From Planctomycetota bacterium (lineage in GTDB: Bacteria; Planctomycetota; Phycisphaerae; Phycisphaerales; SM1A02): a stretch of 64,000 nucleotides of DNA. The notes beneath the pieces are model-generated. The model did not search any database and was not told the origin of the DNA. It worked only from the letters and a program-made list of their open reading frames with translations. The translations under genes were made by a program, and so were the position numbers. The stretch covers positions 1 through 64,000 of the forward strand of contig JAIOPG010000006.1 of NCBI GenBank assembly GCA_021414025.1. Reading direction: 5' to 3'. Positions 1-64,000 of this stretch are shown here, one piece after another (within the stretch, counting starts at the first letter, position 1; each line of letters starts with the position of its first letter).

Positions 1-35
1 TGCTCGACGTCCCACGGCCGGAAGGTCTTCGCCAT
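1..35 (-). mobile_element. Start of an IS1182-like transposase gene (cut by window edge)
   Basis: Reading leftwards from an ATG at 35-33, the eleven complete codons give MAKTFRPWDVE before the window ends. This matches my recollection of the conserved N-terminus of IS1182-type transposases (MAKTFRPWDVDQ or MAKTFRPYDPDQ), which catalyse movement of their own element. Only eleven residues are visible, so catalytic residues and the far end of the element cannot be checked. The element terminus should lie between about 36 and 230, but I cannot identify a terminal inverted repeat there. Confidence 0.5.
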
Positions 36-185
36 GGCCGTACTCGATCACAACGCAGCTCCCGTGTCGATCCGGAGAATGCGCGGCCGATCGCCGACCT
101 GGGGCAGGCCGACGGACCGCTTACGGGGCCAGGCTCCTAGCCGCGATCGCGGCGTGACGCCGTCGGAGAGCTCGGCCGGGCTCTC

Positions 186-227
186 GGGCGGCGTCGTTCG
201 CGTTTCGGGCGGCGTCGTTCGCGTTTC
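186..227. repeat. Two perfect tandem copies of a 21-bp unit
   Basis: A 21-bp unit beginning GGGCGGCGTCGTTCGCG occurs twice in direct succession (186-206 and 207-227). It sits immediately 3' of the stop codon of the minus-strand gene at 231-890. It may be replication slippage in a very GC-rich stretch, or part of the flank of the adjacent insertion element. Confidence 0.85.
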
Positions 228-230
228 GGG

Positions 231-889
231 CTACGCGCCGGCGGCGGCGCGGACCAGCGCGCGCTCGGCGATCGCGAGATCGTCGGCGACGAAGATCGTG
301 AGCTCGTCGAGCTGGCGGCCGTCGCGCTGGCCGGCGACGATCGTCGCGAGCGCGGCGACATCGACGACGACCGCGTGCGGCAGCGCCGCGGTGTCGAGCT
401 TGCCGGCCAGCAAGTTGACGTGCGTGCCCGAGCGCAGCCACGCCGGATCGATCGTCACCGCGGGATCGGTGGCGCAGACGATGTCGGCGGCGCACGCGGC
501 GCGCGGCTCGCCGCGGCGGATCTCGCGCGGCTGAAACCACAGCGCGTGGGTCGCGAGGCAGCGCTCGCCATCGCCGATCACGCCGATCGTGCGCGGCGTG
601 CCGACCGCGAGGAAGCGCGAGGCCAGCGCCGCGAGGCACGCGCCGGCGAGCGCCGACAGGCCGCCGCCGCTGGCGTAGGCGATCATCAGGCCCTTGCGGC
701 CGTGGGCGTGATCGACGAGCGCGCGCTCGACCGCGGCGACCGCGAGCTGCGGCGTCAGGCCGGCGATCACCGCCTCGCGATCGAACTCCTTGCGCGGCCG
801 CGGACGATCGATCGTGTCCTCGGTGTCGTCGTCGTCGCCGGGCCCGGCGTCGCCGCCGCCCACGCCCTCGGTGGTGTCGCCGCGGCCCA

Positions 890-890
<1 letters not shown>
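231..890 (-). CDS. Short ornithine cyclodeaminase / mu-crystallin-like protein
   Basis: This 219-residue protein resembles the Rossmann half of the ornithine cyclodeaminase / mu-crystallin / alanine dehydrogenase superfamily. It has TIGVIGDGE near residue 100 where the dinucleotide loop is expected, then ADIVCATD and a GTHVNLLAG stretch that matches the family's GxHVNxxG motif. It is much shorter than the usual 310-340 residues, and the first 35 residues are acidic low-complexity sequence, so the substrate half is reduced or missing. Its ATG overlaps the TGA of asnS (TGATG), which suggests translational coupling. Third codon positions are almost all G or C, more extreme than in the genes to the right. 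Function is uncertain; it may be a catalytically dead relative. Confidence 0.5.
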
Positions 891-2302
<1,412 letters not shown>

Positions 2303-2406
2303 GGTTGCTCCGGGGAATGGTGCATCTTGAGTCGAAGCCCGCGTCAGGGCAACCCGGTCGAATTGGCAGTAGATGGGAAGCGGGAATCGACCAACCCAAT
2401 ATAAGT

Positions 2407-2434
2407 CCTATAAAACCATGTACTGACTCGTCAA
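2407..2434 (-). promoter_or_regulatory. Putative sigma-70 promoter of asnS
   Basis: On the minus strand TTGACG (2434-2429) and TATAGG (2412-2407) are separated by 16 bp. The pair lies in a locally AT-rich stretch about 100 bases upstream of the asnS ATG. The call is based on sequence match only. Confidence 0.45.
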
Positions 2435-2489
2435 ATCATTGATTTAGTCTTATAACAGGTTCAAATACAGACATACAAAGTGGCCCAAT

Positions 2490-2505
2490 TGGTACGGCAA
2501 TTGCT
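2490..2505 (+). promoter_or_regulatory. Sigma-54-like -24/-12 element
   Basis: TGGTACGGCAATTGCT matches the RpoN consensus TGGCACGN4TTGCW at every defined position except one (T for C at position 4). It keeps the essential GG (-24) and GC (-12) with correct spacing. It points towards the receiver-like gene, groES and groEL; transcription would start near 2515. CAATTG also occurs twice, 6 bp apart, around it. A match this good has a non-negligible chance of arising randomly in 64 kb, so position is the main support. Confidence 0.45.
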
Positions 2506-2517
2506 TTGAAAACCGCA

Positions 2518-3042
2518 ATGCGTAACGTTTCGCCAACTCCCGGCACTCCGAACCCCCAATCCAGGGTGGGTTCGCAGTGCAATTCCGTGGGCGGGCCCAG
2601 GCTGAACCTGTTGCTCAGTCACGGCTGCTGGCGCGACGACACCTTCGCTGAACAACTTCCTCCGCTGCTTCGCCCCATGGGGGTGCATTGCGTGCAGGCC
2701 CGCTCCGCCAGCGAGGCGAGCCGCGTGCTTGAGACGCAGCGCATCCACGTTGCTGTGGTCGATGTCAGCCTGCCGATGGAAGATGGCGTGCTGGGCGTGG
2801 ACCCGGCGGGCCCGCGCATCCTGCAAATTCTCCGCCGGCTCGAGCAGCCCCCGCCCACCGTGGTGGTCCGCCCGCCGCAACCCAGCGCCCGCGAGGCTGT
2901 CCGCAGCCTGCAAAGCATGCTGCAGGAGGGCGCCTTCGCCGTCATTGACCGTCCGTTCCCAGTCGAGTCCATGCTGGAGCTGCTCCGCAGAATCCTGCAT
3001 CGACATTACGCAAATGTCTGGCCAATGCGGCCCGGCCTTTGA
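2518..3042 (+). CDS. Degenerate receiver-domain protein upstream of groES
   Basis: About 174 residues. The body (from GGPRLNLLLSHGCWRDD onwards) follows a CheY-like alternation. The phosphoacceptor region AVVDVSLPMEDG keeps the Asp. The usual acidic pair after strand 1 is SHG, no Thr/Ser is obvious after strand 4 (TVVVRPP), and the conserved Lys of KPF is Arg (VIDRPF). It is therefore probably a pseudo-receiver that is not switched by normal phosphorylation, and it has no output domain. It lies just before groES in the same direction. The start is unclear: TTG 2506, ATG 2518 (almost at the predicted sigma-54 start site, so leaderless) or GTG 2566; none has a good ribosome-binding site. Confidence 0.7.
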   Translation: MRNVSPTPGTPNPQSRVGSQCNSVGGPRLNLLLSHGCWRDDTFAEQLPPLLRPMGVHCVQARSASEASRVLETQRIHVAVVDVSLPMEDGVLGVDPAGPRILQILRRLEQPPPTVVVRPPQPSAREAVRSLQSMLQEGAFAVIDRPFPVESMLELLRRILHRHYANVWPMRPGL

Positions 3043-3074
3043 TTCATTCACCCCGTTTTGAAGGAGACACTTTC

Positions 3075-3365
3075 ATGAAGGTTCGACCACTTGGCGACAA
3101 AATTCTTGTGAAGCGCGACGAAGCCGCGACGAAGACCGACAGCGGAATCTTCCTGCCGGAGAGCGCGAAGGACAAGCCGAAGCAGGGCAAGGTCATCGCC
3201 CTGGGCACCGGCCCACTCAACAAGGACACCGGCGCGCGTTTGCCGTTCAGCGTGAAGAAGGGCGACACCGTCATCTTCTCCAGCTACTCGGGCACCGAGG
3301 TCAAGATCAACGACGAGACCTACCTGATCGTGACCGAAGAGGACATCCTCGGGGTCGTCGAGTAA
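3075..3365 (+). CDS. groES: Co-chaperonin GroES
   Basis: The 96-residue Cpn10 subunit forms the heptameric lid that closes the GroEL folding chamber in the cytoplasm. The N-terminal MKVRPLGDKILVKRDE is characteristic. The mobile loop, with the hydrophobic tripeptide that contacts GroEL, lies at roughly residues 17-32 (TKTDSGIFLPE). Length is normal. The ATG at 3075 is chosen because AAGGAG lies at 3061-3066 with suitable spacing; the frame stays open upstream without resemblance to the family. groEL follows after 57 bp, so the two form the usual bicistronic unit. Confidence 0.97.
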   Translation: MKVRPLGDKILVKRDEAATKTDSGIFLPESAKDKPKQGKVIALGTGPLNKDTGARLPFSVKKGDTVIFSSYSGTEVKINDETYLIVTEEDILGVVE

Positions 3366-3422
3366 TTCACTCGCCCCGCACACCGCTTTCAATTTCAACA
3401 CTTCAACTTCAAAGGACACACA

Positions 3423-5084
<1,662 letters not shown>

Positions 5085-5139
5085 GTCCGGCACCCCCGCC
5101 CGCGCGAGGCATCGCACGGGTTTGTTTGATGTCAAAGAC

Positions 5140-5188
5140 AAATGGGGTCTTGAGGCGCACGGGCGCTTCAAGACCCCATTTCATTTTT
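5140..5188 (+). terminator. Strong rho-independent terminator after groEL
   Basis: A 19-bp stem (5140-5158 with 5163-5181, one G-T pair) closes an ACGG tetraloop and is followed by TTTTT at 5184-5188. It lies 55 bases after the groEL stop. The same hairpin is also 52 bases beyond the end of the minus-strand pseudopilin gene, but the T-run on that strand is weak. Confidence 0.92.
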
Positions 5189-5240
5189 AAGCCCGATTCG
5201 ATTCAGGCGCCAATCTGTCCTCTCAAAGTGCGAAGCCGAT

Positions 5241-6440
5241 TTACTTCGCGGTCAGGAAGTCGCGGCCCAGGATTCCATCGATGGTGAACACATGGAACGA
5301 AGTATTCACCTGCGTGTCGTAGTTGAAGTTGGCGCCTTCCTTGCCCTCGGGGCCGGTGAAGTAGCCGCCGTAGTTGCCCCACGGACCGGGCAAGGTTGAA
5401 ATGGTGTCATTGGCGTACAGGCCCTTCTCCTTCGAGGTCGAATTCGAGAGGCCGTTCGAATCACGCACCTGGGCGTTGGCGCTCATGCTGTCGTTGCAAC
5501 CGCTGAGCGACACATGTCCGTCATAGAAAAGAGTGGCCGGCGCGGAATTGACGCACTGATTGAAGAAGTAGGGAGTGTCGTTGGAGAACTTGGGATTGAA
5601 GTCCGGTCCCTCCTTGTTCTGCAGCCACTGATGCTCGAGCATTCGGGTCTTCAGGTCGGGGAATGCGGCTTGGCCGACGCTGGGAGAACGGAAGATCGCG
5701 GGGGGGAGGCCGGCTCCGGTAAAGGAAATGCAGCCCTTGCGCGATCCGAACGCATCCGGCCCAAACATGGCGGCCGGGCTGAAGCAGTAGGTGCTTTCAA
5801 TCCAGCCGTCGGGATCCTCGCAGAGCATGGCAAAGTCGTCGCCCTTCTCAAATGCAGGCTGGGCACGCTCCATGGTGTACTTGTCCTTGGGGGCGTAAAA
5901 GACCTTGTCGTAAAACTTGCTGTTGATGTACTGGCTGAAGGACCTGGCGTTTGGAGTCCTCCAGGCGCCCGCGCCGTCGGTGCCGGGGGAACTGTTCCAA
6001 GTCGAGGAGAGGATGATGGGCAGCGAATAGGAAAGCGAAGGGGCTTCGCACGCGCTTGGGGCCTCGCAACACGTCCACCAGGCCCAGATGCCTCCGCCTG
6101 TGTTGCATTTGCCGATGTAGCCGCCGTAGCCCAGGATCAAGGATGGTGGGCAAGCACCTGTGGCCGCCCGGTATTGCGCCTCAGCAGAAGTGGTGATGCT
6201 CGTCAGGGGCTGTGCCAGATCGTCAAAGATGAAGGTCACCTGGCGGTCGGACCAATCGGCGCCATAGCTGCCGCAGGCCGCAGACATGTTCCGCAGGTTT
6301 GCCAGGCTTTGTGTGGTCAATGCCGAATCGCGGGCCTTGCCGACCGCTGGAATGAGCAGCGAGAGCAGCAGGCCGATGATCGACACGACGACAAGAAGCT
6401 CGATGATGGTGAACCCGGTCCGGCGGAAATGTGTTTTCAT
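5241..6440 (-). CDS. Pseudopilin-like secreted protein, tandem copy C
   Basis: This 399-residue protein has a type II secretion / type IV pilin-like leader, with cleavage expected in RRTG|FTIIELLVVVS and Glu at mature position 5. The following hydrophobic helix (IIGLLLSLLIPAV) continues into the pilin spine. The large globular part is far bigger than a true pilin (about 150 residues) and includes FYDGHVSLSG, which recalls the DGH motif of planctomycete pseudopilin-like families. It ends in HVFTIDGILGRDFLTAK. It is very similar to the gene at 6690-7895, even at the DNA level. Several Cys in the globular part could form disulphides in the periplasm. The precise role is unknown; it could be a surface or secretion-apparatus minor pilin. 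Confidence 0.85.
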   Translation of the reverse strand: MKTHFRRTGFTIIELLVVVSIIGLLLSLLIPAVGKARDSALTTQSLANLRNMSAACGSYGADWSDRQVTFIFDDLAQPLTSITTSAEAQYRAATGACPPSLILGYGGYIGKCNTGGGIWAWWTCCEAPSACEAPSLSYSLPIILSSTWNSSPGTDGAGAWRTPNARSFSQYINSKFYDKVFYAPKDKYTMERAQPAFEKGDDFAMLCEDPDGWIESTYCFSPAAMFGPDAFGSRKGCISFTGAGLPPAIFRSPSVGQAAFPDLKTRMLEHQWLQNKEGPDFNPKFSNDTPYFFNQCVNSAPATLFYDGHVSLSGCNDSMSANAQVRDSNGLSNSTSKEKGLYANDTISTLPGPWGNYGGYFTGPEGKEGANFNYDTQVNTSFHVFTIDGILGRDFLTAK

Positions 6441-6498
6441 GATGGTGTCCCGTTTGAGGAAGTGAGAGAACCTGCGGCCATTCTACTTCCGGGCACCG

Positions 6499-6526
6499 AA
6501 TATCTATAGACCTGCGTCGCGGTCAA
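6499..6526 (-). promoter_or_regulatory. Putative sigma-70 promoter for pseudopilin copy C
   Basis: On the minus strand TTGACC (6526-6521) and GATATT (6504-6499) are 16 bp apart, about 60 bases upstream of the ATG at 6440. This would let copy C be transcribed independently of the two upstream paralogues, which end at a terminator. Confidence 0.4.
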
Positions 6527-6596
6527 TTTGGGAAAATAACCCGGGTTTTCCCATTCCCTGGCGCGCATGGATGGGGAATGTCCGGGTTCCGCACGG

Positions 6597-6633
6597 CAAA
6601 ATGAAAGAAGCCGCATCTTTCGATGCGGCTTCT
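6597..6633 (-). terminator. Terminator after pseudopilin copy B
   Basis: An 11-bp perfect stem (6606-6616 with 6623-6633, loop CTTTCG) is followed on the minus strand by the U-rich run CTTTCATTTT. It lies 57 bases downstream of the stop codon of the 6690-7895 gene. Confidence 0.75.
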
Positions 6634-6689
6634 GGAGTTCTCATCCGTATTTGGTGACCCAAGTCACGCAAACCAGTGTCTCAGATCCA

Positions 6690-7895
6690 TCACTTCGCGG
6701 TCAGGAAGTCTCGGCCCAGGATTCCATCGGTGGTGAACACATGGAACGAAGTGTTTACCTGGGTGTCGTAGTTGAAATCCGCGCCTTGCTTGCCATCCGC
6801 ACCCGTGAAGTACCCGCCATAGTTGCCCCATGGGCCGGGCAGGTTCGAAATGGTGTCTGATGCGAAGAGGCCCTTTTCCTTGATGGTCGACCCCGATGCT
6901 TGGTTTGAATCGCGCAGCTGGGCGTTGGCGCTCATGCTGTCATTGCAACCGCTCAGGGAAACGTGTCCGTCGAAGAAGAGCGTGGCTGGAGCGGAATTCA
7001 CGCAATGATTGAAGAAGTAGGGAATGTCGCCGGCGAACTTCGGATTGAAGTCTGGGCCTTCCTTGTTCTGCAGCCACTGGTGCTCGAGCATGCGGGTCTT
7101 GAGGTCGGGGAATGCGGCTTGGCCGACGCTGGGCGATCGGAAGATCGACGGGGGAAGCCCGGTTCCGGAGAAGGAAACGCAACCCTTCTTGGAGCCATAC
7201 GCGTCGGGCCCGAACATCGCCGCAGGGCTGAAGCAGTAGGTGCTTTGAACCCAACCATCGGGATCTTCGCAGATCAAGGAAAAGTCTTTTCCTTGTTCCA
7301 AAGCAGGTTGAACACGCTCCATGGAGTATTTGTCCTTGGGGGCGTAAAAGACTTTGTCATAAAACTTGCTGTTGATGTACTGGCTGAAGTTGCGCACATT
7401 GGGCATTCTCCAGGCGCCAGTGCCTTCGACGCCGGCGTCAGCAGTCCAACTTGCGGCCAGAATCATCGGAAGCGAATAGGCAACATTGCTGGAGCTACCC
7501 ACGCTTTGTGCCTCGCAGGTAGTCCAGAACCCCCAAATGCCGTCAGGGCCGCCATTTCCACACTTGCCGATGTAGCCGCCGTAGCCCAAAATCATCGAAG
7601 GTGGGCAGGAACCGGTGGCCGTCTTGTACTGGCCCTCGGAGGCGTTGCTGACGCTAGTAATGTGCTGGCCGAAATCGTCGTAGATGAAGGTCACCTGACG
7701 ATCGCTCCAATCGGCGCCGTAGCTGCCGCAGGCGGCGGACATGTTGCGCAGGTTTGCCAGGCTTTGCGTGGTCAACGCAGAGTCACGGGCCTTGCCAACA
7801 GCGGGAATAAGCAACGAGAGAAGGAGGCCGATGATCGAAACGACGACAAGAAGTTCGATGATGGTGAACCCCGTCTGGCGAGAGTTTGATTTCAT
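6690..7895 (-). CDS. Pseudopilin-like secreted protein, tandem copy B
   Basis: This 401-residue paralogue of its neighbours has the same prepilin leader (RQTG|FTIIELLVVVS), the same spine helix, an FFDGHVSLSG motif and the C-terminal HVFTTDGILGRDFLTAK. The ATG at 7895 is preferred because it aligns exactly with copy C (MKxxxRxTGFT); an upstream in-frame ATG would put 16 unrelated residues before the leader. It follows copy A after 58 bp on the same strand, so A and B are probably co-transcribed. Near-identity with copy C over long stretches points to recent duplication or gene conversion. The function of the large extracytoplasmic part is not recognisable. Confidence 0.86.
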   Translation of the reverse strand: MKSNSRQTGFTIIELLVVVSIIGLLLSLLIPAVGKARDSALTTQSLANLRNMSAACGSYGADWSDRQVTFIYDDFGQHITSVSNASEGQYKTATGSCPPSMILGYGGYIGKCGNGGPDGIWGFWTTCEAQSVGSSSNVAYSLPMILAASWTADAGVEGTGAWRMPNVRNFSQYINSKFYDKVFYAPKDKYSMERVQPALEQGKDFSLICEDPDGWVQSTYCFSPAAMFGPDAYGSKKGCVSFSGTGLPPSIFRSPSVGQAAFPDLKTRMLEHQWLQNKEGPDFNPKFAGDIPYFFNHCVNSAPATLFFDGHVSLSGCNDSMSANAQLRDSNQASGSTIKEKGLFASDTISNLPGPWGNYGGYFTGADGKQGADFNYDTQVNTSFHVFTTDGILGRDFLTAK

Positions 7896-7953
7896 AGTGG
7901 TTCCAATGTTGAAGAAGCGGTCAAAAAACACTTTCTGAGACAAATGTCAGCAA

Positions 7954-9129
7954 TCATTTCTGGCCGATGGTGTCGCGGCCAAGAATGCCGTCCGCAGTGA
8001 GGACGTGGTAGGAAACATATTTTCCATCGAAGTAGGCTCCGTTGTCGAACGCGCCGAAGGAGTAACCGTTGGTCATGCCGGTAATGTCCGATCCCGATGC
8101 GAAGGATCCCTTGATCTTGGGAACCACGCCAGTCACAAGCGAATCAGCTTTCACGGTTCGGTTGTAACAATCAACCGCTTCGGGAACTCCGAGTTGGGCG
8201 ATGTGACCGTCAAAGAACACGGTGCCCGGGGTCGACTGATAGCCCTGGTTGAAGAACCAAGGCATGCCGCCGGTGCCGCGAACGGCTGGGCTGAAGGAGT
8301 CGGGATTGGCGCCGCCGGAGCCCCACTTGGAGCCGTCCATTGTGTCAAGGTTAGGCTTGTTCTGAAGCCACGAGTGCTCCATGCAGCGAGTCTTGAGATC
8401 GGGGAAGGCAGCCTGGCTGGCGGCCGGTGAACGGAAGCCTGCGGGTGACTTGGTTGGATCCTGGAAGCCCTTCTTCTTGGAGAGAACATCAGGTCCCCAC
8501 ATGGCGGCGGGGCTCCAGCAATAGGTGCTCAGAACCGTACTTTGAATGTCGGGGACGCCGGCCAAGCCGACCCAGTCGCCACCGGCTTCCAGCATTGTAG
8601 AAGCCTTCTCAAGAGTGACCTTGTCCTTGGGGGCGTAGAAGATCGGATCGTAGAAGCGACTGCCCATGTACTTGTTGAAGCTCTTGGCGTTGACGAGCCT
8701 CCATGAGCCGAAGTTGCCGGTGCCGCTCAGGTTGAAGTCGCAGGGCCAGTAGGCCTTGGCGACATTGCAATTTGCATTCGGAGCCTGAACGCCGCAGGTC
8801 GGTGCCTGGGGAATGAAAAAGCCAATCGAGGTGCCATCGGTGGTGAAGCCCAGAACGAGCTGAGCCGAGCAGCGCTTCAGCGAAAACTTGGTGCAATCTC
8901 CGGCGTAGGCAGGCAGGCCGAGGTCGTCGGCGACGGCAGTCCACTGACGATCCTGGAAGTCTGCACCATAGATTCCGGCTGCCTGCGCGATGGCGCGAAG
9001 ATTGGATTGACTTTGGGTCAGCAGGGCGGAATCACGCGCCTTGCCGATGGCCGGAAGGAGAATTGCGACCAGAAGGCCGATGATGGAAACGACAACGAGA
9101 AGCTCGATGATGGTGAAACCCTTGCGCAT
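7954..9129 (-). CDS. Pseudopilin-like secreted protein, tandem copy A
   Basis: This 391-residue protein is the most divergent member of the tandem trio. The leader is MRKG|FTIIELLVVVS, with Glu5 and a hydrophobic helix (IIGLLVAILLPAIGKARDS). The globular part keeps the family landmarks FYAPKDK, TYCWSPAAMWGPD, FFDGHIAQLG and the C-terminal DGILGRD. The ATG at 9129 is chosen because GGAGT lies 9 bases upstream and the leader then has normal length; the frame is open for another 30 codons. It is the first gene of the minus-strand run and has a promoter-like element at 9215-9243. Confidence 0.86.
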   Translation of the reverse strand: MRKGFTIIELLVVVSIIGLLVAILLPAIGKARDSALLTQSQSNLRAIAQAAGIYGADFQDRQWTAVADDLGLPAYAGDCTKFSLKRCSAQLVLGFTTDGTSIGFFIPQAPTCGVQAPNANCNVAKAYWPCDFNLSGTGNFGSWRLVNAKSFNKYMGSRFYDPIFYAPKDKVTLEKASTMLEAGGDWVGLAGVPDIQSTVLSTYCWSPAAMWGPDVLSKKKGFQDPTKSPAGFRSPAASQAAFPDLKTRCMEHSWLQNKPNLDTMDGSKWGSGGANPDSFSPAVRGTGGMPWFFNQGYQSTPGTVFFDGHIAQLGVPEAVDCYNRTVKADSLVTGVVPKIKGSFASGSDITGMTNGYSFGAFDNGAYFDGKYVSYHVLTADGILGRDTIGQK

Positions 9130-9214
9130 GAAAGGGGTACTCCTTGTTTGAGTGGTCGGCGCAATGCCGTAAGTGGAATGGATCAGCATGTTTGGTCGAA
9201 AAAACCTTCGGGGC

Positions 9215-9243
9215 ATCATTCAATAGAGATAGAGTCGTGTCAA
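9215..9243 (-). promoter_or_regulatory. Sigma-70 promoter for the pseudopilin genes
   Basis: On the minus strand a perfect TTGACA (9243-9238) is followed after 17 bp by AATGAT (9220-9215, four of six matches to TATAAT). The start codon of pseudopilin copy A is about 85 bases further on. Confidence 0.55.
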
Positions 9244-9420
9244 CAATTCGGGGGTCTTGAACGATGTGTTCCGTGAATAGCGAAAGTAACGGACGATTAT
9301 CATACCTTCGGCGTTTATTGGGGTGAACGTGAAAAGAATGCCTGCTTCGGAGAATTTTGCTGGTTTTGGAAGTTGAAGAGCGAGTCGCTCCCTCGGCGCG
9401 ACGATGCCAAAGGAATCCAC

Positions 9421-9996
9421 ATGAAGCTTTACACCAAGTCCGGAGATGATGGAACAACGGGCCTTTTTTCCGGCGCACGGGTGAGCAAAGATCATCAACG
9501 CATCGAGTCTTATGGGACTATTGACGAGTTCAACGCATCGCTAGGTATGTGCTGTTCGGCATGCGACAAGCACAATGCGTTGCACAAGAGGCTTCTGGAG
9601 ATCTTTGCGATCCTTCAAAGTCGGATGTTTGACATCGGCGCCGATCTGGCGACTCCGGAAGGTGCGAACAACGAGGGCAAGATCAAGCGCATCAGTTCTG
9701 AAGATGTGGCGGAGATTGAAGGGTGGATCGACGAAGTCGACGCACAAAACACGCCGTTGAAAGCCTTTGTGATGCCAGGCGGAACCGAGCTGGCTTCCAG
9801 GATTCACCTGGCAAGAACCATCTGCCGCAGAGCCGAGCGCGAAATGATCAGGCTGAGTCATGGTGAATCGCTGGGAAGCAACCTGGTGATTTACGTGAAT
9901 CGGGTCAGCGATTTTCTGTTCGCGGCAGCCAGGTTGGCTAACAAGCAAGCCGGAGTTCAAGATGTGCCATGGATGTCATCAAGATCGCGTAAGTAG
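9421..9996 (+). CDS. Cob(I)alamin adenosyltransferase, PduO type
   Basis: This enzyme transfers the 5'-deoxyadenosyl group of ATP to cob(I)alamin to make coenzyme B12. The 191-residue protein begins MKLYTKSGDDGTTGLFSG, the N-terminal nucleotide-binding signature of the PduO/MMAB family. It continues with SYGTIDEFNASLG, then VMPGGTELASRIHLARTICRRAER, whose Arg-rich helix lines the ATP site, and ends in the conserved NRVSDFLFAAAR segment. The ATG at 9421 has AAAGGA at 9409-9414, whereas the upstream in-frame ATG adds unrelated residues. It stands alone, with no cobalamin biosynthesis genes beside it, so it probably serves B12 salvage. Confidence 0.95.
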   Translation: MKLYTKSGDDGTTGLFSGARVSKDHQRIESYGTIDEFNASLGMCCSACDKHNALHKRLLEIFAILQSRMFDIGADLATPEGANNEGKIKRISSEDVAEIEGWIDEVDAQNTPLKAFVMPGGTELASRIHLARTICRRAEREMIRLSHGESLGSNLVIYVNRVSDFLFAAARLANKQAGVQDVPWMSSRSRK

Positions 9997-10117
9997 TCGT
10001 CATAATGTATGCAATCGAATAATTGCATCATGAGCACCATCGGCATTTCGAGATAAATAATAGCAAATTCGCCACAGAAGCCATCACTTTGGTGCGTAAT
10101 TGATCAATATGCCGAAA

Positions 10118-11143
10118 TTAGACTGATTTTGCTGCCTTTTTGACCCTGTTTGGGTAAATAGGGGAGGCCAATCCAAGGGATTTACCCTTGTGAATCATGC
10201 CGATCTTGGAGATTCGTTCCCAGGCGAACTTGGCGTTCTTCAAGGATTGTTCGATGGAGATGGATCGACGGCCATAAGCCCGGGCGACAGTTTGGGTGGT
10301 GCCGCTGCCTGAAAATGGGTCGAGCACCAGGCTCTCCTCGTCGCTGCAGGCCAGAATGATTCGCTCCAGGTAGGCCTCGGGGAGTTGGTTGTGGTGCTGC
10401 TGGCGGCGCTCATTGTTGTTGCCCTGCACTCTTCCAAAGTAGGGGCCATACCAGACATCCATCGGCAGGCGCAGACCCTTCTGGGATTCCTTGGCCATGG
10501 TGCGCTTGTCGCCGTAGATCGAGGCCCGATCCGAAGGCTCAAGAATTGGATCGGGATTCCAGATTCGCTTGTCGGGGTTCTTCACAAAGTAGAGCGCATG
10601 GACCTTGCTCATGATGAAGCTGGTCTGGCGGTTCTGGCCGAATCGAAAATGCCAGACGCACCAGTTCATCATCACCAGGCCTCGGCGCTTGAGGTGCAGC
10701 ACCACCTCGGCTGCGGTGTCGTCGGGGATGTTCACCCACAGGCTTCCGCGCTCCGAAAGCATGTTGATGCAGCCGTCGAGCCAGTCGAAGGTGAATCGCT
10801 CATAGGCGTCGCGCGGCATGCCATCCTTCCAGCCTTCGTAAGGGACTTCCCAGTTGAAGGGCGGATCGGCGAAGACCAGGTCGACGGATTCCCGATCGGG
10901 AAGGCAGGGCAGCACATCGCGGCAGTCACCGACATAGAGCCGCGTGTCGGGATCGGTGGTGGCGAAGGAGGGCTTCGCCGCGGCTTTGGACTTCACGGTG
11001 TGCGCGGGGCACTGATCACCGAAGAGGCGGATGTCGGCCTTGGCCATCTCGGCGGAGGCATTGCGCATGACAATGGTGGCGCCCTTGGGAAGCGCGTAGC
11101 CGCCGGAGCGCGCAAAGCCTCGAATGCGCTTCTTTTCAGCCAT
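10118..11143 (-). CDS. Orphan site-specific DNA methyltransferase (beta class)
   Basis: This 341-residue protein is a probable N6-adenine or N4-cytosine methyltransferase. Motif IV (ADPPFNWEVPY) is followed by the target-recognition region and only later by motif I (LDPFSGSGTT), the order that defines the beta class. SAM binds at the second motif and the flipped base stacks on DPPF. A lysine- and arginine-rich N-terminus of about 60 residues precedes the catalytic region. No restriction endonuclease gene is adjacent, so it is probably an orphan used for regulation or strand marking. It starts 2 bases after the upp stop, so the two are one transcription unit. Confidence 0.9.
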   Translation of the reverse strand: MAEKKRIRGFARSGGYALPKGATIVMRNASAEMAKADIRLFGDQCPAHTVKSKAAAKPSFATTDPDTRLYVGDCRDVLPCLPDRESVDLVFADPPFNWEVPYEGWKDGMPRDAYERFTFDWLDGCINMLSERGSLWVNIPDDTAAEVVLHLKRRGLVMMNWCVWHFRFGQNRQTSFIMSKVHALYFVKNPDKRIWNPDPILEPSDRASIYGDKRTMAKESQKGLRLPMDVWYGPYFGRVQGNNNERRQQHHNQLPEAYLERIILACSDEESLVLDPFSGSGTTQTVARAYGRRSISIEQSLKNAKFAWERISKIGMIHKGKSLGLASPIYPNRVKKAAKSV

Positions 11144-11145
11144 GT

Positions 11146-11796
11146 TTACGCCGGGGTCCCGAAGACACGGTCGCCGGCATCGCCAAGGCCCGGGCGAATG
11201 AATGCACTTTGATCCAGCTCTCGATCGAGCGCCGCGGTGAAGATGGGAATGTTGGGATGCGTCGAAAGCATTTTTTCAACGCCGATCGGCGCCGCGACCA
11301 GGCAGATCATCTGAATGTTGTCGCAGCCCAGCTTGCGAAGATGGTCCGCGGCATGAACCGCGCTGCCGCCGGTGGCGAGCATGGGGTCGACAATAATGAC
11401 GGGACCCGCGGAGATGTCCTGGGGAAAGTGCGAGTAGTAGTGGATCGGCAGCTTGGTGTTTTCGTCGCGTTGAATGCCGATGTGCCCGACGCGCGCCTCG
11501 GGGAAAAGCCGCAGGATGCCGTCGGTCATGCCCAGGCCGGCGCGCAGGATCGGGACCAGCGTGACCGGCTGCAGGAGCCGTTTGCCTTGGGCCGGCTCCA
11601 GCGGAGTCTGCACCGTGTAGGTGGTGGTGAGGAATTGTCGCGAAACCTCATAAACCATCAACCCGGCGATTTCATTGAGAAGTCGGCGAAAGTGCTCGGG
11701 GGGCGTGATGTGGTTTCGGGCAAGGGAAAGCTTGTGCTGAATCAGCGGGTGTTCAAAGACGCGCAGATTGGTGAATTGCTTCGATGGAGTGAGCAC
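11146..11796 (-). CDS. upp: Uracil phosphoribosyltransferase
   Basis: This enzyme makes UMP from uracil and PRPP in pyrimidine salvage. At 216 residues it is of normal length. The PRPP-binding loop is visible as VIIVDPMLATGGSA, and the uracil-binding C-terminal region as PGLGDAGDRVFGTPA. LVPILRAGLGMTDG is the conserved strand-loop in the middle. It is followed at 2 bases' distance by the DNA methyltransferase gene on the same strand. Confidence 0.97.
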   Translation of the reverse strand: MLTPSKQFTNLRVFEHPLIQHKLSLARNHITPPEHFRRLLNEIAGLMVYEVSRQFLTTTYTVQTPLEPAQGKRLLQPVTLVPILRAGLGMTDGILRLFPEARVGHIGIQRDENTKLPIHYYSHFPQDISAGPVIIVDPMLATGGSAVHAADHLRKLGCDNIQMICLVAAPIGVEKMLSTHPNIPIFTAALDRELDQSAFIRPGLGDAGDRVFGTPA

Positions 11797-11828
11797 GCGC
11801 GGAGTGTACGCGCGGCGATCGATTCAAG

Positions 11829-12644
11829 TCACTGCTGGTTCAACTGACGGAAGCTTGCCTGGGCCGCGGTGACCTGGGCCTTGTAGGCCTCGATCTGCTT
11901 TTGCATCTGCTGCTTGTTGGCCACCATCTGGTTCAGCTGGGCCTGCATCGCGGCGGCATCGGCGGGCGAGGGCTGCGCGCCAACCGGGACCATGGCTGGA
12001 GATCCGCCCGTGGCGCCGCCACCGACCAGCTGTTCCGCCGGCGCGCGAGTGAGGACCAGGCGCACCGTGCCCACGGTCGCGCCACTCTGGGTGTAGAGCA
12101 TGGTCCAGCCGATCTGGTCTGTCTGCGAAAAATCGATCAGCGTGGTGATGGTGCGCGAGGCGTCGGTCTGCGTGGGGATGGCGCTGACTGTTTGGAGGGT
12201 GAGCTGCGAGAAGCCGGGATTGAAGGAGCCCTTCTGCCAGATCATGCTCGGGTCTTGGTCTGTGAGCAGGTTGCGCTGAAAGAACTGGCCACCGGAATTG
12301 AAGCCGATCGTGTCCACTTCCTGGATGGCGGCGGCGCCATTGTTCAGGACCGTGTCGCCGAAGAGGAAGACACCGCTCAAGGCCCATTGCCAGACGGCGC
12401 GGCCCTGCAATCGTTTCTCGACCTGGCCCGCGGGGGAGACAGCCTCGCCCGCGACATTCCAGGCGCCAATGAGGCGCCCGAGCAGCTCATGCGCCTGCTC
12501 AGGGGAAAGTTTTGGCGCCTCGTCGGTCTGGGCATTCGGGGCCGAGGCGACGGCCGTGGATCGCTCCTGAAGGAACGCGATGGCGAACACTGCGAAGGAA
12601 AGGGCAAGCACGAAGGCGGCGCGGGCGGAGTTGATCTGCTTCAT
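11829..12644 (-). CDS. Secreted protein with DUF1579-like fold and coiled-coil tail
   Basis: This 271-residue protein has an N-terminal hydrophobic segment (FVLALSFAVFAIAFL), likely a signal peptide or membrane anchor. Residues 50-190 resemble the DUF1579 type of lipocalin-like protein: LLGRLIGAWNVAGE, then a run of alternating beta strands ending near GTVRLVLTRAP. The last 65 residues are rich in Gln and Ala (QAQLNQMVANKQQMQKQIE) and should form a coiled coil. No catalytic residues are recognisable. It lies between the glucosidase gene and upp on the same strand, with 60 bp to the former. Confidence 0.65.
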   Translation of the reverse strand: MKQINSARAAFVLALSFAVFAIAFLQERSTAVASAPNAQTDEAPKLSPEQAHELLGRLIGAWNVAGEAVSPAGQVEKRLQGRAVWQWALSGVFLFGDTVLNNGAAAIQEVDTIGFNSGGQFFQRNLLTDQDPSMIWQKGSFNPGFSQLTLQTVSAIPTQTDASRTITTLIDFSQTDQIGWTMLYTQSGATVGTVRLVLTRAPAEQLVGGGATGGSPAMVPVGAQPSPADAAAMQAQLNQMVANKQQMQKQIEAYKAQVTAAQASFRQLNQQ

Positions 12645-12704
12645 TCCGCCAAAGATATGCGATCCAACCGAGGGGAAACCCGGGGAAATTCGCTGCGTCC
12701 AGCC

Positions 12705-15416
12705 CTACTTGAATTTCGAGATGCGCTGATCTTCGTGGGGGGCCAGCAGGAATGCGATCACCGAAGTCCAGCCCGTTTGGTGCGAGGCGCCGACGCCGCG
12801 GCCGTTGTCCCCATCGAAGTACTCGTAGAAATGCACATTGCCCTTGTAGGCCGGCGATTGATCGAGGATCGGATAGTCGCGGTGGACGGGGCGGACGCCA
12901 TCGGGGCCGGGCAGAAAGAGATTGATCATCCGCTTGGCCAGGAAGAGGGCGATCTCCTTCAGGTTCATCATGACGCCGCTTCCGGAGGGGCATTCCACCT
13001 TGAAGTCCGGGCCGTAATAGTAGTAGTAGCGCAGCAGGCTCTCGACGACCAGGAAGTTCATCGGGAACCAGACCGGGCCGCGCCAATTGGAGTTGCCGCC
13101 GAAGGCGCGGGTGTCGCTCTCCGCCGGCTGGTACTGCAGCTCCCATTTGCAGCCGTCGATCTCCAGCACATAGGGATGATCCTTGTGCTCCAGGCTGACG
13201 CTGCGGATGCCGTAGGGGGAGAGGAATTGCTTTTCATCCAGCGCGCGCAGGAGCAGCGCTTTCATGCGGTGGCCGCGCAGCAGGCTGAGCAGGCGCGTCT
13301 GCCCGCTGCCCGGGGAGTTCCATCGCGAGATCAAGCTGGCCAGGTCGGGGCGGCGCTCCAGGAACCACTTGAAGCGCTGATCAAGCTTGGGATATTTCTG
13401 GAGATCGTTCGGATCGATGACGATGACCGCGAAGAGGGGGACCAGCCCCACGATGCTCTTGACCTTGATGGGAATGGTGCGCCCGTCGGGCAGTTTCACG
13501 ATGTCGTGGAAGAACTGGTCTTCCTCGTCCCAGAGGTCGATGCCCAGCCCGCCGAGGTTGGTGGCGGCCTCGGCGATGAGCAGGAATTGCTCGAAGAATT
13601 TTTCGGCGATGCTCTGGTAGGGGCGGCCGGCGTTGGAGAGTTCCAGCGCGATGCGCACCATGGAGGTGCAGTACTTGGCCACCCATGCGGTGCCGTCGCT
13701 CTGAAGGATGATGCCGCCGGTGGGCAGCGGCTTGCTGCGATCAAAGACCCCGACGTTGTCCAGGCCGAGGAATCCACCCTCGAAGATGTTGTGGCCGTCG
13801 CGGTCCTTGCGGTTGACCCACCAGGTGAAGTCCAGCAGCAGCTTGTGGCAGATCTCCGAGAGGAACTCATGGTCCGGCGCGCCGCCCATGTTCTGCTCGA
13901 TCTGGTAGATGCGGTAGGCAGCCCACGCCAGGACGGGCGGACTCACATCGCCCAGAGCCCACTCATAGGAGGGCACCTGACCGTCGGGATGCTGCATCCA
14001 GGGCTGCACGATCTGCCAGAGCTGGCGCTTGGCGCGCTCGGGATCGATGAGCGCGAGCGTGACGGCCTGGAAGGCCAGATCCCAACTGGCGAACCAGGGG
14101 TACTCCCATTTGTCGGGCATGGAGAGAATGCACTCGGCGTCGATGTTCTCCCACTGGGAGTTGCGGCCCTGGAAGCGCTCGGCGGGAGGCGGCGGCGAAG
14201 TGGGATCGCCGCGGAGCCAGTCATAGATGTTGAACTTGTACCACTGGAAATTCCAGAGAAGTCCGGCGAAGGCCTGGCGCTGGATCGAACCATACTCGGG
14301 CTTGTCGGGATGGCCGTCGAGCGGCTTGTAGAAGGCGTCGGCCTCCGCCTGGCGCTGGGCGAAGATGGAATCGAAATCCGCAAAGGCGTCGCCCTTGGCA
14401 GCGGCTGGGCGAAGACGGGCGCGCATGGTCACGGACTTGCCCGCGGGCACGCTCATCTTGCGGACGAAAGCGGCCTTGGTTCCCTCCTTGAGGGGATTGA
14501 CCGCGGCGCGATTTCCATTCACCACGCAATCATTGATCGCATCCTTGGGGTGAAGGCCGGCGGCCAGCGGAACCTCGAAGCATTTGAGCGTGTTGGTCTC
14601 GTTGTCGCAGAAGAGGCATTCGTCGGATTGATCGCAGGTAAGCGTGAGCTCGTCCAGCAAGTGGGGGCAAAGGCGGATCGCGCCGCGCTCCTGCAATCGC
14701 ATCGAGGGCTTGGTGGAGTCGTGGTCCCAGCTCCAGTGATTGCGGAACCAGGCTTGCAACAGCACATGCAGGGTGGCGGCCTCGGGACCGTGGTTCTTCA
14801 CGGACACGCGCCAGAGAATGTCGTTGGGATCCGCCTTGGCGTACTCGACGGTCACGTCGAAGTGGCGCAGATCCGAGAAGGCCTCGGTGTCCAGCAACTC
14901 GTACTCCCGGGCGTGCAGGCCGCGCTCGCGATTCTGCACGATGAGATCCTCGTAGGGATAGGCGCGCTGCGGATACTTGTAGAGCATCCGCAAGTAGCTG
15001 GCGGTGGGCGTGGCGTCCTGGTGCCAGTAGAGCTCCTTCACATCCTCGCCGTGGTTTCCCTGCGCGTTGGTAAGGCCGAAGAGTCGCTCCTTCAGGATGG
15101 GATCCTTGCCGTTCCAGAGTCCGATGCCCAGGCAGAGGCGCTGCTTGTCGTCGCAGAAGCCCGCGAGTCCATCCTCGCCCCAGCGATAGGCGCGGCTGCG
15201 GGCGTGGTCGTGCGGGAAATAATCCCAGGCGTTTCCATCCGCGGAATAATCCTCGCGGACCGTGCCCCACTGGCGGTCGCTGACCCACGGGCCCCACTTG
15301 CGCCAGCGATGGTCGCTCTTGTCCTCGGCCAGGCGCTGCCGCTCGGGATCCAGAGGCGCGGACAGCGGATTTCCTGCCTTGGGATTGCCGGCGCCGGGGC
15401 TTGGCGAAACGCTCAT
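12705..15416 (-). CDS. GH63-like alpha-glucosidase family protein
   Basis: This 903-residue cytoplasmic protein (no signal peptide seen) is related to the GH63 / MGH1-type glucosidases, inverting alpha-glucosidases with an (alpha/alpha)6 barrel. Landmarks are an N-terminal beta-sandwich region (residues 1-300), then YPWFASWDLAFQ, where the Asp matches the usual catalytic acid position, and the C-terminal FGGNSNWRGPVWFPMN with the conserved NWRGP segment. The bacterial relatives I know act on trehalose-, glucosylglycerate- or glycogen-type substrates; which applies here cannot be told. The ATG at 15416 gives MSVSPSPG; the longer ORF adds 12 unrelated residues. It is divergent from the lipoprotein gene at 15475. 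Confidence 0.85.
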   Translation of the reverse strand: MSVSPSPGAGNPKAGNPLSAPLDPERQRLAEDKSDHRWRKWGPWVSDRQWGTVREDYSADGNAWDYFPHDHARSRAYRWGEDGLAGFCDDKQRLCLGIGLWNGKDPILKERLFGLTNAQGNHGEDVKELYWHQDATPTASYLRMLYKYPQRAYPYEDLIVQNRERGLHAREYELLDTEAFSDLRHFDVTVEYAKADPNDILWRVSVKNHGPEAATLHVLLQAWFRNHWSWDHDSTKPSMRLQERGAIRLCPHLLDELTLTCDQSDECLFCDNETNTLKCFEVPLAAGLHPKDAINDCVVNGNRAAVNPLKEGTKAAFVRKMSVPAGKSVTMRARLRPAAAKGDAFADFDSIFAQRQAEADAFYKPLDGHPDKPEYGSIQRQAFAGLLWNFQWYKFNIYDWLRGDPTSPPPPAERFQGRNSQWENIDAECILSMPDKWEYPWFASWDLAFQAVTLALIDPERAKRQLWQIVQPWMQHPDGQVPSYEWALGDVSPPVLAWAAYRIYQIEQNMGGAPDHEFLSEICHKLLLDFTWWVNRKDRDGHNIFEGGFLGLDNVGVFDRSKPLPTGGIILQSDGTAWVAKYCTSMVRIALELSNAGRPYQSIAEKFFEQFLLIAEAATNLGGLGIDLWDEEDQFFHDIVKLPDGRTIPIKVKSIVGLVPLFAVIVIDPNDLQKYPKLDQRFKWFLERRPDLASLISRWNSPGSGQTRLLSLLRGHRMKALLLRALDEKQFLSPYGIRSVSLEHKDHPYVLEIDGCKWELQYQPAESDTRAFGGNSNWRGPVWFPMNFLVVESLLRYYYYYGPDFKVECPSGSGVMMNLKEIALFLAKRMINLFLPGPDGVRPVHRDYPILDQSPAYKGNVHFYEYFDGDNGRGVGASHQTGWTSVIAFLLAPHEDQRISKFK

Positions 15417-15474
15417 GCGGCGTATGAGAGCATGTTTTCCGCAACCCCACAAGCAAATTGGTTACGCTGTGGCC

Positions 15475-16047
15475 ATGTTCGCGCCGGCGCCAAAAACACT
15501 TTTGATTGTTGCGATCGCTGGAGCGGCGCTGGGCGCGCTCGCCTCATGCGAGACCACGTCGACGCCCGTCGACGAGTCGAAGTGGTTGCCCAAGCGGACC
15601 GATCCTGCGCCTGCGGTTCAGGCGGAATCACCTCCGGCCGCGCCGGTGCCCGCGACGGCGGCCACCACAACGGATGCGACATCGACGAAGCCGTGGGACG
15701 CGCATGCGGGAAATTCCCCGAAGTCGGCGCTCGCCACCCCGAGCGCGCAGCAGATGACCGAGTACCTCTCCGGCGGGACCTGGGTCCTGCTCGACGAGAA
15801 TGGAACGCGCCGCAGGAGTCTGGAGCTCAAGGCGGATGGATCGTTCACGGCGAAGTCGGATGGGCTCAGCGGCGAAAAGCCGGCGTTCGAGGGATTGATG
15901 GTGCAGGCCAAGGGGCGATGGTCGGCGAAATCCGGCGAATTGCGCCTGACGCCGAGCGACGGCAGCCCGGTCGTGGTGCAGCTGGTGTGGCTTGGCGACA
16001 GGCGGCTGATCATGATGAACGGCGAGTCCTGGGTGCGGACGCAGTGA
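15475..16047 (+). CDS. Small lipoprotein, function unknown
   Basis: This 190-residue protein has a clear lipoprotein signal: a short hydrophobic stretch (LLIVAIAGAALGALAS) followed by Cys in the lipobox LASC, so it should be acylated and membrane-anchored. A Pro/Ala/Thr-rich linker (residues 30-75) leads to a compact C-terminal domain of about 100 residues beginning MTEYLSGGTWVLLDENG. That domain has the look of a small beta barrel (LELKADGSFTAKSDG, GRWSAKSGELRLTPS). I do not recognise a family with certainty. The upstream in-frame ORF is antisense to the glucosidase and is not used. Confidence 0.75.
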   Translation: MFAPAPKTLLIVAIAGAALGALASCETTSTPVDESKWLPKRTDPAPAVQAESPPAAPVPATAATTTDATSTKPWDAHAGNSPKSALATPSAQQMTEYLSGGTWVLLDENGTRRRSLELKADGSFTAKSDGLSGEKPAFEGLMVQAKGRWSAKSGELRLTPSDGSPVVVQLVWLGDRRLIMMNGESWVRTQ

Positions 16048-16058
16048 ATTGATTTCAT

Positions 16059-16080
16059 CGGCGCCGCGCGGACTCGAACC
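16059..16080 (-). other. tRNA 3'-end-like fragment
   Basis: On the minus strand this reads GGTTCGAGTCCGCGCGGCGC..., which has the canonical T-arm 11-mer GGTTCGANTCC followed by an acceptor-like GC-rich run. The 5' part of a tRNA is absent, because the upstream sequence is the coding end of the FHA-sigma gene. It could be a leftover of tRNA-targeted integration, or chance. Confidence 0.35.
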
Positions 16081-16086
16081 GGCAAG

Positions 16087-17052
16087 TCAACCTTCGTCGG
16101 CGCGCATGCGAACGATCTCGTCGCGCATCTGGTCGAGTACGCGCATCTTGGCGTGGCGGATGGCCGCCTCGCTCATGCCCAGATCACTGGCGACGCTGGC
16201 GATTGGCTCGCCGCGCACGCCGTAGCGGTCGAAGGCCTCGAGCGTCTTGGGCTGGATGTTGGTCTTCACCTTCTCCAGCGCGCGGCGGACCAGGTGCTCG
16301 GTCCACTCGCGATCCCACGCCGCGCTCAGGTGGCTCTCTCGCTCGGGCGGATCGAAATCCTCGGGCAGGCCCACGCCGGGGCGCTTGCGCCGATGTCGGT
16401 CGCGGATCGCGTTGAGGGTGATGCGCTTCAGGTAGCCGCGAAAGCGCCCCTTCGCCGGGTCATACTCGAAGACGCGCGACTGGCGGAAGAAGCCGAGCAT
16501 GACATCCTGGAGAATGTCATCCACTTCCTGCGGCTTGGCGCCGGCATTGCGGGCGAAGCCGGCGATCACGGGGCCATACATCGCGGAGAAGTCACTCCAG
16601 CCGAGCTGGCGGTCCAGCGTGCCGTCGGCGCGCAGGCGAAGCAGCATGGTGGCGCTGGTCTGGTAGGGGTCCGTTGATTCGGCCGGCGGCGGAGGGACTT
16701 CGGGAATGTGATGATCGCCGTCGCCTTCGCCGGTGGTGCGGACCACAAAGGTCCACGGGCCGATGGAGAGCACATCGCGATCGTGCAGCAGGACCTTCTC
16801 GTTGGCCTCAAGGCGGACACCGTTGAGCAGCGTGCCCAGCGAGCTGGTCGCGTCCTCGATGGTGGCGCCGGCGCGGTCGTTGCGAAGCACCGCGTGGCGG
16901 CGCGAGACGGATTCATCGTCGAGCACAAGCCCGGAGTCGTTCGCCCGGCCGATGATGCAGGTGGCGGAGCCGTCCAGGTGCACGCCGGGAGAGGGCGGCC
17001 CCTGGGCGCGGATGAGCGAGACAAACCCGGTTTTCTTCCGCGCGACGCTCAT
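16087..17052 (-). CDS. FHA domain fused to an ECF-like sigma factor
   Basis: This protein has about 321 residues. Residues 25-105 form a forkhead-associated domain with the phosphothreonine-binding marks GRAND, SVSRRHA and GTLLNG. A Pro-rich linker follows. Residues 135-315 are a sigma-70 family module: region 2 (VDDILQDVMLGFFRQS, FRGYLKRITLNAIRDRHRR) and region 4 (IASVASDLGMSEAAIRHAKMRV, a helix-turn-helix), with no region 3. FHA domains bind phosphothreonine peptides, so promoter use could depend on phosphorylation. The gene follows a Ser/Thr kinase gene on the same strand, 81 bp away, and is probably co-transcribed with it. ATG 17052 is preferred; an ATG 8 codons upstream is possible. Confidence 0.9.
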   Translation of the reverse strand: MSVARKKTGFVSLIRAQGPPSPGVHLDGSATCIIGRANDSGLVLDDESVSRRHAVLRNDRAGATIEDATSSLGTLLNGVRLEANEKVLLHDRDVLSIGPWTFVVRTTGEGDGDHHIPEVPPPPAESTDPYQTSATMLLRLRADGTLDRQLGWSDFSAMYGPVIAGFARNAGAKPQEVDDILQDVMLGFFRQSRVFEYDPAKGRFRGYLKRITLNAIRDRHRRKRPGVGLPEDFDPPERESHLSAAWDREWTEHLVRRALEKVKTNIQPKTLEAFDRYGVRGEPIASVASDLGMSEAAIRHAKMRVLDQMRDEIVRMRADEG

Positions 17053-17133
17053 GGATGCGTGGAATCTTGCACGCAACGGCGCGGCGATGCAAGCGGCGAA
17101 TTCATGAGGCCGTTGGATGGGCCGCCGCGATGT

Positions 17134-18945
17134 TCACCGACCGGGAGCGGCGGCGGGGGGTTTCGGGATCGAATCGGCGAGCGATTGAATCTGCTTTGCA
17201 AGATCTTCCTGCGGTTCTTGCGCCTGGAGCAGCCAATTCTGCGCCCGCATCAGCAGGTCGGCGGCCTCGGCGGTGCGACCCTCGTCGATTTCGATGCGGG
17301 CGAGTTCAAGCAGCGACCGGGCCACATCGTCTGCATCGGAGGGCTGCTCCGCTTCGAACTGCTTCTCGGCGGTCATGGTGATGGAGTGCGCGTCGGCGAA
17401 GCGACCGGTGGCACGGTAGGACTCCGCCAGGAGAAGCTCGGCCTCCGCGAGCAGACGCGGCTGGCCCCTCGATTGCAGCAGGTCGATGGCGCGGGTGAAT
17501 TCCTGCGTGGCCAGTTCGTCGTGTTTGAGCGAAGTCCAGAGGCGACCCACGGCAACGCGGGCCCGCGCTTCCATGACCGGGTTGTTGCTGAGTCGGATGC
17601 CGACAAGGCGGCTGGCTTCGGTCAGGATCTCCTGGGTGGTGCGCGGTGGGGCGCCGGGCGTGGCCACGATCTCGGTGAGCAACTCAGTGACAAAAAGAAA
17701 GGCGTCTTCGGCATTGCGGGCGGAGATCTCCGACCGATCCTTGGCGGCCAGCGCGCGGGCGCGCTCCGAGAAGGCGGTCACCACGCTGGCCGCGATGGCG
17801 GCAAGGGCGACAGTGGTCAGGATCACGGCGACGAAATTGTGGCGCAGCAGTCGATCCAGTCGGCGCAAGGGAGAATCGGGGCGCGCCTGCACGGATTCGC
17901 CGCGGCGGAAGCGTTCCAGGTCCTGGGCGAGGGCCAGCGCCGAGTCATAGCGGCCGCGCGGATCGCGGCTGAGGCAGCGCGCGATGATGGCGTCCAGGTC
18001 GCCGCGCAAGATCGAGACGATCTCGGCGGGTGAAGCGGATCGATTTTTTGCCGCGAGCCTCGCCTCCTGGCGCGGCAGTCGCGCGAACATGAGGTGCGCC
18101 GGGCGCGGAGCGGAGTCGTCCGGCGCGGCATCAGCCAGCAGGCGCAGCATCACGGCCCCCAGAGCGTAGATGTCCATGCGCGGGTCGGCCTCGACGGCGC
18201 GAAGGTCGCGGGCCTCAGGCGCCATGAAGCTGGGCGTGCCCACGAAGGCTCCGCTGCGCTCGTCGGGATTCACCGGATCGAACACGGCGCGGGCCACGCC
18301 GAAATCGATCACCTTCACCACCGGCTCGCCGGCATCAAGCGAGACCAGGATGTTGGAGGGCTTCAGGTCGCGGTGAATCACGCCGCGCTGATGCGCGTGG
18401 TGCACGGCGCGGCAGATCAGCGCCATCAGGTCGATCCGTTCGCCAAGTGAAATCCCCGCCACGTCGCACGCCTGCGTGACGGGCGAGCCGGCGGCCAGCT
18501 CCATCGCAAACCAGGGGCGGCCGTCGGCGGATTCGCCTGCATCGAAAACCTTGACCAGGCCGGGATGGTCCAGCAGCGCCACCATGCGCCGCTCGGTTTC
18601 GAAGCGGGCGCGGCTCGCCGAATCCAGGCGATCGGGCCGGAGAATCTTCAGGGCCACGGAGCGGCGCAGCGGCTCATCCTGCTCCGCGAGCCAGACGATC
18701 CCGAAGCCGCCCTCGCCGAGCACGCTGCGCAGAAGGTAGGGGCCGATCCGGACCTCCGTCGCGGCTTCATCGCGGCTGAGCATGCTGACCGCCGCGCTGC
18801 CGGATGTGGGAAGCATTTCCAGGGCCTTGGACAGGGCGGATCGATCCTGGTGCAGCAATTCCTGAAGCGCGGCGACGCGGCGCGATGGGGGAAGCGACGC
18901 AACCCGGCGCACCGCTTCCTCGGCTGTGGGAACCTTCATCGCCAT
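17134..18945 (-). CDS. Membrane Ser/Thr protein kinase with TPR-like C-terminus
   Basis: This 603-residue Hanks-type kinase shows the Gly-loop GEGGFGIV (77-84), the catalytic Lys in VALK (100), the catalytic loop HRDLKPSN (191-198), DFG (about 214-216) and MAPE in the activation segment. One transmembrane helix (about 370-392) separates the cytoplasmic kinase from a C-terminal region of helical pairs (TQEFTRAIDLL, AEAELLLAESYRATGRFADA) that looks like tetratricopeptide repeats and would lie outside. The start at 18945 is chosen because an upstream extension would overlap the divergent SDR gene. Its likely partner is the FHA-sigma protein encoded just downstream. Confidence 0.93.
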   Translation of the reverse strand: MAMKVPTAEEAVRRVASLPPSRRVAALQELLHQDRSALSKALEMLPTSGSAAVSMLSRDEAATEVRIGPYLLRSVLGEGGFGIVWLAEQDEPLRRSVALKILRPDRLDSASRARFETERRMVALLDHPGLVKVFDAGESADGRPWFAMELAAGSPVTQACDVAGISLGERIDLMALICRAVHHAHQRGVIHRDLKPSNILVSLDAGEPVVKVIDFGVARAVFDPVNPDERSGAFVGTPSFMAPEARDLRAVEADPRMDIYALGAVMLRLLADAAPDDSAPRPAHLMFARLPRQEARLAAKNRSASPAEIVSILRGDLDAIIARCLSRDPRGRYDSALALAQDLERFRRGESVQARPDSPLRRLDRLLRHNFVAVILTTVALAAIAASVVTAFSERARALAAKDRSEISARNAEDAFLFVTELLTEIVATPGAPPRTTQEILTEASRLVGIRLSNNPVMEARARVAVGRLWTSLKHDELATQEFTRAIDLLQSRGQPRLLAEAELLLAESYRATGRFADAHSITMTAEKQFEAEQPSDADDVARSLLELARIEIDEGRTAEAADLLMRAQNWLLQAQEPQEDLAKQIQSLADSIPKPPAAAPGR

Positions 18946-18983
18946 GCGTGCATGGTAAGCGCGGGGGCGGCTACCTTGGACGG

Positions 18984-19781
18984 ATGCCCGCGGACTTTTC
19001 ATTGACCGGAAGGACGGCGCTGGTGTGCGGAGCCACGCAGGGAATCGGCCGCGCCGCCGCCATGGCGCTGGCCGCCGCGGGTGCGCGGGTTGTGCTCTCA
19101 GGGCGCAACGACGAGGGGCTTGCCAAGGCACTGGCGGAGCTGCCGGCGCCGGGCGGAGCGAGGCACGAATCCCTGCTGATGGATCACGCGGACCCGGCGG
19201 CCATGGAGAAAGCCGCGGATCAGCTGGTGGCGAGAATCGGCGCGCTGCACATTCTGGTGGTGAACACCGGCGGTCCGGCGGCGGGATACCTGATCGACGC
19301 CTCGACGCAGGAGATCGAGAAGTGCATGACGCAGCTGCTGTCGACGGCGCAGAAGCTGGCGCAGGTGGCGGCGCCGGGCATGCGCAGCGCGAAGTACGGA
19401 CGGATCGTGGTGGTGGGCAGTACCAGCGTTGAGCGGCCGATCCGCGGGCTCGGCGTGGGCAACGTGGTCCGCGCGGCGATGGCGAACTGGACGCGCACGC
19501 TCGCCGGCGAGCTGGGTGGTTTCGGCATCACGGTGAATCTCGTGATGCCGGGCTCCACGCGGACGCAGCGGATGGAGTCCCTGATTCAGGGGCGGGCGCA
19601 GCGCTCTGGAAACACTCCGCAGGAGGTCGAGGAGCAGATGATTCAAAAGATTCCAGCGGGAAGATTCGGATCTCCGGAGGAAGTCTCCGCGGTAATCGCC
19701 TTTCTAGCCTCGCCGGCGGCGGGCTATGTGAATGGCGCTTTGATACCGGTCGACGGCGGATTGCTCTGCACGCAGACGTGA
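18984..19781 (+). CDS. SDR-family oxidoreductase lacking the usual YxxxK
   Basis: This 265-residue Rossmann-fold protein starts with the NAD(P)-binding GATQGIG motif (residues 15-21). The NNAG motif is replaced by NTGG, the catalytic Ser region is VVGSTS, and where Tyr-x3-Lys is expected the sequence is GLGVGNVVRAAM, without Tyr and with Arg in place of Lys. The C-terminal half (PGRFGSPEEVSAVIAFLAS-like, then PVDGG) is typical of FabG-like SDRs. A group of FabG-like proteins with this NxxR variant exists, so it may reduce an unusual substrate or be non-catalytic. It is divergent from the kinase gene, with 38 bp between the starts. Confidence 0.85.
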   Translation: MPADFSLTGRTALVCGATQGIGRAAAMALAAAGARVVLSGRNDEGLAKALAELPAPGGARHESLLMDHADPAAMEKAADQLVARIGALHILVVNTGGPAAGYLIDASTQEIEKCMTQLLSTAQKLAQVAAPGMRSAKYGRIVVVGSTSVERPIRGLGVGNVVRAAMANWTRTLAGELGGFGITVNLVMPGSTRTQRMESLIQGRAQRSGNTPQEVEEQMIQKIPAGRFGSPEEVSAVIAFLASPAAGYVNGALIPVDGGLLCTQT

Positions 19782-19862
19782 TCGAAGATCCGTCGCAGTT
19801 GCAGTGGAGCGATCGCCGCGCAAGAGCGGTCGCATTTCACATGCGATCGCTACCATGACCGC

Positions 19863-20729
19863 GTGAAAAACACCTTTCCATTTTTCGGATTCGTCCTCTG
19901 TGCTTGTCTTCTGATTGGGTGTCGTACAGACCTCCACCCTCAATCGTCAGACACAAGTTCAAAAACCGGTGCGACCGCGGCCGCGCTGCGATGGGCGGGA
20001 TCGTTCATGGACTCCAGCGGAACCTCGGGCGGACCCATGCGAATGGTGGTCGACCAATCCGGCCGGGTGCGCGGCAGCATGACCGACTCGGTGTGGTCGC
20101 ACGCGAACCCGACTTCGCCGCCGCGCATGGGCTCGGTGAGCGGAACGCTCGGACCCGGCCAGGATCTGGCATTGACCGTGGCCTGGACCGGCGGCGCGAG
20201 CGATTCCTATTCCGGCACGTGGTCGAATCCATCGCCGGGATCGTTCGGTGCGAACTTGAAGGCGAACTCCGCCAACGGCCAGAGCCGCGTCGACCAGGTC
20301 GCTCTGACGCTGCATGAGCAGGGGATGTCCGGCGCGCCGCCCTACGGCGTGGCCCAGCAATCGGTCATGCCGGATTTTCAGAGGCAGTGGACCGGCACGT
20401 GGACGGTGAACTGGTACGACGGCGGCGCGGATTGGGGAACTGGATTGGTGAGAGTGACGGCGGCCGGGGTCCTGAGCGGTTCGTTGGCCGACGACGGATT
20501 CAACACCACCGCGTGGAACCAGGCGGTTTCCGCGACGATCGCCGGCAACGTAGCGCCCAACGGCGCGACCACGGCGACGGTGACCTGGTCCGACGGTCGA
20601 CCCGCATGGTTGATGGTGGGCAAGGCCTTCTTCACCAACCCCGAGCAGTTCCAGTTGAACTTCACCCCGGCGAACCAGAACCAGACGGCGGCGAACACGA
20701 TCACGATGACCTTCATGCGCGGGCAGTAA
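19863..20729 (+). CDS. Lipoprotein, function unknown
   Basis: This 288-residue protein begins at GTG 19863, with a hydrophobic signal ending in the lipobox LLIGC, so it should be lipid-anchored. The rest contains two similar beta-rich halves. Each has a Trp-Ser/Thr-Gly pattern: GSFMDSSGTSGGPMRMVVDQ and WTGTWTVNWYDGG, and later ATVTWSDGRPAWLMVGKAFF. Low charge and high Gly/Ser/Thr content fit an extracytoplasmic protein. I recognise no known domain. It is followed by a zinc-ribbon membrane protein gene on the same strand. Confidence 0.7.
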   Translation: MKNTFPFFGFVLCACLLIGCRTDLHPQSSDTSSKTGATAAALRWAGSFMDSSGTSGGPMRMVVDQSGRVRGSMTDSVWSHANPTSPPRMGSVSGTLGPGQDLALTVAWTGGASDSYSGTWSNPSPGSFGANLKANSANGQSRVDQVALTLHEQGMSGAPPYGVAQQSVMPDFQRQWTGTWTVNWYDGGADWGTGLVRVTAAGVLSGSLADDGFNTTAWNQAVSATIAGNVAPNGATTATVTWSDGRPAWLMVGKAFFTNPEQFQLNFTPANQNQTAANTITMTFMRGQ

Positions 20730-20778
20730 GCGAGCGAGTCCCAACCTGATTGATGGAACGGCGCAGTAGAATTTTCCG

Positions 20779-21702
20779 GTGATTCCGGATTCTGAGCCCG
20801 TTGCGCTTTCCACCGAGAGCGGAGGCTCTGTTGCGCATCCGAAACGGTGCCGGCAGTGCGGCTATCTGTCCCCGCAGGATTCCGCGACGGAGTCCTGCTC
20901 CGAATGCGGCGCATCATCCCCATGGTTGCGGGACGAGAATTCCTTGCAGAATGAATCTGAGCGGGTTCTTCGATCCATCCGGCGCGGAGCCGGGTGCATG
21001 GTGTTGGGATGGACGACGCTCCTCGTTCATTTCTTCTTGAATCTCGCGGCTGTCAACGGTATTGCGCCGCCCGTTGTGCAGGCGACGCTTCTGAGCGCGG
21101 CGGTGGAAATGGGAATCATCGTATTGATTCTGGCAGCCGTGCCATGTCTGCTCGCCGCATTGCGGAACCGCCCGAAGTCGATCCGGCGATCGTTGATTGC
21201 CGGAGGCGGGGTCATCGCGACGGGCGCGATCCTTGCGGGAATTCGGAATGCCTACGTCTTGGCCATCACCGCCGTGGTCTTTCTCGGCAATCAAACCTTC
21301 ATTCCACAATTCAGTGCGCTGAATGAATTTATTCGAACGTTCGGGGAGCTCGCCGAAATCGTGGGGTGGGCGCTGTGCGGCGCCGGCTGCATCATCGTTG
21401 CCCAGTCCTACTTCAGGTGCATGCAGAAACGAGTTTCATTTCGACGGATCTTTCTGCTCGTCGCCGCGCCGAGCATCGTCGGCGCCATCGTCCTCACGAC
21501 CGTTGCGGTGTTGGCCATTCGGATGGAACCCGGTGTGAAGCCTCGATCGGTCGTCGAAGAAAACGTGCGTCTCTTCGCCTATTCGCTTTGGTACCTGGCC
21601 ACGATCGTGCTCGTGCTGGTCGGTGCGTTGAACATGTGGCGGCTTCGGCGCGGCGTGAGGACACTGCTCGAGGAAAATCAACGCACTGCCCCGTGCAACT
21701 GA
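20779..21702 (+). CDS. Zinc-ribbon multi-pass membrane protein
   Basis: This 307-residue protein starts at GTG 20779. Residues 17-40 contain CRQCGYLSPQDSATESCSEC, a four-cysteine zinc ribbon of the CxxC...CxxC kind common at the N-terminus of planctomycete membrane proteins. Several hydrophobic segments follow: MVLGWTTLLVHFFLNLAAVN, GIIVLILAAVPCLLAALRN, an ATGAILAGI region, IFLLVAAPSIVGAIVLTTVAV and LWYLATIVLVLVGALNMW. About six membrane helices are likely. The function is unknown. It is convergent with the haem protein gene, 8 bases apart. Confidence 0.75.
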   Translation: MIPDSEPVALSTESGGSVAHPKRCRQCGYLSPQDSATESCSECGASSPWLRDENSLQNESERVLRSIRRGAGCMVLGWTTLLVHFFLNLAAVNGIAPPVVQATLLSAAVEMGIIVLILAAVPCLLAALRNRPKSIRRSLIAGGGVIATGAILAGIRNAYVLAITAVVFLGNQTFIPQFSALNEFIRTFGELAEIVGWALCGAGCIIVAQSYFRCMQKRVSFRRIFLLVAAPSIVGAIVLTTVAVLAIRMEPGVKPRSVVEENVRLFAYSLWYLATIVLVLVGALNMWRLRRGVRTLLEENQRTAPCN

Positions 21703-21710
21703 CGCGGTGT

Positions 21711-24700
21711 TCACGGTACGGCGGCAGGCTTGAGCGTGGCCAAGTACGCGACCACATCACGCATCTCGCGCGGTGAAAGCAGCGTGGTCATGGTCGGCAT
21801 GGCGCTGATCGGGCCGAAGCCCGGCGCGAGCTTGGCGTTGGGGGTGACCAGACTTTCCAGAAGTCCGCGTCTGTCGTAGCGGGCAGCGACTCCCTCAAGC
21901 GATGGTCCCGCGTGTCCGCCGCCTCCGGCGATCGAGTGGCAGCGCAGGCATTGCGAGGCGGAATTTGACGAGACGATGCGCTGTCCAATCTCGGCGCTGC
22001 CGCCTTCGACGCAGGCGCTGAAGATCGGAAATGGGTCGGGTGCGGCGAATTTTGATTTCCATTCGGAGAGCGACTGGGCGAACTCCGGCTCTGGGCGCGC
22101 CGAGCAGGCTTCGATCATTTCAAGTTGGATGGAAGGGGGCAGCGTTCCCAGCGCCAGTTGCTTGGCGAGCGGCTTCAGCGCATTCGCCGCGGCTTCGTCT
22201 GTGAGACTCGCCAGTGCCACGATGGCGGCCTGCTGCTCCTGGATTTCGCCCGCCGCCGCGGCCTTTTGCAGAAGCGGGATTGCCTTTGATGGAGCTTCCT
22301 TGGCCAGAACGCTTCGTGCCGCGGAGCGAAGCAAAGGGCTGTTCGAAGCGAGTGCCGCGTCGATTGCGCCGGCCAGCTCCGGGTCGTGATCCTGGGCCAG
22401 TTGGCGCAAACATCCGGCGCGCTCACGCGGATTCGCGTTGGCGTCCAGCGCGGTGCGCAATGTTGCCGCCGAATCAAGTGCGACGCCGGACTTTCCTGCA
22501 AGCTCCCGCGCCTTCCCGCGCAGCGCCTCGTCGGGAGAATTTGAGGCGAGGTTCGGCAAGGCCAGGGCCAGCGCCCGCTTCCACGCTTCGCGATCGCGTG
22601 CCTCGACGGCAAGGTCGATCACGCGTCCATGCACAGGTTCGCGCGGCCCGGGCTCGGCCCATTCCGCCAGCGACTCGAAGGCCAGCATCCGCGCCTCGGG
22701 CGAGATCAGCGAGCTCTGCGAAAGTTCCGCGAGACGGTTGACCGCCTCGGGATCCGTCAGCAGCCGGTTTGCGGCGATGATGCGTCGCAGCAGCGGCAGC
22801 GTGCGCGGATCCTGTTGCGTGAAGACGCCGACGCCGGATTGCGATCCGCCCGCGCGATCGCAGAAGCGATCGCCCAGACCCGCAAGGATCGTCATTTGCG
22901 AGTCGATCTTCAGGTCGTAGATCGCGCGGGCCGCCTCGAGCGCGATGGTGGCGTCGGCATCGAAGAGCAGTCGGCTGATGGCGGGATCGCGCATTTGCCG
23001 CAGGGCCAAGAGCGCGCCCAGGCGCACCTGCGCGAATTGATCCGCGGCCATGACCTCCAGCTTCGCCCGGTCGCCAATGCGGGCGAGCGCCGTTGCGGCC
23101 GCCTGCCTCAGCCAGGGATCCTGATTGTCATTTTCCCAGAGCACGGCGTTGAGGTTGGCCACGCCTTCCTTGTCCTTGAGCCGGCCGAGCGCGGCGCAGG
23201 CATAGGCGCGGGCACGGGGATTTTCATCCAGCGTGAGAGCCCGCACGACATCGACTGCCTTGCCGCAGTGCGAGTCGCCCAGCGCGCGGGCGGCCTGCGC
23301 CTTCAACTCGGGGTCAGGATCAGCGGCGAGTTCGATCAATTCATCGCAGGCCTTGTTGCCCGCCGGTGTTCCGCCAAGGCGCCGGGCCATCACACCCAGC
23401 GACCAGAGCGCGTGCAGCCGCGCCCGTGCCGGCGTGTCGAAGCTGTGGGCCAGCGCCGCCAGCGAATCAATCGAGGCGCTGCCGCGCGCCGCCAGTTCCA
23501 AATGGGCGCCATGGCGCACCCGGCGATCGGGATGGTCGAGCCAGCCAAGCAGATCGCCAGTGTTGGCCTTGCGGAATCCGTTCTTCAGGATTTCAGCGCC
23601 GCCTGCGGCCGCTGCCTTCGCCAGTTCCTCGGGCTGCCAGACGCGATAGAGGCGCCCGGTGCCGTCGCTGGTCCAGCCGTCGAACCAGTCTGTCACCCAC
23701 ATGGAGCCGTCGGTGCCGAAGTCGACATCCGTCGGCAGCACCTCCTTCAAAAAGATTTCCTCGTCTTTCATCTCGTAGCCCGCGCCCTTGGGCTCGAGCT
23801 TGAAGGACCAGATCTGGCTGTAGGCATCGCCGCCGAGGAAGTCGCAGAGGAACATCTCGCCCGCGTACTTTTCCGGAAAGCCGACGCCGGGATAGGCCAC
23901 GAGCCCCGAGGGACCCGAGGTGAGGTGGGCGATGGGCGGCGTGTTCCACGCGGGCTGCACGAGATCGGTCGGATCGAACGTGTACCAGACATGCTCCTGC
24001 GACCACGGGCCGCGCTGGTTGGCGCCCTCGAGCGTCTGGTAGTGCATCTCCCACCCCGCGTCGCCGCCGTCGGGCAGGTACTGGATGCGCGCCTTGTCCC
24101 CCGCGTCGGAATTGTTGTCGCCGGTGAAGAGATCGCCGAGGTCATTGAAGGCGAGCTCCTGCGGATTGCGCAGCCCGCGGAAAAAGACTTCAAGGTTGGA
24201 ACCGTCGAGTTCGCAGCGGAAAACGGCGCCGCGCCCCGCATCTTCGAACAGTTCGCCTTCCTTGCTGCGGACGCTGTAGCCGCGGTCGCCGATGCTCCAG
24301 TAGAGGCGCCCGTCCATTCCCAGCGCCAGCCCATGCATGTCGTGGCCGCGCAGGCTGGTCTTCACGCCAAAGCCGGTGAACATCTTCTCGCGGACCTCGG
24401 CAACGCCGTCACCATCCTTGTCCTGGAATCGCCAGAGATTCGGAATGCAGGTCACGAAAATTGAATCGCCCACCTGCAGGGCACCGGCCGCGGTTCCATC
24501 GAGGGGCTCGTTCAGCTCGCCGGAGAAATTCACGGCGGTGTCGGCCTCGCCCTTGCCCGCGGCGTCGGTGACATGCTTCACGCGGTCGGCGTACTCCGTG
24601 TACCACTCCATTCCGTTCTTGCGCTTGCCTTCCCACTTTTTGTAGTAGGCAAGGCGCTCCTCGACGGTCTTGGCGCGAAGATCATCCAGCAGCCACCACG

Positions 24701-25049
24701 AGGAGTAGCGATTGTCCTCCACGCCGCGATCCTGCCGCGAACTCTCGACGACCATGAGCGAGTTGTCGTTGAGCACCGCGAAGGCGACCGGATCAGCGAC
24801 CAGCGGCTCCTTGGCCCAGAGTTTCCATTCGAAACCTTCGGGCGGCTTCACCCCCTCGGGATCGTGCGGGGGCTCCGCCGGCGCTTCGGGTTTCGCCTCT
24901 TTGTCAACCTGGTCCGACTTCGCTGTGTCCTGCTTCGCAGTTGCGGATTCCGCTTGTGGCGCGGTCGTGGCCTGACTCGACGGCGCGATCGCGTCGCCCG
25001 CGGCAATCAGAAAAATTCCGGCAAGGAATGGCAGAAGCCCTGGGATCAC
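21711..25049 (-). CDS. PVC-type haem-binding dehydrogenase-like protein with HEAT repeats and cytochrome c
   Basis: This 1112-residue exported protein (signal LLPFLAGIFLIAAGDA) has three parts. Residues 60-480 form a beta-propeller like the membrane-bound dehydrogenase domain of planctomycetes (GHDMHGLALGMDGRLYW, FRGLRNPQELAFN, VDFGTDGSMWVTDW). Residues 480-990 are HEAT-like helical repeats (ALGDSHCGKAVDVVRAL). The C-terminus is a cytochrome c domain with CLRCH at about 1034-1038 and a possible Met ligand in SAMPTM. The family is thought to oxidise sugars or related compounds in the periplasm and pass electrons to haem; the substrate is unknown. It starts with GTG overlapping the TGA of the upstream protease gene (GTGA), so the two are translationally coupled. 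Confidence 0.92.
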   Translation of the reverse strand: MIPGLLPFLAGIFLIAAGDAIAPSSQATTAPQAESATAKQDTAKSDQVDKEAKPEAPAEPPHDPEGVKPPEGFEWKLWAKEPLVADPVAFAVLNDNSLMVVESSRQDRGVEDNRYSSWWLLDDLRAKTVEERLAYYKKWEGKRKNGMEWYTEYADRVKHVTDAAGKGEADTAVNFSGELNEPLDGTAAGALQVGDSIFVTCIPNLWRFQDKDGDGVAEVREKMFTGFGVKTSLRGHDMHGLALGMDGRLYWSIGDRGYSVRSKEGELFEDAGRGAVFRCELDGSNLEVFFRGLRNPQELAFNDLGDLFTGDNNSDAGDKARIQYLPDGGDAGWEMHYQTLEGANQRGPWSQEHVWYTFDPTDLVQPAWNTPPIAHLTSGPSGLVAYPGVGFPEKYAGEMFLCDFLGGDAYSQIWSFKLEPKGAGYEMKDEEIFLKEVLPTDVDFGTDGSMWVTDWFDGWTSDGTGRLYRVWQPEELAKAAAAGGAEILKNGFRKANTGDLLGWLDHPDRRVRHGAHLELAARGSASIDSLAALAHSFDTPARARLHALWSLGVMARRLGGTPAGNKACDELIELAADPDPELKAQAARALGDSHCGKAVDVVRALTLDENPRARAYACAALGRLKDKEGVANLNAVLWENDNQDPWLRQAAATALARIGDRAKLEVMAADQFAQVRLGALLALRQMRDPAISRLLFDADATIALEAARAIYDLKIDSQMTILAGLGDRFCDRAGGSQSGVGVFTQQDPRTLPLLRRIIAANRLLTDPEAVNRLAELSQSSLISPEARMLAFESLAEWAEPGPREPVHGRVIDLAVEARDREAWKRALALALPNLASNSPDEALRGKARELAGKSGVALDSAATLRTALDANANPRERAGCLRQLAQDHDPELAGAIDAALASNSPLLRSAARSVLAKEAPSKAIPLLQKAAAAGEIQEQQAAIVALASLTDEAAANALKPLAKQLALGTLPPSIQLEMIEACSARPEPEFAQSLSEWKSKFAAPDPFPIFSACVEGGSAEIGQRIVSSNSASQCLRCHSIAGGGGHAGPSLEGVAARYDRRGLLESLVTPNAKLAPGFGPISAMPTMTTLLSPREMRDVVAYLATLKPAAVP

Positions 25050-27772
25050 TCGCCCATACTAAGCAAGACCAGGCCGACATCGGCGCCATCCACCACGCCG
25101 TCGCGGGAGAGATCCTCCGGGCAGCAGGGGCAGTCGCCGAATGACAGAAGGACCAGGCCGACATCGGCGCCATCCACCACGCCGTCGCCGTTGATGTCTG
25201 CGGAAGGCGGCTGGCAGCTGTCGGGAATGCCGTCGCCGTTGCAATCCGTCTCCGAGCCGAGATCGATGTTGCAGCGATCGGGAAGTCCGTCGCCATTGCA
25301 GTCGCTGGACCAGAGCAGGAATTCGGCGCCGCCGGAATTGGCCGCGCCACTGTTGATGAAGGGACCGCCGATGACACCCGCGTCGCCATGGACGTAGCCG
25401 TTGTTGCCGGCGTAGGTGATGCCCTGTCGCTGCCACCCGCCGGTCGTGTCGAAGTAGAGCGAGACGGCGCCGGTCGCGTTCTGCTCGGGCCGCACGCCCA
25501 CCACCAGGCGCTCGCCGCTGAGCGAGAGCGTGGTGCCGATCCGGTTGCGGGCCGCGCCATATCCGGGCCGCAGCGTGGTGTCGGCCAGCCAGGTTCCGGC
25601 GAAGCGGTACATGAAGACGGCGCCGGATTCGTATCCATCCTGCGCATCGCTGGGTGCGCCGACCGCCAGGCGGTCCGACTCGATGGCGATGGCCTGGCCG
25701 AAGCGGGCCGCATTGGTCGTGCCCTGGAAGCGCTTCTCGAAGAGCCAGGCGCCTCCGGATTTCACGAAGACATAGGCGGCGCCGGGCGTCGAGCCCGAGA
25801 CGGTTTCAAAGGGTGCACCGACCGCGATCTTGTCGCCGTGAATCGAGACGCTGGAGCCGAAGGCCGCGCCCACCATCGGTGTGGTCGCGACCAGCTTGGT
25901 TGCGTAGTCGAAGGGCGAGTCCGAGTCCGGCCGTTGAAAGACAAAGGCGGCGCCCGCGGATCCGAGTCCGCCGGTCTGATGTCCGCGGGCCCCGATCACC
26001 AGCGTGTTGCCGTCAAGTGCGACCTGCTCGCCGAAGAGGTCGCCCACCGTCGGCTCGGGGCAGTTGATGACCTGGCTCAGCGCCCAGGTGGCGCCGCTGG
26101 GGGCGTAGACGTAGACGCGGCCGGTCTGCACGCCCGACGAGCGCGCCGTCGGAGCGCCGACCACCACCACGCCCGGCGCGGTCTCGGTTGCGTTGCCGAA
26201 CTGGGCGTTCATCTCGGCGTCCGGTGCCTTCAGCGAGGCGCTGACGATCCAGTTCTCGCCGCTGCGCCGGTAGACCAGCGCCCTGCCCGAGAAGCTGGCG
26301 ATGGCGTCGTCACCGGGAATGCCGATCACGGCAGTGGTCGCGCTGATGGCGCCGCTCTTGCCGAAGTAGTCATTGGCCACGGGTGAGGAGGGGTGCACCG
26401 GCGCCGCGAGTCCGCTGGGACAGAAAGCCAGCGCCGCGGGCAGCGTGCAGGGCGAGGCGCCGGTGAGCGCGCAGGAATCGAGAGCGCCGTTGTTGTCGCA
26501 GTCGCTGCCGACGCCGAAGGCGATGTCGACCGGATCAAGCACGCCGTTGTGGTCGCAATCGGCGAAGGGGGTCGAGCCATGCGAGCAGCGGAAGTTCACC
26601 ACGGTGTGGTCGGTCAGGCCGATCGTGGTCGCGTTGTCCGCCTCGTTGGCCTGGCCGATGGGCACGCCGGTGGGCCGGTTGTCGAACAGAATGTTCGGGT
26701 TGGAGAAATTGTCGATGCGGCTGCCCGGGTCGTAGGCCATCACCGTGCGGTAGAGGCCGCCGCCCTGTCCATTGAAGCGCCATCCCACGCTGAAGGAGTA
26801 GAGGCCGCCGACCGTGCATCCGCCGCCGTCACCATTGGCATGGCAGCAGCCCATGTTGTGGCCGAGCTCGTGGGCGAAGGTCTGGTTGGCGAGGCAGCTC
26901 CACGCGGTCACGCTGAAGGGAATTTCGTTGGCGGCCGAGGCGCTGTTGTCGTACATCAGCCAGGCGATGCCACAGTACTCGCCGTCGGCGCGGATCAGCG
27001 CGATCATGTCGGCGCCCACCACGTCGCGCAGCGAATGGGCGAAGTCCAGCTGGCCGTCGGCGGCGTTGGAAAGGCGCACCAGGTCCGTGTTGAAGTCGCT
27101 GCTGACGTAGTCGGTCTCGAGCACCATCACCGGGTTGATGCGGGTGGCGATGGCGCTGCGCTGGTAGGCCAGGTTGGCGCTGGAGAAGGCGGCGGCGATC
27201 TGCCCCTCGACGGCGGCCTTTCCGCCCGCGGCGCTCTTGGCGGCGGTGGTGTAGAGCACCAGCACGTCGACGGGCTTGCCGGTGTCGCAATCGTTCAGGC
27301 TGCTGATGGGAACCGCACGGTGCTCCGCGGGCGCCGCATGCTGCGGGATGCCAGCGCAGGTCGGCATGCGCGCATCGTCAATCCACTCCAGACTGGAGGT
27401 GCCGCCGTCGCTCGCGAGGATGCGCCAGCGCCGACCATCGTCGCCGCGCAGGAATCCGGAGACCTCGTCGCCGCGGATGACCATCACGCCGCCGCCGGTG
27501 CCGCCCTCCGATGCATCGATGCCGCTCTTGAAGATCAGCGTGCGCCAGCCGAGCTCATCGCTCTTTGCCGAGTCCAGGACCAGCCGCTCGCAACCCGAGG
27601 GACGCAGGTCGGCGGGGGCGGGATCGTCCTGGGAGAGGCCGAGCAGCTCGGGCACGAGCGTGTTGTCCAGGCTTCGGGTCGCAATGATCGAGCGGTCGGT
27701 TCCGGCAGCGACCGATGCCGCCGAATGTGGAGCGGCGGCGAGGATGAGGGCGATGAGGATTGGTTGAAACAT
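25046..27772 (-). CDS. Secreted M12-type zinc metalloprotease with FG-GAP-like repeats and dockerin-like tail
   Basis: This protein has about 908 residues and a signal peptide (MFQPILIALILAAAPHSA). The zinc site HELGHNMGCCH (about residues 301-311) fits the HExxHxxGxxH motif of reprolysin-like metzincins. After it come Asp-rich CDHNGVLDPVDIAFG loops and then six or seven FG-GAP-like repeats (GRALVYRRSG, FGSSVSIHGDKIAVGAP, FGQAIAIESDRLAVGAP), likely a beta-propeller. The C-terminus has two copies of a dockerin-like calcium loop (GDGVVDGADVGLVLLS). The ATG at 27772 is preferred because the signal peptide then begins directly. It is the first gene of a two-gene unit with the haem protein. Targets are probably extracellular proteins. 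Confidence 0.9.
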   Translation of the reverse strand: MFQPILIALILAAAPHSAASVAAGTDRSIIATRSLDNTLVPELLGLSQDDPAPADLRPSGCERLVLDSAKSDELGWRTLIFKSGIDASEGGTGGGVMVIRGDEVSGFLRGDDGRRWRILASDGGTSSLEWIDDARMPTCAGIPQHAAPAEHRAVPISSLNDCDTGKPVDVLVLYTTAAKSAAGGKAAVEGQIAAAFSSANLAYQRSAIATRINPVMVLETDYVSSDFNTDLVRLSNAADGQLDFAHSLRDVVGADMIALIRADGEYCGIAWLMYDNSASAANEIPFSVTAWSCLANQTFAHELGHNMGCCHANGDGGGCTVGGLYSFSVGWRFNGQGGGLYRTVMAYDPGSRIDNFSNPNILFDNRPTGVPIGQANEADNATTIGLTDHTVVNFRCSHGSTPFADCDHNGVLDPVDIAFGVGSDCDNNGALDSCALTGASPCTLPAALAFCPSGLAAPVHPSSPVANDYFGKSGAISATTAVIGIPGDDAIASFSGRALVYRRSGENWIVSASLKAPDAEMNAQFGNATETAPGVVVVGAPTARSSGVQTGRVYVYAPSGATWALSQVINCPEPTVGDLFGEQVALDGNTLVIGARGHQTGGLGSAGAAFVFQRPDSDSPFDYATKLVATTPMVGAAFGSSVSIHGDKIAVGAPFETVSGSTPGAAYVFVKSGGAWLFEKRFQGTTNAARFGQAIAIESDRLAVGAPSDAQDGYESGAVFMYRFAGTWLADTTLRPGYGAARNRIGTTLSLSGERLVVGVRPEQNATGAVSLYFDTTGGWQRQGITYAGNNGYVHGDAGVIGGPFINSGAANSGGAEFLLWSSDCNGDGLPDRCNIDLGSETDCNGDGIPDSCQPPSADINGDGVVDGADVGLVLLSFGDCPCCPEDLSRDGVVDGADVGLVLLSMGE

Positions 27773-27866
27773 GGGGGAATGACAAACTAGCCCACGCGGC
27801 GCGCTTGGCACTTGATTTTTTCAAAATTTGGCGAAATAGCACCACAAAATCGCTGGTTTCGACGGC

Positions 27867-28847
27867 TCACGCCGCGTTCGAAAGCATCCAGCGCCAGGTT
27901 TCCCGGAGGCCTTCGTCCATCGAGACCCGCGGCTCATAGCCAAGCTTTGCCCGGGCCTTGCTGATGTCGGAGCAGGAGCGTGGGCTGTCGGCCTCGCGCG
28001 GCGGAAGGACAAGCGGCGCGACCTTGACCGAGGCGATCTCGGCGATCATCGAGAGAAGTTCCTTCAGTGAAGTCTCCCGGCCCAGGCCAATGTTGAAACG
28101 CTCGCCGCGCAGCGCGAGTCGCTCATCCGAGGCCAGCAGGAAAGCCCGCGCCACATTCGCCACCGGAACGAAGTCGCGGGTCTGCGCGCCGCTGCCGAAA
28201 AGTTGCGCCGGCTTCTTCAGCTTGGCGGCGGACAGAAACGCGGCGATCGCCGCGGCGTAGGCGCCGGTTGGATTTTGCCGCGGCCCGAAGACATTGAAGA
28301 GCCGCAGGCTCGCCGCGTGCGTGTCGTGGGTGCGGGCGTGGCTCTCGACCAGCAGCTCGCCGGCCGCCTTGCCGCCTGCGTAGGGGCTGGCCGCGACCAC
28401 GGGGTCGCTTTCGCGCGAGGGGATCGCGGCCCCAAGGCCGTACACGGCGGAGCTGGATGCGAAGACCACGCTGGAAACCTTCGCGGCGGCGCAGGCTTGC
28501 AGCACCCGCTCGGTGCCGGCGATGTTGGTTTCAAAATGCCTCTCGGGCTCGTGCACGCTCTGGGCGATGCCGACCATGGCGGCCAGGTGGAAGACATGCG
28601 TGCAGCCCGTCACGGCGCGGCCGACCGCCGCCACGTCGCTGACCGAGCCCACCATGAGCTCCGCGCCGGCGGGCACGTTGCGCCGATCGCCGGTGCTCAA
28701 GTCGTCGAGCACGCGCACTCGGGCGCCGGCGGCGAGCAGGGCGTCGACGATGTGCGAGCCGATGAAGCCCGCGCCGCCGGTGACCAGGGCGGAGGCGCCG
28801 CGGAAGCGCTCCATGGAGGCGGGAGTGGTGGAGGGGTCGGACGTCAC
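27867..28847 (-). CDS. NAD-dependent sugar-nucleotide epimerase (GalE/WbpP-like)
   Basis: This 326-residue extended SDR has the NAD motif TGGAGFIGSH, the catalytic Ser region SSSAVYG and Tyr-x3-Lys in SPYAGGKAAGE. FNVFGPRQNP is the substrate-side motif of UDP-hexose 4-epimerases and related dehydratases. It most resembles UDP-GlcNAc/Gal 4-epimerases of polysaccharide loci, but substrate specificity cannot be read directly. It opens the polysaccharide region. The start is GTG 28847 as listed or ATG 28814 (MERFRGASALVTG); neither has a clear ribosome-binding site. Confidence 0.88.
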   Translation of the reverse strand: MTSDPSTTPASMERFRGASALVTGGAGFIGSHIVDALLAAGARVRVLDDLSTGDRRNVPAGAELMVGSVSDVAAVGRAVTGCTHVFHLAAMVGIAQSVHEPERHFETNIAGTERVLQACAAAKVSSVVFASSSAVYGLGAAIPSRESDPVVAASPYAGGKAAGELLVESHARTHDTHAASLRLFNVFGPRQNPTGAYAAAIAAFLSAAKLKKPAQLFGSGAQTRDFVPVANVARAFLLASDERLALRGERFNIGLGRETSLKELLSMIAEIASVKVAPLVLPPREADSPRSCSDISKARAKLGYEPRVSMDEGLRETWRWMLSNAA

Positions 28848-28971
28848 GCATCGTGAGCATAAGCCGCCGATGCAGGCGCGACGCGCGGATCGCCGATCTT
28901 CAGGGATGAGTTACGATCGGTGCCGTGCGTAGGGAAGCGAACATGAGGCGACAGCGCCGGAGAACCCAAGC

Positions 28972-30150
28972 GTGATCGCCGATGACCGACCCAGGGTCGC
29001 CGTGGTCTACCACTTCTTTCCGCATTATCGCAAGGCGATTGTGGAGGAACTGGCCCGCAGCGCGCGGGCGGACTTCACCTTCATCGGCGACGACCACGAG
29101 TACATGCGCAGCATCAAGCCCGCTGAGTTGAGTGGGGCCGTGAAATTTCGATTGGCTCCCACGCATCGGATCGGGGGACCTTTCATGTGGCAGTGGGGCG
29201 CGGTCCGCGCCGGCATGAGCCCGGACTTCGACACGGTGATCTTTCATGCCGTGCCGCACTGGCCCTGCACCTGGATCGGCGGACTGGCCGCGCGCCTGAC
29301 CGGCAAGCGGGTCTTCTTCTGGGGACATGGCTATCTTTCGCGGCCGCGCGGACTGAAGGGTCTCTTTCGCAGACTTTTCTACGCGATTCCCCACCAACAC
29401 ATGTTCTATGGGCGGCGCTCCAAGCAGATCGCGATCGAGAATGGCTGGCCGCCCGAGCGACTTCACGTGATCTACAACAGCCAGGACATCGCCGAGCAGA
29501 CGGCGGCGCGCAACGCGATCAGCGCGGAGCGACCGGCGCAGATCCGGCGCGAGCTCTTCGGCGATGAGCGCACGCCGGTGGTCGTCTGCACGACGCGGCT
29601 GATCTCTGTCCGCCGGCTCGACCTGCTGATCGACGCCCTCTCGCTGCTGAAGCAACGTGGCACGGCGGCGAACCTGATCCTGGTGGGCGACGGCCCCGAA
29701 CGGGAGAAGCTGGCGGCGAAGGCCGACATGCTCAAAGTCCGCGTGCACTTTGAAGGGGCCTGCTACGACGAGAAGCGCATTGCAGAGCTGGTCATGGCCT
29801 CAAACGTGACCGTGGCCCCAGGCAAAGTTGGATTGACCGCCATGCACAGCATGATCTACGGGGTGCCGGTGGTGACGCACGACGACGCCGACGACCAGAT
29901 GCCGGAATGGGAGGCGATCCTTCCGGGCAAGAACGGTTCGCTCTTCCGCAAGAACGATGTCGCTTCGCTGGCGGATGCAATCCAGTCATGGATCGCCACG
30001 CCGTTTCCAACCGCCGCGACCCGCGAGGCCTGCCACGCCATCATTCGCCGCTTCTGGAATCCCGACTATCAGCGCCGCTCGATCGAGCGCGCGGTGTGCG
30101 GCGAGCCGGCCGACGACTTGTTCGACCTGCGCGAAGCGCCGCGAGCCTGA
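28972..30150 (+). CDS. Glycosyltransferase, GT4 family
   Basis: This 392-residue GT-B enzyme probably adds a sugar to the lipid-linked glycan on the cytoplasmic side of the membrane. The N-terminal half begins RPRVAVVYHFFPHYRKAIVEEL. The C-terminal domain has the donor-binding features of GT4 enzymes: VCTTRLISVRRLDLLIDAL, LILVGDGPEREKL and a region corresponding to the EX7E motif around GKVGLTAMHSMIYGVPVVTHD, where the first Glu is not conserved. The start is GTG 28972 or ATG 28981. It is divergent from the epimerase gene and convergent with the flippase gene. Confidence 0.88.
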   Translation: MIADDRPRVAVVYHFFPHYRKAIVEELARSARADFTFIGDDHEYMRSIKPAELSGAVKFRLAPTHRIGGPFMWQWGAVRAGMSPDFDTVIFHAVPHWPCTWIGGLAARLTGKRVFFWGHGYLSRPRGLKGLFRRLFYAIPHQHMFYGRRSKQIAIENGWPPERLHVIYNSQDIAEQTAARNAISAERPAQIRRELFGDERTPVVVCTTRLISVRRLDLLIDALSLLKQRGTAANLILVGDGPEREKLAAKADMLKVRVHFEGACYDEKRIAELVMASNVTVAPGKVGLTAMHSMIYGVPVVTHDDADDQMPEWEAILPGKNGSLFRKNDVASLADAIQSWIATPFPTAATREACHAIIRRFWNPDYQRRSIERAVCGEPADDLFDLREAPRA

Positions 30151-30202
30151 AGTTCGACCAAGCGCGCCGCGACGATGTCGATTTCGCAATGACGCCGCAG
30201 GC

Positions 30203-31777
30203 TTAGCGCGAACGGCGGACTCGAGCCAGGCCGGCCACCACGAATCCGTCGATCGTCTTCTTGATGTCACGGTGCAGGAAGCGCATGATCCACATGGACA
30301 GCAGCGCCGCCACCGGACCCACCACGAAGAGCGAGAGCAGGTCGCCGGTGCGGCCAAATCCCTCGGTCCATTGCGCCAGCAGATAGAAACCACCGAAGAT
30401 CGGCGCACAGACGCACCAGGGCCGTGCGAAGATCGCGAGCGCCTCCAACCCGTGTTTGCGGGGCGAGGCGAGTGTGCAGAGCCACACCACCAGCGGAGAG
30501 CTGACCGCCCAGACCGCGCCGCTGGCCAGGGCCACGCCGCACGCCCCGGCGCCGTGCAGATCCGCGCCGAACCACTGGGCCAGATCCGAGCCGAACCAAT
30601 TCGGAAGCTCGGCGCCGCACCAGTAGACCGGCAGGCACACAAGGAGCTGAATTCCCTGCCACGCGAAAAAGGTGCCGAAGCGGCGCTGCGCCCGCAAGCA
30701 GGACATCGAAGGCCCGGTCGCGAAGTAAAAGGCCTGCATCAGGCTGATCACCTGGAAGGTCGGGATCGCGGGCTGCCACTTCGGATCAAGAACCAGCCGG
30801 AAGAGCGGCTCCGCCAGCATCGCCTGCGTGAAGCAGATCGGCACGCACACCGCGCTGAGCACGCGCTGCGCCTTGAGGAAACCGGCGACCTGCCGCTCGG
30901 GGTCGTCCTGCAGACGGCCGAAGATCGGCTGCAGCACCACGCCGAGCTGGTAGGCGATGACCGTGTTGGCCTGGCCGGCGATGCTGAAGGCGAGACCGAA
31001 GAGACCCGTCTCATACTTGCCCGAGACGAAGCCCAGCACCAGGATCTCCAGCATCACGATGACGTTGTGGATGTACTGTGCGCTGGCGGCCTTGGCGAAG
31101 GAGCGGAAGAGAAACGCCGCCAGCTTGGGATGGAAGCGAGCCTCGCCGCCGGCGCCGGCCTCCCGCGAATACCAGGCGGCCCGCGCGCCGACGTTGGCGA
31201 TCTGCGGCACAACCAGCGACGCCGCGCGACCGCCCAGCGCCGCCATCGCCACGGACAAGAGAGTCGCCCCCATCTGCACCACGCCGTCGATCATCGCGAT
31301 CCGCGGATAGGCCAGCTTGAGCCGCATGGCGGAGAGCGGCAGCATCAACCGCGCCTCGAAGAAGGGCTTGATCGCCAGCACCGCCAGCAGGCCGATGAGC
31401 CAGCCCGCGGGATAGTCGCTGTAAAAGTGCACCACCACCGGAATGCTCAGCAGCGTGACCGCGGCGGTGCCGCAGGCGATGATCATCGCCAGCCCCGCGG
31501 CGCTGGAGGCCAGCAGGGCGAAGCGCCGCGGATGCGCGATCAGCACATCGCCCACCGTGAGGGGCAGGAAGAAGCAGAGGAACTGGCAGATCGCCAGCGA
31601 CTGCACGCCCACGCCGTACTCCGCCGGCGTCAGGAAATAGGCGATCAGCAGCATCGCCCCCGCGGTGAGCGCCTTGTTCACCAGCCACTGCGCCGAATTC
31701 AGGATGGAGCCGCGCATCGCCACGCGTCCGAAGCCCTGGGGCTGCGCGGCCTGCGTGTCTGTGGACGGATCCGTCAT
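30203..31777 (-). CDS. Polysaccharide flippase (Wzx/MATE-like)
   Basis: This 524-residue integral membrane protein of the MOP exporter superfamily probably flips the lipid-linked repeat unit across the inner membrane. It has about twelve to fourteen hydrophobic segments, beginning LNSAQWLVNKALTAGAMLLIAYFL, and a characteristic early motif LTPAEYGVGVQSLAICQF. Its position between a glycosyltransferase and an amidotransferase gene of a polysaccharide locus supports the role. Together with the polymerase-like protein at 36269-37615 it suggests a Wzx/Wzy-type pathway. Confidence 0.9.
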   Translation of the reverse strand: MTDPSTDTQAAQPQGFGRVAMRGSILNSAQWLVNKALTAGAMLLIAYFLTPAEYGVGVQSLAICQFLCFFLPLTVGDVLIAHPRRFALLASSAAGLAMIIACGTAAVTLLSIPVVVHFYSDYPAGWLIGLLAVLAIKPFFEARLMLPLSAMRLKLAYPRIAMIDGVVQMGATLLSVAMAALGGRAASLVVPQIANVGARAAWYSREAGAGGEARFHPKLAAFLFRSFAKAASAQYIHNVIVMLEILVLGFVSGKYETGLFGLAFSIAGQANTVIAYQLGVVLQPIFGRLQDDPERQVAGFLKAQRVLSAVCVPICFTQAMLAEPLFRLVLDPKWQPAIPTFQVISLMQAFYFATGPSMSCLRAQRRFGTFFAWQGIQLLVCLPVYWCGAELPNWFGSDLAQWFGADLHGAGACGVALASGAVWAVSSPLVVWLCTLASPRKHGLEALAIFARPWCVCAPIFGGFYLLAQWTEGFGRTGDLLSLFVVGPVAALLSMWIMRFLHRDIKKTIDGFVVAGLARVRRSR

Positions 31778-31921
31778 CGTCGGGCAATGCTAGCGGCGTC
31801 CGCGCGGCCGTCCGCCCGCGACGCGACCCGCGCGGGGGCCATCTTTTCCGGCGTTTGATGAAGATTTGGAAATGCTCCGCTCCGGAACGAACTGGAACCT
31901 GTGGTATCGTAAGCCCCATTC

Positions 31922-33808
31922 GTGTGTGGAATCTTTGCGATCCTTTGCAGGCCATCCGGCAAGCTTCCGGGCGATGCGTCCGCGCGTATGCAGCGGGCCC
32001 TCGATGCCATCAAGCACCGCGGACCTGACGCGTGCGGAACGCACATCGATCCCGCGGGTCGCTTCGCCATCGGCCACCTGCGCCTCTCGGTCATCGACGT
32101 CGCGGCGTCGAGCAACCAGCCCTTCTGGTCGAAGTGCGGGCGCTATTTCGTCACCTACAACGGCGAGATCTACAACTACCTGGAGATCCGCACCGAGCTG
32201 GAGCGCAAAGGCGAGGTTTTCCGGACCAATTCCGACACCGAGGTGCTGCTGGCCGCCCTGATTCGATGGGGACCCGAGGCCATCAACCGCCTCAACGGCA
32301 TGTGGGCCTTCGTCTTCGGCGACACTCAGACCGGCCAATTCGTCGTGTCGCGCGATCGCTGGGGTGTGAAGCCGCTCTTCACCTGCGAGCATGAGGGATC
32401 GCTGATCCTCTGCTCCGAGGCGAAGGGAATCCTGGCCTGGCTCGGCTCCACGCCGCGGCCCAACCGCCACGCCATCGGCCTCTATCTGAAGTATGGCATG
32501 GGCGGCGAGTGTCTTGAGTCCTGGTTCGAGGGCATCCACCGCTTTCCGCAGGCGTGCTTCCAGCGCGTCGACCTGAAGTCCGACGCCGTTGCGCCGGCCG
32601 TCGCCTACTGGAGCTACCCGACCCAGCGCACCATCGGCAACATGGAGGAAGCCAAGGAGCGCTTCGAGGTGCTGCTCACCGACGCCACCAAGATCCGCCT
32701 GCGCAGCGACGTCCCCGTGGGGCTGAGCCTTTCGGGTGGCATGGACTCGGGGTCACTCGCCTGGATCGTGGGCGAGAAGTTCAAGCGCAGCCTGGAGTCC
32801 TACACGGCGTGGCACCAGCCGAAGGAACTTTCGGAGCTGCCGATGGCGCAGCGCGTGGCGAAGATGTTCGGCCATCAGTCGACGCCGGTGCCGGAGACAT
32901 CGCACGACCAATTGGTGAAGGACCTGAAGACCTGCATCTACCACCTTGACGCCGGGCACAACTCGCCGGCGATCGTTCCCTACCTCAACCTCTGCCGCGC
33001 CGCCCGCTCAACGCTGACGGTCATGCTGGAGGGACAGGGCGCCGACGAGCTGCTGGGCGGCTATCCCTCCTTCGACCTCTTTGTTGCGCTCGATTTCCTC
33101 TTCCGCGGCCGCTTCCGACAGGCGTGGCGCAGCCTGCGGGCCAACGCGCATTCGCTGGGCTGGAAGGGCGTCGCGATGGATGTCATGCGCTTCGCCAGCA
33201 GCATGGTCTACCGGCGGCAGTCCGATCGCTGGAGCGCGCAGCAAATCCTTGGCGACGAGGCCATGGACGCGGCGCCCGAGCAGTTCCGCAGCCTCACGCT
33301 CTCCAAGTCGAACTTCAGCGACGCGCTGTTCTACTGGCACACCTTCAACCTGACCAACCTGCTGCAGTACGGTGACGCCGTGTCCATGTCGGTGAACCTG
33401 GAGACGCGCTGCCCCTTCCTGGACTATCGCATGGTGGAATTCGGGTTCTCGCTCAAGACCGACCTGCTGATGCGCGACGGCTTCGGCAAGTACATCCTGC
33501 GCAAGTGCGTCGAGCAGAGCCTGCCCAACGAGATCATCTGGCGGCAGAAGAAGGATGGCTTCGGCAACTCGACCACGCGGATGATCCGCGAGCTGGTGCA
33601 GGAGCGTGGATTGCCGGAAGAGGCGACGGAGCTGGCGATCGAGCACGGCATCCTCAGGCCGCACATCCGCGAGAAGGCGGTCTTCCAGCGCCTCCCCGAG
33701 AACATCCAGTTCCGCATGTATTCCCTCCTGTTGTGGCTGGAGATCTTCTACCACGACAAGGCACCGGTCTCGCGCGAAATGGCGTCGGCCACTCGCGCCG
33801 CGGGTTGA
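31922..33808 (+). CDS. asnB: Asparagine synthetase (glutamine-hydrolysing)-like amidotransferase
   Basis: This 628-residue protein has the N-terminal nucleophile Cys2 right after the start (MCGIFAI; the start codon is GTG), KHRGPDA, and an N-terminal glutaminase domain of about 200 residues. The C-terminal synthetase domain has the PP-loop LSGGMDSGSL and, further on, GQGADELLGGYPSF. The family either makes asparagine or, in polysaccharide loci (WbpS-like), amidates a uronic-acid sugar; the location among sugar genes makes the latter plausible. Both domains look complete. It is divergent from the flippase gene, with 144 bp between, where any shared promoters must lie. Confidence 0.93.
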   Translation: MCGIFAILCRPSGKLPGDASARMQRALDAIKHRGPDACGTHIDPAGRFAIGHLRLSVIDVAASSNQPFWSKCGRYFVTYNGEIYNYLEIRTELERKGEVFRTNSDTEVLLAALIRWGPEAINRLNGMWAFVFGDTQTGQFVVSRDRWGVKPLFTCEHEGSLILCSEAKGILAWLGSTPRPNRHAIGLYLKYGMGGECLESWFEGIHRFPQACFQRVDLKSDAVAPAVAYWSYPTQRTIGNMEEAKERFEVLLTDATKIRLRSDVPVGLSLSGGMDSGSLAWIVGEKFKRSLESYTAWHQPKELSELPMAQRVAKMFGHQSTPVPETSHDQLVKDLKTCIYHLDAGHNSPAIVPYLNLCRAARSTLTVMLEGQGADELLGGYPSFDLFVALDFLFRGRFRQAWRSLRANAHSLGWKGVAMDVMRFASSMVYRRQSDRWSAQQILGDEAMDAAPEQFRSLTLSKSNFSDALFYWHTFNLTNLLQYGDAVSMSVNLETRCPFLDYRMVEFGFSLKTDLLMRDGFGKYILRKCVEQSLPNEIIWRQKKDGFGNSTTRMIRELVQERGLPEEATELAIEHGILRPHIREKAVFQRLPENIQFRMYSLLLWLEIFYHDKAPVSREMASATRAAG

Positions 33809-33835
33809 TTCCAATTCAATGAAGCGAGTCGGCGA

Positions 33836-34957
33836 TTACGGGGCGGCCGGAGGCAGCACGCCGGTCTTTTCCCAGGCCCTGATATTGGTGAAGCACTGAA
33901 TGATCGCCTTCGAGGTTTCCGCCACCAGCGTCTGCTTGACCTGCGGGTCGGTCCAATCCATCGGCGCCTTGCCCTTGAAGTAGTCGGCCGTGAAGGCCTT
34001 TCGCCAATCCTGCACGCCGAAGTTCTTCTCGGTGACGATGGTCGCGGCCTTCTCCTCGTCCTGGGTGACGATCGAGATGCGGTAATTGATGCCGGTCCAA
34101 AGCGCGAAACCGTTGGCGCCCGCCTGCACGGCCGGAGCGATCTGGTCCTCGATGAAAGCGCGGGGCTGGATCAGGCGGCAGTAGGGGGCCACTCCGCCGG
34201 GAACCCAGAAGTTGCAGACGTTGGGGATGACCGGCTTGCCGTGGGCGAGCAATTTGGCGAGGCCGACCTGCGCCATGCGCCACGCGCGGCCATCCTCGCG
34301 CACGCTCGCCGGAGTTCCGCGGATGCTGTTGGGGCTGCCCGCAACCACCATGCTCGGGTCGTAGCAGTCATAGATGCTGACCGAGACCCAGTCGCATTCG
34401 CGCACCAACGGCATCACGGCCTCGGACATGCTCTTCAGCATGACCTTCTTCTGATCGTCGGGGGCGGTCGCCCATCCCTTGCCCTCGATCCAGTAGGGCA
34501 GATTCGGAATTCCATAGAAGGTCCACTTGGACTCCGGCCATCGCGCCTTCATGGCGCGGATGCACTCCGTCATGGTCTGAATGGTCAGCTTGTACTCCGG
34601 GGAATCTTGACCCTTGCTCAGATTGGCGAAGAAGGGCTCCTCGAAGTCGAGCATCATCCAGGTGGGCGGACGGCCGCCGGTCTTGCTCTCCACTTCCTTG
34701 GTGACCGCGGCGATGTCGATGATGCCGCTCTTGTAGGAGGGCGCGTCCTGGTTGATCTGCATCCACACCTCCGCCTTCAGCGACATCGCCCGCGCGATGC
34801 TTGCGGCTTCCGGCAGCCCGTCGTACAGAAGGAGGAGTTGTGGCACGGCCGCTGCCGCGGTTGCGGAGGCTGTGGAAGCCGGCACGCAATTCCATTGTTG
34901 AAGGCCGAGCAAGGTGAGCAGGCAAAACAGCAGGGATGACCATTTGATTTTTGGCAT
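33836..34957 (-). CDS. Secreted TIM-barrel-like protein, possible glycoside hydrolase
   Basis: This 373-residue exported protein begins MPKIKWSSLLFCLLTLLGL, a signal peptide. The ATG at 34957 has AAGGA seven bases upstream; a longer ORF of 505 residues adds sequence without resemblance to anything. The mature part alternates strands and helices like a (beta/alpha)8 barrel: LLLYDGLPEAASIARAM, AEVWMQINQD, WMMLDFEEPFF, VSVSIYDCYDP, GFALWTGINYR. Acidic residues at the strand end of MMLDFEEPF could be catalytic. I do not recognise a named family. Its location suggests it trims or modifies the surface glycan. Confidence 0.75.
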   Translation of the reverse strand: MPKIKWSSLLFCLLTLLGLQQWNCVPASTASATAAAAVPQLLLLYDGLPEAASIARAMSLKAEVWMQINQDAPSYKSGIIDIAAVTKEVESKTGGRPPTWMMLDFEEPFFANLSKGQDSPEYKLTIQTMTECIRAMKARWPESKWTFYGIPNLPYWIEGKGWATAPDDQKKVMLKSMSEAVMPLVRECDWVSVSIYDCYDPSMVVAGSPNSIRGTPASVREDGRAWRMAQVGLAKLLAHGKPVIPNVCNFWVPGGVAPYCRLIQPRAFIEDQIAPAVQAGANGFALWTGINYRISIVTQDEEKAATIVTEKNFGVQDWRKAFTADYFKGKAPMDWTDPQVKQTLVAETSKAIIQCFTNIRAWEKTGVLPPAAP

Positions 34958-35025
34958 GTGTTCCTTGGCAAAGTATAGGGTGGCAGGCCGAATTTTGGTC
35001 GGGTTGAAACTCCGATGCCGCGACC

Positions 35026-36183
35026 TCACCGGCACATGGCGCGGATCGCGTTGGCGAGCATTCCCGCCTCCTCCGTGTAGACCCCGACGCTCCTGGGCAG
35101 GCCCGCCAAGGCGCGGCCCCAGCGTGCGATGTCCTCGCCGGTGATCCCGGCGATGGCCTTGAGCACCGCCTCGTCGCCCTGCTCGCGCAGCAGGAGACCG
35201 ACGCCGAGGCGCTCCACTTCCCTGCCGTCGCCACTCTCGAGCATGCTGATCAGCGGGCGCTTGAAGAAGCAGCTCTCGTAGAAGCGGTTCGACCGGCAGA
35301 CGCTCTGCGCCCAGCGCCAATCGGGATCGATCACTCCCGGCTCCGGATAGCACGCCCAGACGATGTCCACCGACCCGTAGAGCGCCGGCAGATCCTCCGG
35401 CGACTTGTACTTGCCGCGAAACTCGAAGTTGGCGGGCAGCGCCCCCGGATCAGGCGCTTCCACCGGGTGCATGCAATATCCCGCCGCGATCACGCGCACG
35501 CGATCCGGCATCGACTTGGCGACGTGCATTAGGAGATTCCACGACCAGGCGCAGCGCAGCACGCCGAAGTAGCCGATGCGCAGGGGCCGTCGGGAGGGAT
35601 CGAAGGCTTCGGGCGGGTTGGGATTCCGCCCGGCGAGCGCCATCTTCAGGGGCTCCTCGTCAAGCTTATTTTCCATCAAGAGCACGGGAGTCCGGCTTTT
35701 CAGCCGCCCTTGGTAATAGTCCTCGGCGAAACCGCGGGCGGTCACCACCAACAGCTTCGAATGGTTCACGATGAAGCGGTCGATCCCGCGCGAGAGCCGG
35801 CCCTTCCAGCCGCGCGCCACCTGGGCATGGCGGATGTCGCCGACCTCCACGATCACCCGCACGCCGAGGCCGAATCCGGCGAGGATCGCGAAGAGCGCCA
35901 TGTCTGGGCCGGAGGCGTAGGCCACCTGGTTGCGGCGCAGCACCCGGCGCAGCGTGGGCAGGGCTCTGAGCATCTTGAAGGCGCGGGCGAGATAGCGGCC
36001 ATGCGAAATGCGGCCCAGGCTCGTCACCGGGCAGGAGGGCATGCGCCCGGTGTGGTAGTCGCGCTCGAAGGCGGCCGCCTCGACCTGGAATCCGGCGGCC
36101 TGGAGCATGGAGACGCGCTTCGAGTCGCGCGGATGGCCGAGAACCGGAAGCACGCTGCACACCTTGACGGTTTCGTTGGCCAT
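35026..36183 (-). CDS. Glycosyltransferase, GT4-like
   Basis: This 385-residue GT-B-type enzyme starts MANETVKVCSVLPVLGHPRDSKRVSMLQ, matching the acceptor-side start of such enzymes. The donor side shows RPLRIGYFGVLRCAWSWNLLM and LPALYGSVDIVWACYPEPG; the canonical EX7E is not clear. The ORF continues upstream without similarity, so the ATG at 36183 is preferred (36219 is an alternative). It follows the secreted TIM-barrel gene's start by 68 bp and is divergent from the polymerase-like gene. Confidence 0.82.
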   Translation of the reverse strand: MANETVKVCSVLPVLGHPRDSKRVSMLQAAGFQVEAAAFERDYHTGRMPSCPVTSLGRISHGRYLARAFKMLRALPTLRRVLRRNQVAYASGPDMALFAILAGFGLGVRVIVEVGDIRHAQVARGWKGRLSRGIDRFIVNHSKLLVVTARGFAEDYYQGRLKSRTPVLLMENKLDEEPLKMALAGRNPNPPEAFDPSRRPLRIGYFGVLRCAWSWNLLMHVAKSMPDRVRVIAAGYCMHPVEAPDPGALPANFEFRGKYKSPEDLPALYGSVDIVWACYPEPGVIDPDWRWAQSVCRSNRFYESCFFKRPLISMLESGDGREVERLGVGLLLREQGDEAVLKAIAGITGEDIARWGRALAGLPRSVGVYTEEAGMLANAIRAMCR

Positions 36184-36268
36184 GTCGCGGGGCAAGAGTA
36201 TGCCGCTGCGCAGAGCCATGCAAAGCGGCGCCGGATCGCCGCGTGATAGACTCGGTCGCGAGAAACAA

Positions 36269-37615
36269 ATGTTCGGCCCTGTCGTCCTCGTCGCTTTCGT
36301 CGTGCTCTGCCTCGGCGCCCTGGTGAAACCCCACTGGGCACTGGCGCTGCTGCTTTTGATGTATCCGCTGGAACAGGGCTTGCAGGGATGGTTTCCGATG
36401 TTCGTTGAGCGGCAGGCGCTGGCCAACTACATCGTCGGCGTCGTGGTGGTCATCTGCCTCTTCCAGGCCTACATCCGCGGCCTCATCGATTTCGAGGGGT
36501 ATTTCAATCCGGTCTGGGTGACGATCTTCGTCGCCTACATCTATTCCTTCATCACCATCATCTGGACCCCGGCCACCGACAACGCCTGGCAGCTGGTGAT
36601 CGACGGATGGCCTTACACAGTGATGTACATGCTGATTGCGCCGCTCCTTCTCTCCGAGATCAAGGACTGGCACAACACGCTCGTGGTGGCCATCGTCTTC
36701 GGATGCGTCAGCGCCGTCGCCATGCTGATCTCGCCGGAGTTCACCCTGAAGCAGGGGCGCCTAGGCATGGACTTCACCTCCAAGCTGCGCTCCAGCCCGC
36801 TGGCGATCGGCGAACTGGGCGGATTCCTCATGCTCGCGACCACACTGCTGGTGCTGCCGGGCAGTTCCTTCATCTCCAAGGTCTATCGCTTCTTCGCCTT
36901 CTTCGCCGGCGTCGTGCTCTCGATCTATTCGGGTTCGCGCGGGCAGTTCATCTTCGCCGGCTTTCTCTCGGTGGTCTTCTTCCCGCTGTCGCGGCCGATC
37001 AAGAATGTCTCGCAGTTCTTCCTGCTCTCCTTCGGCGCCGTCGGACTGCTGGGCGTGGTCGGGTTGGTGGTCGCCTTCCTGGTGGGCGATCCGGAAATCG
37101 CCATGCGCTGGCTCAATCCGCAGGAAGCCGACCGCGCCGTGGGACTGCGCTCCGCGAACATCGTGGATTTGCTGGATGGATTCATGCGCGCGCCGGCCAT
37201 GTGGCTGCCGGGCCTGGGACTGAACGCCTTCACCGCGCTGACCGGATCCACCGAGCCCTATTCGCACTCCATCTTCGTGGACGTCCTCGCGGAGATGGGG
37301 CTGGTCGCCTTCGTCATCATGATCGCCTGCCTCTGGAGCATCCTGCGCCGCTCCATCCAGCTGATCCGGGAGAACCTGCTTCTGCCGGACAGCCGATCGG
37401 CCTCGGTGGTAATGGTGGCGCTCTGCGCCTACCAGCTGCTGCTGATGAACAAGCAGGGGCAGCTCTGGGCGTCGCAGAACACGCTGGTCTACTTCCTGCT
37501 GCTGGCCAAGATCACCGCGGCGGGGGTGGAGGAGCCGGTGCCGCACATCTCGTACACCCCGGGCGGCTCCGTGGATCTTGATGGCGAATCCGAGCACATG
37601 CCGACGCACGCCTAG
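36269..37615 (+). CDS. O-antigen polymerase/ligase-like membrane protein
   Basis: This 448-residue membrane protein has ten or more hydrophobic helices, starting MFGPVVLVAFVVLCLGALV. A large loop near residues 280-320 (LNPQEADRAVGLRSANI, then PGLGLNAFTALTGSTEPYSHSIFVDV) contains the His-Ser region seen in the Wzy_C / O-antigen ligase family. It probably polymerises repeat units at the periplasmic face, pairing with the flippase at 30203-31777. Wzy proteins differ greatly in sequence, so topology and context carry the call. Confidence 0.85.
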   Translation: MFGPVVLVAFVVLCLGALVKPHWALALLLLMYPLEQGLQGWFPMFVERQALANYIVGVVVVICLFQAYIRGLIDFEGYFNPVWVTIFVAYIYSFITIIWTPATDNAWQLVIDGWPYTVMYMLIAPLLLSEIKDWHNTLVVAIVFGCVSAVAMLISPEFTLKQGRLGMDFTSKLRSSPLAIGELGGFLMLATTLLVLPGSSFISKVYRFFAFFAGVVLSIYSGSRGQFIFAGFLSVVFFPLSRPIKNVSQFFLLSFGAVGLLGVVGLVVAFLVGDPEIAMRWLNPQEADRAVGLRSANIVDLLDGFMRAPAMWLPGLGLNAFTALTGSTEPYSHSIFVDVLAEMGLVAFVIMIACLWSILRRSIQLIRENLLLPDSRSASVVMVALCAYQLLLMNKQGQLWASQNTLVYFLLLAKITAAGVEEPVPHISYTPGGSVDLDGESEHMPTHA

Positions 37616-37648
37616 GCGTTTCGCGGGATCGCCCGTGCGGGCGCGGAT

Positions 37649-38368
37649 TCACTTGCGGCGCAATTCGAACACCAGCACGCAGCGCAGTCCGGCGAGGAAC
37701 CCGAAGCCGTTCACCACGCGCTCGTAGATCAGGCCCAGCGGGTAGGTGACCGCGGAAATTCGCAGATATTCGGGCCGCCCCTCGACGGTTCCGAGCTCGA
37801 GAATCTCGAAGTCCGTCTCCGCGGCGAGGCGCCGCACGCTCGATCGCGTGTTGCACCGGTAGAGGGTGGGAAAGGTGTCGTCCTCGGCGCGGGAGCGCAG
37901 CTTGTTGTAGAAGCGGTGGAACCCGTGCGGCGTCATGCGGGCGAGCGTGGGCACGTAATGCCACTTGTTCGGAGTCTTGGCCAGGAAAACGCCGCCGGGC
38001 TTGAGCACGCGCCGGATCTCGCGGAAGGAGAGGGCGGGATCGGGGACATGCTCCATCACGTTGTCGGCGAAGACCAGGTCGAAGCTGTTGTCGTCGAAGG
38101 GAATCCGGTTGGTCGAAAGATCCAGCAGCTTGGCCTCGTCGAGATAGGGATTCTCGAAGACCGCCTTGTCGACGTCGATCCCGGCGACGAAGCCGGCCAT
38201 CCCGCGGAAGTTCATCTGGGCCAGCTTGCCCCGGCCGGCGCCATAGTCCAGCACGCGGCAGCCGGGCTTGATGTGCTTGAGGATCCGCTCGCGGAAAATA
38301 TTGTCGTCCCAGTTTCGCGCGAACTGCGGATACCAATGTTGATCCATCCACGCGACGAGTTTGCTCAT
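37649..38368 (-). CDS. SAM-dependent methyltransferase (class I)
   Basis: This 239-residue methyltransferase has the SAM-binding motif I CRVLDYGAGRGKLA (residues 38-51) followed by GIDVDKAVFENPY, then DLVFADNVMEHVPDP and FREIRRVLKPGG, typical of Methyltransf_11. It may methylate a sugar or the lipid-linked glycan. The start ATG overlaps the stop of the HisF-like gene (ATGA), so the two are translationally coupled. The longer ORF extends into the HisF-like gene in another frame and is not used. Confidence 0.92.
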   Translation of the reverse strand: MSKLVAWMDQHWYPQFARNWDDNIFRERILKHIKPGCRVLDYGAGRGKLAQMNFRGMAGFVAGIDVDKAVFENPYLDEAKLLDLSTNRIPFDDNSFDLVFADNVMEHVPDPALSFREIRRVLKPGGVFLAKTPNKWHYVPTLARMTPHGFHRFYNKLRSRAEDDTFPTLYRCNTRSSVRRLAAETDFEILELGTVEGRPEYLRISAVTYPLGLIYERVVNGFGFLAGLRCVLVFELRRK

Positions 38369-39144
38369 CGGGCGACTCCCGGATGGATCAGGCCGTCCTT
38401 TTCCGCGCGGCTGGGATAGTTGATCAGCACGGCGCGGTAGACCCCCTTGAAGACAAAGAGGCTGCCGGCCGCGGCGCCGAGAATGCCGAAGGCCGCGAAG
38501 AGCGCCTGGATGTCCTTGAGGGATCCGGCGCCGCCCAGCACCGTCATCGGCACGCCCACCGCTTCGCGCACGCGGCGCACCAGCTCGAGGTCGTAGCCCT
38601 TCATCATGCCGTCGCGGTCGATGGAGTTGAGGATGATCTCGCCCACGCCCAGCTGCTCCATCTGCCTGGCGGCCTCGACGGGGTCGCGCTTGGCGGGCTT
38701 GGTGGCGTTGCGGGTCCAGAGCTCGTACTGGCCCGGCTTGGCGCCGAGCTTCACATCCAAGACCACCACCACGCTCTGGTTGCCGACCACCTTGGCGGAG
38801 TGTGCGATGAGCTCCGGATCCTCCAGAGCGGCCGAGCTGATCGCGACCTTCTCGACTCCCAGCGCAATGATGCGCTCGACCTGCTCCACCTTCTTGACGC
38901 CGCCGCCATAGCAGAGCGGCATGCGGCACTCGGCGGCGAGGTTGCGGATCAGGGTGTAGTCGGGCTCGCGCTGCCGGCTCGAGGCGTCGATGTCGACCAC
39001 CATGATCTCGTCGACCTCCTTCTCGTTGAAGATGCGCACCGCGTTGATCGGGTCGCCGACGTACTTCGGCTCCTTGAACTGGCGGGTCTTGACCAGGCCA
39101 TGGTCCTTGACGAGCAGGCAGGGGGTGATGCGGGGTCGGAGCAT
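38365..39144 (-). CDS. HisF-like cyclase subunit of an amidino-sugar module
   Basis: This 259-residue TIM barrel related to HisF starts MLRPRITPCLLVKDHGLVKT. In histidine biosynthesis the barrel carries a catalytic Asp at position 11 (PCLDVKD); here position 11 is Leu, while the Asp of the VVVVLDVKLG strand is kept. With EPKYVGDPINAVRIFNEKEVDE this is the pattern of the HisF2-like proteins that work with WbpG on sugars. The ammonia channel is presumably used to deliver ammonia from HisH-like to WbpG-like. It begins 2 bases after the HisH-like gene and overlaps the methyltransferase gene by 4 bases. Confidence 0.88.
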   Translation of the reverse strand: MLRPRITPCLLVKDHGLVKTRQFKEPKYVGDPINAVRIFNEKEVDEIMVVDIDASSRQREPDYTLIRNLAAECRMPLCYGGGVKKVEQVERIIALGVEKVAISSAALEDPELIAHSAKVVGNQSVVVVLDVKLGAKPGQYELWTRNATKPAKRDPVEAARQMEQLGVGEIILNSIDRDGMMKGYDLELVRRVREAVGVPMTVLGGAGSLKDIQALFAAFGILGAAAGSLFVFKGVYRAVLINYPSRAEKDGLIHPGVAR

Positions 39145-39146
39145 GT

Positions 39147-39761
39147 TCAGAGTTCCGCGAAGTTCTTCAGCAGCTGCACGCCCCACCCGTGGCTTTTCTC
39201 CGGGTGAAACTGCACGCCGTAGACGTTCTTGTGGCCGACGCTGCAGGCGAAGAGGCCGTTGTAGTCGGCCTGGGCGAGCACGTCGTCGGGGTTCTTCGCC
39301 GCGAAGTAGTAGGAGTGCAGGAAGTAGTAGCGGATCGGATGTTCAAGCGAGGCGAAGAGACCGGATTCCCGCTTCGGGATCACGTCGTTCCATCCCATGT
39401 GCGGCAGGCGCATCATGTCGGGCAGTTTGCTGTCGTCGAATCGCTTCACTTCTCCGTCGAGCCAGCCCAGGCCGGGCAGCTCGCCCTCGTCGCTGCGATG
39501 GCCCATCATCTGCAGGCCGACGCAAATGCCCAGGACCGGCTTGCCGGATGTCTTGACCAGCTCGTCCAGCGGCTCGCGCATGCCCGACTCGTTGAGGCGC
39601 TTCATGGCCCAGTCGAAGCTGCCCACGCCGGGCAGGATCAATTTGTCGGCGCTGCGCAGGTCCTCGGGGGTTTTGGCCGGCGCCGCGTCCAGGTTCAGCT
39701 TCTTGTAGATGTTGGCGATGGCCTGGATGTTGCCCAGGCCATAGTCGATGATGCCGATCAT
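39147..39761 (-). CDS. HisH-like glutaminase subunit of an amidino-sugar module
   Basis: This 204-residue class I glutamine amidotransferase has the nucleophile Cys in LGICVGLQMMG, with His and Glu in VQFHPEKSHG completing the triad; it begins MIGIIDYGLGN. It should hydrolyse glutamine and pass ammonia to the partner proteins. The histidine-pathway alternative is unlikely because of its neighbours (a HisF-like protein lacking Asp11 and a WbpG-like protein). It starts 13 bases after the WbpG-like stop. Confidence 0.9.
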   Translation of the reverse strand: MIGIIDYGLGNIQAIANIYKKLNLDAAPAKTPEDLRSADKLILPGVGSFDWAMKRLNESGMREPLDELVKTSGKPVLGICVGLQMMGHRSDEGELPGLGWLDGEVKRFDDSKLPDMMRLPHMGWNDVIPKRESGLFASLEHPIRYYFLHSYYFAAKNPDDVLAQADYNGLFACSVGHKNVYGVQFHPEKSHGWGVQLLKNFAEL

Positions 39762-39774
39762 CTCGGGCCGCCCG

Positions 39775-40914
39775 TCATCTCTTGCCGCCTAGCGTCATGC
39801 CGAGCATCGACATCACCTTGGCGCCGACGCGGTAGACGCTGTCCTGCGACTTGTAGTCGCGATAGGTCTTGTTGGGCGCTTTCAGATAGCCCTCGAGCTC
39901 CGCAACCGTGATGCCGATCTTGGTGGCGATGTACTCGAAGTCCTGGTGCACGGTCTCGGGGTCGTAGGGGGGTTTCTTCAGGCGCTCGATCGCCTCCGCG
40001 CGGGTCATCTGCTCGGTGAGAATCAGGCTGGAATACTGCACCCGCCGCGTGTCGTAGCCGAACTTCACCGGCAGCCAGTAGCCCTCGTAGAACTTGGTGA
40101 AGCGCGACTCGAAGTGCTTCTGCGGATAGGGCAGCCAGCCGAACTTCTCGGCGAGCAGCTTCATCGCATCCTCCTTGTGATAGGGGACGTAGTTGAGCGG
40201 CGTCACCACGCGGATCTTGCGGATGTAGGGCAGGTAGACCTTGTGGCGCAGAATGCTGGTGATGGGGAAGTTGATCAGCGGCTTGCTGCCGAACTTGCTG
40301 TGGATGTCCTTGAGCTGCACCGAGTCGGACTGGTAGTACATCCACTCCAGCGGATTGCGCACGCACTCGGTGGAGTAGTTGGCGCCGGTGAGGATGTGGC
40401 GGATCTTGTACTTCTCGGCGAAGTTGTACATGGTGGCGAAGAAGGCATGGTCCTGCGGCGTGTCGATGTGCGAGACGCCGGACTTGAAGAAGGCCAGCTG
40501 CAAGTCGCGCATCTCGGTCCAGTCGATCACCTCGGTGAAGAGGTCCAGCCCCAGCTTGTCCACGATCTTCTCGATGTTGTTGACCGCCTCCTGCGAGTTC
40601 CATCCGGCGTCGACGTGGAAGACCAGCGGGCGCAGGCCGAACTGCTCCTTGGCCAGGTAGGTCAGGTAGGAGCTGTCGATGCCTCCGCTCATGCCGATGA
40701 TGCAGTCGAAGTCCTTGCCCACGCCCTCCTTCTTGATCTCCTCGATGATCGGCTGCAGCGCCTTCAGGCCGCGCTCGTCGGTGTGCCAGTTGGGCTTGAT
40801 GTCCTTGATGAAGGTGATGCAGTGGTCGCAGACGCCGCGGGCGTCGAACTCGATCTTCGAGTCGCTGGTGTCCATCACGCAATTGGTGCAGATCTGATAG
40901 GGGCGCTTGGTCAT
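39775..40914 (-). CDS. N-acetyl sugar amidotransferase (WbpG-like)
   Basis: This 379-residue protein has the ATP-pyrophosphatase PP-loop MSGGIDSSYLT (SGGxDS) and a pair of CxxC motifs near the start (CTNCVMD and CDHC) that probably bind zinc. In Pseudomonas and other bacteria, WbpG with HisH/HisF-like partners converts an acetamido group of a sugar to acetamidino. The three genes lie here in the order wbpG, hisH, hisF, transcribed together on the minus strand. The sugar acted on is unknown; no diamino-uronic-acid or pseudaminic acid genes are in this window. Confidence 0.9.
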   Translation of the reverse strand: MTKRPYQICTNCVMDTSDSKIEFDARGVCDHCITFIKDIKPNWHTDERGLKALQPIIEEIKKEGVGKDFDCIIGMSGGIDSSYLTYLAKEQFGLRPLVFHVDAGWNSQEAVNNIEKIVDKLGLDLFTEVIDWTEMRDLQLAFFKSGVSHIDTPQDHAFFATMYNFAEKYKIRHILTGANYSTECVRNPLEWMYYQSDSVQLKDIHSKFGSKPLINFPITSILRHKVYLPYIRKIRVVTPLNYVPYHKEDAMKLLAEKFGWLPYPQKHFESRFTKFYEGYWLPVKFGYDTRRVQYSSLILTEQMTRAEAIERLKKPPYDPETVHQDFEYIATKIGITVAELEGYLKAPNKTYRDYKSQDSVYRVGAKVMSMLGMTLGGKR

Positions 40915-40984
40915 GGGAGGGATGGCTTCGATGGTGGGGCTGTCGGCGGGAGGGGATCGAACATAGTAAGCCCTCTTTCGTCGA

Positions 40985-42097
40985 TCATGTTCGGGCTTCC
41001 TGGGCGGAACCCGCCTTGGCGAGGTCGATGAGCGGGCGCTTTTTCCTGCGGATCGCGGGGCGCTCCACGATGAACCAGGAGCAAGCCGCTATGGCGGCGG
41101 TGAGCGCGACGGCCATCGCCGCGTAGCCGAATTTGGAGACCAGTCCGTAGTAGAGCATCACGTTGATTATCGGCATGTGATAGATGTAGACCCCGTAGGA
41201 AATGTCGTTCTTGTGCAGAAGTTTGTCGCAGAGCGTCGGCGCCGTGTAGGCCAGCGAGAGCACCGTCACCGCGAGCAGCGGAAAGAGGGCGGGGTGGATC
41301 TCGTTGCCGGTCGGCCAGCCAAAGTAGTGAACGGTGACGAAGGCGATCACGCCATAGACACAGACGATCGGCAGGGCCCGGCCGCGCACCATCGAGTGGA
41401 TCCAGGTGAAATTCTGCTGCGCCAGAATGCCCAGCATGAACATGTAGAGCCAGGGCAGGAAGGAGACATGGGCCAGCCTCATGATCATCGTCTCGGCGCG
41501 GTGCTCGTCCAGGGCCAGCTGCTGGAACACGACATTGGGCACGACCAGCAGCAGGATCAGAAGTGCGGTCGCCCGGTTGCGTCCGGCGCGGCCTTTCGTC
41601 GTCCGCGCCAGCGCCCAGTAGATGATCGGAATCAGCACATAGAACTGCAGCTCCACCGTGACGGTCCAGAGGCTGCCATTGAGCGCGCCGGAGCCGAAGC
41701 CGCGGATGAACTCGGGGCTGTAGAACTGGACGATGGTGATCTGCCCGAGGATCCAGGCGGCCATCAGCGGAAGCGACCATGCGTGGCTGGCGAAATAACC
41801 CGTGGCGAAGACGCTGACCAGCGAGAGCAGCGTGCAGACGATCAGCGCGGGGTAGATGCGCAGGGCGCGGTTGCGCGCGTATTCGGAGAGCCGCGAGTTG
41901 TTCTCGTAGGACTTGCTGATCAGAAAGCCGCTGACAAAGAAGAAAATCGGCACGCCCGGCAGCCATGAAGTGCTGTGAAAGAGCCAGTGGTCGTGCAGCT
42001 CGAAGTGGTGCAGCGCGTGATGGATGGCCACCTCCAGCGCGGCCAGGAGTCGGATCAGGTCGAAGTTGTTGACGCGGAACAACTCCTTGTCCGTCAT
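40985..42097 (-). CDS. Membrane acyltransferase (OafA-like, family 3)
   Basis: This 370-residue membrane protein begins [20 protein letters not shown], the acyltransferase-3 signature in which the His is thought to be catalytic. [13 protein letters not shown] and the later [13 protein letters not shown] region also fit. About ten membrane helices are expected, ending in an Arg/Lys-rich cytoplasmic tail. It probably O-acetylates a sugar of the glycan during or after transport. Its ATG overlaps the TGA of gmd (ATGA), so it is coupled to that gene. Confidence 0.93.
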
Positions 42098-43143
42098 TGA
42101 TCATGCCCCACGTTCGCCGGCAGGGCGTGGCCGGCGTCGCGCAGGGTCTTTTCCCGGCGGGCCAGCTCGAAGTCGGACTCGACCATCATCTTGGCGAGCT
42201 CCTCCACGCCGACCGTGGGCGCCCAGTTCAGCACCTTCTTGGCCTTGGAGGCGTCGCCCTTGAGCTGCTCGACCTCGGCGGGGCGGAAGTAGCGCGGATC
42301 GATCTCGATGAAGTCCTTGGCGTCCATGCCGAAGTGGCCGAAGGCCAGGTCGCAGAAATGCCGCACCGAGATCATCGTGCCGGTGGCGATCACGAAGTCG
42401 TCGGGCTTGGGCTGCTGCAGCATCCGCCACATCGCCTCCACGTAGTCGCCGGCGTAGCCCCAGTCGCGCAGCGAGTCGATGTTGCCCAGGTAGAGCTTCT
42501 TCTGCATGCCCAGCTTGATGCGGCCGACGGCGCGGGTGATCTTGCGGGTGACAAAGGTCTCGCCGCGGCGCGGGCTCTCATGGTTGAAGAGAATGCCGCA
42601 GCTGGCGTGCATGTTGTAGCTCTCGCGGTAGTTCACGGTGATCCAGTGGGCGAAGACCTTGGCGCAGCCGTAGGGCGAGCGCGGATAGAAGGGAGTGGTC
42701 TCCTTCTGCGGGATCTCCTGCACCTTGCCGAACATCTCGGAGGAACTCGCCTGATAGAAGCGGATGCCTTTGCCGGAAATCTCCTGAAAGGTGTGGCAGG
42801 CCTCAAGGAGGCGGAGCGTGCCGGTGGCCACCACGTCCGCGGTGTAGATCGGCTGGTCGAAGCTCACGCGCACATGGCTCTGTGCCCCGAGGTTGTATAC
42901 CTCGTCGGGCTGCACCTTGCGCAGCACCTCGAGCAGGCCGTTGCCGTCGGAGAGGTCGCCGTAGTGCAGCTTCAGCCGCGCGCCCTTCTCGTGGGGGTCC
43001 TGGTAGATGTGGTCGAGCCGCTCGGTGTTGAAGCTGGAGCTGCGCCGGATGATGCCGTGAACCTCGTAGCCCTTGGAGAGCAGGAGCTCGGTCAGGTAGC
43101 TGCCGTCCTGGCCGGTGATGCCGGTGATGATTGCCTTCTTCAA
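42094..43143 (-). CDS. gmd: GDP-mannose 4,6-dehydratase
   Basis: This enzyme converts GDP-mannose to GDP-4-keto-6-deoxymannose, the precursor of GDP-L-fucose. The 349-residue protein has the NADP motif [12 protein letters not shown], the catalytic SSSEMFG with PRSPYGCAK (Tyr-x3-Lys), and [16 protein letters not shown] longer ORF would add 20 unrelated residues. I place the start at TTG 43143 because AAAGGAGT lies 8 bases upstream and the product then begins MKKAIITG, as in known Gmd. Fcl is encoded divergently, 101 bp away. Confidence 0.95.
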
Positions 43144-43150
43144 CTCGTAA

Positions 43151-43158
43151 ACTCCTTT
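43151..43158 (-). promoter_or_regulatory. Ribosome-binding site fixing the TTG start of gmd
   Basis: On the minus strand AAAGGAGT lies 7 bases before TTG 43143-43141. No ATG in this frame is close to a comparable site, and the family alignment begins at this TTG. Confidence 0.75.
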
Positions 43159-43244
43159 GCTCGTGGCGCGGGGGACTCGTCGCAAGAATAGGGTATCGGC
43201 CACTTCACTCGTCGAGTTCAGATCGATTGGGTACCTTTGTTGAA

Positions 43245-44198
43245 ATGACGCAATCCACCGAGCAATCCTTCCGCGGCCAGCGCATCGCGGTGACCGGCGG
43301 CGCGGGGTTTCTCGGCCGGGTGGTGGTGGAAAAACTCAAGGCGCGAGGCGCCGCGGAGATCCTGGTGCCGCGCCGCAAGGACTTCGACCTGACCCGCGAG
43401 GCCTCGGTGGAGCGGATGTACGAGGCCCTGAAGCCCGACGTGGTTTTCCACCTGGCCGCCGAGGTGGGAGGCATCGGCGCCAACATGCAGAACCCGGGGC
43501 GCTACTTCTTCGCCAACATGTCGATGGCGCTGCATCTGATCGAGCAGGCGCGGCAGCGGAAACTCCGCAAGTTCGTGCAGGTGGGCACCATCTGCGCCTA
43601 TCCGAAATTCACGCCGGTGCCCTTCAAGGAGAGCGATCTCTGGAATGGCTATCCCGAGGAAACCAACGCGCCCTACGGCGTCGCCAAGAAGGCGGCGATG
43701 GTCATGCTCGATGCGTATCAGCGTCAGTACGGCCTGAAGTCAACCTATGTCCTGCCGGTCAATCTCTACGGCCCCGGCGACAACTTCAACCTGGACACTT
43801 CGCATGTGATTCCGGCGCTGATCCGCAAATGCGTGGAGGCGGTCGACGCGAAGTCGGGGCACATCGAATGCTGGGGCACGGGCTCTGCCAGCCGTGAGTT
43901 TCTCTACGTCGACGACGCCGCCGAGGGATTGATCCGCGCCGCCGAAGTGCTGGACACGCCGGAGCCCATCAATCTTGGAACGGGCAAGGAAATCACCATC
44001 AAAGAGTTGGTGGCGCTGATTGCCCGGCTCAGCGGCTTCGCAGGAGAGATCCGCTGGAACGCTTCCAAGCCTGACGGCCAGCCGCGGCGCTGCCTTGATG
44101 TCTCCAAAGCCGCCTCGATGCTGGGATGGCGGGCGCAAGTCGGGTTTGAAGAGGGATTGAAGCGAACCATCGAGTGGTACCGTTCGAAAGGGCGATGA
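43245..44198 (+). CDS. fcl: GDP-L-fucose synthase
   Basis: This 317-residue extended SDR carries out the epimerisation and reduction that turn GDP-4-keto-6-deoxymannose into GDP-L-fucose. Motifs are TGGAGFLGR (NADP), VGTICAYP for the Ser/Cys region and [10 protein letters not shown] with Tyr-x3-Lys; [10 protein letters not shown] is diagnostic. The ATG at 43245 is chosen because the upstream in-frame stretch is unlike the family. The gene is divergent from gmd, so the 101 bp between them probably hold both promoters. The pair indicates L-fucose in the glycan. Confidence 0.94.
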
Positions 44199-44321
44199 CG
44201 CATTCCGGCGACATTTTCGCGGCGGCGCTCAAGCCCCCGTCGGGTTTGGACGAATGAAAGGCGTTATCTTCCCCACCCGGCCGTTTTCAGCGGCCCGTCT
44301 ATTCCTCACGCCGCGCACCCC

Positions 44322-46430
44322 ATGAAGCAGATCCTCCAGAACATCAAAGATGGCCGCACCGAAGTCGCCGAAGTCCCGGTTCCGCACGTCGGCCGCGGCG
44401 CGCTGCTGATCCATTCGTCGCGCACGCTGATCTCCGCGGGCACCGAGCGCATGATGGTGGATTTTGGCAAGGCCAACTTCCTGGACAAGGCGCGACAGCA
44501 GCCCGACAAGGTCAAGCAGGTGCTGAGCAAGATCAAGACCGACGGACTCATGCCGACCATCGAGGCGGTGATGAACAAGCTCGACCAGCCCCTGGCGATG
44601 GGCTACTGCAACGTGGGCACGGTGGCGGAGGTCGGCGCGGGTGTGACCGGTTTCGCCATTGGCGACCGCGTGGCCAGCAATGGCAAGCACGCCCAAGTCG
44701 TCAGCGTGCCGGTGAATCTTTCCGCGAAAGTCCCCGACAATGTCTCCGACGACGCCGCGGCCTTCACCGTGATCGGCGCGATCGCCCTGCAGGGCGTGCG
44801 CCTGGTCCAGCCGACGCTGGGCGAAGTGGTGGTGGTGACCGGCATGGGCCTGATCGGTTTGATCACGGTGCAATTGCTCCGCGCCCATGGGTGCCGCGTG
44901 CTGGGCATCGATTTTGATTCCAAGAAATTGGCGATGGCGAAGGAGTTCGGCGCCGAGACCGTGGACCTCTCGATGGGGCAGGATCCGATCGCCGCCGCCG
45001 AGGCATTTTCCCGCGGACGCGGCGTGGATGCTGTCATCGTGACCGCCGCCACCAAGAGCAACGAGCCCATGCACCAGGCGGCACTGATGAGCCGCAAGCG
45101 CGGCCGCATCGTGCTGGTGGGCGTGACGGGTCTGGAGCTTTCGCGCGACGACTTCTTCAAGAAGGAACTCACCTTCCAGGTCTCCTGCTCCTATGGGCCG
45201 GGTCGCTACGACCCCAACTACGAGGAGAAGGGCCAGGACTATCCGGTGGGATTCGTCCGCTGGACCGAGCAGCGCAATCTAGAGGCGGTGCTCGACATGA
45301 TGAGCGATGGTCGTCTCGACGTGAAGCCGCTCATCTCGCATCGCTTCGCGATCGAGGAGGCTGAGAAGGCCTATGAAGTGGTCGGCGGCTCCGAGCCATC
45401 GCTGGCGATTCTCCTGGAATATTCCGACGCGGAAATCGCGGGCGCCGCCCTGACGCAGCGCACCGTGGCGTTCGCCAAGCCCGCCACCGGCGACGGTCGC
45501 GCCTCGGTCAGCTTCATCGGCGCCGGCAACTACGCCACCGGCGTGCTCATCAAGGCCTTTAAGGAAAGCGGCGCGCGGCTTCGCAGCGTGGCCTCCAGCG
45601 CCGGAGTCAGCGGCGTGCATGCCGGGCGCAAGTATGGCTTTGAGGAGACCACCACCGACGCGGATGCGGTCTTTGCCGATGCACAGACCAACGCCGTCGT
45701 CATCTCGACCCGCCACGACAGCCACGCCAATTTCACGCTCAAGGCGCTCGCGGGCGGCAAGCATGTCTTCGTGGAGAAGCCCCTTTGTCTGACGCTGGCC
45801 GAGCTGAAGAAAATTGAAACCGCCGTGACCGGCGGCAAGCAGCTGCTGATGGTCGGCTTCAACCGCCGCTTCTCGCCGCAGGTGCAGAAGGTGAAGCAAT
45901 TGCTGCGGGCCGCGACCGGACCGAAGTCCTTCGTGATGACCGTCAACGCCGGAGCCATTCCCGCCGACCACTGGGCGCAGGACATGGAGCAGGGCGGGGG
46001 CCGCATCATCGGCGAGGGCTGCCACTTCATCGATCTGATCCGCTTCCTCGCCGCCTCGCCGATCGAGTCGCACAGCGCGACCGCCATGCAGTCGGCCACC
46101 GGCGACACAGTTTCGATCAACCTGAAATTCGCCGACGGATCGCTGGGCTCGGTGCACTACTTCGCCAACGGCAACAAGGCTTTCCCCAAGGAGCGCCTCG
46201 AGGTTTTCTCCGGCGGCGCCGTTCTGCAGCTGGACAATTTCCGCAAGCTGCGCGGCTTCGGCTGGAAGGGCTTCAACAAAATGAACCTGTGGAAGCAGGA
46301 CAAGGGGCAGCACGCCTGCGCCGCGGCCTTCGTGGAATCCGTCCGCAAGGGCGGGCCCGCGCCGATTCCGCTTGATGAGATTCTTGAGATCGCGCGGGTG
46401 AGCATCGAGATCGCGAAGGACCTTCAATGA
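44322..46430 (+). CDS. Two-domain oxidoreductase: alcohol-dehydrogenase-like plus Gfo/Idh/MocA
   Basis: This 702-residue protein is a fusion. Residues 1-375 are a medium-chain, zinc-type dehydrogenase relative (SAGTERMMVDFG, VVVVTGMGLIGLITVQLL). Residues 393-702 are a Gfo/Idh/MocA oxidoreductase (SFIGAGNYATGVLIKAF, HDSHANFTLKALAGGKHVFVEKP, with Lys in EKP). Both halves carry a Rossmann NAD(P) motif. The two-domain arrangement is known in polysaccharide loci and probably modifies a sugar nucleotide by two successive redox steps, but the substrate is unknown. It overlaps the start of wecB (ATGA), so it is coupled to it. Confidence 0.9.
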   Translation: MKQILQNIKDGRTEVAEVPVPHVGRGALLIHSSRTLISAGTERMMVDFGKANFLDKARQQPDKVKQVLSKIKTDGLMPTIEAVMNKLDQPLAMGYCNVGTVAEVGAGVTGFAIGDRVASNGKHAQVVSVPVNLSAKVPDNVSDDAAAFTVIGAIALQGVRLVQPTLGEVVVVTGMGLIGLITVQLLRAHGCRVLGIDFDSKKLAMAKEFGAETVDLSMGQDPIAAAEAFSRGRGVDAVIVTAATKSNEPMHQAALMSRKRGRIVLVGVTGLELSRDDFFKKELTFQVSCSYGPGRYDPNYEEKGQDYPVGFVRWTEQRNLEAVLDMMSDGRLDVKPLISHRFAIEEAEKAYEVVGGSEPSLAILLEYSDAEIAGAALTQRTVAFAKPATGDGRASVSFIGAGNYATGVLIKAFKESGARLRSVASSAGVSGVHAGRKYGFEETTTDADAVFADAQTNAVVISTRHDSHANFTLKALAGGKHVFVEKPLCLTLAELKKIETAVTGGKQLLMVGFNRRFSPQVQKVKQLLRAATGPKSFVMTVNAGAIPADHWAQDMEQGGGRIIGEGCHFIDLIRFLAASPIESHSATAMQSATGDTVSINLKFADGSLGSVHYFANGNKAFPKERLEVFSGGAVLQLDNFRKLRGFGWKGFNKMNLWKQDKGQHACAAAFVESVRKGGPAPIPLDEILEIARVSIEIAKDLQ

Positions 46431-47539
46431 GCGGCGCAGCGCATCCGCTGGTCGACATCATCGCCGGCGCCCGACCGAACTTCATGAAGATCGCGCCGAT
46501 CATCCGCGCGATCAAGGCGAGCCAGGCAAAGGGCGGAAAACTCAAGTACCGGCTGGTGCACACCGGCCAGCACTATGACGCCAAGATGTCCGGCGATTTC
46601 TTCACGCAGCTGGGCATTCCCGCGCCGGACGTCAACCTGGAGGTCGGTTCCGGCACGCAGGCCGAGCAGACCTCCAACATCATGACCCGCTACGAGAAGC
46701 TGCTGCTGGAGGCGCGAAGCGACCTCTGCCTGGTGGTGGGCGATGTGACCTCGACCATGGCCTGCGCCATCGCGGCGCAGAAGCTCTGCGTGCCGGTGGC
46801 CCATGTCGAGGGCGGCATCCGCTCGGGCGACTGGACCATGCCCGAGGAGATCAACCGCATGGTGACGGACTCGATCACCAACTACTTCTTCACCACCAGC
46901 GAGGTGGCCAACGGAAACCTGCGCAAGTCCGGCGTGGCCGACAACCGCATCTACTTCGTCGGCAACACCATGATCGACACGCTGCTGGCCAACATGGATC
47001 GCCTGCAGGCGCCGGCTTTCTGGAAGGAACTCGGCCTGGCGGCGGGGCAGTACTTCGTGCTGACGCTGCACCGGCCCAACAACGTCGACGGCGAGAGCAA
47101 GCTGGCCGCCATGCTGACCGCGGTCGGCAAGGGCGCGAAAAATTCTCCGGTGATCTTCCCGGTGCATCCGCGCACCGCCAAGACGCTCAAGGCCATCGCC
47201 GGCTTGCCGAGCAATTTGCAGTTCGTCGATCCGCAGCCCTATCTTGAGTTCAACTACCTGGTCAAGCATGCCAAGGCGGTGATCACGGATTCCGGCGGCA
47301 TCACCGAGGAGACGACCGTGATGGGCGTGCCCTGCATGACGCTGCGCGACTCGACCGAGCGGCCGGAGACGGTCACTCAGGGCACCAACGAATTGCTGGG
47401 CACCAATCCGGCGGCGCTGGCGCCGGCCTTTGACAAACTTTTCGCCGGCAAGTGGAAGCGCGGCTCGATCCCCGAGAAATGGGATGGCAAGACCGGCGAG
47501 CGCATCGTGCAGCATCTGGAAAAAATCCTGGCCAAGTGA
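46427..47539 (+). CDS. wecB: UDP-N-acetylglucosamine 2-epimerase (non-hydrolysing)
   Basis: This 370-residue enzyme interconverts UDP-GlcNAc and UDP-ManNAc. The sequence begins VDIIAGARPNFMKIAPIIRA, with GARPNFMK at the nucleotide site. HTGQHYD, HVEGGIRSGDWTMPEEINR, VHPRTAKTL and TDSGGITEE (UDP-binding) are all as in WecB. It is translationally coupled to the preceding fusion gene and is followed at 6 bases by the heparinase-like gene. It would supply ManNAc-derived sugars, possibly the substrate of the amidino module. Confidence 0.96.
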   Translation: MSGAAHPLVDIIAGARPNFMKIAPIIRAIKASQAKGGKLKYRLVHTGQHYDAKMSGDFFTQLGIPAPDVNLEVGSGTQAEQTSNIMTRYEKLLLEARSDLCLVVGDVTSTMACAIAAQKLCVPVAHVEGGIRSGDWTMPEEINRMVTDSITNYFFTTSEVANGNLRKSGVADNRIYFVGNTMIDTLLANMDRLQAPAFWKELGLAAGQYFVLTLHRPNNVDGESKLAAMLTAVGKGAKNSPVIFPVHPRTAKTLKAIAGLPSNLQFVDPQPYLEFNYLVKHAKAVITDSGGITEETTVMGVPCMTLRDSTERPETVTQGTNELLGTNPAALAPAFDKLFAGKWKRGSIPEKWDGKTGERIVQHLEKILAK

Positions 47540-47545
47540 GCCGAC

Positions 47546-49171
47546 TTGCAACGCCTCCTCAAATACTGGCACACGCTCCGGCACCTGAAGCCGGTCCAGA
47601 TCTACGGGCGGCTCTGGTTCCGCTGGCATACGCCAAAAGTTGACATCAGTCCCGCCCAGGCGCGGCGGCCTGGGCTGGGGCCCTGGGTCGAGCCTGCGCC
47701 CAAGCGGCAATCTCAGTTCGGGCCGGTGACTTTTCGCTTCCTCAACAGCGAGCACACGCTCGAGGGCGAGGACTCGTGGAATGACACGCGCTGCGCCAAG
47801 CTCTGGCTCTACAACCTGCACTACTTCGACGACCTCTGCGCCGTGGGATGGCGCGACCGCGCGAAGTGGCACAAGTTTCTGATCGAGAAGTGGATCGACG
47901 ACAATCCGCCCGGCGAGGGCAACGGATGGGAGCCCTATCCGACCTCGCTGCGGATCGTGAACTGGATCAAGTGGGCGCAGGCGGGCAGTCCGCTTTCGCC
48001 GGCGATGGTGCAGAGCCTCGCGGTGCAGTCGCGCTGGCTGTCGAAGCGGATCGAGCACCACCTGCTGGCCAACCATCTCTTCGTCAACGCCAAGGCGCTG
48101 CTCTTCGCCGGCCTCTTCTTCCGCGGCGACGAGGCGGTGGCGTGGCGCAGCGAGGCGCTGCGGATCCTTGATCGAGAAATTCCCAAGCAGGTGCTCGCCG
48201 ACGGCGGTCACTTTGAATTGAGCCCCATGTACCACGCCCTCATTCTCGAGGACATCCTGGACGTGATCAACGCGGATCTGCGCTGGCCGGGAAAACTCGA
48301 TCCGGGTCAGTCGGACCTGCTTCGCCGCGCCGCGATGCGCATGCTGCACTGGCTCGGGTCCATGGTCCATCCCGACGGCGACATTTCCTTCTTCAATGAT
48401 GCCGCCTTCGGCATCGCGCCGCTCAAGAGCGAGCTGCGCGACTACGTGAAGCGCCTCAAGCTGGACGCGCCGGAGCGATCCACCGCCGCGGGCGTCCACC
48501 ACCTGCGGGAATCGGGCTACGTGCGGGCGCTCCGCGGCAACGCCCTGCTGATCGCCGACGCCGCCCGCATCGGCCCCGACGAGCAGCCCGGCCATGCCCA
48601 TGCCGACACGCTTTCCTTTGAATTTTCCCTGGGCAGCCAGCGGGTCTTCGTCAACAGCGGCACCTCGACCTACGCCACCGGCCCGCAGCGATCTCTTGAG
48701 CGCGGCACCGCGGCGCACAACACGCTGGTGATTAATGGCTGCGACTCCAGCGAAGTGTGGGGCGGCTTCCGAGTGGCGCGGCGGGCGCGGCCCTTCGACA
48801 TCCTCTGCTGCGACGACGCCGAAGGAAGCACCGTCGCGGCGTCGCACGATGGCTACAAGCGCCTCGCAGGCAGGCCGATCCACCGGCGCGAATGGCGGCT
48901 CACGGATTCCACGCTGACCGTCACAGACCGAATCACCGGATCCTGCCGATCCGCCGCCGCCTATTTTCATCTGCATCCCGAAGCGAAAGTGGTCGAGAAA
49001 GGGGTGATCGCCCTGCCCGGAGGCCAGCGGATACGCTACTCCGCCCGCGGAGGGGCGGTCGCCGTGAAGCCCGGAGCGTGGCATCCGGAGTTCGGCAGGA
49101 ACGTGGCCAACGCGTGCCTCGTCCTCACGCTCGCCGGGCCGGAATCGGTGCTTGAACTTCAGTGGAAATGA
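47546..49171 (+). CDS. Heparinase II/III-like protein of the polysaccharide locus
   Basis: This 541-residue protein starts at TTG 47546, and the N-terminus MQRLLKYWHTLRHLKPVQIYGRLWFR follows the group commonly encoded in exopolysaccharide loci. An (alpha/alpha) toroid covers about residues 60-300 (WNDTRCAKLWLYNLHYFDD, GNGWEPYPTSLRIVNWIKW). A C-terminal beta-sandwich holds HADTLSFEFSLGSQRVFVNSG and YKRLAGRPIHRREWRL. In lyases of this superfamily Tyr/His/Asn residues abstract the C5 proton; here it may trim or edit a uronic-acid-containing polymer. No signal peptide is visible, so its site of action is unclear. Confidence 0.85.
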   Translation: MQRLLKYWHTLRHLKPVQIYGRLWFRWHTPKVDISPAQARRPGLGPWVEPAPKRQSQFGPVTFRFLNSEHTLEGEDSWNDTRCAKLWLYNLHYFDDLCAVGWRDRAKWHKFLIEKWIDDNPPGEGNGWEPYPTSLRIVNWIKWAQAGSPLSPAMVQSLAVQSRWLSKRIEHHLLANHLFVNAKALLFAGLFFRGDEAVAWRSEALRILDREIPKQVLADGGHFELSPMYHALILEDILDVINADLRWPGKLDPGQSDLLRRAAMRMLHWLGSMVHPDGDISFFNDAAFGIAPLKSELRDYVKRLKLDAPERSTAAGVHHLRESGYVRALRGNALLIADAARIGPDEQPGHAHADTLSFEFSLGSQRVFVNSGTSTYATGPQRSLERGTAAHNTLVINGCDSSEVWGGFRVARRARPFDILCCDDAEGSTVAASHDGYKRLAGRPIHRREWRLTDSTLTVTDRITGSCRSAAAYFHLHPEAKVVEKGVIALPGGQRIRYSARGGAVAVKPGAWHPEFGRNVANACLVLTLAGPESVLELQWK

Positions 49172-49172
49172 C

Positions 49173-51602
49173 ATGCACATCCTCTTCCTGACCGACAACT
49201 TCCCCCCCGAGGTCAACGCACCGGCGTCGCGCACCTTTGAGCATTGCCGCGAATGGGTGAGGCAGGGTGAGCAGGTGACGGTGATCACCACCGCGCCGAA
49301 TTTCCCCAAGGGCAAGGTCTTCGCCGGCTACAAGAACAAGCTCTGGCAAACCGAGCACATGGAGGGCATCCGGGTCATTCGCGTTTGGACCTACATCGCC
49401 GCCAACGAGGGATTCCTGCGCCGCATCCTGGATTACGTCAGCTTCATGGTCAGCGCCGTGATGGCGGCGCTCTTCGTGCGCAGAGTGGACGTGGTCATCG
49501 GCACCTCGCCGCAGTTCTTCACGGCCTGCGGCGCCTGGCTGGTCAGCCTCTACAAGTTCCGCCCCTTCGTCTTCGAGCTTCGCGACCTCTGGCCCGAGTC
49601 GATCCGCGTGGTCGGGGCCATGAAGGATTCCTTCGCGCTGGACATGCTGGAGAAGCTCGAGCTCTTCCTCTACCGCCGCGCCGACCGGATCATCTCGGTC
49701 ACCCACGCCTTCAAGCGCAACCTGATCAGCCGCGGCATCAACGGCGACAAGATCAAGGTGGTCACCAACGGCGTCGACAGCTCGCGATTCATGCCGCAGA
49801 AGCGCGACCAGGAATTGGCCAAGCAGCTCGGCTTGGAGGGGCGTTTCGTCGGCGGCTACATCGGCACGCACGGACTGGCCCACGCGCTGGAGACGGTGCT
49901 GGATGCGGCCAAGATGGCCCAGGACGAGGGCGACCAGTCGCTGGCCTTCGTGCTGCTGGGCGACGGCGCCAAGAAGGCCGAGTTGAAGGCGAAGTCCGCC
50001 CAGATGGGATTGAAGAACGTGCACTTCGTCGACTCGGTTGCCAAGGACGAGGTGCCGCGCTACTGGGCCCTGCTCGATGTGGCCATCATCCATCTGCGCC
50101 GCTCGCCGCTCTTCGAGACCGTCATTCCCTCCAAGTTGTTCGAGTGCATGGGCATGGGCATTCCGGTGCTCCACGGCGTGGCCGGCGAGTCCGCCGAGAT
50201 CGTGGAGAGCGAGGGCGTCGGCATTCCCTTCCCGCCGGAGGACGCGGCGGCGCTGCTGGCCTCGATGCGAAAGCTTCAGTCCGACAAGAAGCTCTACGAC
50301 ACCTACCGCGAGAACGGCCTGCTGGCGGCCAAGAAGTACGACCGCAACATGCTGGCCCTCACCATGCTCAAGGCGCTGCGGAAGATCCGCGTGCTGCTGC
50401 TGAACCAGGCCTTCTGGCCCGACGTGGTCGCCACCGCACAGCACGCCGATGACCTGGCCCGCTACCTGCGCTCCCACGGCGACGACGTTTCGGTGGTGGC
50501 CAGCCGCGCCATCTACGGTGAGCGCGGCGCCACCCTGCCCAAGCGCGGCGAGCGCGAGGGAATCAAGATCTACCGCGTGGGACTGCAGCTTTTCGGCAAG
50601 CGCGGCATCACGCCGCGCGTCTTCGACTTCACGCTCTTCTATCTGGCCGCCCTGTGGCGCTGCCTGATCCTGCCGCGGCACGATGTGGTGGTCTGCTTCA
50701 CCACGCCGCCCTTCATCGCGCTGGTCGGCGTGCTGCTGAAGTGGATTAAGGGCACGCGCCTGGTCTACTGGACCATGGACCTCTATCCCGAGGTGGCCGG
50801 CGCCGCCGGCGTGCTCAAGCGCGGCAGCCTGATCTGGAAAGTGCTCCGCCTGGTCGACCGGCTCTGCGTGCGGCAGAGCGACCAGGTCGTGGCTCTGGGC
50901 GACTTCATGCTGGCGCGGGTGATCGAGAAGGGGGCCGACCCCGGGCGCGTCAGCAAGATCTGCGTCTGGAGCGGCGCCGAGAATTTCGCCAAGCGTCCGC
51001 GCGAGGAGAATCCGCTGCGCAAGGAGTGGGGCATCGGCGACCGCTTCACCGTTCTTTACGTCGGCAACTTCGGACTCGGCCACGACATGGAGGCGATCGC
51101 CGGCGCCGTGGACCGGCTCAAGCACGACGACTCCATCCGCTGGCTCTTCATCGGCGATGGCAAGGCCAAGAACTACCTGGAGAAGCGCATCAGCGACTGC
51201 GGCGCCAAGAACATCTTCGTAGGTGGCTACCAGACGCGCGAGCAGCTGGCCAACGTGCTCGACGTGGGCGACACGCACCTGGTCACGCTGCTGCCGGGCT
51301 GGGAGGGCCTGATTCTGCCGAGCAAGTTCTTCAGCGTGCTGGCGGCGGGCAAGCCGGTGCTCTGGGTGGGCTCGGAGCGGAGCGAGTGCTTCTCCATCCT
51401 GGACGAGAACAACTGCGGCTATCAGAGCCAGCCGGGTGACGGGGAAACGCTTGCCAGGGAAATCCAGTATCTCGCCTCGCACCGCGGCGAGGCTTCCGAG
51501 ATGGGGCAGCGCGGCAAGGTCGCCTACGAGACCAAGTATTCCTCCGCCCATGCCTGCAAGGCCTGGCAGGATGTGCTGCACCAGATCGTCCGGCCGAAAT
51601 GA
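49173..51602 (+). CDS. Tandem glycosyltransferase: two GT4 enzymes in one polypeptide
   Basis: This protein has about 809 residues. Residues 1-400 are one complete GT4-type GT-B enzyme (MHILFLTDNFPPEVNAPASR start; FVLLGDGAKKAELK; LRRSPLFETVIPSKLFECMGMG). Residues from about 405 onwards are a second (KIRVLLLNQAFWPDVVATAQ start; LFIGDGKAKNYLEK; LLPGWEGLILPSKFFSVLAAG). Each has an acceptor half and a donor half. The frame is uninterrupted between them. The two halves are not close copies, so this is probably a fusion of two neighbouring genes that act in sequence, not a duplication. It follows the heparinase-like gene by 1 base. Confidence 0.93.
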   Translation: MHILFLTDNFPPEVNAPASRTFEHCREWVRQGEQVTVITTAPNFPKGKVFAGYKNKLWQTEHMEGIRVIRVWTYIAANEGFLRRILDYVSFMVSAVMAALFVRRVDVVIGTSPQFFTACGAWLVSLYKFRPFVFELRDLWPESIRVVGAMKDSFALDMLEKLELFLYRRADRIISVTHAFKRNLISRGINGDKIKVVTNGVDSSRFMPQKRDQELAKQLGLEGRFVGGYIGTHGLAHALETVLDAAKMAQDEGDQSLAFVLLGDGAKKAELKAKSAQMGLKNVHFVDSVAKDEVPRYWALLDVAIIHLRRSPLFETVIPSKLFECMGMGIPVLHGVAGESAEIVESEGVGIPFPPEDAAALLASMRKLQSDKKLYDTYRENGLLAAKKYDRNMLALTMLKALRKIRVLLLNQAFWPDVVATAQHADDLARYLRSHGDDVSVVASRAIYGERGATLPKRGEREGIKIYRVGLQLFGKRGITPRVFDFTLFYLAALWRCLILPRHDVVVCFTTPPFIALVGVLLKWIKGTRLVYWTMDLYPEVAGAAGVLKRGSLIWKVLRLVDRLCVRQSDQVVALGDFMLARVIEKGADPGRVSKICVWSGAENFAKRPREENPLRKEWGIGDRFTVLYVGNFGLGHDMEAIAGAVDRLKHDDSIRWLFIGDGKAKNYLEKRISDCGAKNIFVGGYQTREQLANVLDVGDTHLVTLLPGWEGLILPSKFFSVLAAGKPVLWVGSERSECFSILDENNCGYQSQPGDGETLAREIQYLASHRGEASEMGQRGKVAYETKYSSAHACKAWQDVLHQIVRPK

Positions 51603-51653
51603 GTTGAAGGGCGGCTGCGCCCCCCGCGCGTCAAGGCGCGGCGAAACGGCCGG

Positions 51654-52496
51654 TCAGCGCACAGCTTCCTTGAGCTCGGCGATCTTGATCCGGATCTGGA
51701 AGAAGTAGATCGCCTTCAGCCACGCGTAGGCGATGCCCGCGAAGCCATCGAGGAATCCGCGCTTGTAGATGTAGGAGTAGACGAAGTAGGCGGGGGCCAG
51801 CCACCAGCTGGTCATGTGCTGGTACTTGCTCTGCTGCGTCGGGGTGAGATGCGCGGTGCCCTTGCCCGAATCCTGCAGCTTCATGTAGCGCCGCGCCTCC
51901 CACGAGGAATACTCATTGTGCTTGGCGATGTAGGCGTGCAGGCCCTTGTAGTCGTTGTGCTCGATCTGGCAGCGCAGCTCGCCGACCGGACCGGTGAGCA
52001 CCGGATGCTCGTGCACTTCCATGTCGAGGCTGCTCCACGCGTCCTCGTCGATCTGCTCGTAAAGGCCCGCCCCCACCTTGAAGAGCGGCAGCTTGCGCTG
52101 CGGAATGCCATGCTTAAGCGGCTGGCCGAGAAAATAGTTTGAGTAGTAGATCCAGTAGCCAACGTAACGATCCGCGGCGATGGCGCGCTCCAGCTCGTTC
52201 ACGAAGTCGTCGGGCACATACTCGTCCGCGTCCAGAAAGAGCACCCAGGGCGTCTCCACCTTGTGGTTGAGCAAGTACCAATTGCGCTTCTTGGGGTAGT
52301 GGCCATCCCACTGGAAGGTCACGAAGTCGCAACCGTGCTTTGTCGCGATCGACTTGGTCTGGTCGGTGCTGCCGGAATCCACCACCACGATCTTGGCGAA
52401 CCGCGACAGCCGCTCCAGGCACTTGGGCAGGTTCCGCTCTTCGTTTTTCACGGGAATGACGACGGTCACCGGCAATTTCGCAGCGGCGGAAGGCAC
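51654..52496 (-). CDS. Glycosyltransferase, GT2 family (WaaE-like)
   Basis: This 280-residue GT-A enzyme begins at GTG 52496. LPVTVVIPVKNEERNLPKCL is the family start, VVVDSGSTDQTKSIA the nucleotide loop and WVLFLDADEYVPDDF contains the metal-binding DxD. Then KLPLFKVGAGLYEQIDEDAWSS and VHEHPVLTGPVG resemble WaaE/KdtX-type heptosyl- or glucosyltransferases of lipopolysaccharide cores. A hydrophobic C-terminal stretch (WWLAPAYFVYSYIYKRGFLD) suggests membrane association. It closes the polysaccharide locus. Its start is 31 bp from the divergent cysS start. Confidence 0.92.
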   Translation of the reverse strand: MPSAAAKLPVTVVIPVKNEERNLPKCLERLSRFAKIVVVDSGSTDQTKSIATKHGCDFVTFQWDGHYPKKRNWYLLNHKVETPWVLFLDADEYVPDDFVNELERAIAADRYVGYWIYYSNYFLGQPLKHGIPQRKLPLFKVGAGLYEQIDEDAWSSLDMEVHEHPVLTGPVGELRCQIEHNDYKGLHAYIAKHNEYSSWEARRYMKLQDSGKGTAHLTPTQQSKYQHMTSWWLAPAYFVYSYIYKRGFLDGFAGIAYAWLKAIYFFQIRIKIAELKEAVR

Positions 52497-52527
52497 GCGG
52501 ATATCGTATCGGCAATAAGATCAAATC

Positions 52528-54066
52528 GTGCCCGTCGTCCAGATCCACAACACGCTCACCGGCAAGCTGGAGGAATTGAAGCCCATCGCCGGGTCGCGCG
52601 GTCCCGTCACTTTCTACAGTTGCGGGCCGACGGTCTACGACGACGCGCACATCGGCAACTTCCGATCCTTCCTCAACGCCGACATTCTGCGCCGCACCAT
52701 CGAGCTCACCGGCACGCCGGTGAAGCACGTGATGAACATCACCGATGTCGGGCACATGACCGATGACACTCTGGCTGATGGCGGCGGCGAGGACAAGATG
52801 GCCGTCGCGGGGCGGCGCCTGGCGGAAGCGAAGAAGTCCGGCAAGATTCCCGCCGGCGTGGTCATCGATCCCAACGATCCGCTGGCCATCGCCGACTTCT
52901 ACGCCGGCCGTTTCCTCGAAGACGCGCGGTTGCTGGGTCTGAAGGTGGCCATCGAGGCGGAAAGGGATCCCACGCTCATGCCGCGGCCCACCAAGTGGAT
53001 CGGGCAGATGCTCGACATGATCAAGAAGCTCGTCGATGGCGGCCACGCCTATGTCGCGGCGGATGGCGCCGTCTACTTCGATGTGAAAAGCTTCCCCGAC
53101 TATGGCCGACTCTCCGGCAACACGCTGGACAATCTGCGCGAGGGCGAGGGCGGGCGCATCAGCGCCGAGCACCAGGCCCTGAAGAAGAATCCCGGCGACT
53201 TCATGCTGTGGAAACCCGACCCGAAACATGTGCTCAAGTGGGATTCGCCCTACGGCGCCGGCTATCCGGGCTGGCACATCGAGTGCTCGGCCATGGCCGC
53301 GGGGCTGCTCGGCGCGGAGATCGACCTGCACTCCGGCGGCGAGGACAATATTTTCCCGCACCACGAATGCGAGATCGCCCAGAGCCGCTGCGCCCACGGC
53401 AAGCCGGCTTTCGCGCGGATGTGGTTCCACACCCGCCACCTGATCGTGGAGGGGGAGAAGATGTCCAAGAGCAAGGGCAATTTCTTCACCGCCCGCGACC
53501 TTTTCCAGAAGGGCGTCACACCCGCGGCGCTGCGGCTGGAGATCACGCGCACCCACTACCGCACCAATGCCAACTTCACCATGCAGGGGCTGGCCGACTG
53601 CCAGCGCATGATCGACCGGTGGAGCCGCGCCGCCGAGGCGCTCAAGGCAAAGATGGCGCAGACGAATTCTGCAAGCCCCAACCCCAAGGCGGCTGCGGGT
53701 CCCTTTGAGCTGGCGATGCCGCGCTTCACGCAGGCCCTCTGCGAGGACCTGAACATGGCCCGTGCCATCGCCGCGCTCAATGAGGCGGTCGCGGCCGAGG
53801 ATGCCGCGGCCTGCCCGCACCGCGAGTGTGCGGCGCTGCAGAAGATGGATTCGGTGCTCGGCGTGCTCGAACGCAACAAGCCGGTGGCCTCAGGCGGCGA
53901 CGCGGACTTCGAGGCCAAGGTCAACGCGCTCATCGAGGCGCGAGCCGCGGCCCGCCGCAACAAGGACTTCGCCGCCAGCGACAAGGCCCGCAACGAGCTT
54001 GAGGCGCTTGGCGTGCAGATCAAAGATGGAGCCGGCGGCACCACTTGGTCGCGCGTGGTTCGCTAG
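52528..54066 (+). CDS. cysS: Cysteine--tRNA ligase
   Basis: This 512-residue class I synthetase charges tRNA-Cys. It has the zinc-site Cys and the HIGH-like motif in YSCGPTVYDDAHIGNFRS, then WHIECSAMA with the second zinc ligand group and GGEDNIFPHHECE, and KMSKSKGNF (KMSKS). The DALR-type C-terminal domain is present (AARRNKDFAASDKARNELE). The start is GTG 52528, 31 bp from the divergent GT2 start. It is an ordinary single-copy housekeeping gene next to the polysaccharide locus. Confidence 0.97.
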   Translation: MPVVQIHNTLTGKLEELKPIAGSRGPVTFYSCGPTVYDDAHIGNFRSFLNADILRRTIELTGTPVKHVMNITDVGHMTDDTLADGGGEDKMAVAGRRLAEAKKSGKIPAGVVIDPNDPLAIADFYAGRFLEDARLLGLKVAIEAERDPTLMPRPTKWIGQMLDMIKKLVDGGHAYVAADGAVYFDVKSFPDYGRLSGNTLDNLREGEGGRISAEHQALKKNPGDFMLWKPDPKHVLKWDSPYGAGYPGWHIECSAMAAGLLGAEIDLHSGGEDNIFPHHECEIAQSRCAHGKPAFARMWFHTRHLIVEGEKMSKSKGNFFTARDLFQKGVTPAALRLEITRTHYRTNANFTMQGLADCQRMIDRWSRAAEALKAKMAQTNSASPNPKAAAGPFELAMPRFTQALCEDLNMARAIAALNEAVAAEDAAACPHRECAALQKMDSVLGVLERNKPVASGGDADFEAKVNALIEARAAARRNKDFAASDKARNELEALGVQIKDGAGGTTWSRVVR

Positions 54067-54135
54067 TCAATCTCTCTGAGAATTCAGCGCCGCAAAATAG
54101 AGAGGTGCCCCAGGGGCTCAGACAACCGCGGCTAC

Positions 54136-54228
54136 GCGAGCAAAGTGCTATCAGTCGCTCAGACAACGCTCCGGGGCTCGCAGACTCGCCCCTGCGCTAA
54201 ACTCGCTTGGTGATAGCACTTTGCTCGC
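54136..54228. repeat. Perfect 18-bp inverted repeat with a 57-base spacer
   Basis: GCGAGCAAAGTGCTATCA (54136-54153) is repeated as its exact reverse complement at 54211-54228. Between them, and just before, are shorter direct repeats such as GCTCAGACAAC. The element lies between the end of cysS (54066) and the end of the convergent RCC1-type gene (54250). It could be a long-stem transcription end, or a remnant of a small mobile repeat. Confidence 0.8.
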
Positions 54229-54249
54229 TGCGCCCAGTGGCAATCTCTT

Positions 54250-56163
54250 CTAAGGGCACGGACCAAAGTCCAGCAGCACCATCCCGATGTCGCCGCCATC
54301 GACTTCGCCGGAACCATCCAGATCGGTGGGACAGCCGGGGCAGGGGCCAAAGTCAAGCAGGATCATGCCGATGTCGCCGCCATCCACTTCGCCGGAGCCG
54401 TCCAAGTCGGCGAGGCAAACCACTGGCGCCTTGATCGCCACGCAATGCAGGGTTCCCCCCGCGATGGCGATGCATGGCCCAATCGTCGCCGGCACCGTGC
54501 TTGCACCGGAGCCGTTGTTTCCCCATGCCACCACGGTTCCATCAAGCGTCAGCGCCAGGGTGTTGTTGTCGCCCGCCGCAATCGCCTTGCAGGGACCCAG
54601 TCCCGCGGGCACGCTGGCCTGGCCATTCGCGTTGTTGCCCCAGACCATGACGGTTCCATCGGCTTGCAAGGCGACCGTGTGAGCGCTGCCCGCGGCAATG
54701 GCCTTGCAGGAGCCCAGACCCGCTGGCACATTGCATTGGCCGTAGAAGTTGTAGCCCCACGCCACAACGGTTCCATTTTCCTGAAGCGCGACCGAATGCT
54801 GTCCGCCCGCGGCGACCGCTTTGCAGGCATCCAGGGACGCGGGCACATTGCACTGGCCCTGGCTGTTGAGCCCCCACGCCTTGACCAGGCCATTGTCCTG
54901 CAGCGCGAGCGAAAATGTCGATCGCGCGGATATCGATTGGCATGCTTCCAGGCTCGCCGGCACATTGCATTGACCGGAGGTGTTCAAGCCCCATGCCTGA
55001 ACCACTCCACTCTCCTTCAAAACCATCGTGTGGTAGCTGCCCGACGCAATCGCCTTGCATGCGCCCAAGTCCGCCGGCACAGTGGTCACCCCGTAGGTGG
55101 TGCCGCCCCAGCTCTTGACCATTCCATCGTCCTGCAGCACCACCGTATGAACTTGACCCGCCGCCACCGCCTTGCACAGACCCAGGGTCACGGGCAAATT
55201 GCATTGGCCGCTGAAGTTGGAGCCCCACGCCGCGAGCGTGCCATTCTTCAGGATGGCGATGGTGTGGTAGTCGCCCGCGGCGATGGATTTGTAGCTCACG
55301 GATGGAAGTGACACGCTGGTCTGCCCGTTGCCGTTGTTGCCCCAGCCCATGATCGATCCATCGAGCCGTATCGCCACGGTGTGATAGGTGCCCGCCGAAA
55401 TGGATTGGCACTCGCCCAGATTTCCCGGCACACTGACTTGTCCGTAGACGTCGTAGCCCCAGGCCGTGACGGATCCGTCGACGCGAATCGCCACCGTGTG
55501 ATAGCCGCCGGCCGCGATCGCCTTGCACGGGCTGAGCAGGAATGGCGTGGTGCATTGCAACTCCGTGTCGCGGCCCCAGGCCACCACGGTGCCATCGACC
55601 TTGAGGGCCACCGAGTGCAGGTAACCCGCGGCGATCGCCTTGCAGGCGCCGAGCGAGATCGGCACGTTGCATTGCCCTTCGCCGTTGTAGCCCCAGGCAA
55701 CGACGGTTCCATCGACCTTCAGCGCAAGCGTGTGATAGCCGCCCGCGGCAATGGCGGTGCATGCTCCAAGCGTCGCGGGAACCGCGGTCTGCCCATGGTC
55801 GTTGTTCCCCCAGGCCTTGACGATGCCGTCGCTCCGCAGCGCCACCGAGTGGTATTCGCCCGCGCCAATGGCGGTGCAGGTGCCGACACTTGCGGAGACG
55901 GTCGATTGGCCGAAATCATTGCTGCCCCAGGCTGAGACTTTCCCGTCCTCCTTCAGAAGAAGTGTGTGAAAACCGCCTCCGGCGACGGCGGTTTGGCTTG
56001 AGGAAAGATTCATCGGGATCGTCGTTTGACCGGAGCCGTTGGCGCCCCAGGCCGCGACCCGGCCGGCGACCTGGGCCAGCGCAACAGTCGAGGGAATCGA
56101 TCCCAAGGTGACAGCCGCTATCGCAAGGCATTGGAAAAAGTTTTTGAAGTTGCGTTGAATCAT
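54250..56163 (-). CDS. Secreted RCC1-repeat protein with dockerin-like tail, copy 1
   Basis: This 637-residue exported protein has a signal peptide ending near ALAQ. The middle contains about 14 repeats of roughly 40 residues with the core AIAAGGYHTVALKxDGTVVAWG, which is the RCC1/BNR-like beta-propeller unit; fourteen would make two seven-bladed propellers. Most units have a Cys before AIAAG and often another in GQCNVP. The tail has two copies of DLDGSGEVDGGDIGM, each a calcium-loop half like dockerin repeats. It probably acts at the cell surface; ligand or partner unknown. It starts 15 bp after copy 2 on the same strand and was probably made by its duplication. Confidence 0.9.
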   Translation of the reverse strand: MIQRNFKNFFQCLAIAAVTLGSIPSTVALAQVAGRVAAWGANGSGQTTIPMNLSSSQTAVAGGGFHTLLLKEDGKVSAWGSNDFGQSTVSASVGTCTAIGAGEYHSVALRSDGIVKAWGNNDHGQTAVPATLGACTAIAAGGYHTLALKVDGTVVAWGYNGEGQCNVPISLGACKAIAAGYLHSVALKVDGTVVAWGRDTELQCTTPFLLSPCKAIAAGGYHTVAIRVDGSVTAWGYDVYGQVSVPGNLGECQSISAGTYHTVAIRLDGSIMGWGNNGNGQTSVSLPSVSYKSIAAGDYHTIAILKNGTLAAWGSNFSGQCNLPVTLGLCKAVAAGQVHTVVLQDDGMVKSWGGTTYGVTTVPADLGACKAIASGSYHTMVLKESGVVQAWGLNTSGQCNVPASLEACQSISARSTFSLALQDNGLVKAWGLNSQGQCNVPASLDACKAVAAGGQHSVALQENGTVVAWGYNFYGQCNVPAGLGSCKAIAAGSAHTVALQADGTVMVWGNNANGQASVPAGLGPCKAIAAGDNNTLALTLDGTVVAWGNNGSGASTVPATIGPCIAIAGGTLHCVAIKAPVVCLADLDGSGEVDGGDIGMILLDFGPCPGCPTDLDGSGEVDGGDIGMVLLDFGPCP

Positions 56164-56178
56164 TTGCGGATCACATTT

Positions 56179-58161
56179 CTACGGGCACGCCCCGAATTCA
56201 AGCAGCACCATCCCGATGTCGCCGCCGTCCACTTCGCCGGAGCCGTCGAGGTCAGTGGAGCACCCGGGGCAGGGACCAAAGTCAAGAAGGATCATGCCGA
56301 TGTCTCCGCCATCCACTTCGCCGGAGCCGTCCAGGTCGGTGGGGCAGGGCGCAAGAGCCTGGATTGCAACGGTGTGCAAGTAGCCCGCCGAAATTGCGAT
56401 GCAAGGCCCCAAATCCGGCGGAACGATGGATTGCCCTCGGTCGTAGTAACCCGTCGAGTTCAAAGTTCCTTCGCCCCAGGCAACCACCGTTCCGGATTCC
56501 AGAATCGCAACGGAGTGGTATCCGCCCGCGGCAATCGCCTTGCAGGGGCCAAGGCCAGTCTTGATCCAATAGGGGAATGATGCAGTGCCGGATTTTTCAC
56601 TGTCATCCCCGCATTGAAAGTAAACATTGCGTCCCCATGCAACAATGGTGCCGTCTTCACGCAAGGCCAGGTAGTGTTCGGCACTCACGGCGACCGCTTT
56701 GCATGCTCCAAGAGTCGCGGGCACGCCCGGATAGGAATCGCCCCAAGCAACAACAGTGCCATTTTCCTTGAGGGCAACAGTTCTGTGACCGCATGCAGCA
56801 ATTGCTTTGCAGGCGCCGAGAGTCACGGGCACATTGCATTGGCCCGAGCCGTTGGATCCCCACGCCACTACAGCGCCATCTTCACGTAGGGCCACGGTGT
56901 GCTCAACACCCGCGGCAATTGCCTTGCAGGGTCCAAGGGTCGCAGGCGTATTGCATTGTCCTCTGGTGTTGTAGCCCCAACCCACTACTGTGCCATTGTC
57001 CAGAATTGCCACTGAGTGGTAGCCGCCTGCAGCAATTGTCTTGCATGTTCCAAGATCCAAGGGCACATCGCATTGGCCGTAGTTGTTCCAACCTTGCGCC
57101 TTTACAAGGCCATTATTTTGCAGAGCCATGGTGTGGTAGGAGCCAGCCGCAATCGCCCTGCAGTCTTGCAGGGAAATTGGCACTTCGGATTGTCCATAGA
57201 AGTTGGAACCCCAGGAAAGAATTGTTCCATTCTCTTGCACGGCAACGGTGTGGTAGTCGCCGGCCGACATGGTCGTGCATGCGCCGACAGCCTCGGACAC
57301 CACGCATTGACCATTGCCGTTGTTGCCCCATGCCACAATGGTTCCATTCACCCTCATGGCAAATGTGCTTCCATATCCGGCAACGATTGATTTGCACGAT
57401 CCAAGATCCGCGGGCACGTTGGTTTCGCCATAAAGATTGTCGCCCCAGGCCGCGACCGTTCCATTTTCCTTGATCGCCACAGTGTGATAGGCGCCAGCCG
57501 CGACCGCCTTGCATGCGCCAAGCGTCGGGGGCACCGTGGCCTCAAGCTCCAAGTTTCGACCCCAGGCCACAACTGTGCCGTCGAGTTTTAGTGCGACGGA
57601 ATGCAGGTATCCCGCCGCGATCGCCTTGCAGGCGCCAAGCGTCGCGGGCACCGTGCACTGGCCGTCGCCGTTGTAACCCCAGGCCACGACGGTCCCATCT
57701 TCGCGCAGCGCCAAGCTGTGGTAACCGCCCGCCGCGATCGCCTTGCAGGCGCCCAGCGCGACCGGTAGATCACACTGCATGTAATCGTTGCTGCCCCAGA
57801 CCACGACCGTTGCGTCATCGCGCAGAGCCATCGTGTGGTATTCGCCAGCGGCGATCGCCTTGCAGGTGCCGAGGGTGGGGGGCACATCGCATTGACCGAA
57901 GTCATTGTTGCCCCATGCCGCGACCATTCCGTGGACCATGACGACGGCGGTGTGGTAGCCGCCTGCGGCGACGGCCTTGGGTGATTCCAAATTGAGCGGA
58001 ATATCGGATTGACCGTGATTGTTGTCGCCCCATCCCTTGACGAGCCCGACGTCACCGGCCAGCGCCACCGAAGCCGGGGCGTTCAGGAAACTGATGGTTG
58101 CAAGTGCAACGAGTTGAAAAAAGTTTTTCACGCGGAAGACCGAAGCGAATCGTCGTTGCAT
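56179..58161 (-). CDS. Secreted RCC1-repeat protein with dockerin-like tail, copy 2
   Basis: This 660-residue paralogue of the next gene has the same layout: signal peptide (VALATISFLNAPASVALA), about 13-14 RCC1-type units such as CKAIAAGGYHSLALREDGTV, then two tandem DLDGSGEVDGGDIGM calcium loops. One unit near the C-terminus is expanded (a segment with CGDDSEKSGTASFPYWIKTG). Cys residues recur once per unit. Bacterial proteins with RCC1 repeats are mostly of unknown role; those of this class are extracellular and may bind ligands. It leads the two-gene unit and has an inverted repeat just upstream (58171-58245). Confidence 0.9.
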   Translation of the reverse strand: MQRRFASVFRVKNFFQLVALATISFLNAPASVALAGDVGLVKGWGDNNHGQSDIPLNLESPKAVAAGGYHTAVVMVHGMVAAWGNNDFGQCDVPPTLGTCKAIAAGEYHTMALRDDATVVVWGSNDYMQCDLPVALGACKAIAAGGYHSLALREDGTVVAWGYNGDGQCTVPATLGACKAIAAGYLHSVALKLDGTVVAWGRNLELEATVPPTLGACKAVAAGAYHTVAIKENGTVAAWGDNLYGETNVPADLGSCKSIVAGYGSTFAMRVNGTIVAWGNNGNGQCVVSEAVGACTTMSAGDYHTVAVQENGTILSWGSNFYGQSEVPISLQDCRAIAAGSYHTMALQNNGLVKAQGWNNYGQCDVPLDLGTCKTIAAGGYHSVAILDNGTVVGWGYNTRGQCNTPATLGPCKAIAAGVEHTVALREDGAVVAWGSNGSGQCNVPVTLGACKAIAACGHRTVALKENGTVVAWGDSYPGVPATLGACKAVAVSAEHYLALREDGTIVAWGRNVYFQCGDDSEKSGTASFPYWIKTGLGPCKAIAAGGYHSVAILESGTVVAWGEGTLNSTGYYDRGQSIVPPDLGPCIAISAGYLHTVAIQALAPCPTDLDGSGEVDGGDIGMILLDFGPCPGCSTDLDGSGEVDGGDIGMVLLEFGACP

Positions 58162-58170
58162 TTTGAAGTT

Positions 58171-58245
58171 CCCGAAATGGTTTCAGGGCCGCGGCGCAGG
58201 GCGGCGGCCCATCTATATGGATAATGAGACTCAACCCATTTCGGG
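58171..58245. repeat. 10-bp inverted repeat upstream of the RCC1 genes
   Basis: CCCGAAATGG (58171-58180) and CCATTTCGGG (58236-58245) are perfect reverse complements 55 bases apart, placed in the leader or promoter region of the RCC1-type operon (start codon at 58161). They could be an operator or part of an mRNA hairpin. Confidence 0.55.
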
Positions 58246-58395
58246 AGGGTTATCGCGGGGGTTCCGTATTATCGGGTTGAAACCGGGAATTGTTGGCATT
58301 CGCTGCCAGCCCCGCCATTGAGGCGATGAAACCGGGGGTTCCAGCAATTCAAATGCTTGGAAATTTCGCCCCTCACCCCCGTCTATCCTTGGGCC

Positions 58396-59025
58396 ATGTC
58401 GACCTTGCCACGGCTTCCAGTCATCGGACTTGTGGGCGGCATCGGCAGCGGCAAGAGCGAAGTCGCCCGCATGCTCGCCGAAGTCGGCTGCGTCGTCTGC
58501 GACTCTGATTCGCTGGTCCGCAAGACTCTTCGCGAACCCGCGATCAAGCAAGAACTTGTGAATTGGTGGGGGCCCACCATCCTCGACTCGCATGGCGAGA
58601 TCAACCGAAAGGCGGTCGCCCACTTGGTCTTCGCATCAAACGAGGACCGCCTTCGCCTCGAACAGCTCATCCATCCGCGCGTCGAAGCCCGTCGCCAGGA
58701 AATCTTCGCCGCGGCTCCGCCGACCACGCCCGCCCTGGTCATCGACGCGCCGCTGCTCCTGGAAGCCGGCTTGGGCCCCAAATGCGACCGGATCTGGTTC
58801 ATCGACGCGCCCCTGGCCACCCGAATCGAGCGCGTGCACAAGGCGCGGGGCTGGGCCGCGACCGACCTGGAGCGCCGCGAATCGGCCCAATGGCCGCTTG
58901 ACCGAAAGCGCTCCGCAGCCCATGATGTACTCCGCAACGAGGGTGATTCGGCCTCGCTGCGGAGACAGGTGTTGCAGGTTCTGCGGGATCTCCCGCCGGT
59001 GACCTCAACCGGATCAAAGCTCTAA
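58396..59025 (+). CDS. coaE: Dephospho-CoA kinase
   Basis: This enzyme phosphorylates dephospho-CoA at the 3'-ribose, the last step of coenzyme A synthesis. The 209-residue protein begins MSTLPRLPVIGLVGGIGSGKS, with the Walker A motif GGIGSGKS; LVIDAPLLLEAG and the LID-region RESAQWPLDRKRSAA follow. Length is normal. ATG 58396 is chosen because the Walker A then lies at residues 13-20 as in the family; a frame-open extension upstream is not. It precedes rho by 130 bp on the same strand. Confidence 0.95.
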   Translation: MSTLPRLPVIGLVGGIGSGKSEVARMLAEVGCVVCDSDSLVRKTLREPAIKQELVNWWGPTILDSHGEINRKAVAHLVFASNEDRLRLEQLIHPRVEARRQEIFAAAPPTTPALVIDAPLLLEAGLGPKCDRIWFIDAPLATRIERVHKARGWAATDLERRESAQWPLDRKRSAAHDVLRNEGDSASLRRQVLQVLRDLPPVTSTGSKL

Positions 59026-59155
59026 ACCGTCGGCGGGCGTCCGCTTACAGAGTTTCGAGTTCCGTCAATCGCTGCGATCACAGGCCCTGTGCCTCCGCAG
59101 AAAAATTGGATTGTTCGTTATCCCACACACTCAAACACATAGAAGAGATTCACAC

Positions 59156-60598
59156 ATGAGCAAGCGTCGTCGTCGTAAGGGTGGTCAGCATGGACAGCAC
59201 GGTCAATCCGGCCAGCCGCACATGCCCGTCATGGTCCTGGCCCCGGGCAGCATTCCGACCGACGATTTGCTGGACGCCGAGATCCGCGAGCTCGACTCCG
59301 ACGCCGCCGGCAAGACCGCCGGCAAGAAGGAAGACCTGGATGTCGCCGGCATGCACCGCCTGGGCGCCGAGGAGATCATCAAGCTCGCCCACAAGGAAGG
59401 GCTCGACGAGCAGGTCGGCCTGCCCAAGCAGAAACTGGTCTTCGAGATCCTGAAGGCTCGCGCCAACAAGCAGGGGCTGATGACGGCCACCGGCACGCTG
59501 GAGATCATGAACGAGGGCTTCGGCTTCCTGCGCAGCCCCGAATACAGCTACCTGGAAAGCCCCGACGACATCTATGTGAGCGCCCTGCACATCCGCCGCC
59601 TTGGCCTTCGCAAAGGTCAGGTCATCACTGGACTGGTGCGTGCCCCCAAGGACACCGAGGTCTTCTTCACGCTGCTGCGCGTCGACCAGGTCAACGGCAA
59701 GCCGCTTTCCGCGCTGCGCGACCTGCCCACCTTCGAGGCCCTCACGCCGCTGCATCCCGACAAGCGCATCCACCTGGAAATGGTCGGCCAGCCCACCAAG
59801 CTCGAGACCCGCATCATTGACATGGTCACGCCGCTGGGCTTCGGCCAGCGCGGCCTGATCGTGGCCCCGCCGCGCACCGGCAAGACCGTGATTCTGCAGC
59901 AAATCACCAACGCCATCTGCGTGAACCACCCCGACGTGCATGTGATCGTGCTGCTCATCGACGAGCGCCCCGAGGAAGTCACGGATTTCCGCCGCAACAC
60001 CCCGCCGCGCGTAGAGGTCATCGCCAGCACCTTCGACGAGGAAGTGTCGCGCCACATCCAGGTCGCCGAAATGGTGATGGAGAAGGCCCGGCGCATGGTC
60101 GAATTCGGCCAGCACGTGGTGATCCTGCTCGACTCCATCACCCGCCTCGCCCGCGGCTACAACAACAACATGTCCGGCTCCGGCAAGATCGGCTCCGGCG
60201 GCGTGGACAACTCCGCCCTGATCAAGCCAAAGAAGTTCTTCGGCTCCGCTCGCAACATCGAGCATGGCGGCTCGCTCACCATTCTGGCCACCGCCCTGGT
60301 GGACACCGGCAGCCGCGCCGACGAAGTCATCTTCGAGGAGTTCAAGGGCACCGGCAACTCCGAGTTGCACCTGGACCGCAAGCTGGTCGAGAAGCGCATC
60401 TATCCCGCCATCGACGTCGGCGCCAGCGGCACCCGCCGCGAGGAATTGCTGCTGGACCCCAAGGAGCATGAGCTGATCGTGCGCCTTCGCAAGGTGGTCA
60501 GCGACATGAACGTGGTCGAGGCCATGGAGCTCCTCAAGAGCCGCCTGGGCAAGACCAAGAGCAACGCCGAGTTCCTGATGACCATGAACATGGGCTGA
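59156..60598 (+). CDS. rho: Transcription termination factor Rho
   Basis: This 480-residue hexameric RNA helicase terminates transcription. After a basic N-terminal extension ([20 protein letters not shown]) come the Rho N-terminal domain ([18 protein letters not shown]), the RNA-binding cold-shock domain ([15 protein letters not shown]) and the ATPase domain with Walker A APPRTGKT, Walker B region [13 protein letters not shown] and the Q-loop/R-loop ([18 protein letters not shown]). The Arg-rich and His-Gly-Gln-rich extension may add RNA affinity. The ATG at 59156 is chosen from the start of this basic tract and the Rho domain; 15 upstream in-frame codons lack similarity. Confidence 0.96.
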
Positions 60599-60722
60599 GA
60601 AACCCGCATTCCCGCCCGCCAACCCGCGATCCCCGCGGCGAATGTCCCCAGTTGAGCCCGAGCCTGCACCCCCAGGGGCTTGGAACCCGTATAGAGAAAC
60701 GCCGCCTTTGCAAGGAAAACCA

Positions 60723-61712
60723 ATGCCCTCCACCCGCACGACCCGCACCCACGCCCGTCGCCGCATCGGCTTCACGCTGATCGAGATCCTGGTCGTGATC
60801 AGCATCATCGCCATCCTGATCGGCATCCTTCTGCCCACCCTCAGCGTGGTCCGCGGCAACGCGGCGCGAGCCGGCAGCATGGCCCACATGAAACAGACCT
60901 TCAGCCTGATCCAGGCCTATGCCCAGGCGAACAAGGAAACGATCACCCCCAGCTCATTCGACTACACCGCAGCCACGATCAAGGGCAAGGTGCGCAGCGA
61001 GACGGCCCCGCCCCGGGGCAATGTGAACAAGGGGACCTGGGCGGACATTCTCTGGACCGACGCCGGCTACGGCCCCGCGGTGGTCGACGAGACGACCGAC
61101 ATCTACCACTACCGCTTCGACAATCCAGACGACAGTTTCTACGAGAAATTGCCTAATTTCGACCGCACTCCCTTTCGGTCCAAGACATCTTTAATCGCTC
61201 CTTTCGAAGAAGCCAATGTGATCAGCAAGGATGCGGAGATCGAGGGGAACCTGTTGGGCGGCAACGCGGAGGCGGCAGGGGTGCCCGGCCACTTCGCGGC
61301 CAACAATTTCTTCGACTCGCGTGCCTCCAAGCGGAACATGACCAACCACGCCTTCGACGCGCCCAAGGGACCGTACTTCACCTTTGGCGAACTCGCCCGC
61401 CCGGAGAATTGCGCCTACCTGGTCGATTCCCTCGCCGGCGAAACCATCGACCCGGTCGACGATGCCGGCAATGGCGTGCAGCCCTTCGAAGTCCTCGAGC
61501 CGACGCGGGTGCAAGTCGACTTCCGCTATCCCGGCGGCACCTGCCTCATTCTTCTGCTGGATGGCCACGTCCAGGCGGAATCAAAGTGGGACACCCTGCT
61601 GGACATCGAGGGCGAAGCCAACAACCGAAACAGCAGCGGAGCCATGATCGACACACTCAAGGGTGGCGAACAAGGCCGCGGAATTCGCTTTCGCCACCTG
61701 GATATGCGGTAA
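60723..61712 (+). CDS. Pseudopilin-like secreted protein
   Basis: This 329-residue protein has a prepilin leader (RRIG|FTLIEILVVIS, Glu5) followed by the hydrophobic spine IIAILIGILLPTL. The mature part contains LLLDGHVQAES, recalling the DGH motif in the trio at 5241-9129, but the rest is different and there is no DGILGRD end. The ATG at 60723 has AAGGA at 60712-60716, and the leader then is of normal length. A terminator follows. It is probably exported by a type II secretion / type IV pilus-like machine; its job is unknown. Confidence 0.88.
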   Translation: MPSTRTTRTHARRRIGFTLIEILVVISIIAILIGILLPTLSVVRGNAARAGSMAHMKQTFSLIQAYAQANKETITPSSFDYTAATIKGKVRSETAPPRGNVNKGTWADILWTDAGYGPAVVDETTDIYHYRFDNPDDSFYEKLPNFDRTPFRSKTSLIAPFEEANVISKDAEIEGNLLGGNAEAAGVPGHFAANNFFDSRASKRNMTNHAFDAPKGPYFTFGELARPENCAYLVDSLAGETIDPVDDAGNGVQPFEVLEPTRVQVDFRYPGGTCLILLLDGHVQAESKWDTLLDIEGEANNRNSSGAMIDTLKGGEQGRGIRFRHLDMR

Positions 61713-61732
61713 AAATCGACCGCGGCCCCCAC

Positions 61733-61760
61733 TTGACCGAGGCCGAAAAATAGGTACCCT
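61733..61760 (+). promoter_or_regulatory. Possible promoter ahead of tRNA-Thr / tuf
   Basis: TTGACC (61733-61738) and TACCCT (61755-61760) are separated by 16 bp. A start near 61767 would put the following terminator-like hairpin in the transcript leader, so the assignment is uncertain. Confidence 0.35.
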
Positions 61761-61769
61761 TTCGCATTC

Positions 61770-61795
61770 ACCGCCCGCTTCAACGGGCGGTTTTT
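61770..61795 (+). terminator. Rho-independent terminator after the pseudopilin gene
   Basis: A 7-bp GC stem (CCGCCCG 61771-61777 with CGGGCGG 61784-61790, loop CTTCAA) is followed by TTTTT at 61791-61795. It lies 58 bases after the pseudopilin stop and 11 bases before tRNA-Thr. Confidence 0.85.
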
Positions 61796-61806
61796 AATCG
61801 GTGAGT

Positions 61807-61878
61807 GCCACCGTAGCTCAGTGGTAGAGCACACCCTTGGTAAGGGTGAGGTCGAGGGTTCAATCCCCTTCGGTGGCT
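61807..61878 (+). tRNA. tRNA-Thr (anticodon GGT)
   Basis: A cloverleaf can be drawn: acceptor GCCACCG with CGGTGGC (discriminator T), D-stem GCTC/GAGC, anticodon stem CACCC/GGGTG with loop TTGGTAA (anticodon GGT at 61839-61841), and T-arm with TTCAATC. CCA is not encoded. It stands directly before tuf, as in many bacteria where tRNA-Thr and tuf share a transcript. Confidence 0.96.
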
Positions 61879-62025
61879 TAGACGGCGTCGATGTTGGCGA
61901 CCGTCAACCGAACTCAAAGTCGCCCGGACATCGGTTCGGACGCACGTCGCCCGAGCGACACGACGAGCCTTGTCGGAACAGTTCCGACGCGTCGAGTCTC
62001 TCAAAGCTTGTTTGGAGCAATCGCC

Positions 62026-63252
62026 ATGGCCAAGGAAAATTTCAATCGCACGAAACCACACGTCAACGTCGGCACGATCGGACACGTCGATCACGGCAAG
62101 ACCACACTGACCGCTGCCATCACCGCCGTCCAGGCGGCGAAGGGGCTGAGCAAGGCCGTCGCGTATGACGCGGTCGCCAAGGCCAGCGAAAGCGAAGGCC
62201 GCCGCGATCCGACCAAGATCGTGACGATCGCCACCAGCCACGTCGAGTACGAGACCAAGACCCGGCATTACGCCCACGTCGACTGCCCAGGCCACGCCGA
62301 TTATGTGAAGAACATGATCACCGGCGCCGCCCAGATGGACGGCGCGATCCTGGTGGTCAGCGCCTACGACGGCCCCATGCCCCAGACCAAGGAGCACATC
62401 CTTCTGGCCCGCCAGGTCGGCGTTCCCGCCCTCGTGGTGTTCCTCAACAAGTGCGACCTCGTCGACGACAAGGAGCTCCTCGAGCTCGTCGAGATGGAAG
62501 TCCGCGAGTTGCTCACCAAGTACGGCTTCCCCGGCGACAAGATTCCGATCATCCGCGGCACCGCCATCCAGGCGCTGAACAACCCGAATGACGCCGAGAA
62601 GACCAAGTGCATCACCGAGCTGATGGACGCGATCGACAAGTACATTCCGGAGCCCGTCCGCGAGACCGACAAGCCCTTCATGATGAGCGTCGAAGACGTC
62701 TTCAGCATCAAGGGCCGCGGCACCGTGGCCACCGGCCGCATCGAGCGCGGCATCGTGAAGGTGAACGACGAAGTCGAAATCGTCGGTCTCCGTCCCGAGT
62801 CCCGCAAGACCATCGTGACCGGCGTCGAGATGTTCCAGAAGACCCTCGATGAAGGCCGCGCCGGCGACAACGTCGGCTGCCTGCTTCGTGGCGTCGAAAA
62901 GGCCGACGTGGAGCGCGGACAGGTGCTCTGCAAGCCGGGCACCATCAAGCCGCACACCAAGTTCGAGGCCCAGGTCTATGTGCTCAAGAAGGAGGAGGGT
63001 GGACGCTCCACTTCCTTCATCTCCGGCTACAAGCCTCAGTTCTACTTCCGCACCTCCGACATCACCGGCCGCATCGAGCTGATCAAGGATGGCGTGGATT
63101 CCAAGGACCTGATGTGCATGCCCGGCGACGACATCACCATGCGCGTCGACCTTGAAGGCAAGGGCGTGGCCATGGAAGTCGGAACGCGTTTCGCGGTTCG
63201 TGAAGGCGGCCGAACCGTGGGTTCGGGAGTCTGCACGAAGATCAATCTGTGA
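62026..63252 (+). CDS. tuf: Elongation factor Tu
   Basis: This 408-residue GTPase delivers aminoacyl-tRNA to the ribosome. G1 is GHVDHGKTT, the switch II motif is DCPGH (86-90), NKCD and SAK-equivalent motifs follow, and domains II and III are normal ([26 protein letters not shown]). Switch I is unusual: where nearly all EF-Tu have RGITI, this has [15 protein letters not shown] (58-72). It has a net five-residue insertion relative to E. coli and keeps only the Mg-binding Thr (67) and the following Ile. His90 (E. coli His84) is kept. The ATG 62026 has GGAG upstream. Confidence 0.97.
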
Positions 63253-63336
63253 GTTTCATCCCGTCCGGTCCCGGCGGCTCTTTGAGCCGACCGGGGCGGG
63301 CGGGATTCATCAAGGGCCTCAGGCCTGGAGTTTGTC

Positions 63337-63516
63337 ATGGCAAAGAAATCACTCGACCGCGAATACGTCTGGCTGCAGTGCTCCGAAACGGGCGATCTCA
63401 ACTATCGCACGGAAATCCGCGTGAAGGGCGGCATTTCGGAGAGGGTGAAGGAGGGCTTCAAGAAGTTCTCGCCGCGCCTCCGCAAGCACACGCTTCACAA
63501 GATCAAGCGCAAGTAA
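63337..63516 (+). CDS. rpmG: 50S ribosomal protein L33 (zinc-free type)
   Basis: A 59-residue protein: MAKKSLDREYVWLQCSETGD, then NYRTEIRV and the conserved KKFSPRLRKHTLHKIKRK end. It binds the 50S subunit near the tRNA exit site. The four zinc-ligand cysteines of the zinc form are reduced to one (Cys15), and the second CxxC is SPRL, so it should not bind zinc. It lies between tuf and tRNA-Trp. Confidence 0.93.
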   Translation: MAKKSLDREYVWLQCSETGDLNYRTEIRVKGGISERVKEGFKKFSPRLRKHTLHKIKRK

Positions 63517-63542
63517 GGGTCCCAAGCCCTGCTGACGCATAG

Positions 63543-63615
63543 ACGCCGGTAGCTCAGCTGGTAGAGCAGCGGATTCCAAATCCGCAGGTCGCGGGTTCGA
63601 TCCCCTCCCGGCGTG
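63543..63615 (+). tRNA. tRNA-Trp (anticodon CCA)
   Basis: Acceptor stem ACGCCGG/CCGGCGT with discriminator G; D-stem GCTC/GAGC; anticodon stem GCGGA/TCCGC with loop TTCCAAA (CCA at 63576-63578); T-arm GCGGG/CCCTC with one C-U mismatch. It sits between rpmG and secE, the usual order. CCA is not encoded. Confidence 0.95.
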
Positions 63616-63722
63616 TTGAGAGCAGTGGTGGGTCGTTCCAAGGCTCCAGTGTCCGCTCCGTTGTTCCGCCTCGTTCGTCGTCGGCCTCCGCCGCAATCGC
63701 TCCGCATCGCTGAAAGTTCATC

Positions 63723-64000
63723 ATGGCAAGTGCAATTCGAAAATTCGGTCAGGGCTACTGGACACGAGTGATGTCCGTGGTGGGTTTCGGTCTGGTGGGC
63801 GTGCTGGGCGCCATCTGGATCTGGCGCATGCTGGAGACCGTCAACGTCGGCTTCCCCTCCGTCTACCTGGCCAGCGGCGCGGCGACGCTCTTCCTGGCCC
63901 TCGTCGGCTCGCTCATCTGGTGGTACGTGGGCTGGAACTCGCGCAGCGTGGACTTCCTGGTGGCCACCGAGGGCGAGATGAAGAAGGTGAACTGGTCCAC
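63723..64000 (+). CDS. secE: Preprotein translocase subunit SecE (cut by window end)
   Basis: The first 92 codons of SecE, the small subunit of the SecYEG protein channel in the inner membrane. It begins MASAIRKFGQGYWTRVMSVV and has hydrophobic segments near residues 17-36 and 50-70. It ends in VATEGEMKKVNWST, which is the conserved cytoplasmic E-(M)-K-K-V-x-W segment that precedes the last membrane helix. The rest of the gene is beyond 64000. Two extra N-terminal helices relative to the shortest SecE are present. nusG would be expected next. Confidence 0.9.
   Translation, partial: MASAIRKFGQGYWTRVMSVVGFGLVGVLGAIWIWRMLETVNVGFPSVYLASGAATLFLALVGSLIWWYVGWNSRSVDFLVATEGEMKKVNWS

Follow-up and report, generated by a model that had tools for sequence, protein, structure and literature searches.

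A planctomycete membrane Ser/Thr kinase encoded beside an FHA-bearing ECF sigma factor: a possible EmbR-like phosphorylation relay

Introduction

How an outside signal might reach a sigma factor is the question raised by two adjacent genes in the 64,000-nucleotide stretch of DNA analyzed here (the window), one encoding a membrane Ser/Thr kinase and the other a sigma factor fused to an FHA domain. A preliminary description of this DNA proposed a direct pathway, in which the kinase is activated from outside and a phospho-Thr, on the kinase or on a third protein, recruits the FHA domain, with the sigma factor released or activated without an anti-sigma factor. The pair suggests a short route from an outside signal to gene activation, and our preferred reading is an EmbR-like relay from membrane kinase to sigma factor, in which the FHA domain would dock on phospho-Thr made by the kinase and the sigma factor would be switched on. 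We hold this reading tentatively, as almost evenly balanced between being right and being wrong.

In Mycobacterium tuberculosis, the regulator EmbR likewise bears an FHA domain and is encoded beside a Ser/Thr kinase, PknH (PMC9239209, PMC4601284), and it requires its FHA domain both to interact with this operon kinase and to be phosphorylated by it (PMC9239209). Among ECF sigma factors, planctomycete groups ECF59, 61, 62, 217, and old ECF60 lie beside kinases (PMC8999054, PMC8103513). Because kinase-linked ECF factors outside group ECF43 keep the acidic core-binding motif, their activation is unexplained (PMC8999054). There is also no known mechanism by which N-terminal extensions control ECF factors; planctomycete groups old ECF87-89 carry such extensions, and their mechanism is reported as unknown (PMC8103513). 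The FHA-sigma family joins these two questions, kinase-linked activation and control by an N-terminal extension, and it names residues to mutate (R44 and S58 of the FHA domain, and T140) in addition to the neighboring kinase.

Results

The locus encodes an intact kinase and an FHA-sigma fusion

The gene coordinates (Table 1) match the layout given in the preliminary description, with the kinase gene followed on the minus strand by 81 bp and then the FHA-sigma gene.

Table 1. Features of the kinase/FHA-sigma locus (positions in the window; residues in FHA-sigma numbering for the FHA domain, T140, and the sigma region)
Feature	Position	Strand	Details
Transmembrane Hanks-type Ser/Thr kinase	17134..18945	-	603 aa; ATG 18945, stop ends 17134
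Inter-gene gap, 81 bp	17053..17133	-	genus-conserved block GCTTGCAT...CAxxATT before sigma ATG
ECF sigma factor with N-terminal FHA	16087..17052	-	ATG 17052, 321 aa; stop ends 16087
FHA domain	16759..16956	-	GR 43-44, SRRH 58-61, N85
T140 codon, Thr directly before sigma2	16657..16659	-	position computed from reading frame
ECF sigma2-sigma4 region	16117..16590	-	acidic region 2.2 motif E184-V-D-D187 kept

The kinase contains a Pkinase domain (PF00069, residues 73-336, E 1.7e-36 in a Pfam search) with an intact catalytic set (GEGGFG 77, VALK 97, HRDLKPSN 191, DFG 214, and APE 242), and its single strong hydrophobic stretch, at about residues 371-391, corresponds to one membrane helix. It has all of the features of a Hanks-type Ser/Thr kinase (VAIK Lys, HRD, DFG, APE, and one membrane helix) and looks active. 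Residues 437-592 form helical hairpins in an AlphaFold model (pLDDT ∼90), and Pfam gives a weak TPR_12 match to residues 500-570; this C-terminal region is predicted to be a TPR-like outer domain. The model as a whole (pTM 0.36, with a poor kinase part) is too weak for the arrangement of the domains. The motifs, the membrane helix, and the modeled hairpins bear out the earlier claim of a membrane Ser/Thr kinase with an outer helical-repeat domain. Among solved kinases, 9eed is the nearest in sequence (3.2e-53); its entry title names PknS of Xanthomonas citri, and PknS phosphorylates the ECF factor EcfK (PMC13147305).

The only domains found in the partner protein by Pfam search are FHA (PF00498, residues 41-106, 1.1e-16) and sigma (Sigma70_r2, residues 166-232, 4.5e-12, over the cut-off), and the ECF model TIGR02937 matches residues 163-320 (3.9e-14, 52.6 bits against a cut-off of 42.9 bits). 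These matches confirm the claimed fusion of a sigma factor to an FHA domain, and the sigma part, which has sigma2 and sigma4 only and matches the ECF profile, is that of an ECF (group 4) factor. An alternative TTG start at 17076 is also open in this frame and gives 329 aa.

By sequence, the FHA domain has the motifs for phosphate binding (GR, SxxH, and N). The phospho-Thr-binding residues R44, S58, R59, and H61 show no variation in the fusions (67/67), with N85 kept in 61/67 and T82 in 53/67. Solved relatives of the domain include the FHA domains of FhaA, GarA, DgcB, and EmbR, and the phospho-Thr readers FhaA and EmbR are among the closest. The domain looks functional and of the canonical phospho-Thr-reading type, with binding predicted.

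The genes flanking the pair encode a glycosyl hydrolase, an SDR, a DUF1579 protein, and proteins without a family match; none was found to match an anti-sigma family. The earlier proposal of a pathway without an anti-sigma factor fits this neighborhood, and the gene order typical of anti-sigma-controlled ECF factors, with the anti-sigma gene beside the sigma gene, is not present. In the 81-bp gap, no Shine-Dalgarno sequence was seen ahead of the sigma ATG, and a consensus scan found no sigma-70 consensus promoter; transcription of the sigma gene may start at a promoter of its own and yield a nearly leaderless mRNA. A comparison within the genus showed that the conserved block of the gap ends ∼10 bp ahead of the sigma ATG.

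Region 2.2 is acidic, and T140 is a candidate switch residue

The ECF43 pairs (EcfP/PknT of Vibrio and EcfK/PknS of Xanthomonas) resemble this locus in having an ECF gene beside a Hanks kinase gene and no anti-sigma factor. In ECF43, the acidic region 2.2 motif is typically missing and a phosphorylatable Thr is found there, whereas FHA-sigma keeps the acidic EVDD and, unlike ECF43, carries an FHA domain. The locus therefore shares the adjacent Ser/Thr kinase with ECF43 but not the uncharged region 2.2 with its phosphorylatable Thr. This comparison bears on the idea that the kinase restores charge in region 2.2, as PknT does on EcfP, with the FHA domain being incidental. The ECF43-like adjacency (PMC8999054) and the relationship to PknS would suit such a mechanism, but it does not fit a sigma factor that keeps its acidic core-binding motif (D187 in 67/67 fusions, and D or E at position 186 in 66/67), and the FHA residues are invariant. 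We disfavor charge restoration and consider it highly improbable.

A different threonine, T140, is located in the stretch linking the FHA domain to sigma2. It is found without exception (92/92) in relatives with and without an FHA domain, is never replaced by S, D, or N, and is missing from the other alignable sigma factors of the same genome. T140 could serve the kinase-linked clade as a phosphosite, or it could be a helix N-cap (T-x-x-S/D); because Ser, Asp, and Asn are wholly absent at this position, the phosphosite reading is modestly favored, and T140 is our best candidate for a switch residue. A site on the sigma factor itself is an alternative to the kinase or third-protein sites of the preliminary description.

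The same properties of T140 would be expected if the kinase phosphorylated this or another linker residue and the factor's own FHA domain bound it, within one molecule or in a dimer. Binding would alter the access of sigma2 to RNA polymerase, and the FHA domain would be an added reader of an older phospho-switch. Precedents are DgcB, whose FHA domain reads a phosphopeptide of its own N terminus (PMC6733907), and intramolecular FHA inhibition (PMC4601284). However, T140 is older than the FHA domain and its role may be structural, as a helix cap, and the AlphaFold model of FHA-sigma (pTM 0.35) is unreliable in its interdomain arrangement. We regard self-binding as unlikely. A related proposal, which is conceivable though doubtful, is that an ancestral kinase-controlled T140 switch gained an FHA domain, as a cis reader or as a dock, giving a direct phospho-relay between membrane and promoter that needs no anti-sigma factor and differs from EcfP charge restoration.

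The fusion arose among kinase-linked planctomycete sigma factors

A kinase gene is directly upstream of the FHA-sigma gene in 10/10 close orthologues. These are 62-82% identical and come from MAGs, planctomycete ones among them and several with lake titles; the window itself is from a freshwater planctomycete. Among the matches listed, the full fusion is present in ∼60 of the 181 family genomes, spread over 15 genera, and outside the family the listed matches (397 class genomes and 294 phylum genomes) cover the sigma part only. Rare fusions may occur outside the family, with none among the matches listed.

When a tree of the sigma part was built by a quick method, 64 FHA-bearing rows formed one group that also took in a single divergent FHA-less row. 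FHA-less relatives are within 300 bp of a kinase gene at 21 of 25 loci, a figure that may be biased, as the 25 are best matches and not a random sample; the usual order is sigma and then kinase, and 2 of the remaining 4 loci sit at contig ends. FHA-less relatives beside kinases are also found in other families of the class. The nearest FHA-less relatives thus share the kinase neighbor that marks the planctomycete STPK-linked ECF groups, and these patterns place the origin of the FHA fusion within known planctomycete sigma factors adjoining kinases. Compared with those groups, an FHA domain has been added, and the kinase gene of this genus is upstream, not downstream.

Kinase adjacency recurs in several arrangements

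Synteny across the window's genus covers the UPRT, DUF1579, glycosyl hydrolase, sigma, kinase, and SDR genes. Because the surrounding gene order is conserved as well, adjacency within the genus is weak evidence when taken alone. Beyond this block, the kinase gene precedes the sigma gene in the genus and in L086, overlaps it in the same order in L115, is divergent from it in genus g7, and lies behind the second sigma copies of g7 and g37. Mapped onto the tree, adjacency takes 8 changes, and the partner kinases are spread over several clades. The own-genus kinases have the L086 kinase as their sister, and the sigma factors of these loci are related in the same way. Because kinase adjacency recurs in several arrangements, it is not merely inherited gene order.

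FHA-sigma genes without an adjacent kinase gene are found in g11, g32, g38, g40, the main copy of g37, and others; in the five genera named, a kinase is usually absent within ∼7 kb. No full-length, orthologue-grade match to the window kinase was found elsewhere in the unlinked genomes tested, in which the best kinase matches stop near residue 400-500. The genomes with unlinked FHA-sigma genes carry 9-27 kinases. A survey of FHA-sigma fusions next to kinases, as suggested in the preliminary description, thus shows adjacency recurring in several arrangements, and five genera in which the main copy has no adjacent kinase.

These five genera and the genus-wide synteny would be expected if the two genes were neighbors through conserved gene order alone, with no functional link. 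This explanation is at odds with the recurrence of adjacency in different orientations and with kinases of different clades, with the kinase neighbors seen beside FHA-less relatives elsewhere in the class, in other families, and with L086, which keeps the SDR-kinase-sigma order despite the loss of the adjoining glycosyl hydrolase gene; we consider it very unlikely. In the window's genome, which has 6 Pkinase matches and 4 FHA matches, 14 sigma70-type genes are over the cut-off, and only FHA-sigma is directly beside a kinase gene. The chance of a given gene touching a kinase gene is ∼0.5% (6 kinases and ∼2,400 genes, the latter an estimate from the 2.8 Mb genome); with the pair kept in all 10 close orthologues as well, the pairing exceeds chance.

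The FHA domain could instead bind a phosphorylated third protein, such as a scaffold or an unlinked anti-sigma factor, which other kinases might phosphorylate as well, so that the neighboring kinase would be one input among several. Conservation of the FHA residues extends to loci lacking an adjacent kinase, and the many kinases of the unlinked genomes and the several clades of partner kinases are consistent with a third protein. However, in the loci read, no third gene is evidently common to the differing kinase-linked arrangements, and we judge this explanation quite unlikely.

A single kinase-FHA-sigma polypeptide, considered for a 1017-aa open frame (G069/L084), was rejected because no kinase domain is encoded upstream of the FHA domain and the frame enters from the contig start.

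A proposed relay and its relation to known systems

In the EmbR-like relay that we prefer, the outer TPR-like domain would sense a signal and so activate the kinase, which would make a phospho-Thr on which the sigma factor would dock through its FHA domain. The docked sigma factor would then be switched on, most likely via phosphorylation of T140 or a nearby residue, where sigma2 starts. The relay draws on catalytic and phospho-Thr-binding residues that are intact, on an origin among kinase-linked sigma factors, and on the recurrent adjacency. We counted against it the unlinked genera, the lack of an orthologue-grade kinase match elsewhere in the unlinked genomes tested, the genus-wide synteny, an activation loop without a Thr cluster, and T140 as a possible helix cap. 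In this scheme, we infer that the neighboring kinase is the maker of the phospho-Thr, where this residue sits, that the effect of docking is activating and not inhibitory, and that the system has no separate anti-sigma factor.

The activation loop of the own-genus kinases is DFGVARAVFDPVNPDERSGAFVGTPSFMAPE, with a conserved Thr only at the structural GTP position; unlike these, the g7 kinases carry TTMQTTMGQLIGT. Because only the structural GTP Thr is kept, docking on the activation loop is unlikely in the genus, and the FHA docking site, if docking is on the kinase, is probably elsewhere. The pathway of the preliminary description is partly supported, by the active-looking kinase, the canonical FHA domain, the kinase-linked clade of the sigma factor, the lack of a nearby anti-sigma gene, and the recurrent adjacency; docking on the activation loop is unlikely in the genus, and adjacency is not universal.

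The EmbR FHA domain is a detectable homologue of that of FHA-sigma; beyond the FHA and kinase domains, the two systems share no homology. The FHA domain is C-terminal in EmbR, an OmpR/SARP-type activator, whereas here it is N-terminal on an ECF sigma factor. The locus is thus an EmbR-type pair, in that an FHA-bearing DNA-binding regulator is encoded beside a kinase, but FHA-sigma, with only FHA and sigma domains, is not a member of the EmbR family proper, which has OmpR-type DNA-binding and BTAD domains. Old ECF87-89, compared by review description only, likewise have an extension ahead of sigma2. We found no description of an FHA-ECF fusion in the literature searched, where partial coverage means that absence is no proof. 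Kinase-sigma pairs themselves are known, and it is the built-in phosphate reader on a kinase-linked sigma factor that appears to be undescribed.

Other FHA-sigma loci and FHA proteins

A second, divergent FHA-sigma lineage is encoded directly upstream of a ∼1,110-aa kinase, often overlapping it, in two genera (L103, L105, L107, L095:10434-11567, and L122:6928-7896). In g36 and g8, a small soluble-looking kinase (∼280 aa) is encoded ∼1.4 kb upstream of FHA-sigma (L109-L112, L114, L117, L119, L159, and L160), and in three genomes (L087, L120, and L123) a related kinase gene is separated from the FHA-sigma gene by 2.8-3.4 kb, in divergent orientation. At L093 and L097, an FHA-sigma gene without an adjacent kinase is directly behind a sodium:solute symporter-like gene, a possible alternative partner.

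The window's genome has no PP2C_2 phosphatase match and five of the SpoIIE type. Its three other FHA proteins, encoded on other contigs or far from the window, look by sequence like an FHA-GAF-SpoIIE phosphatase (L001), an FHA-GAF-HD-GYP protein (L003), and an FHA-PilB-type ATPase (L004), and the first of these also matches the SpoIIE phosphatase family.
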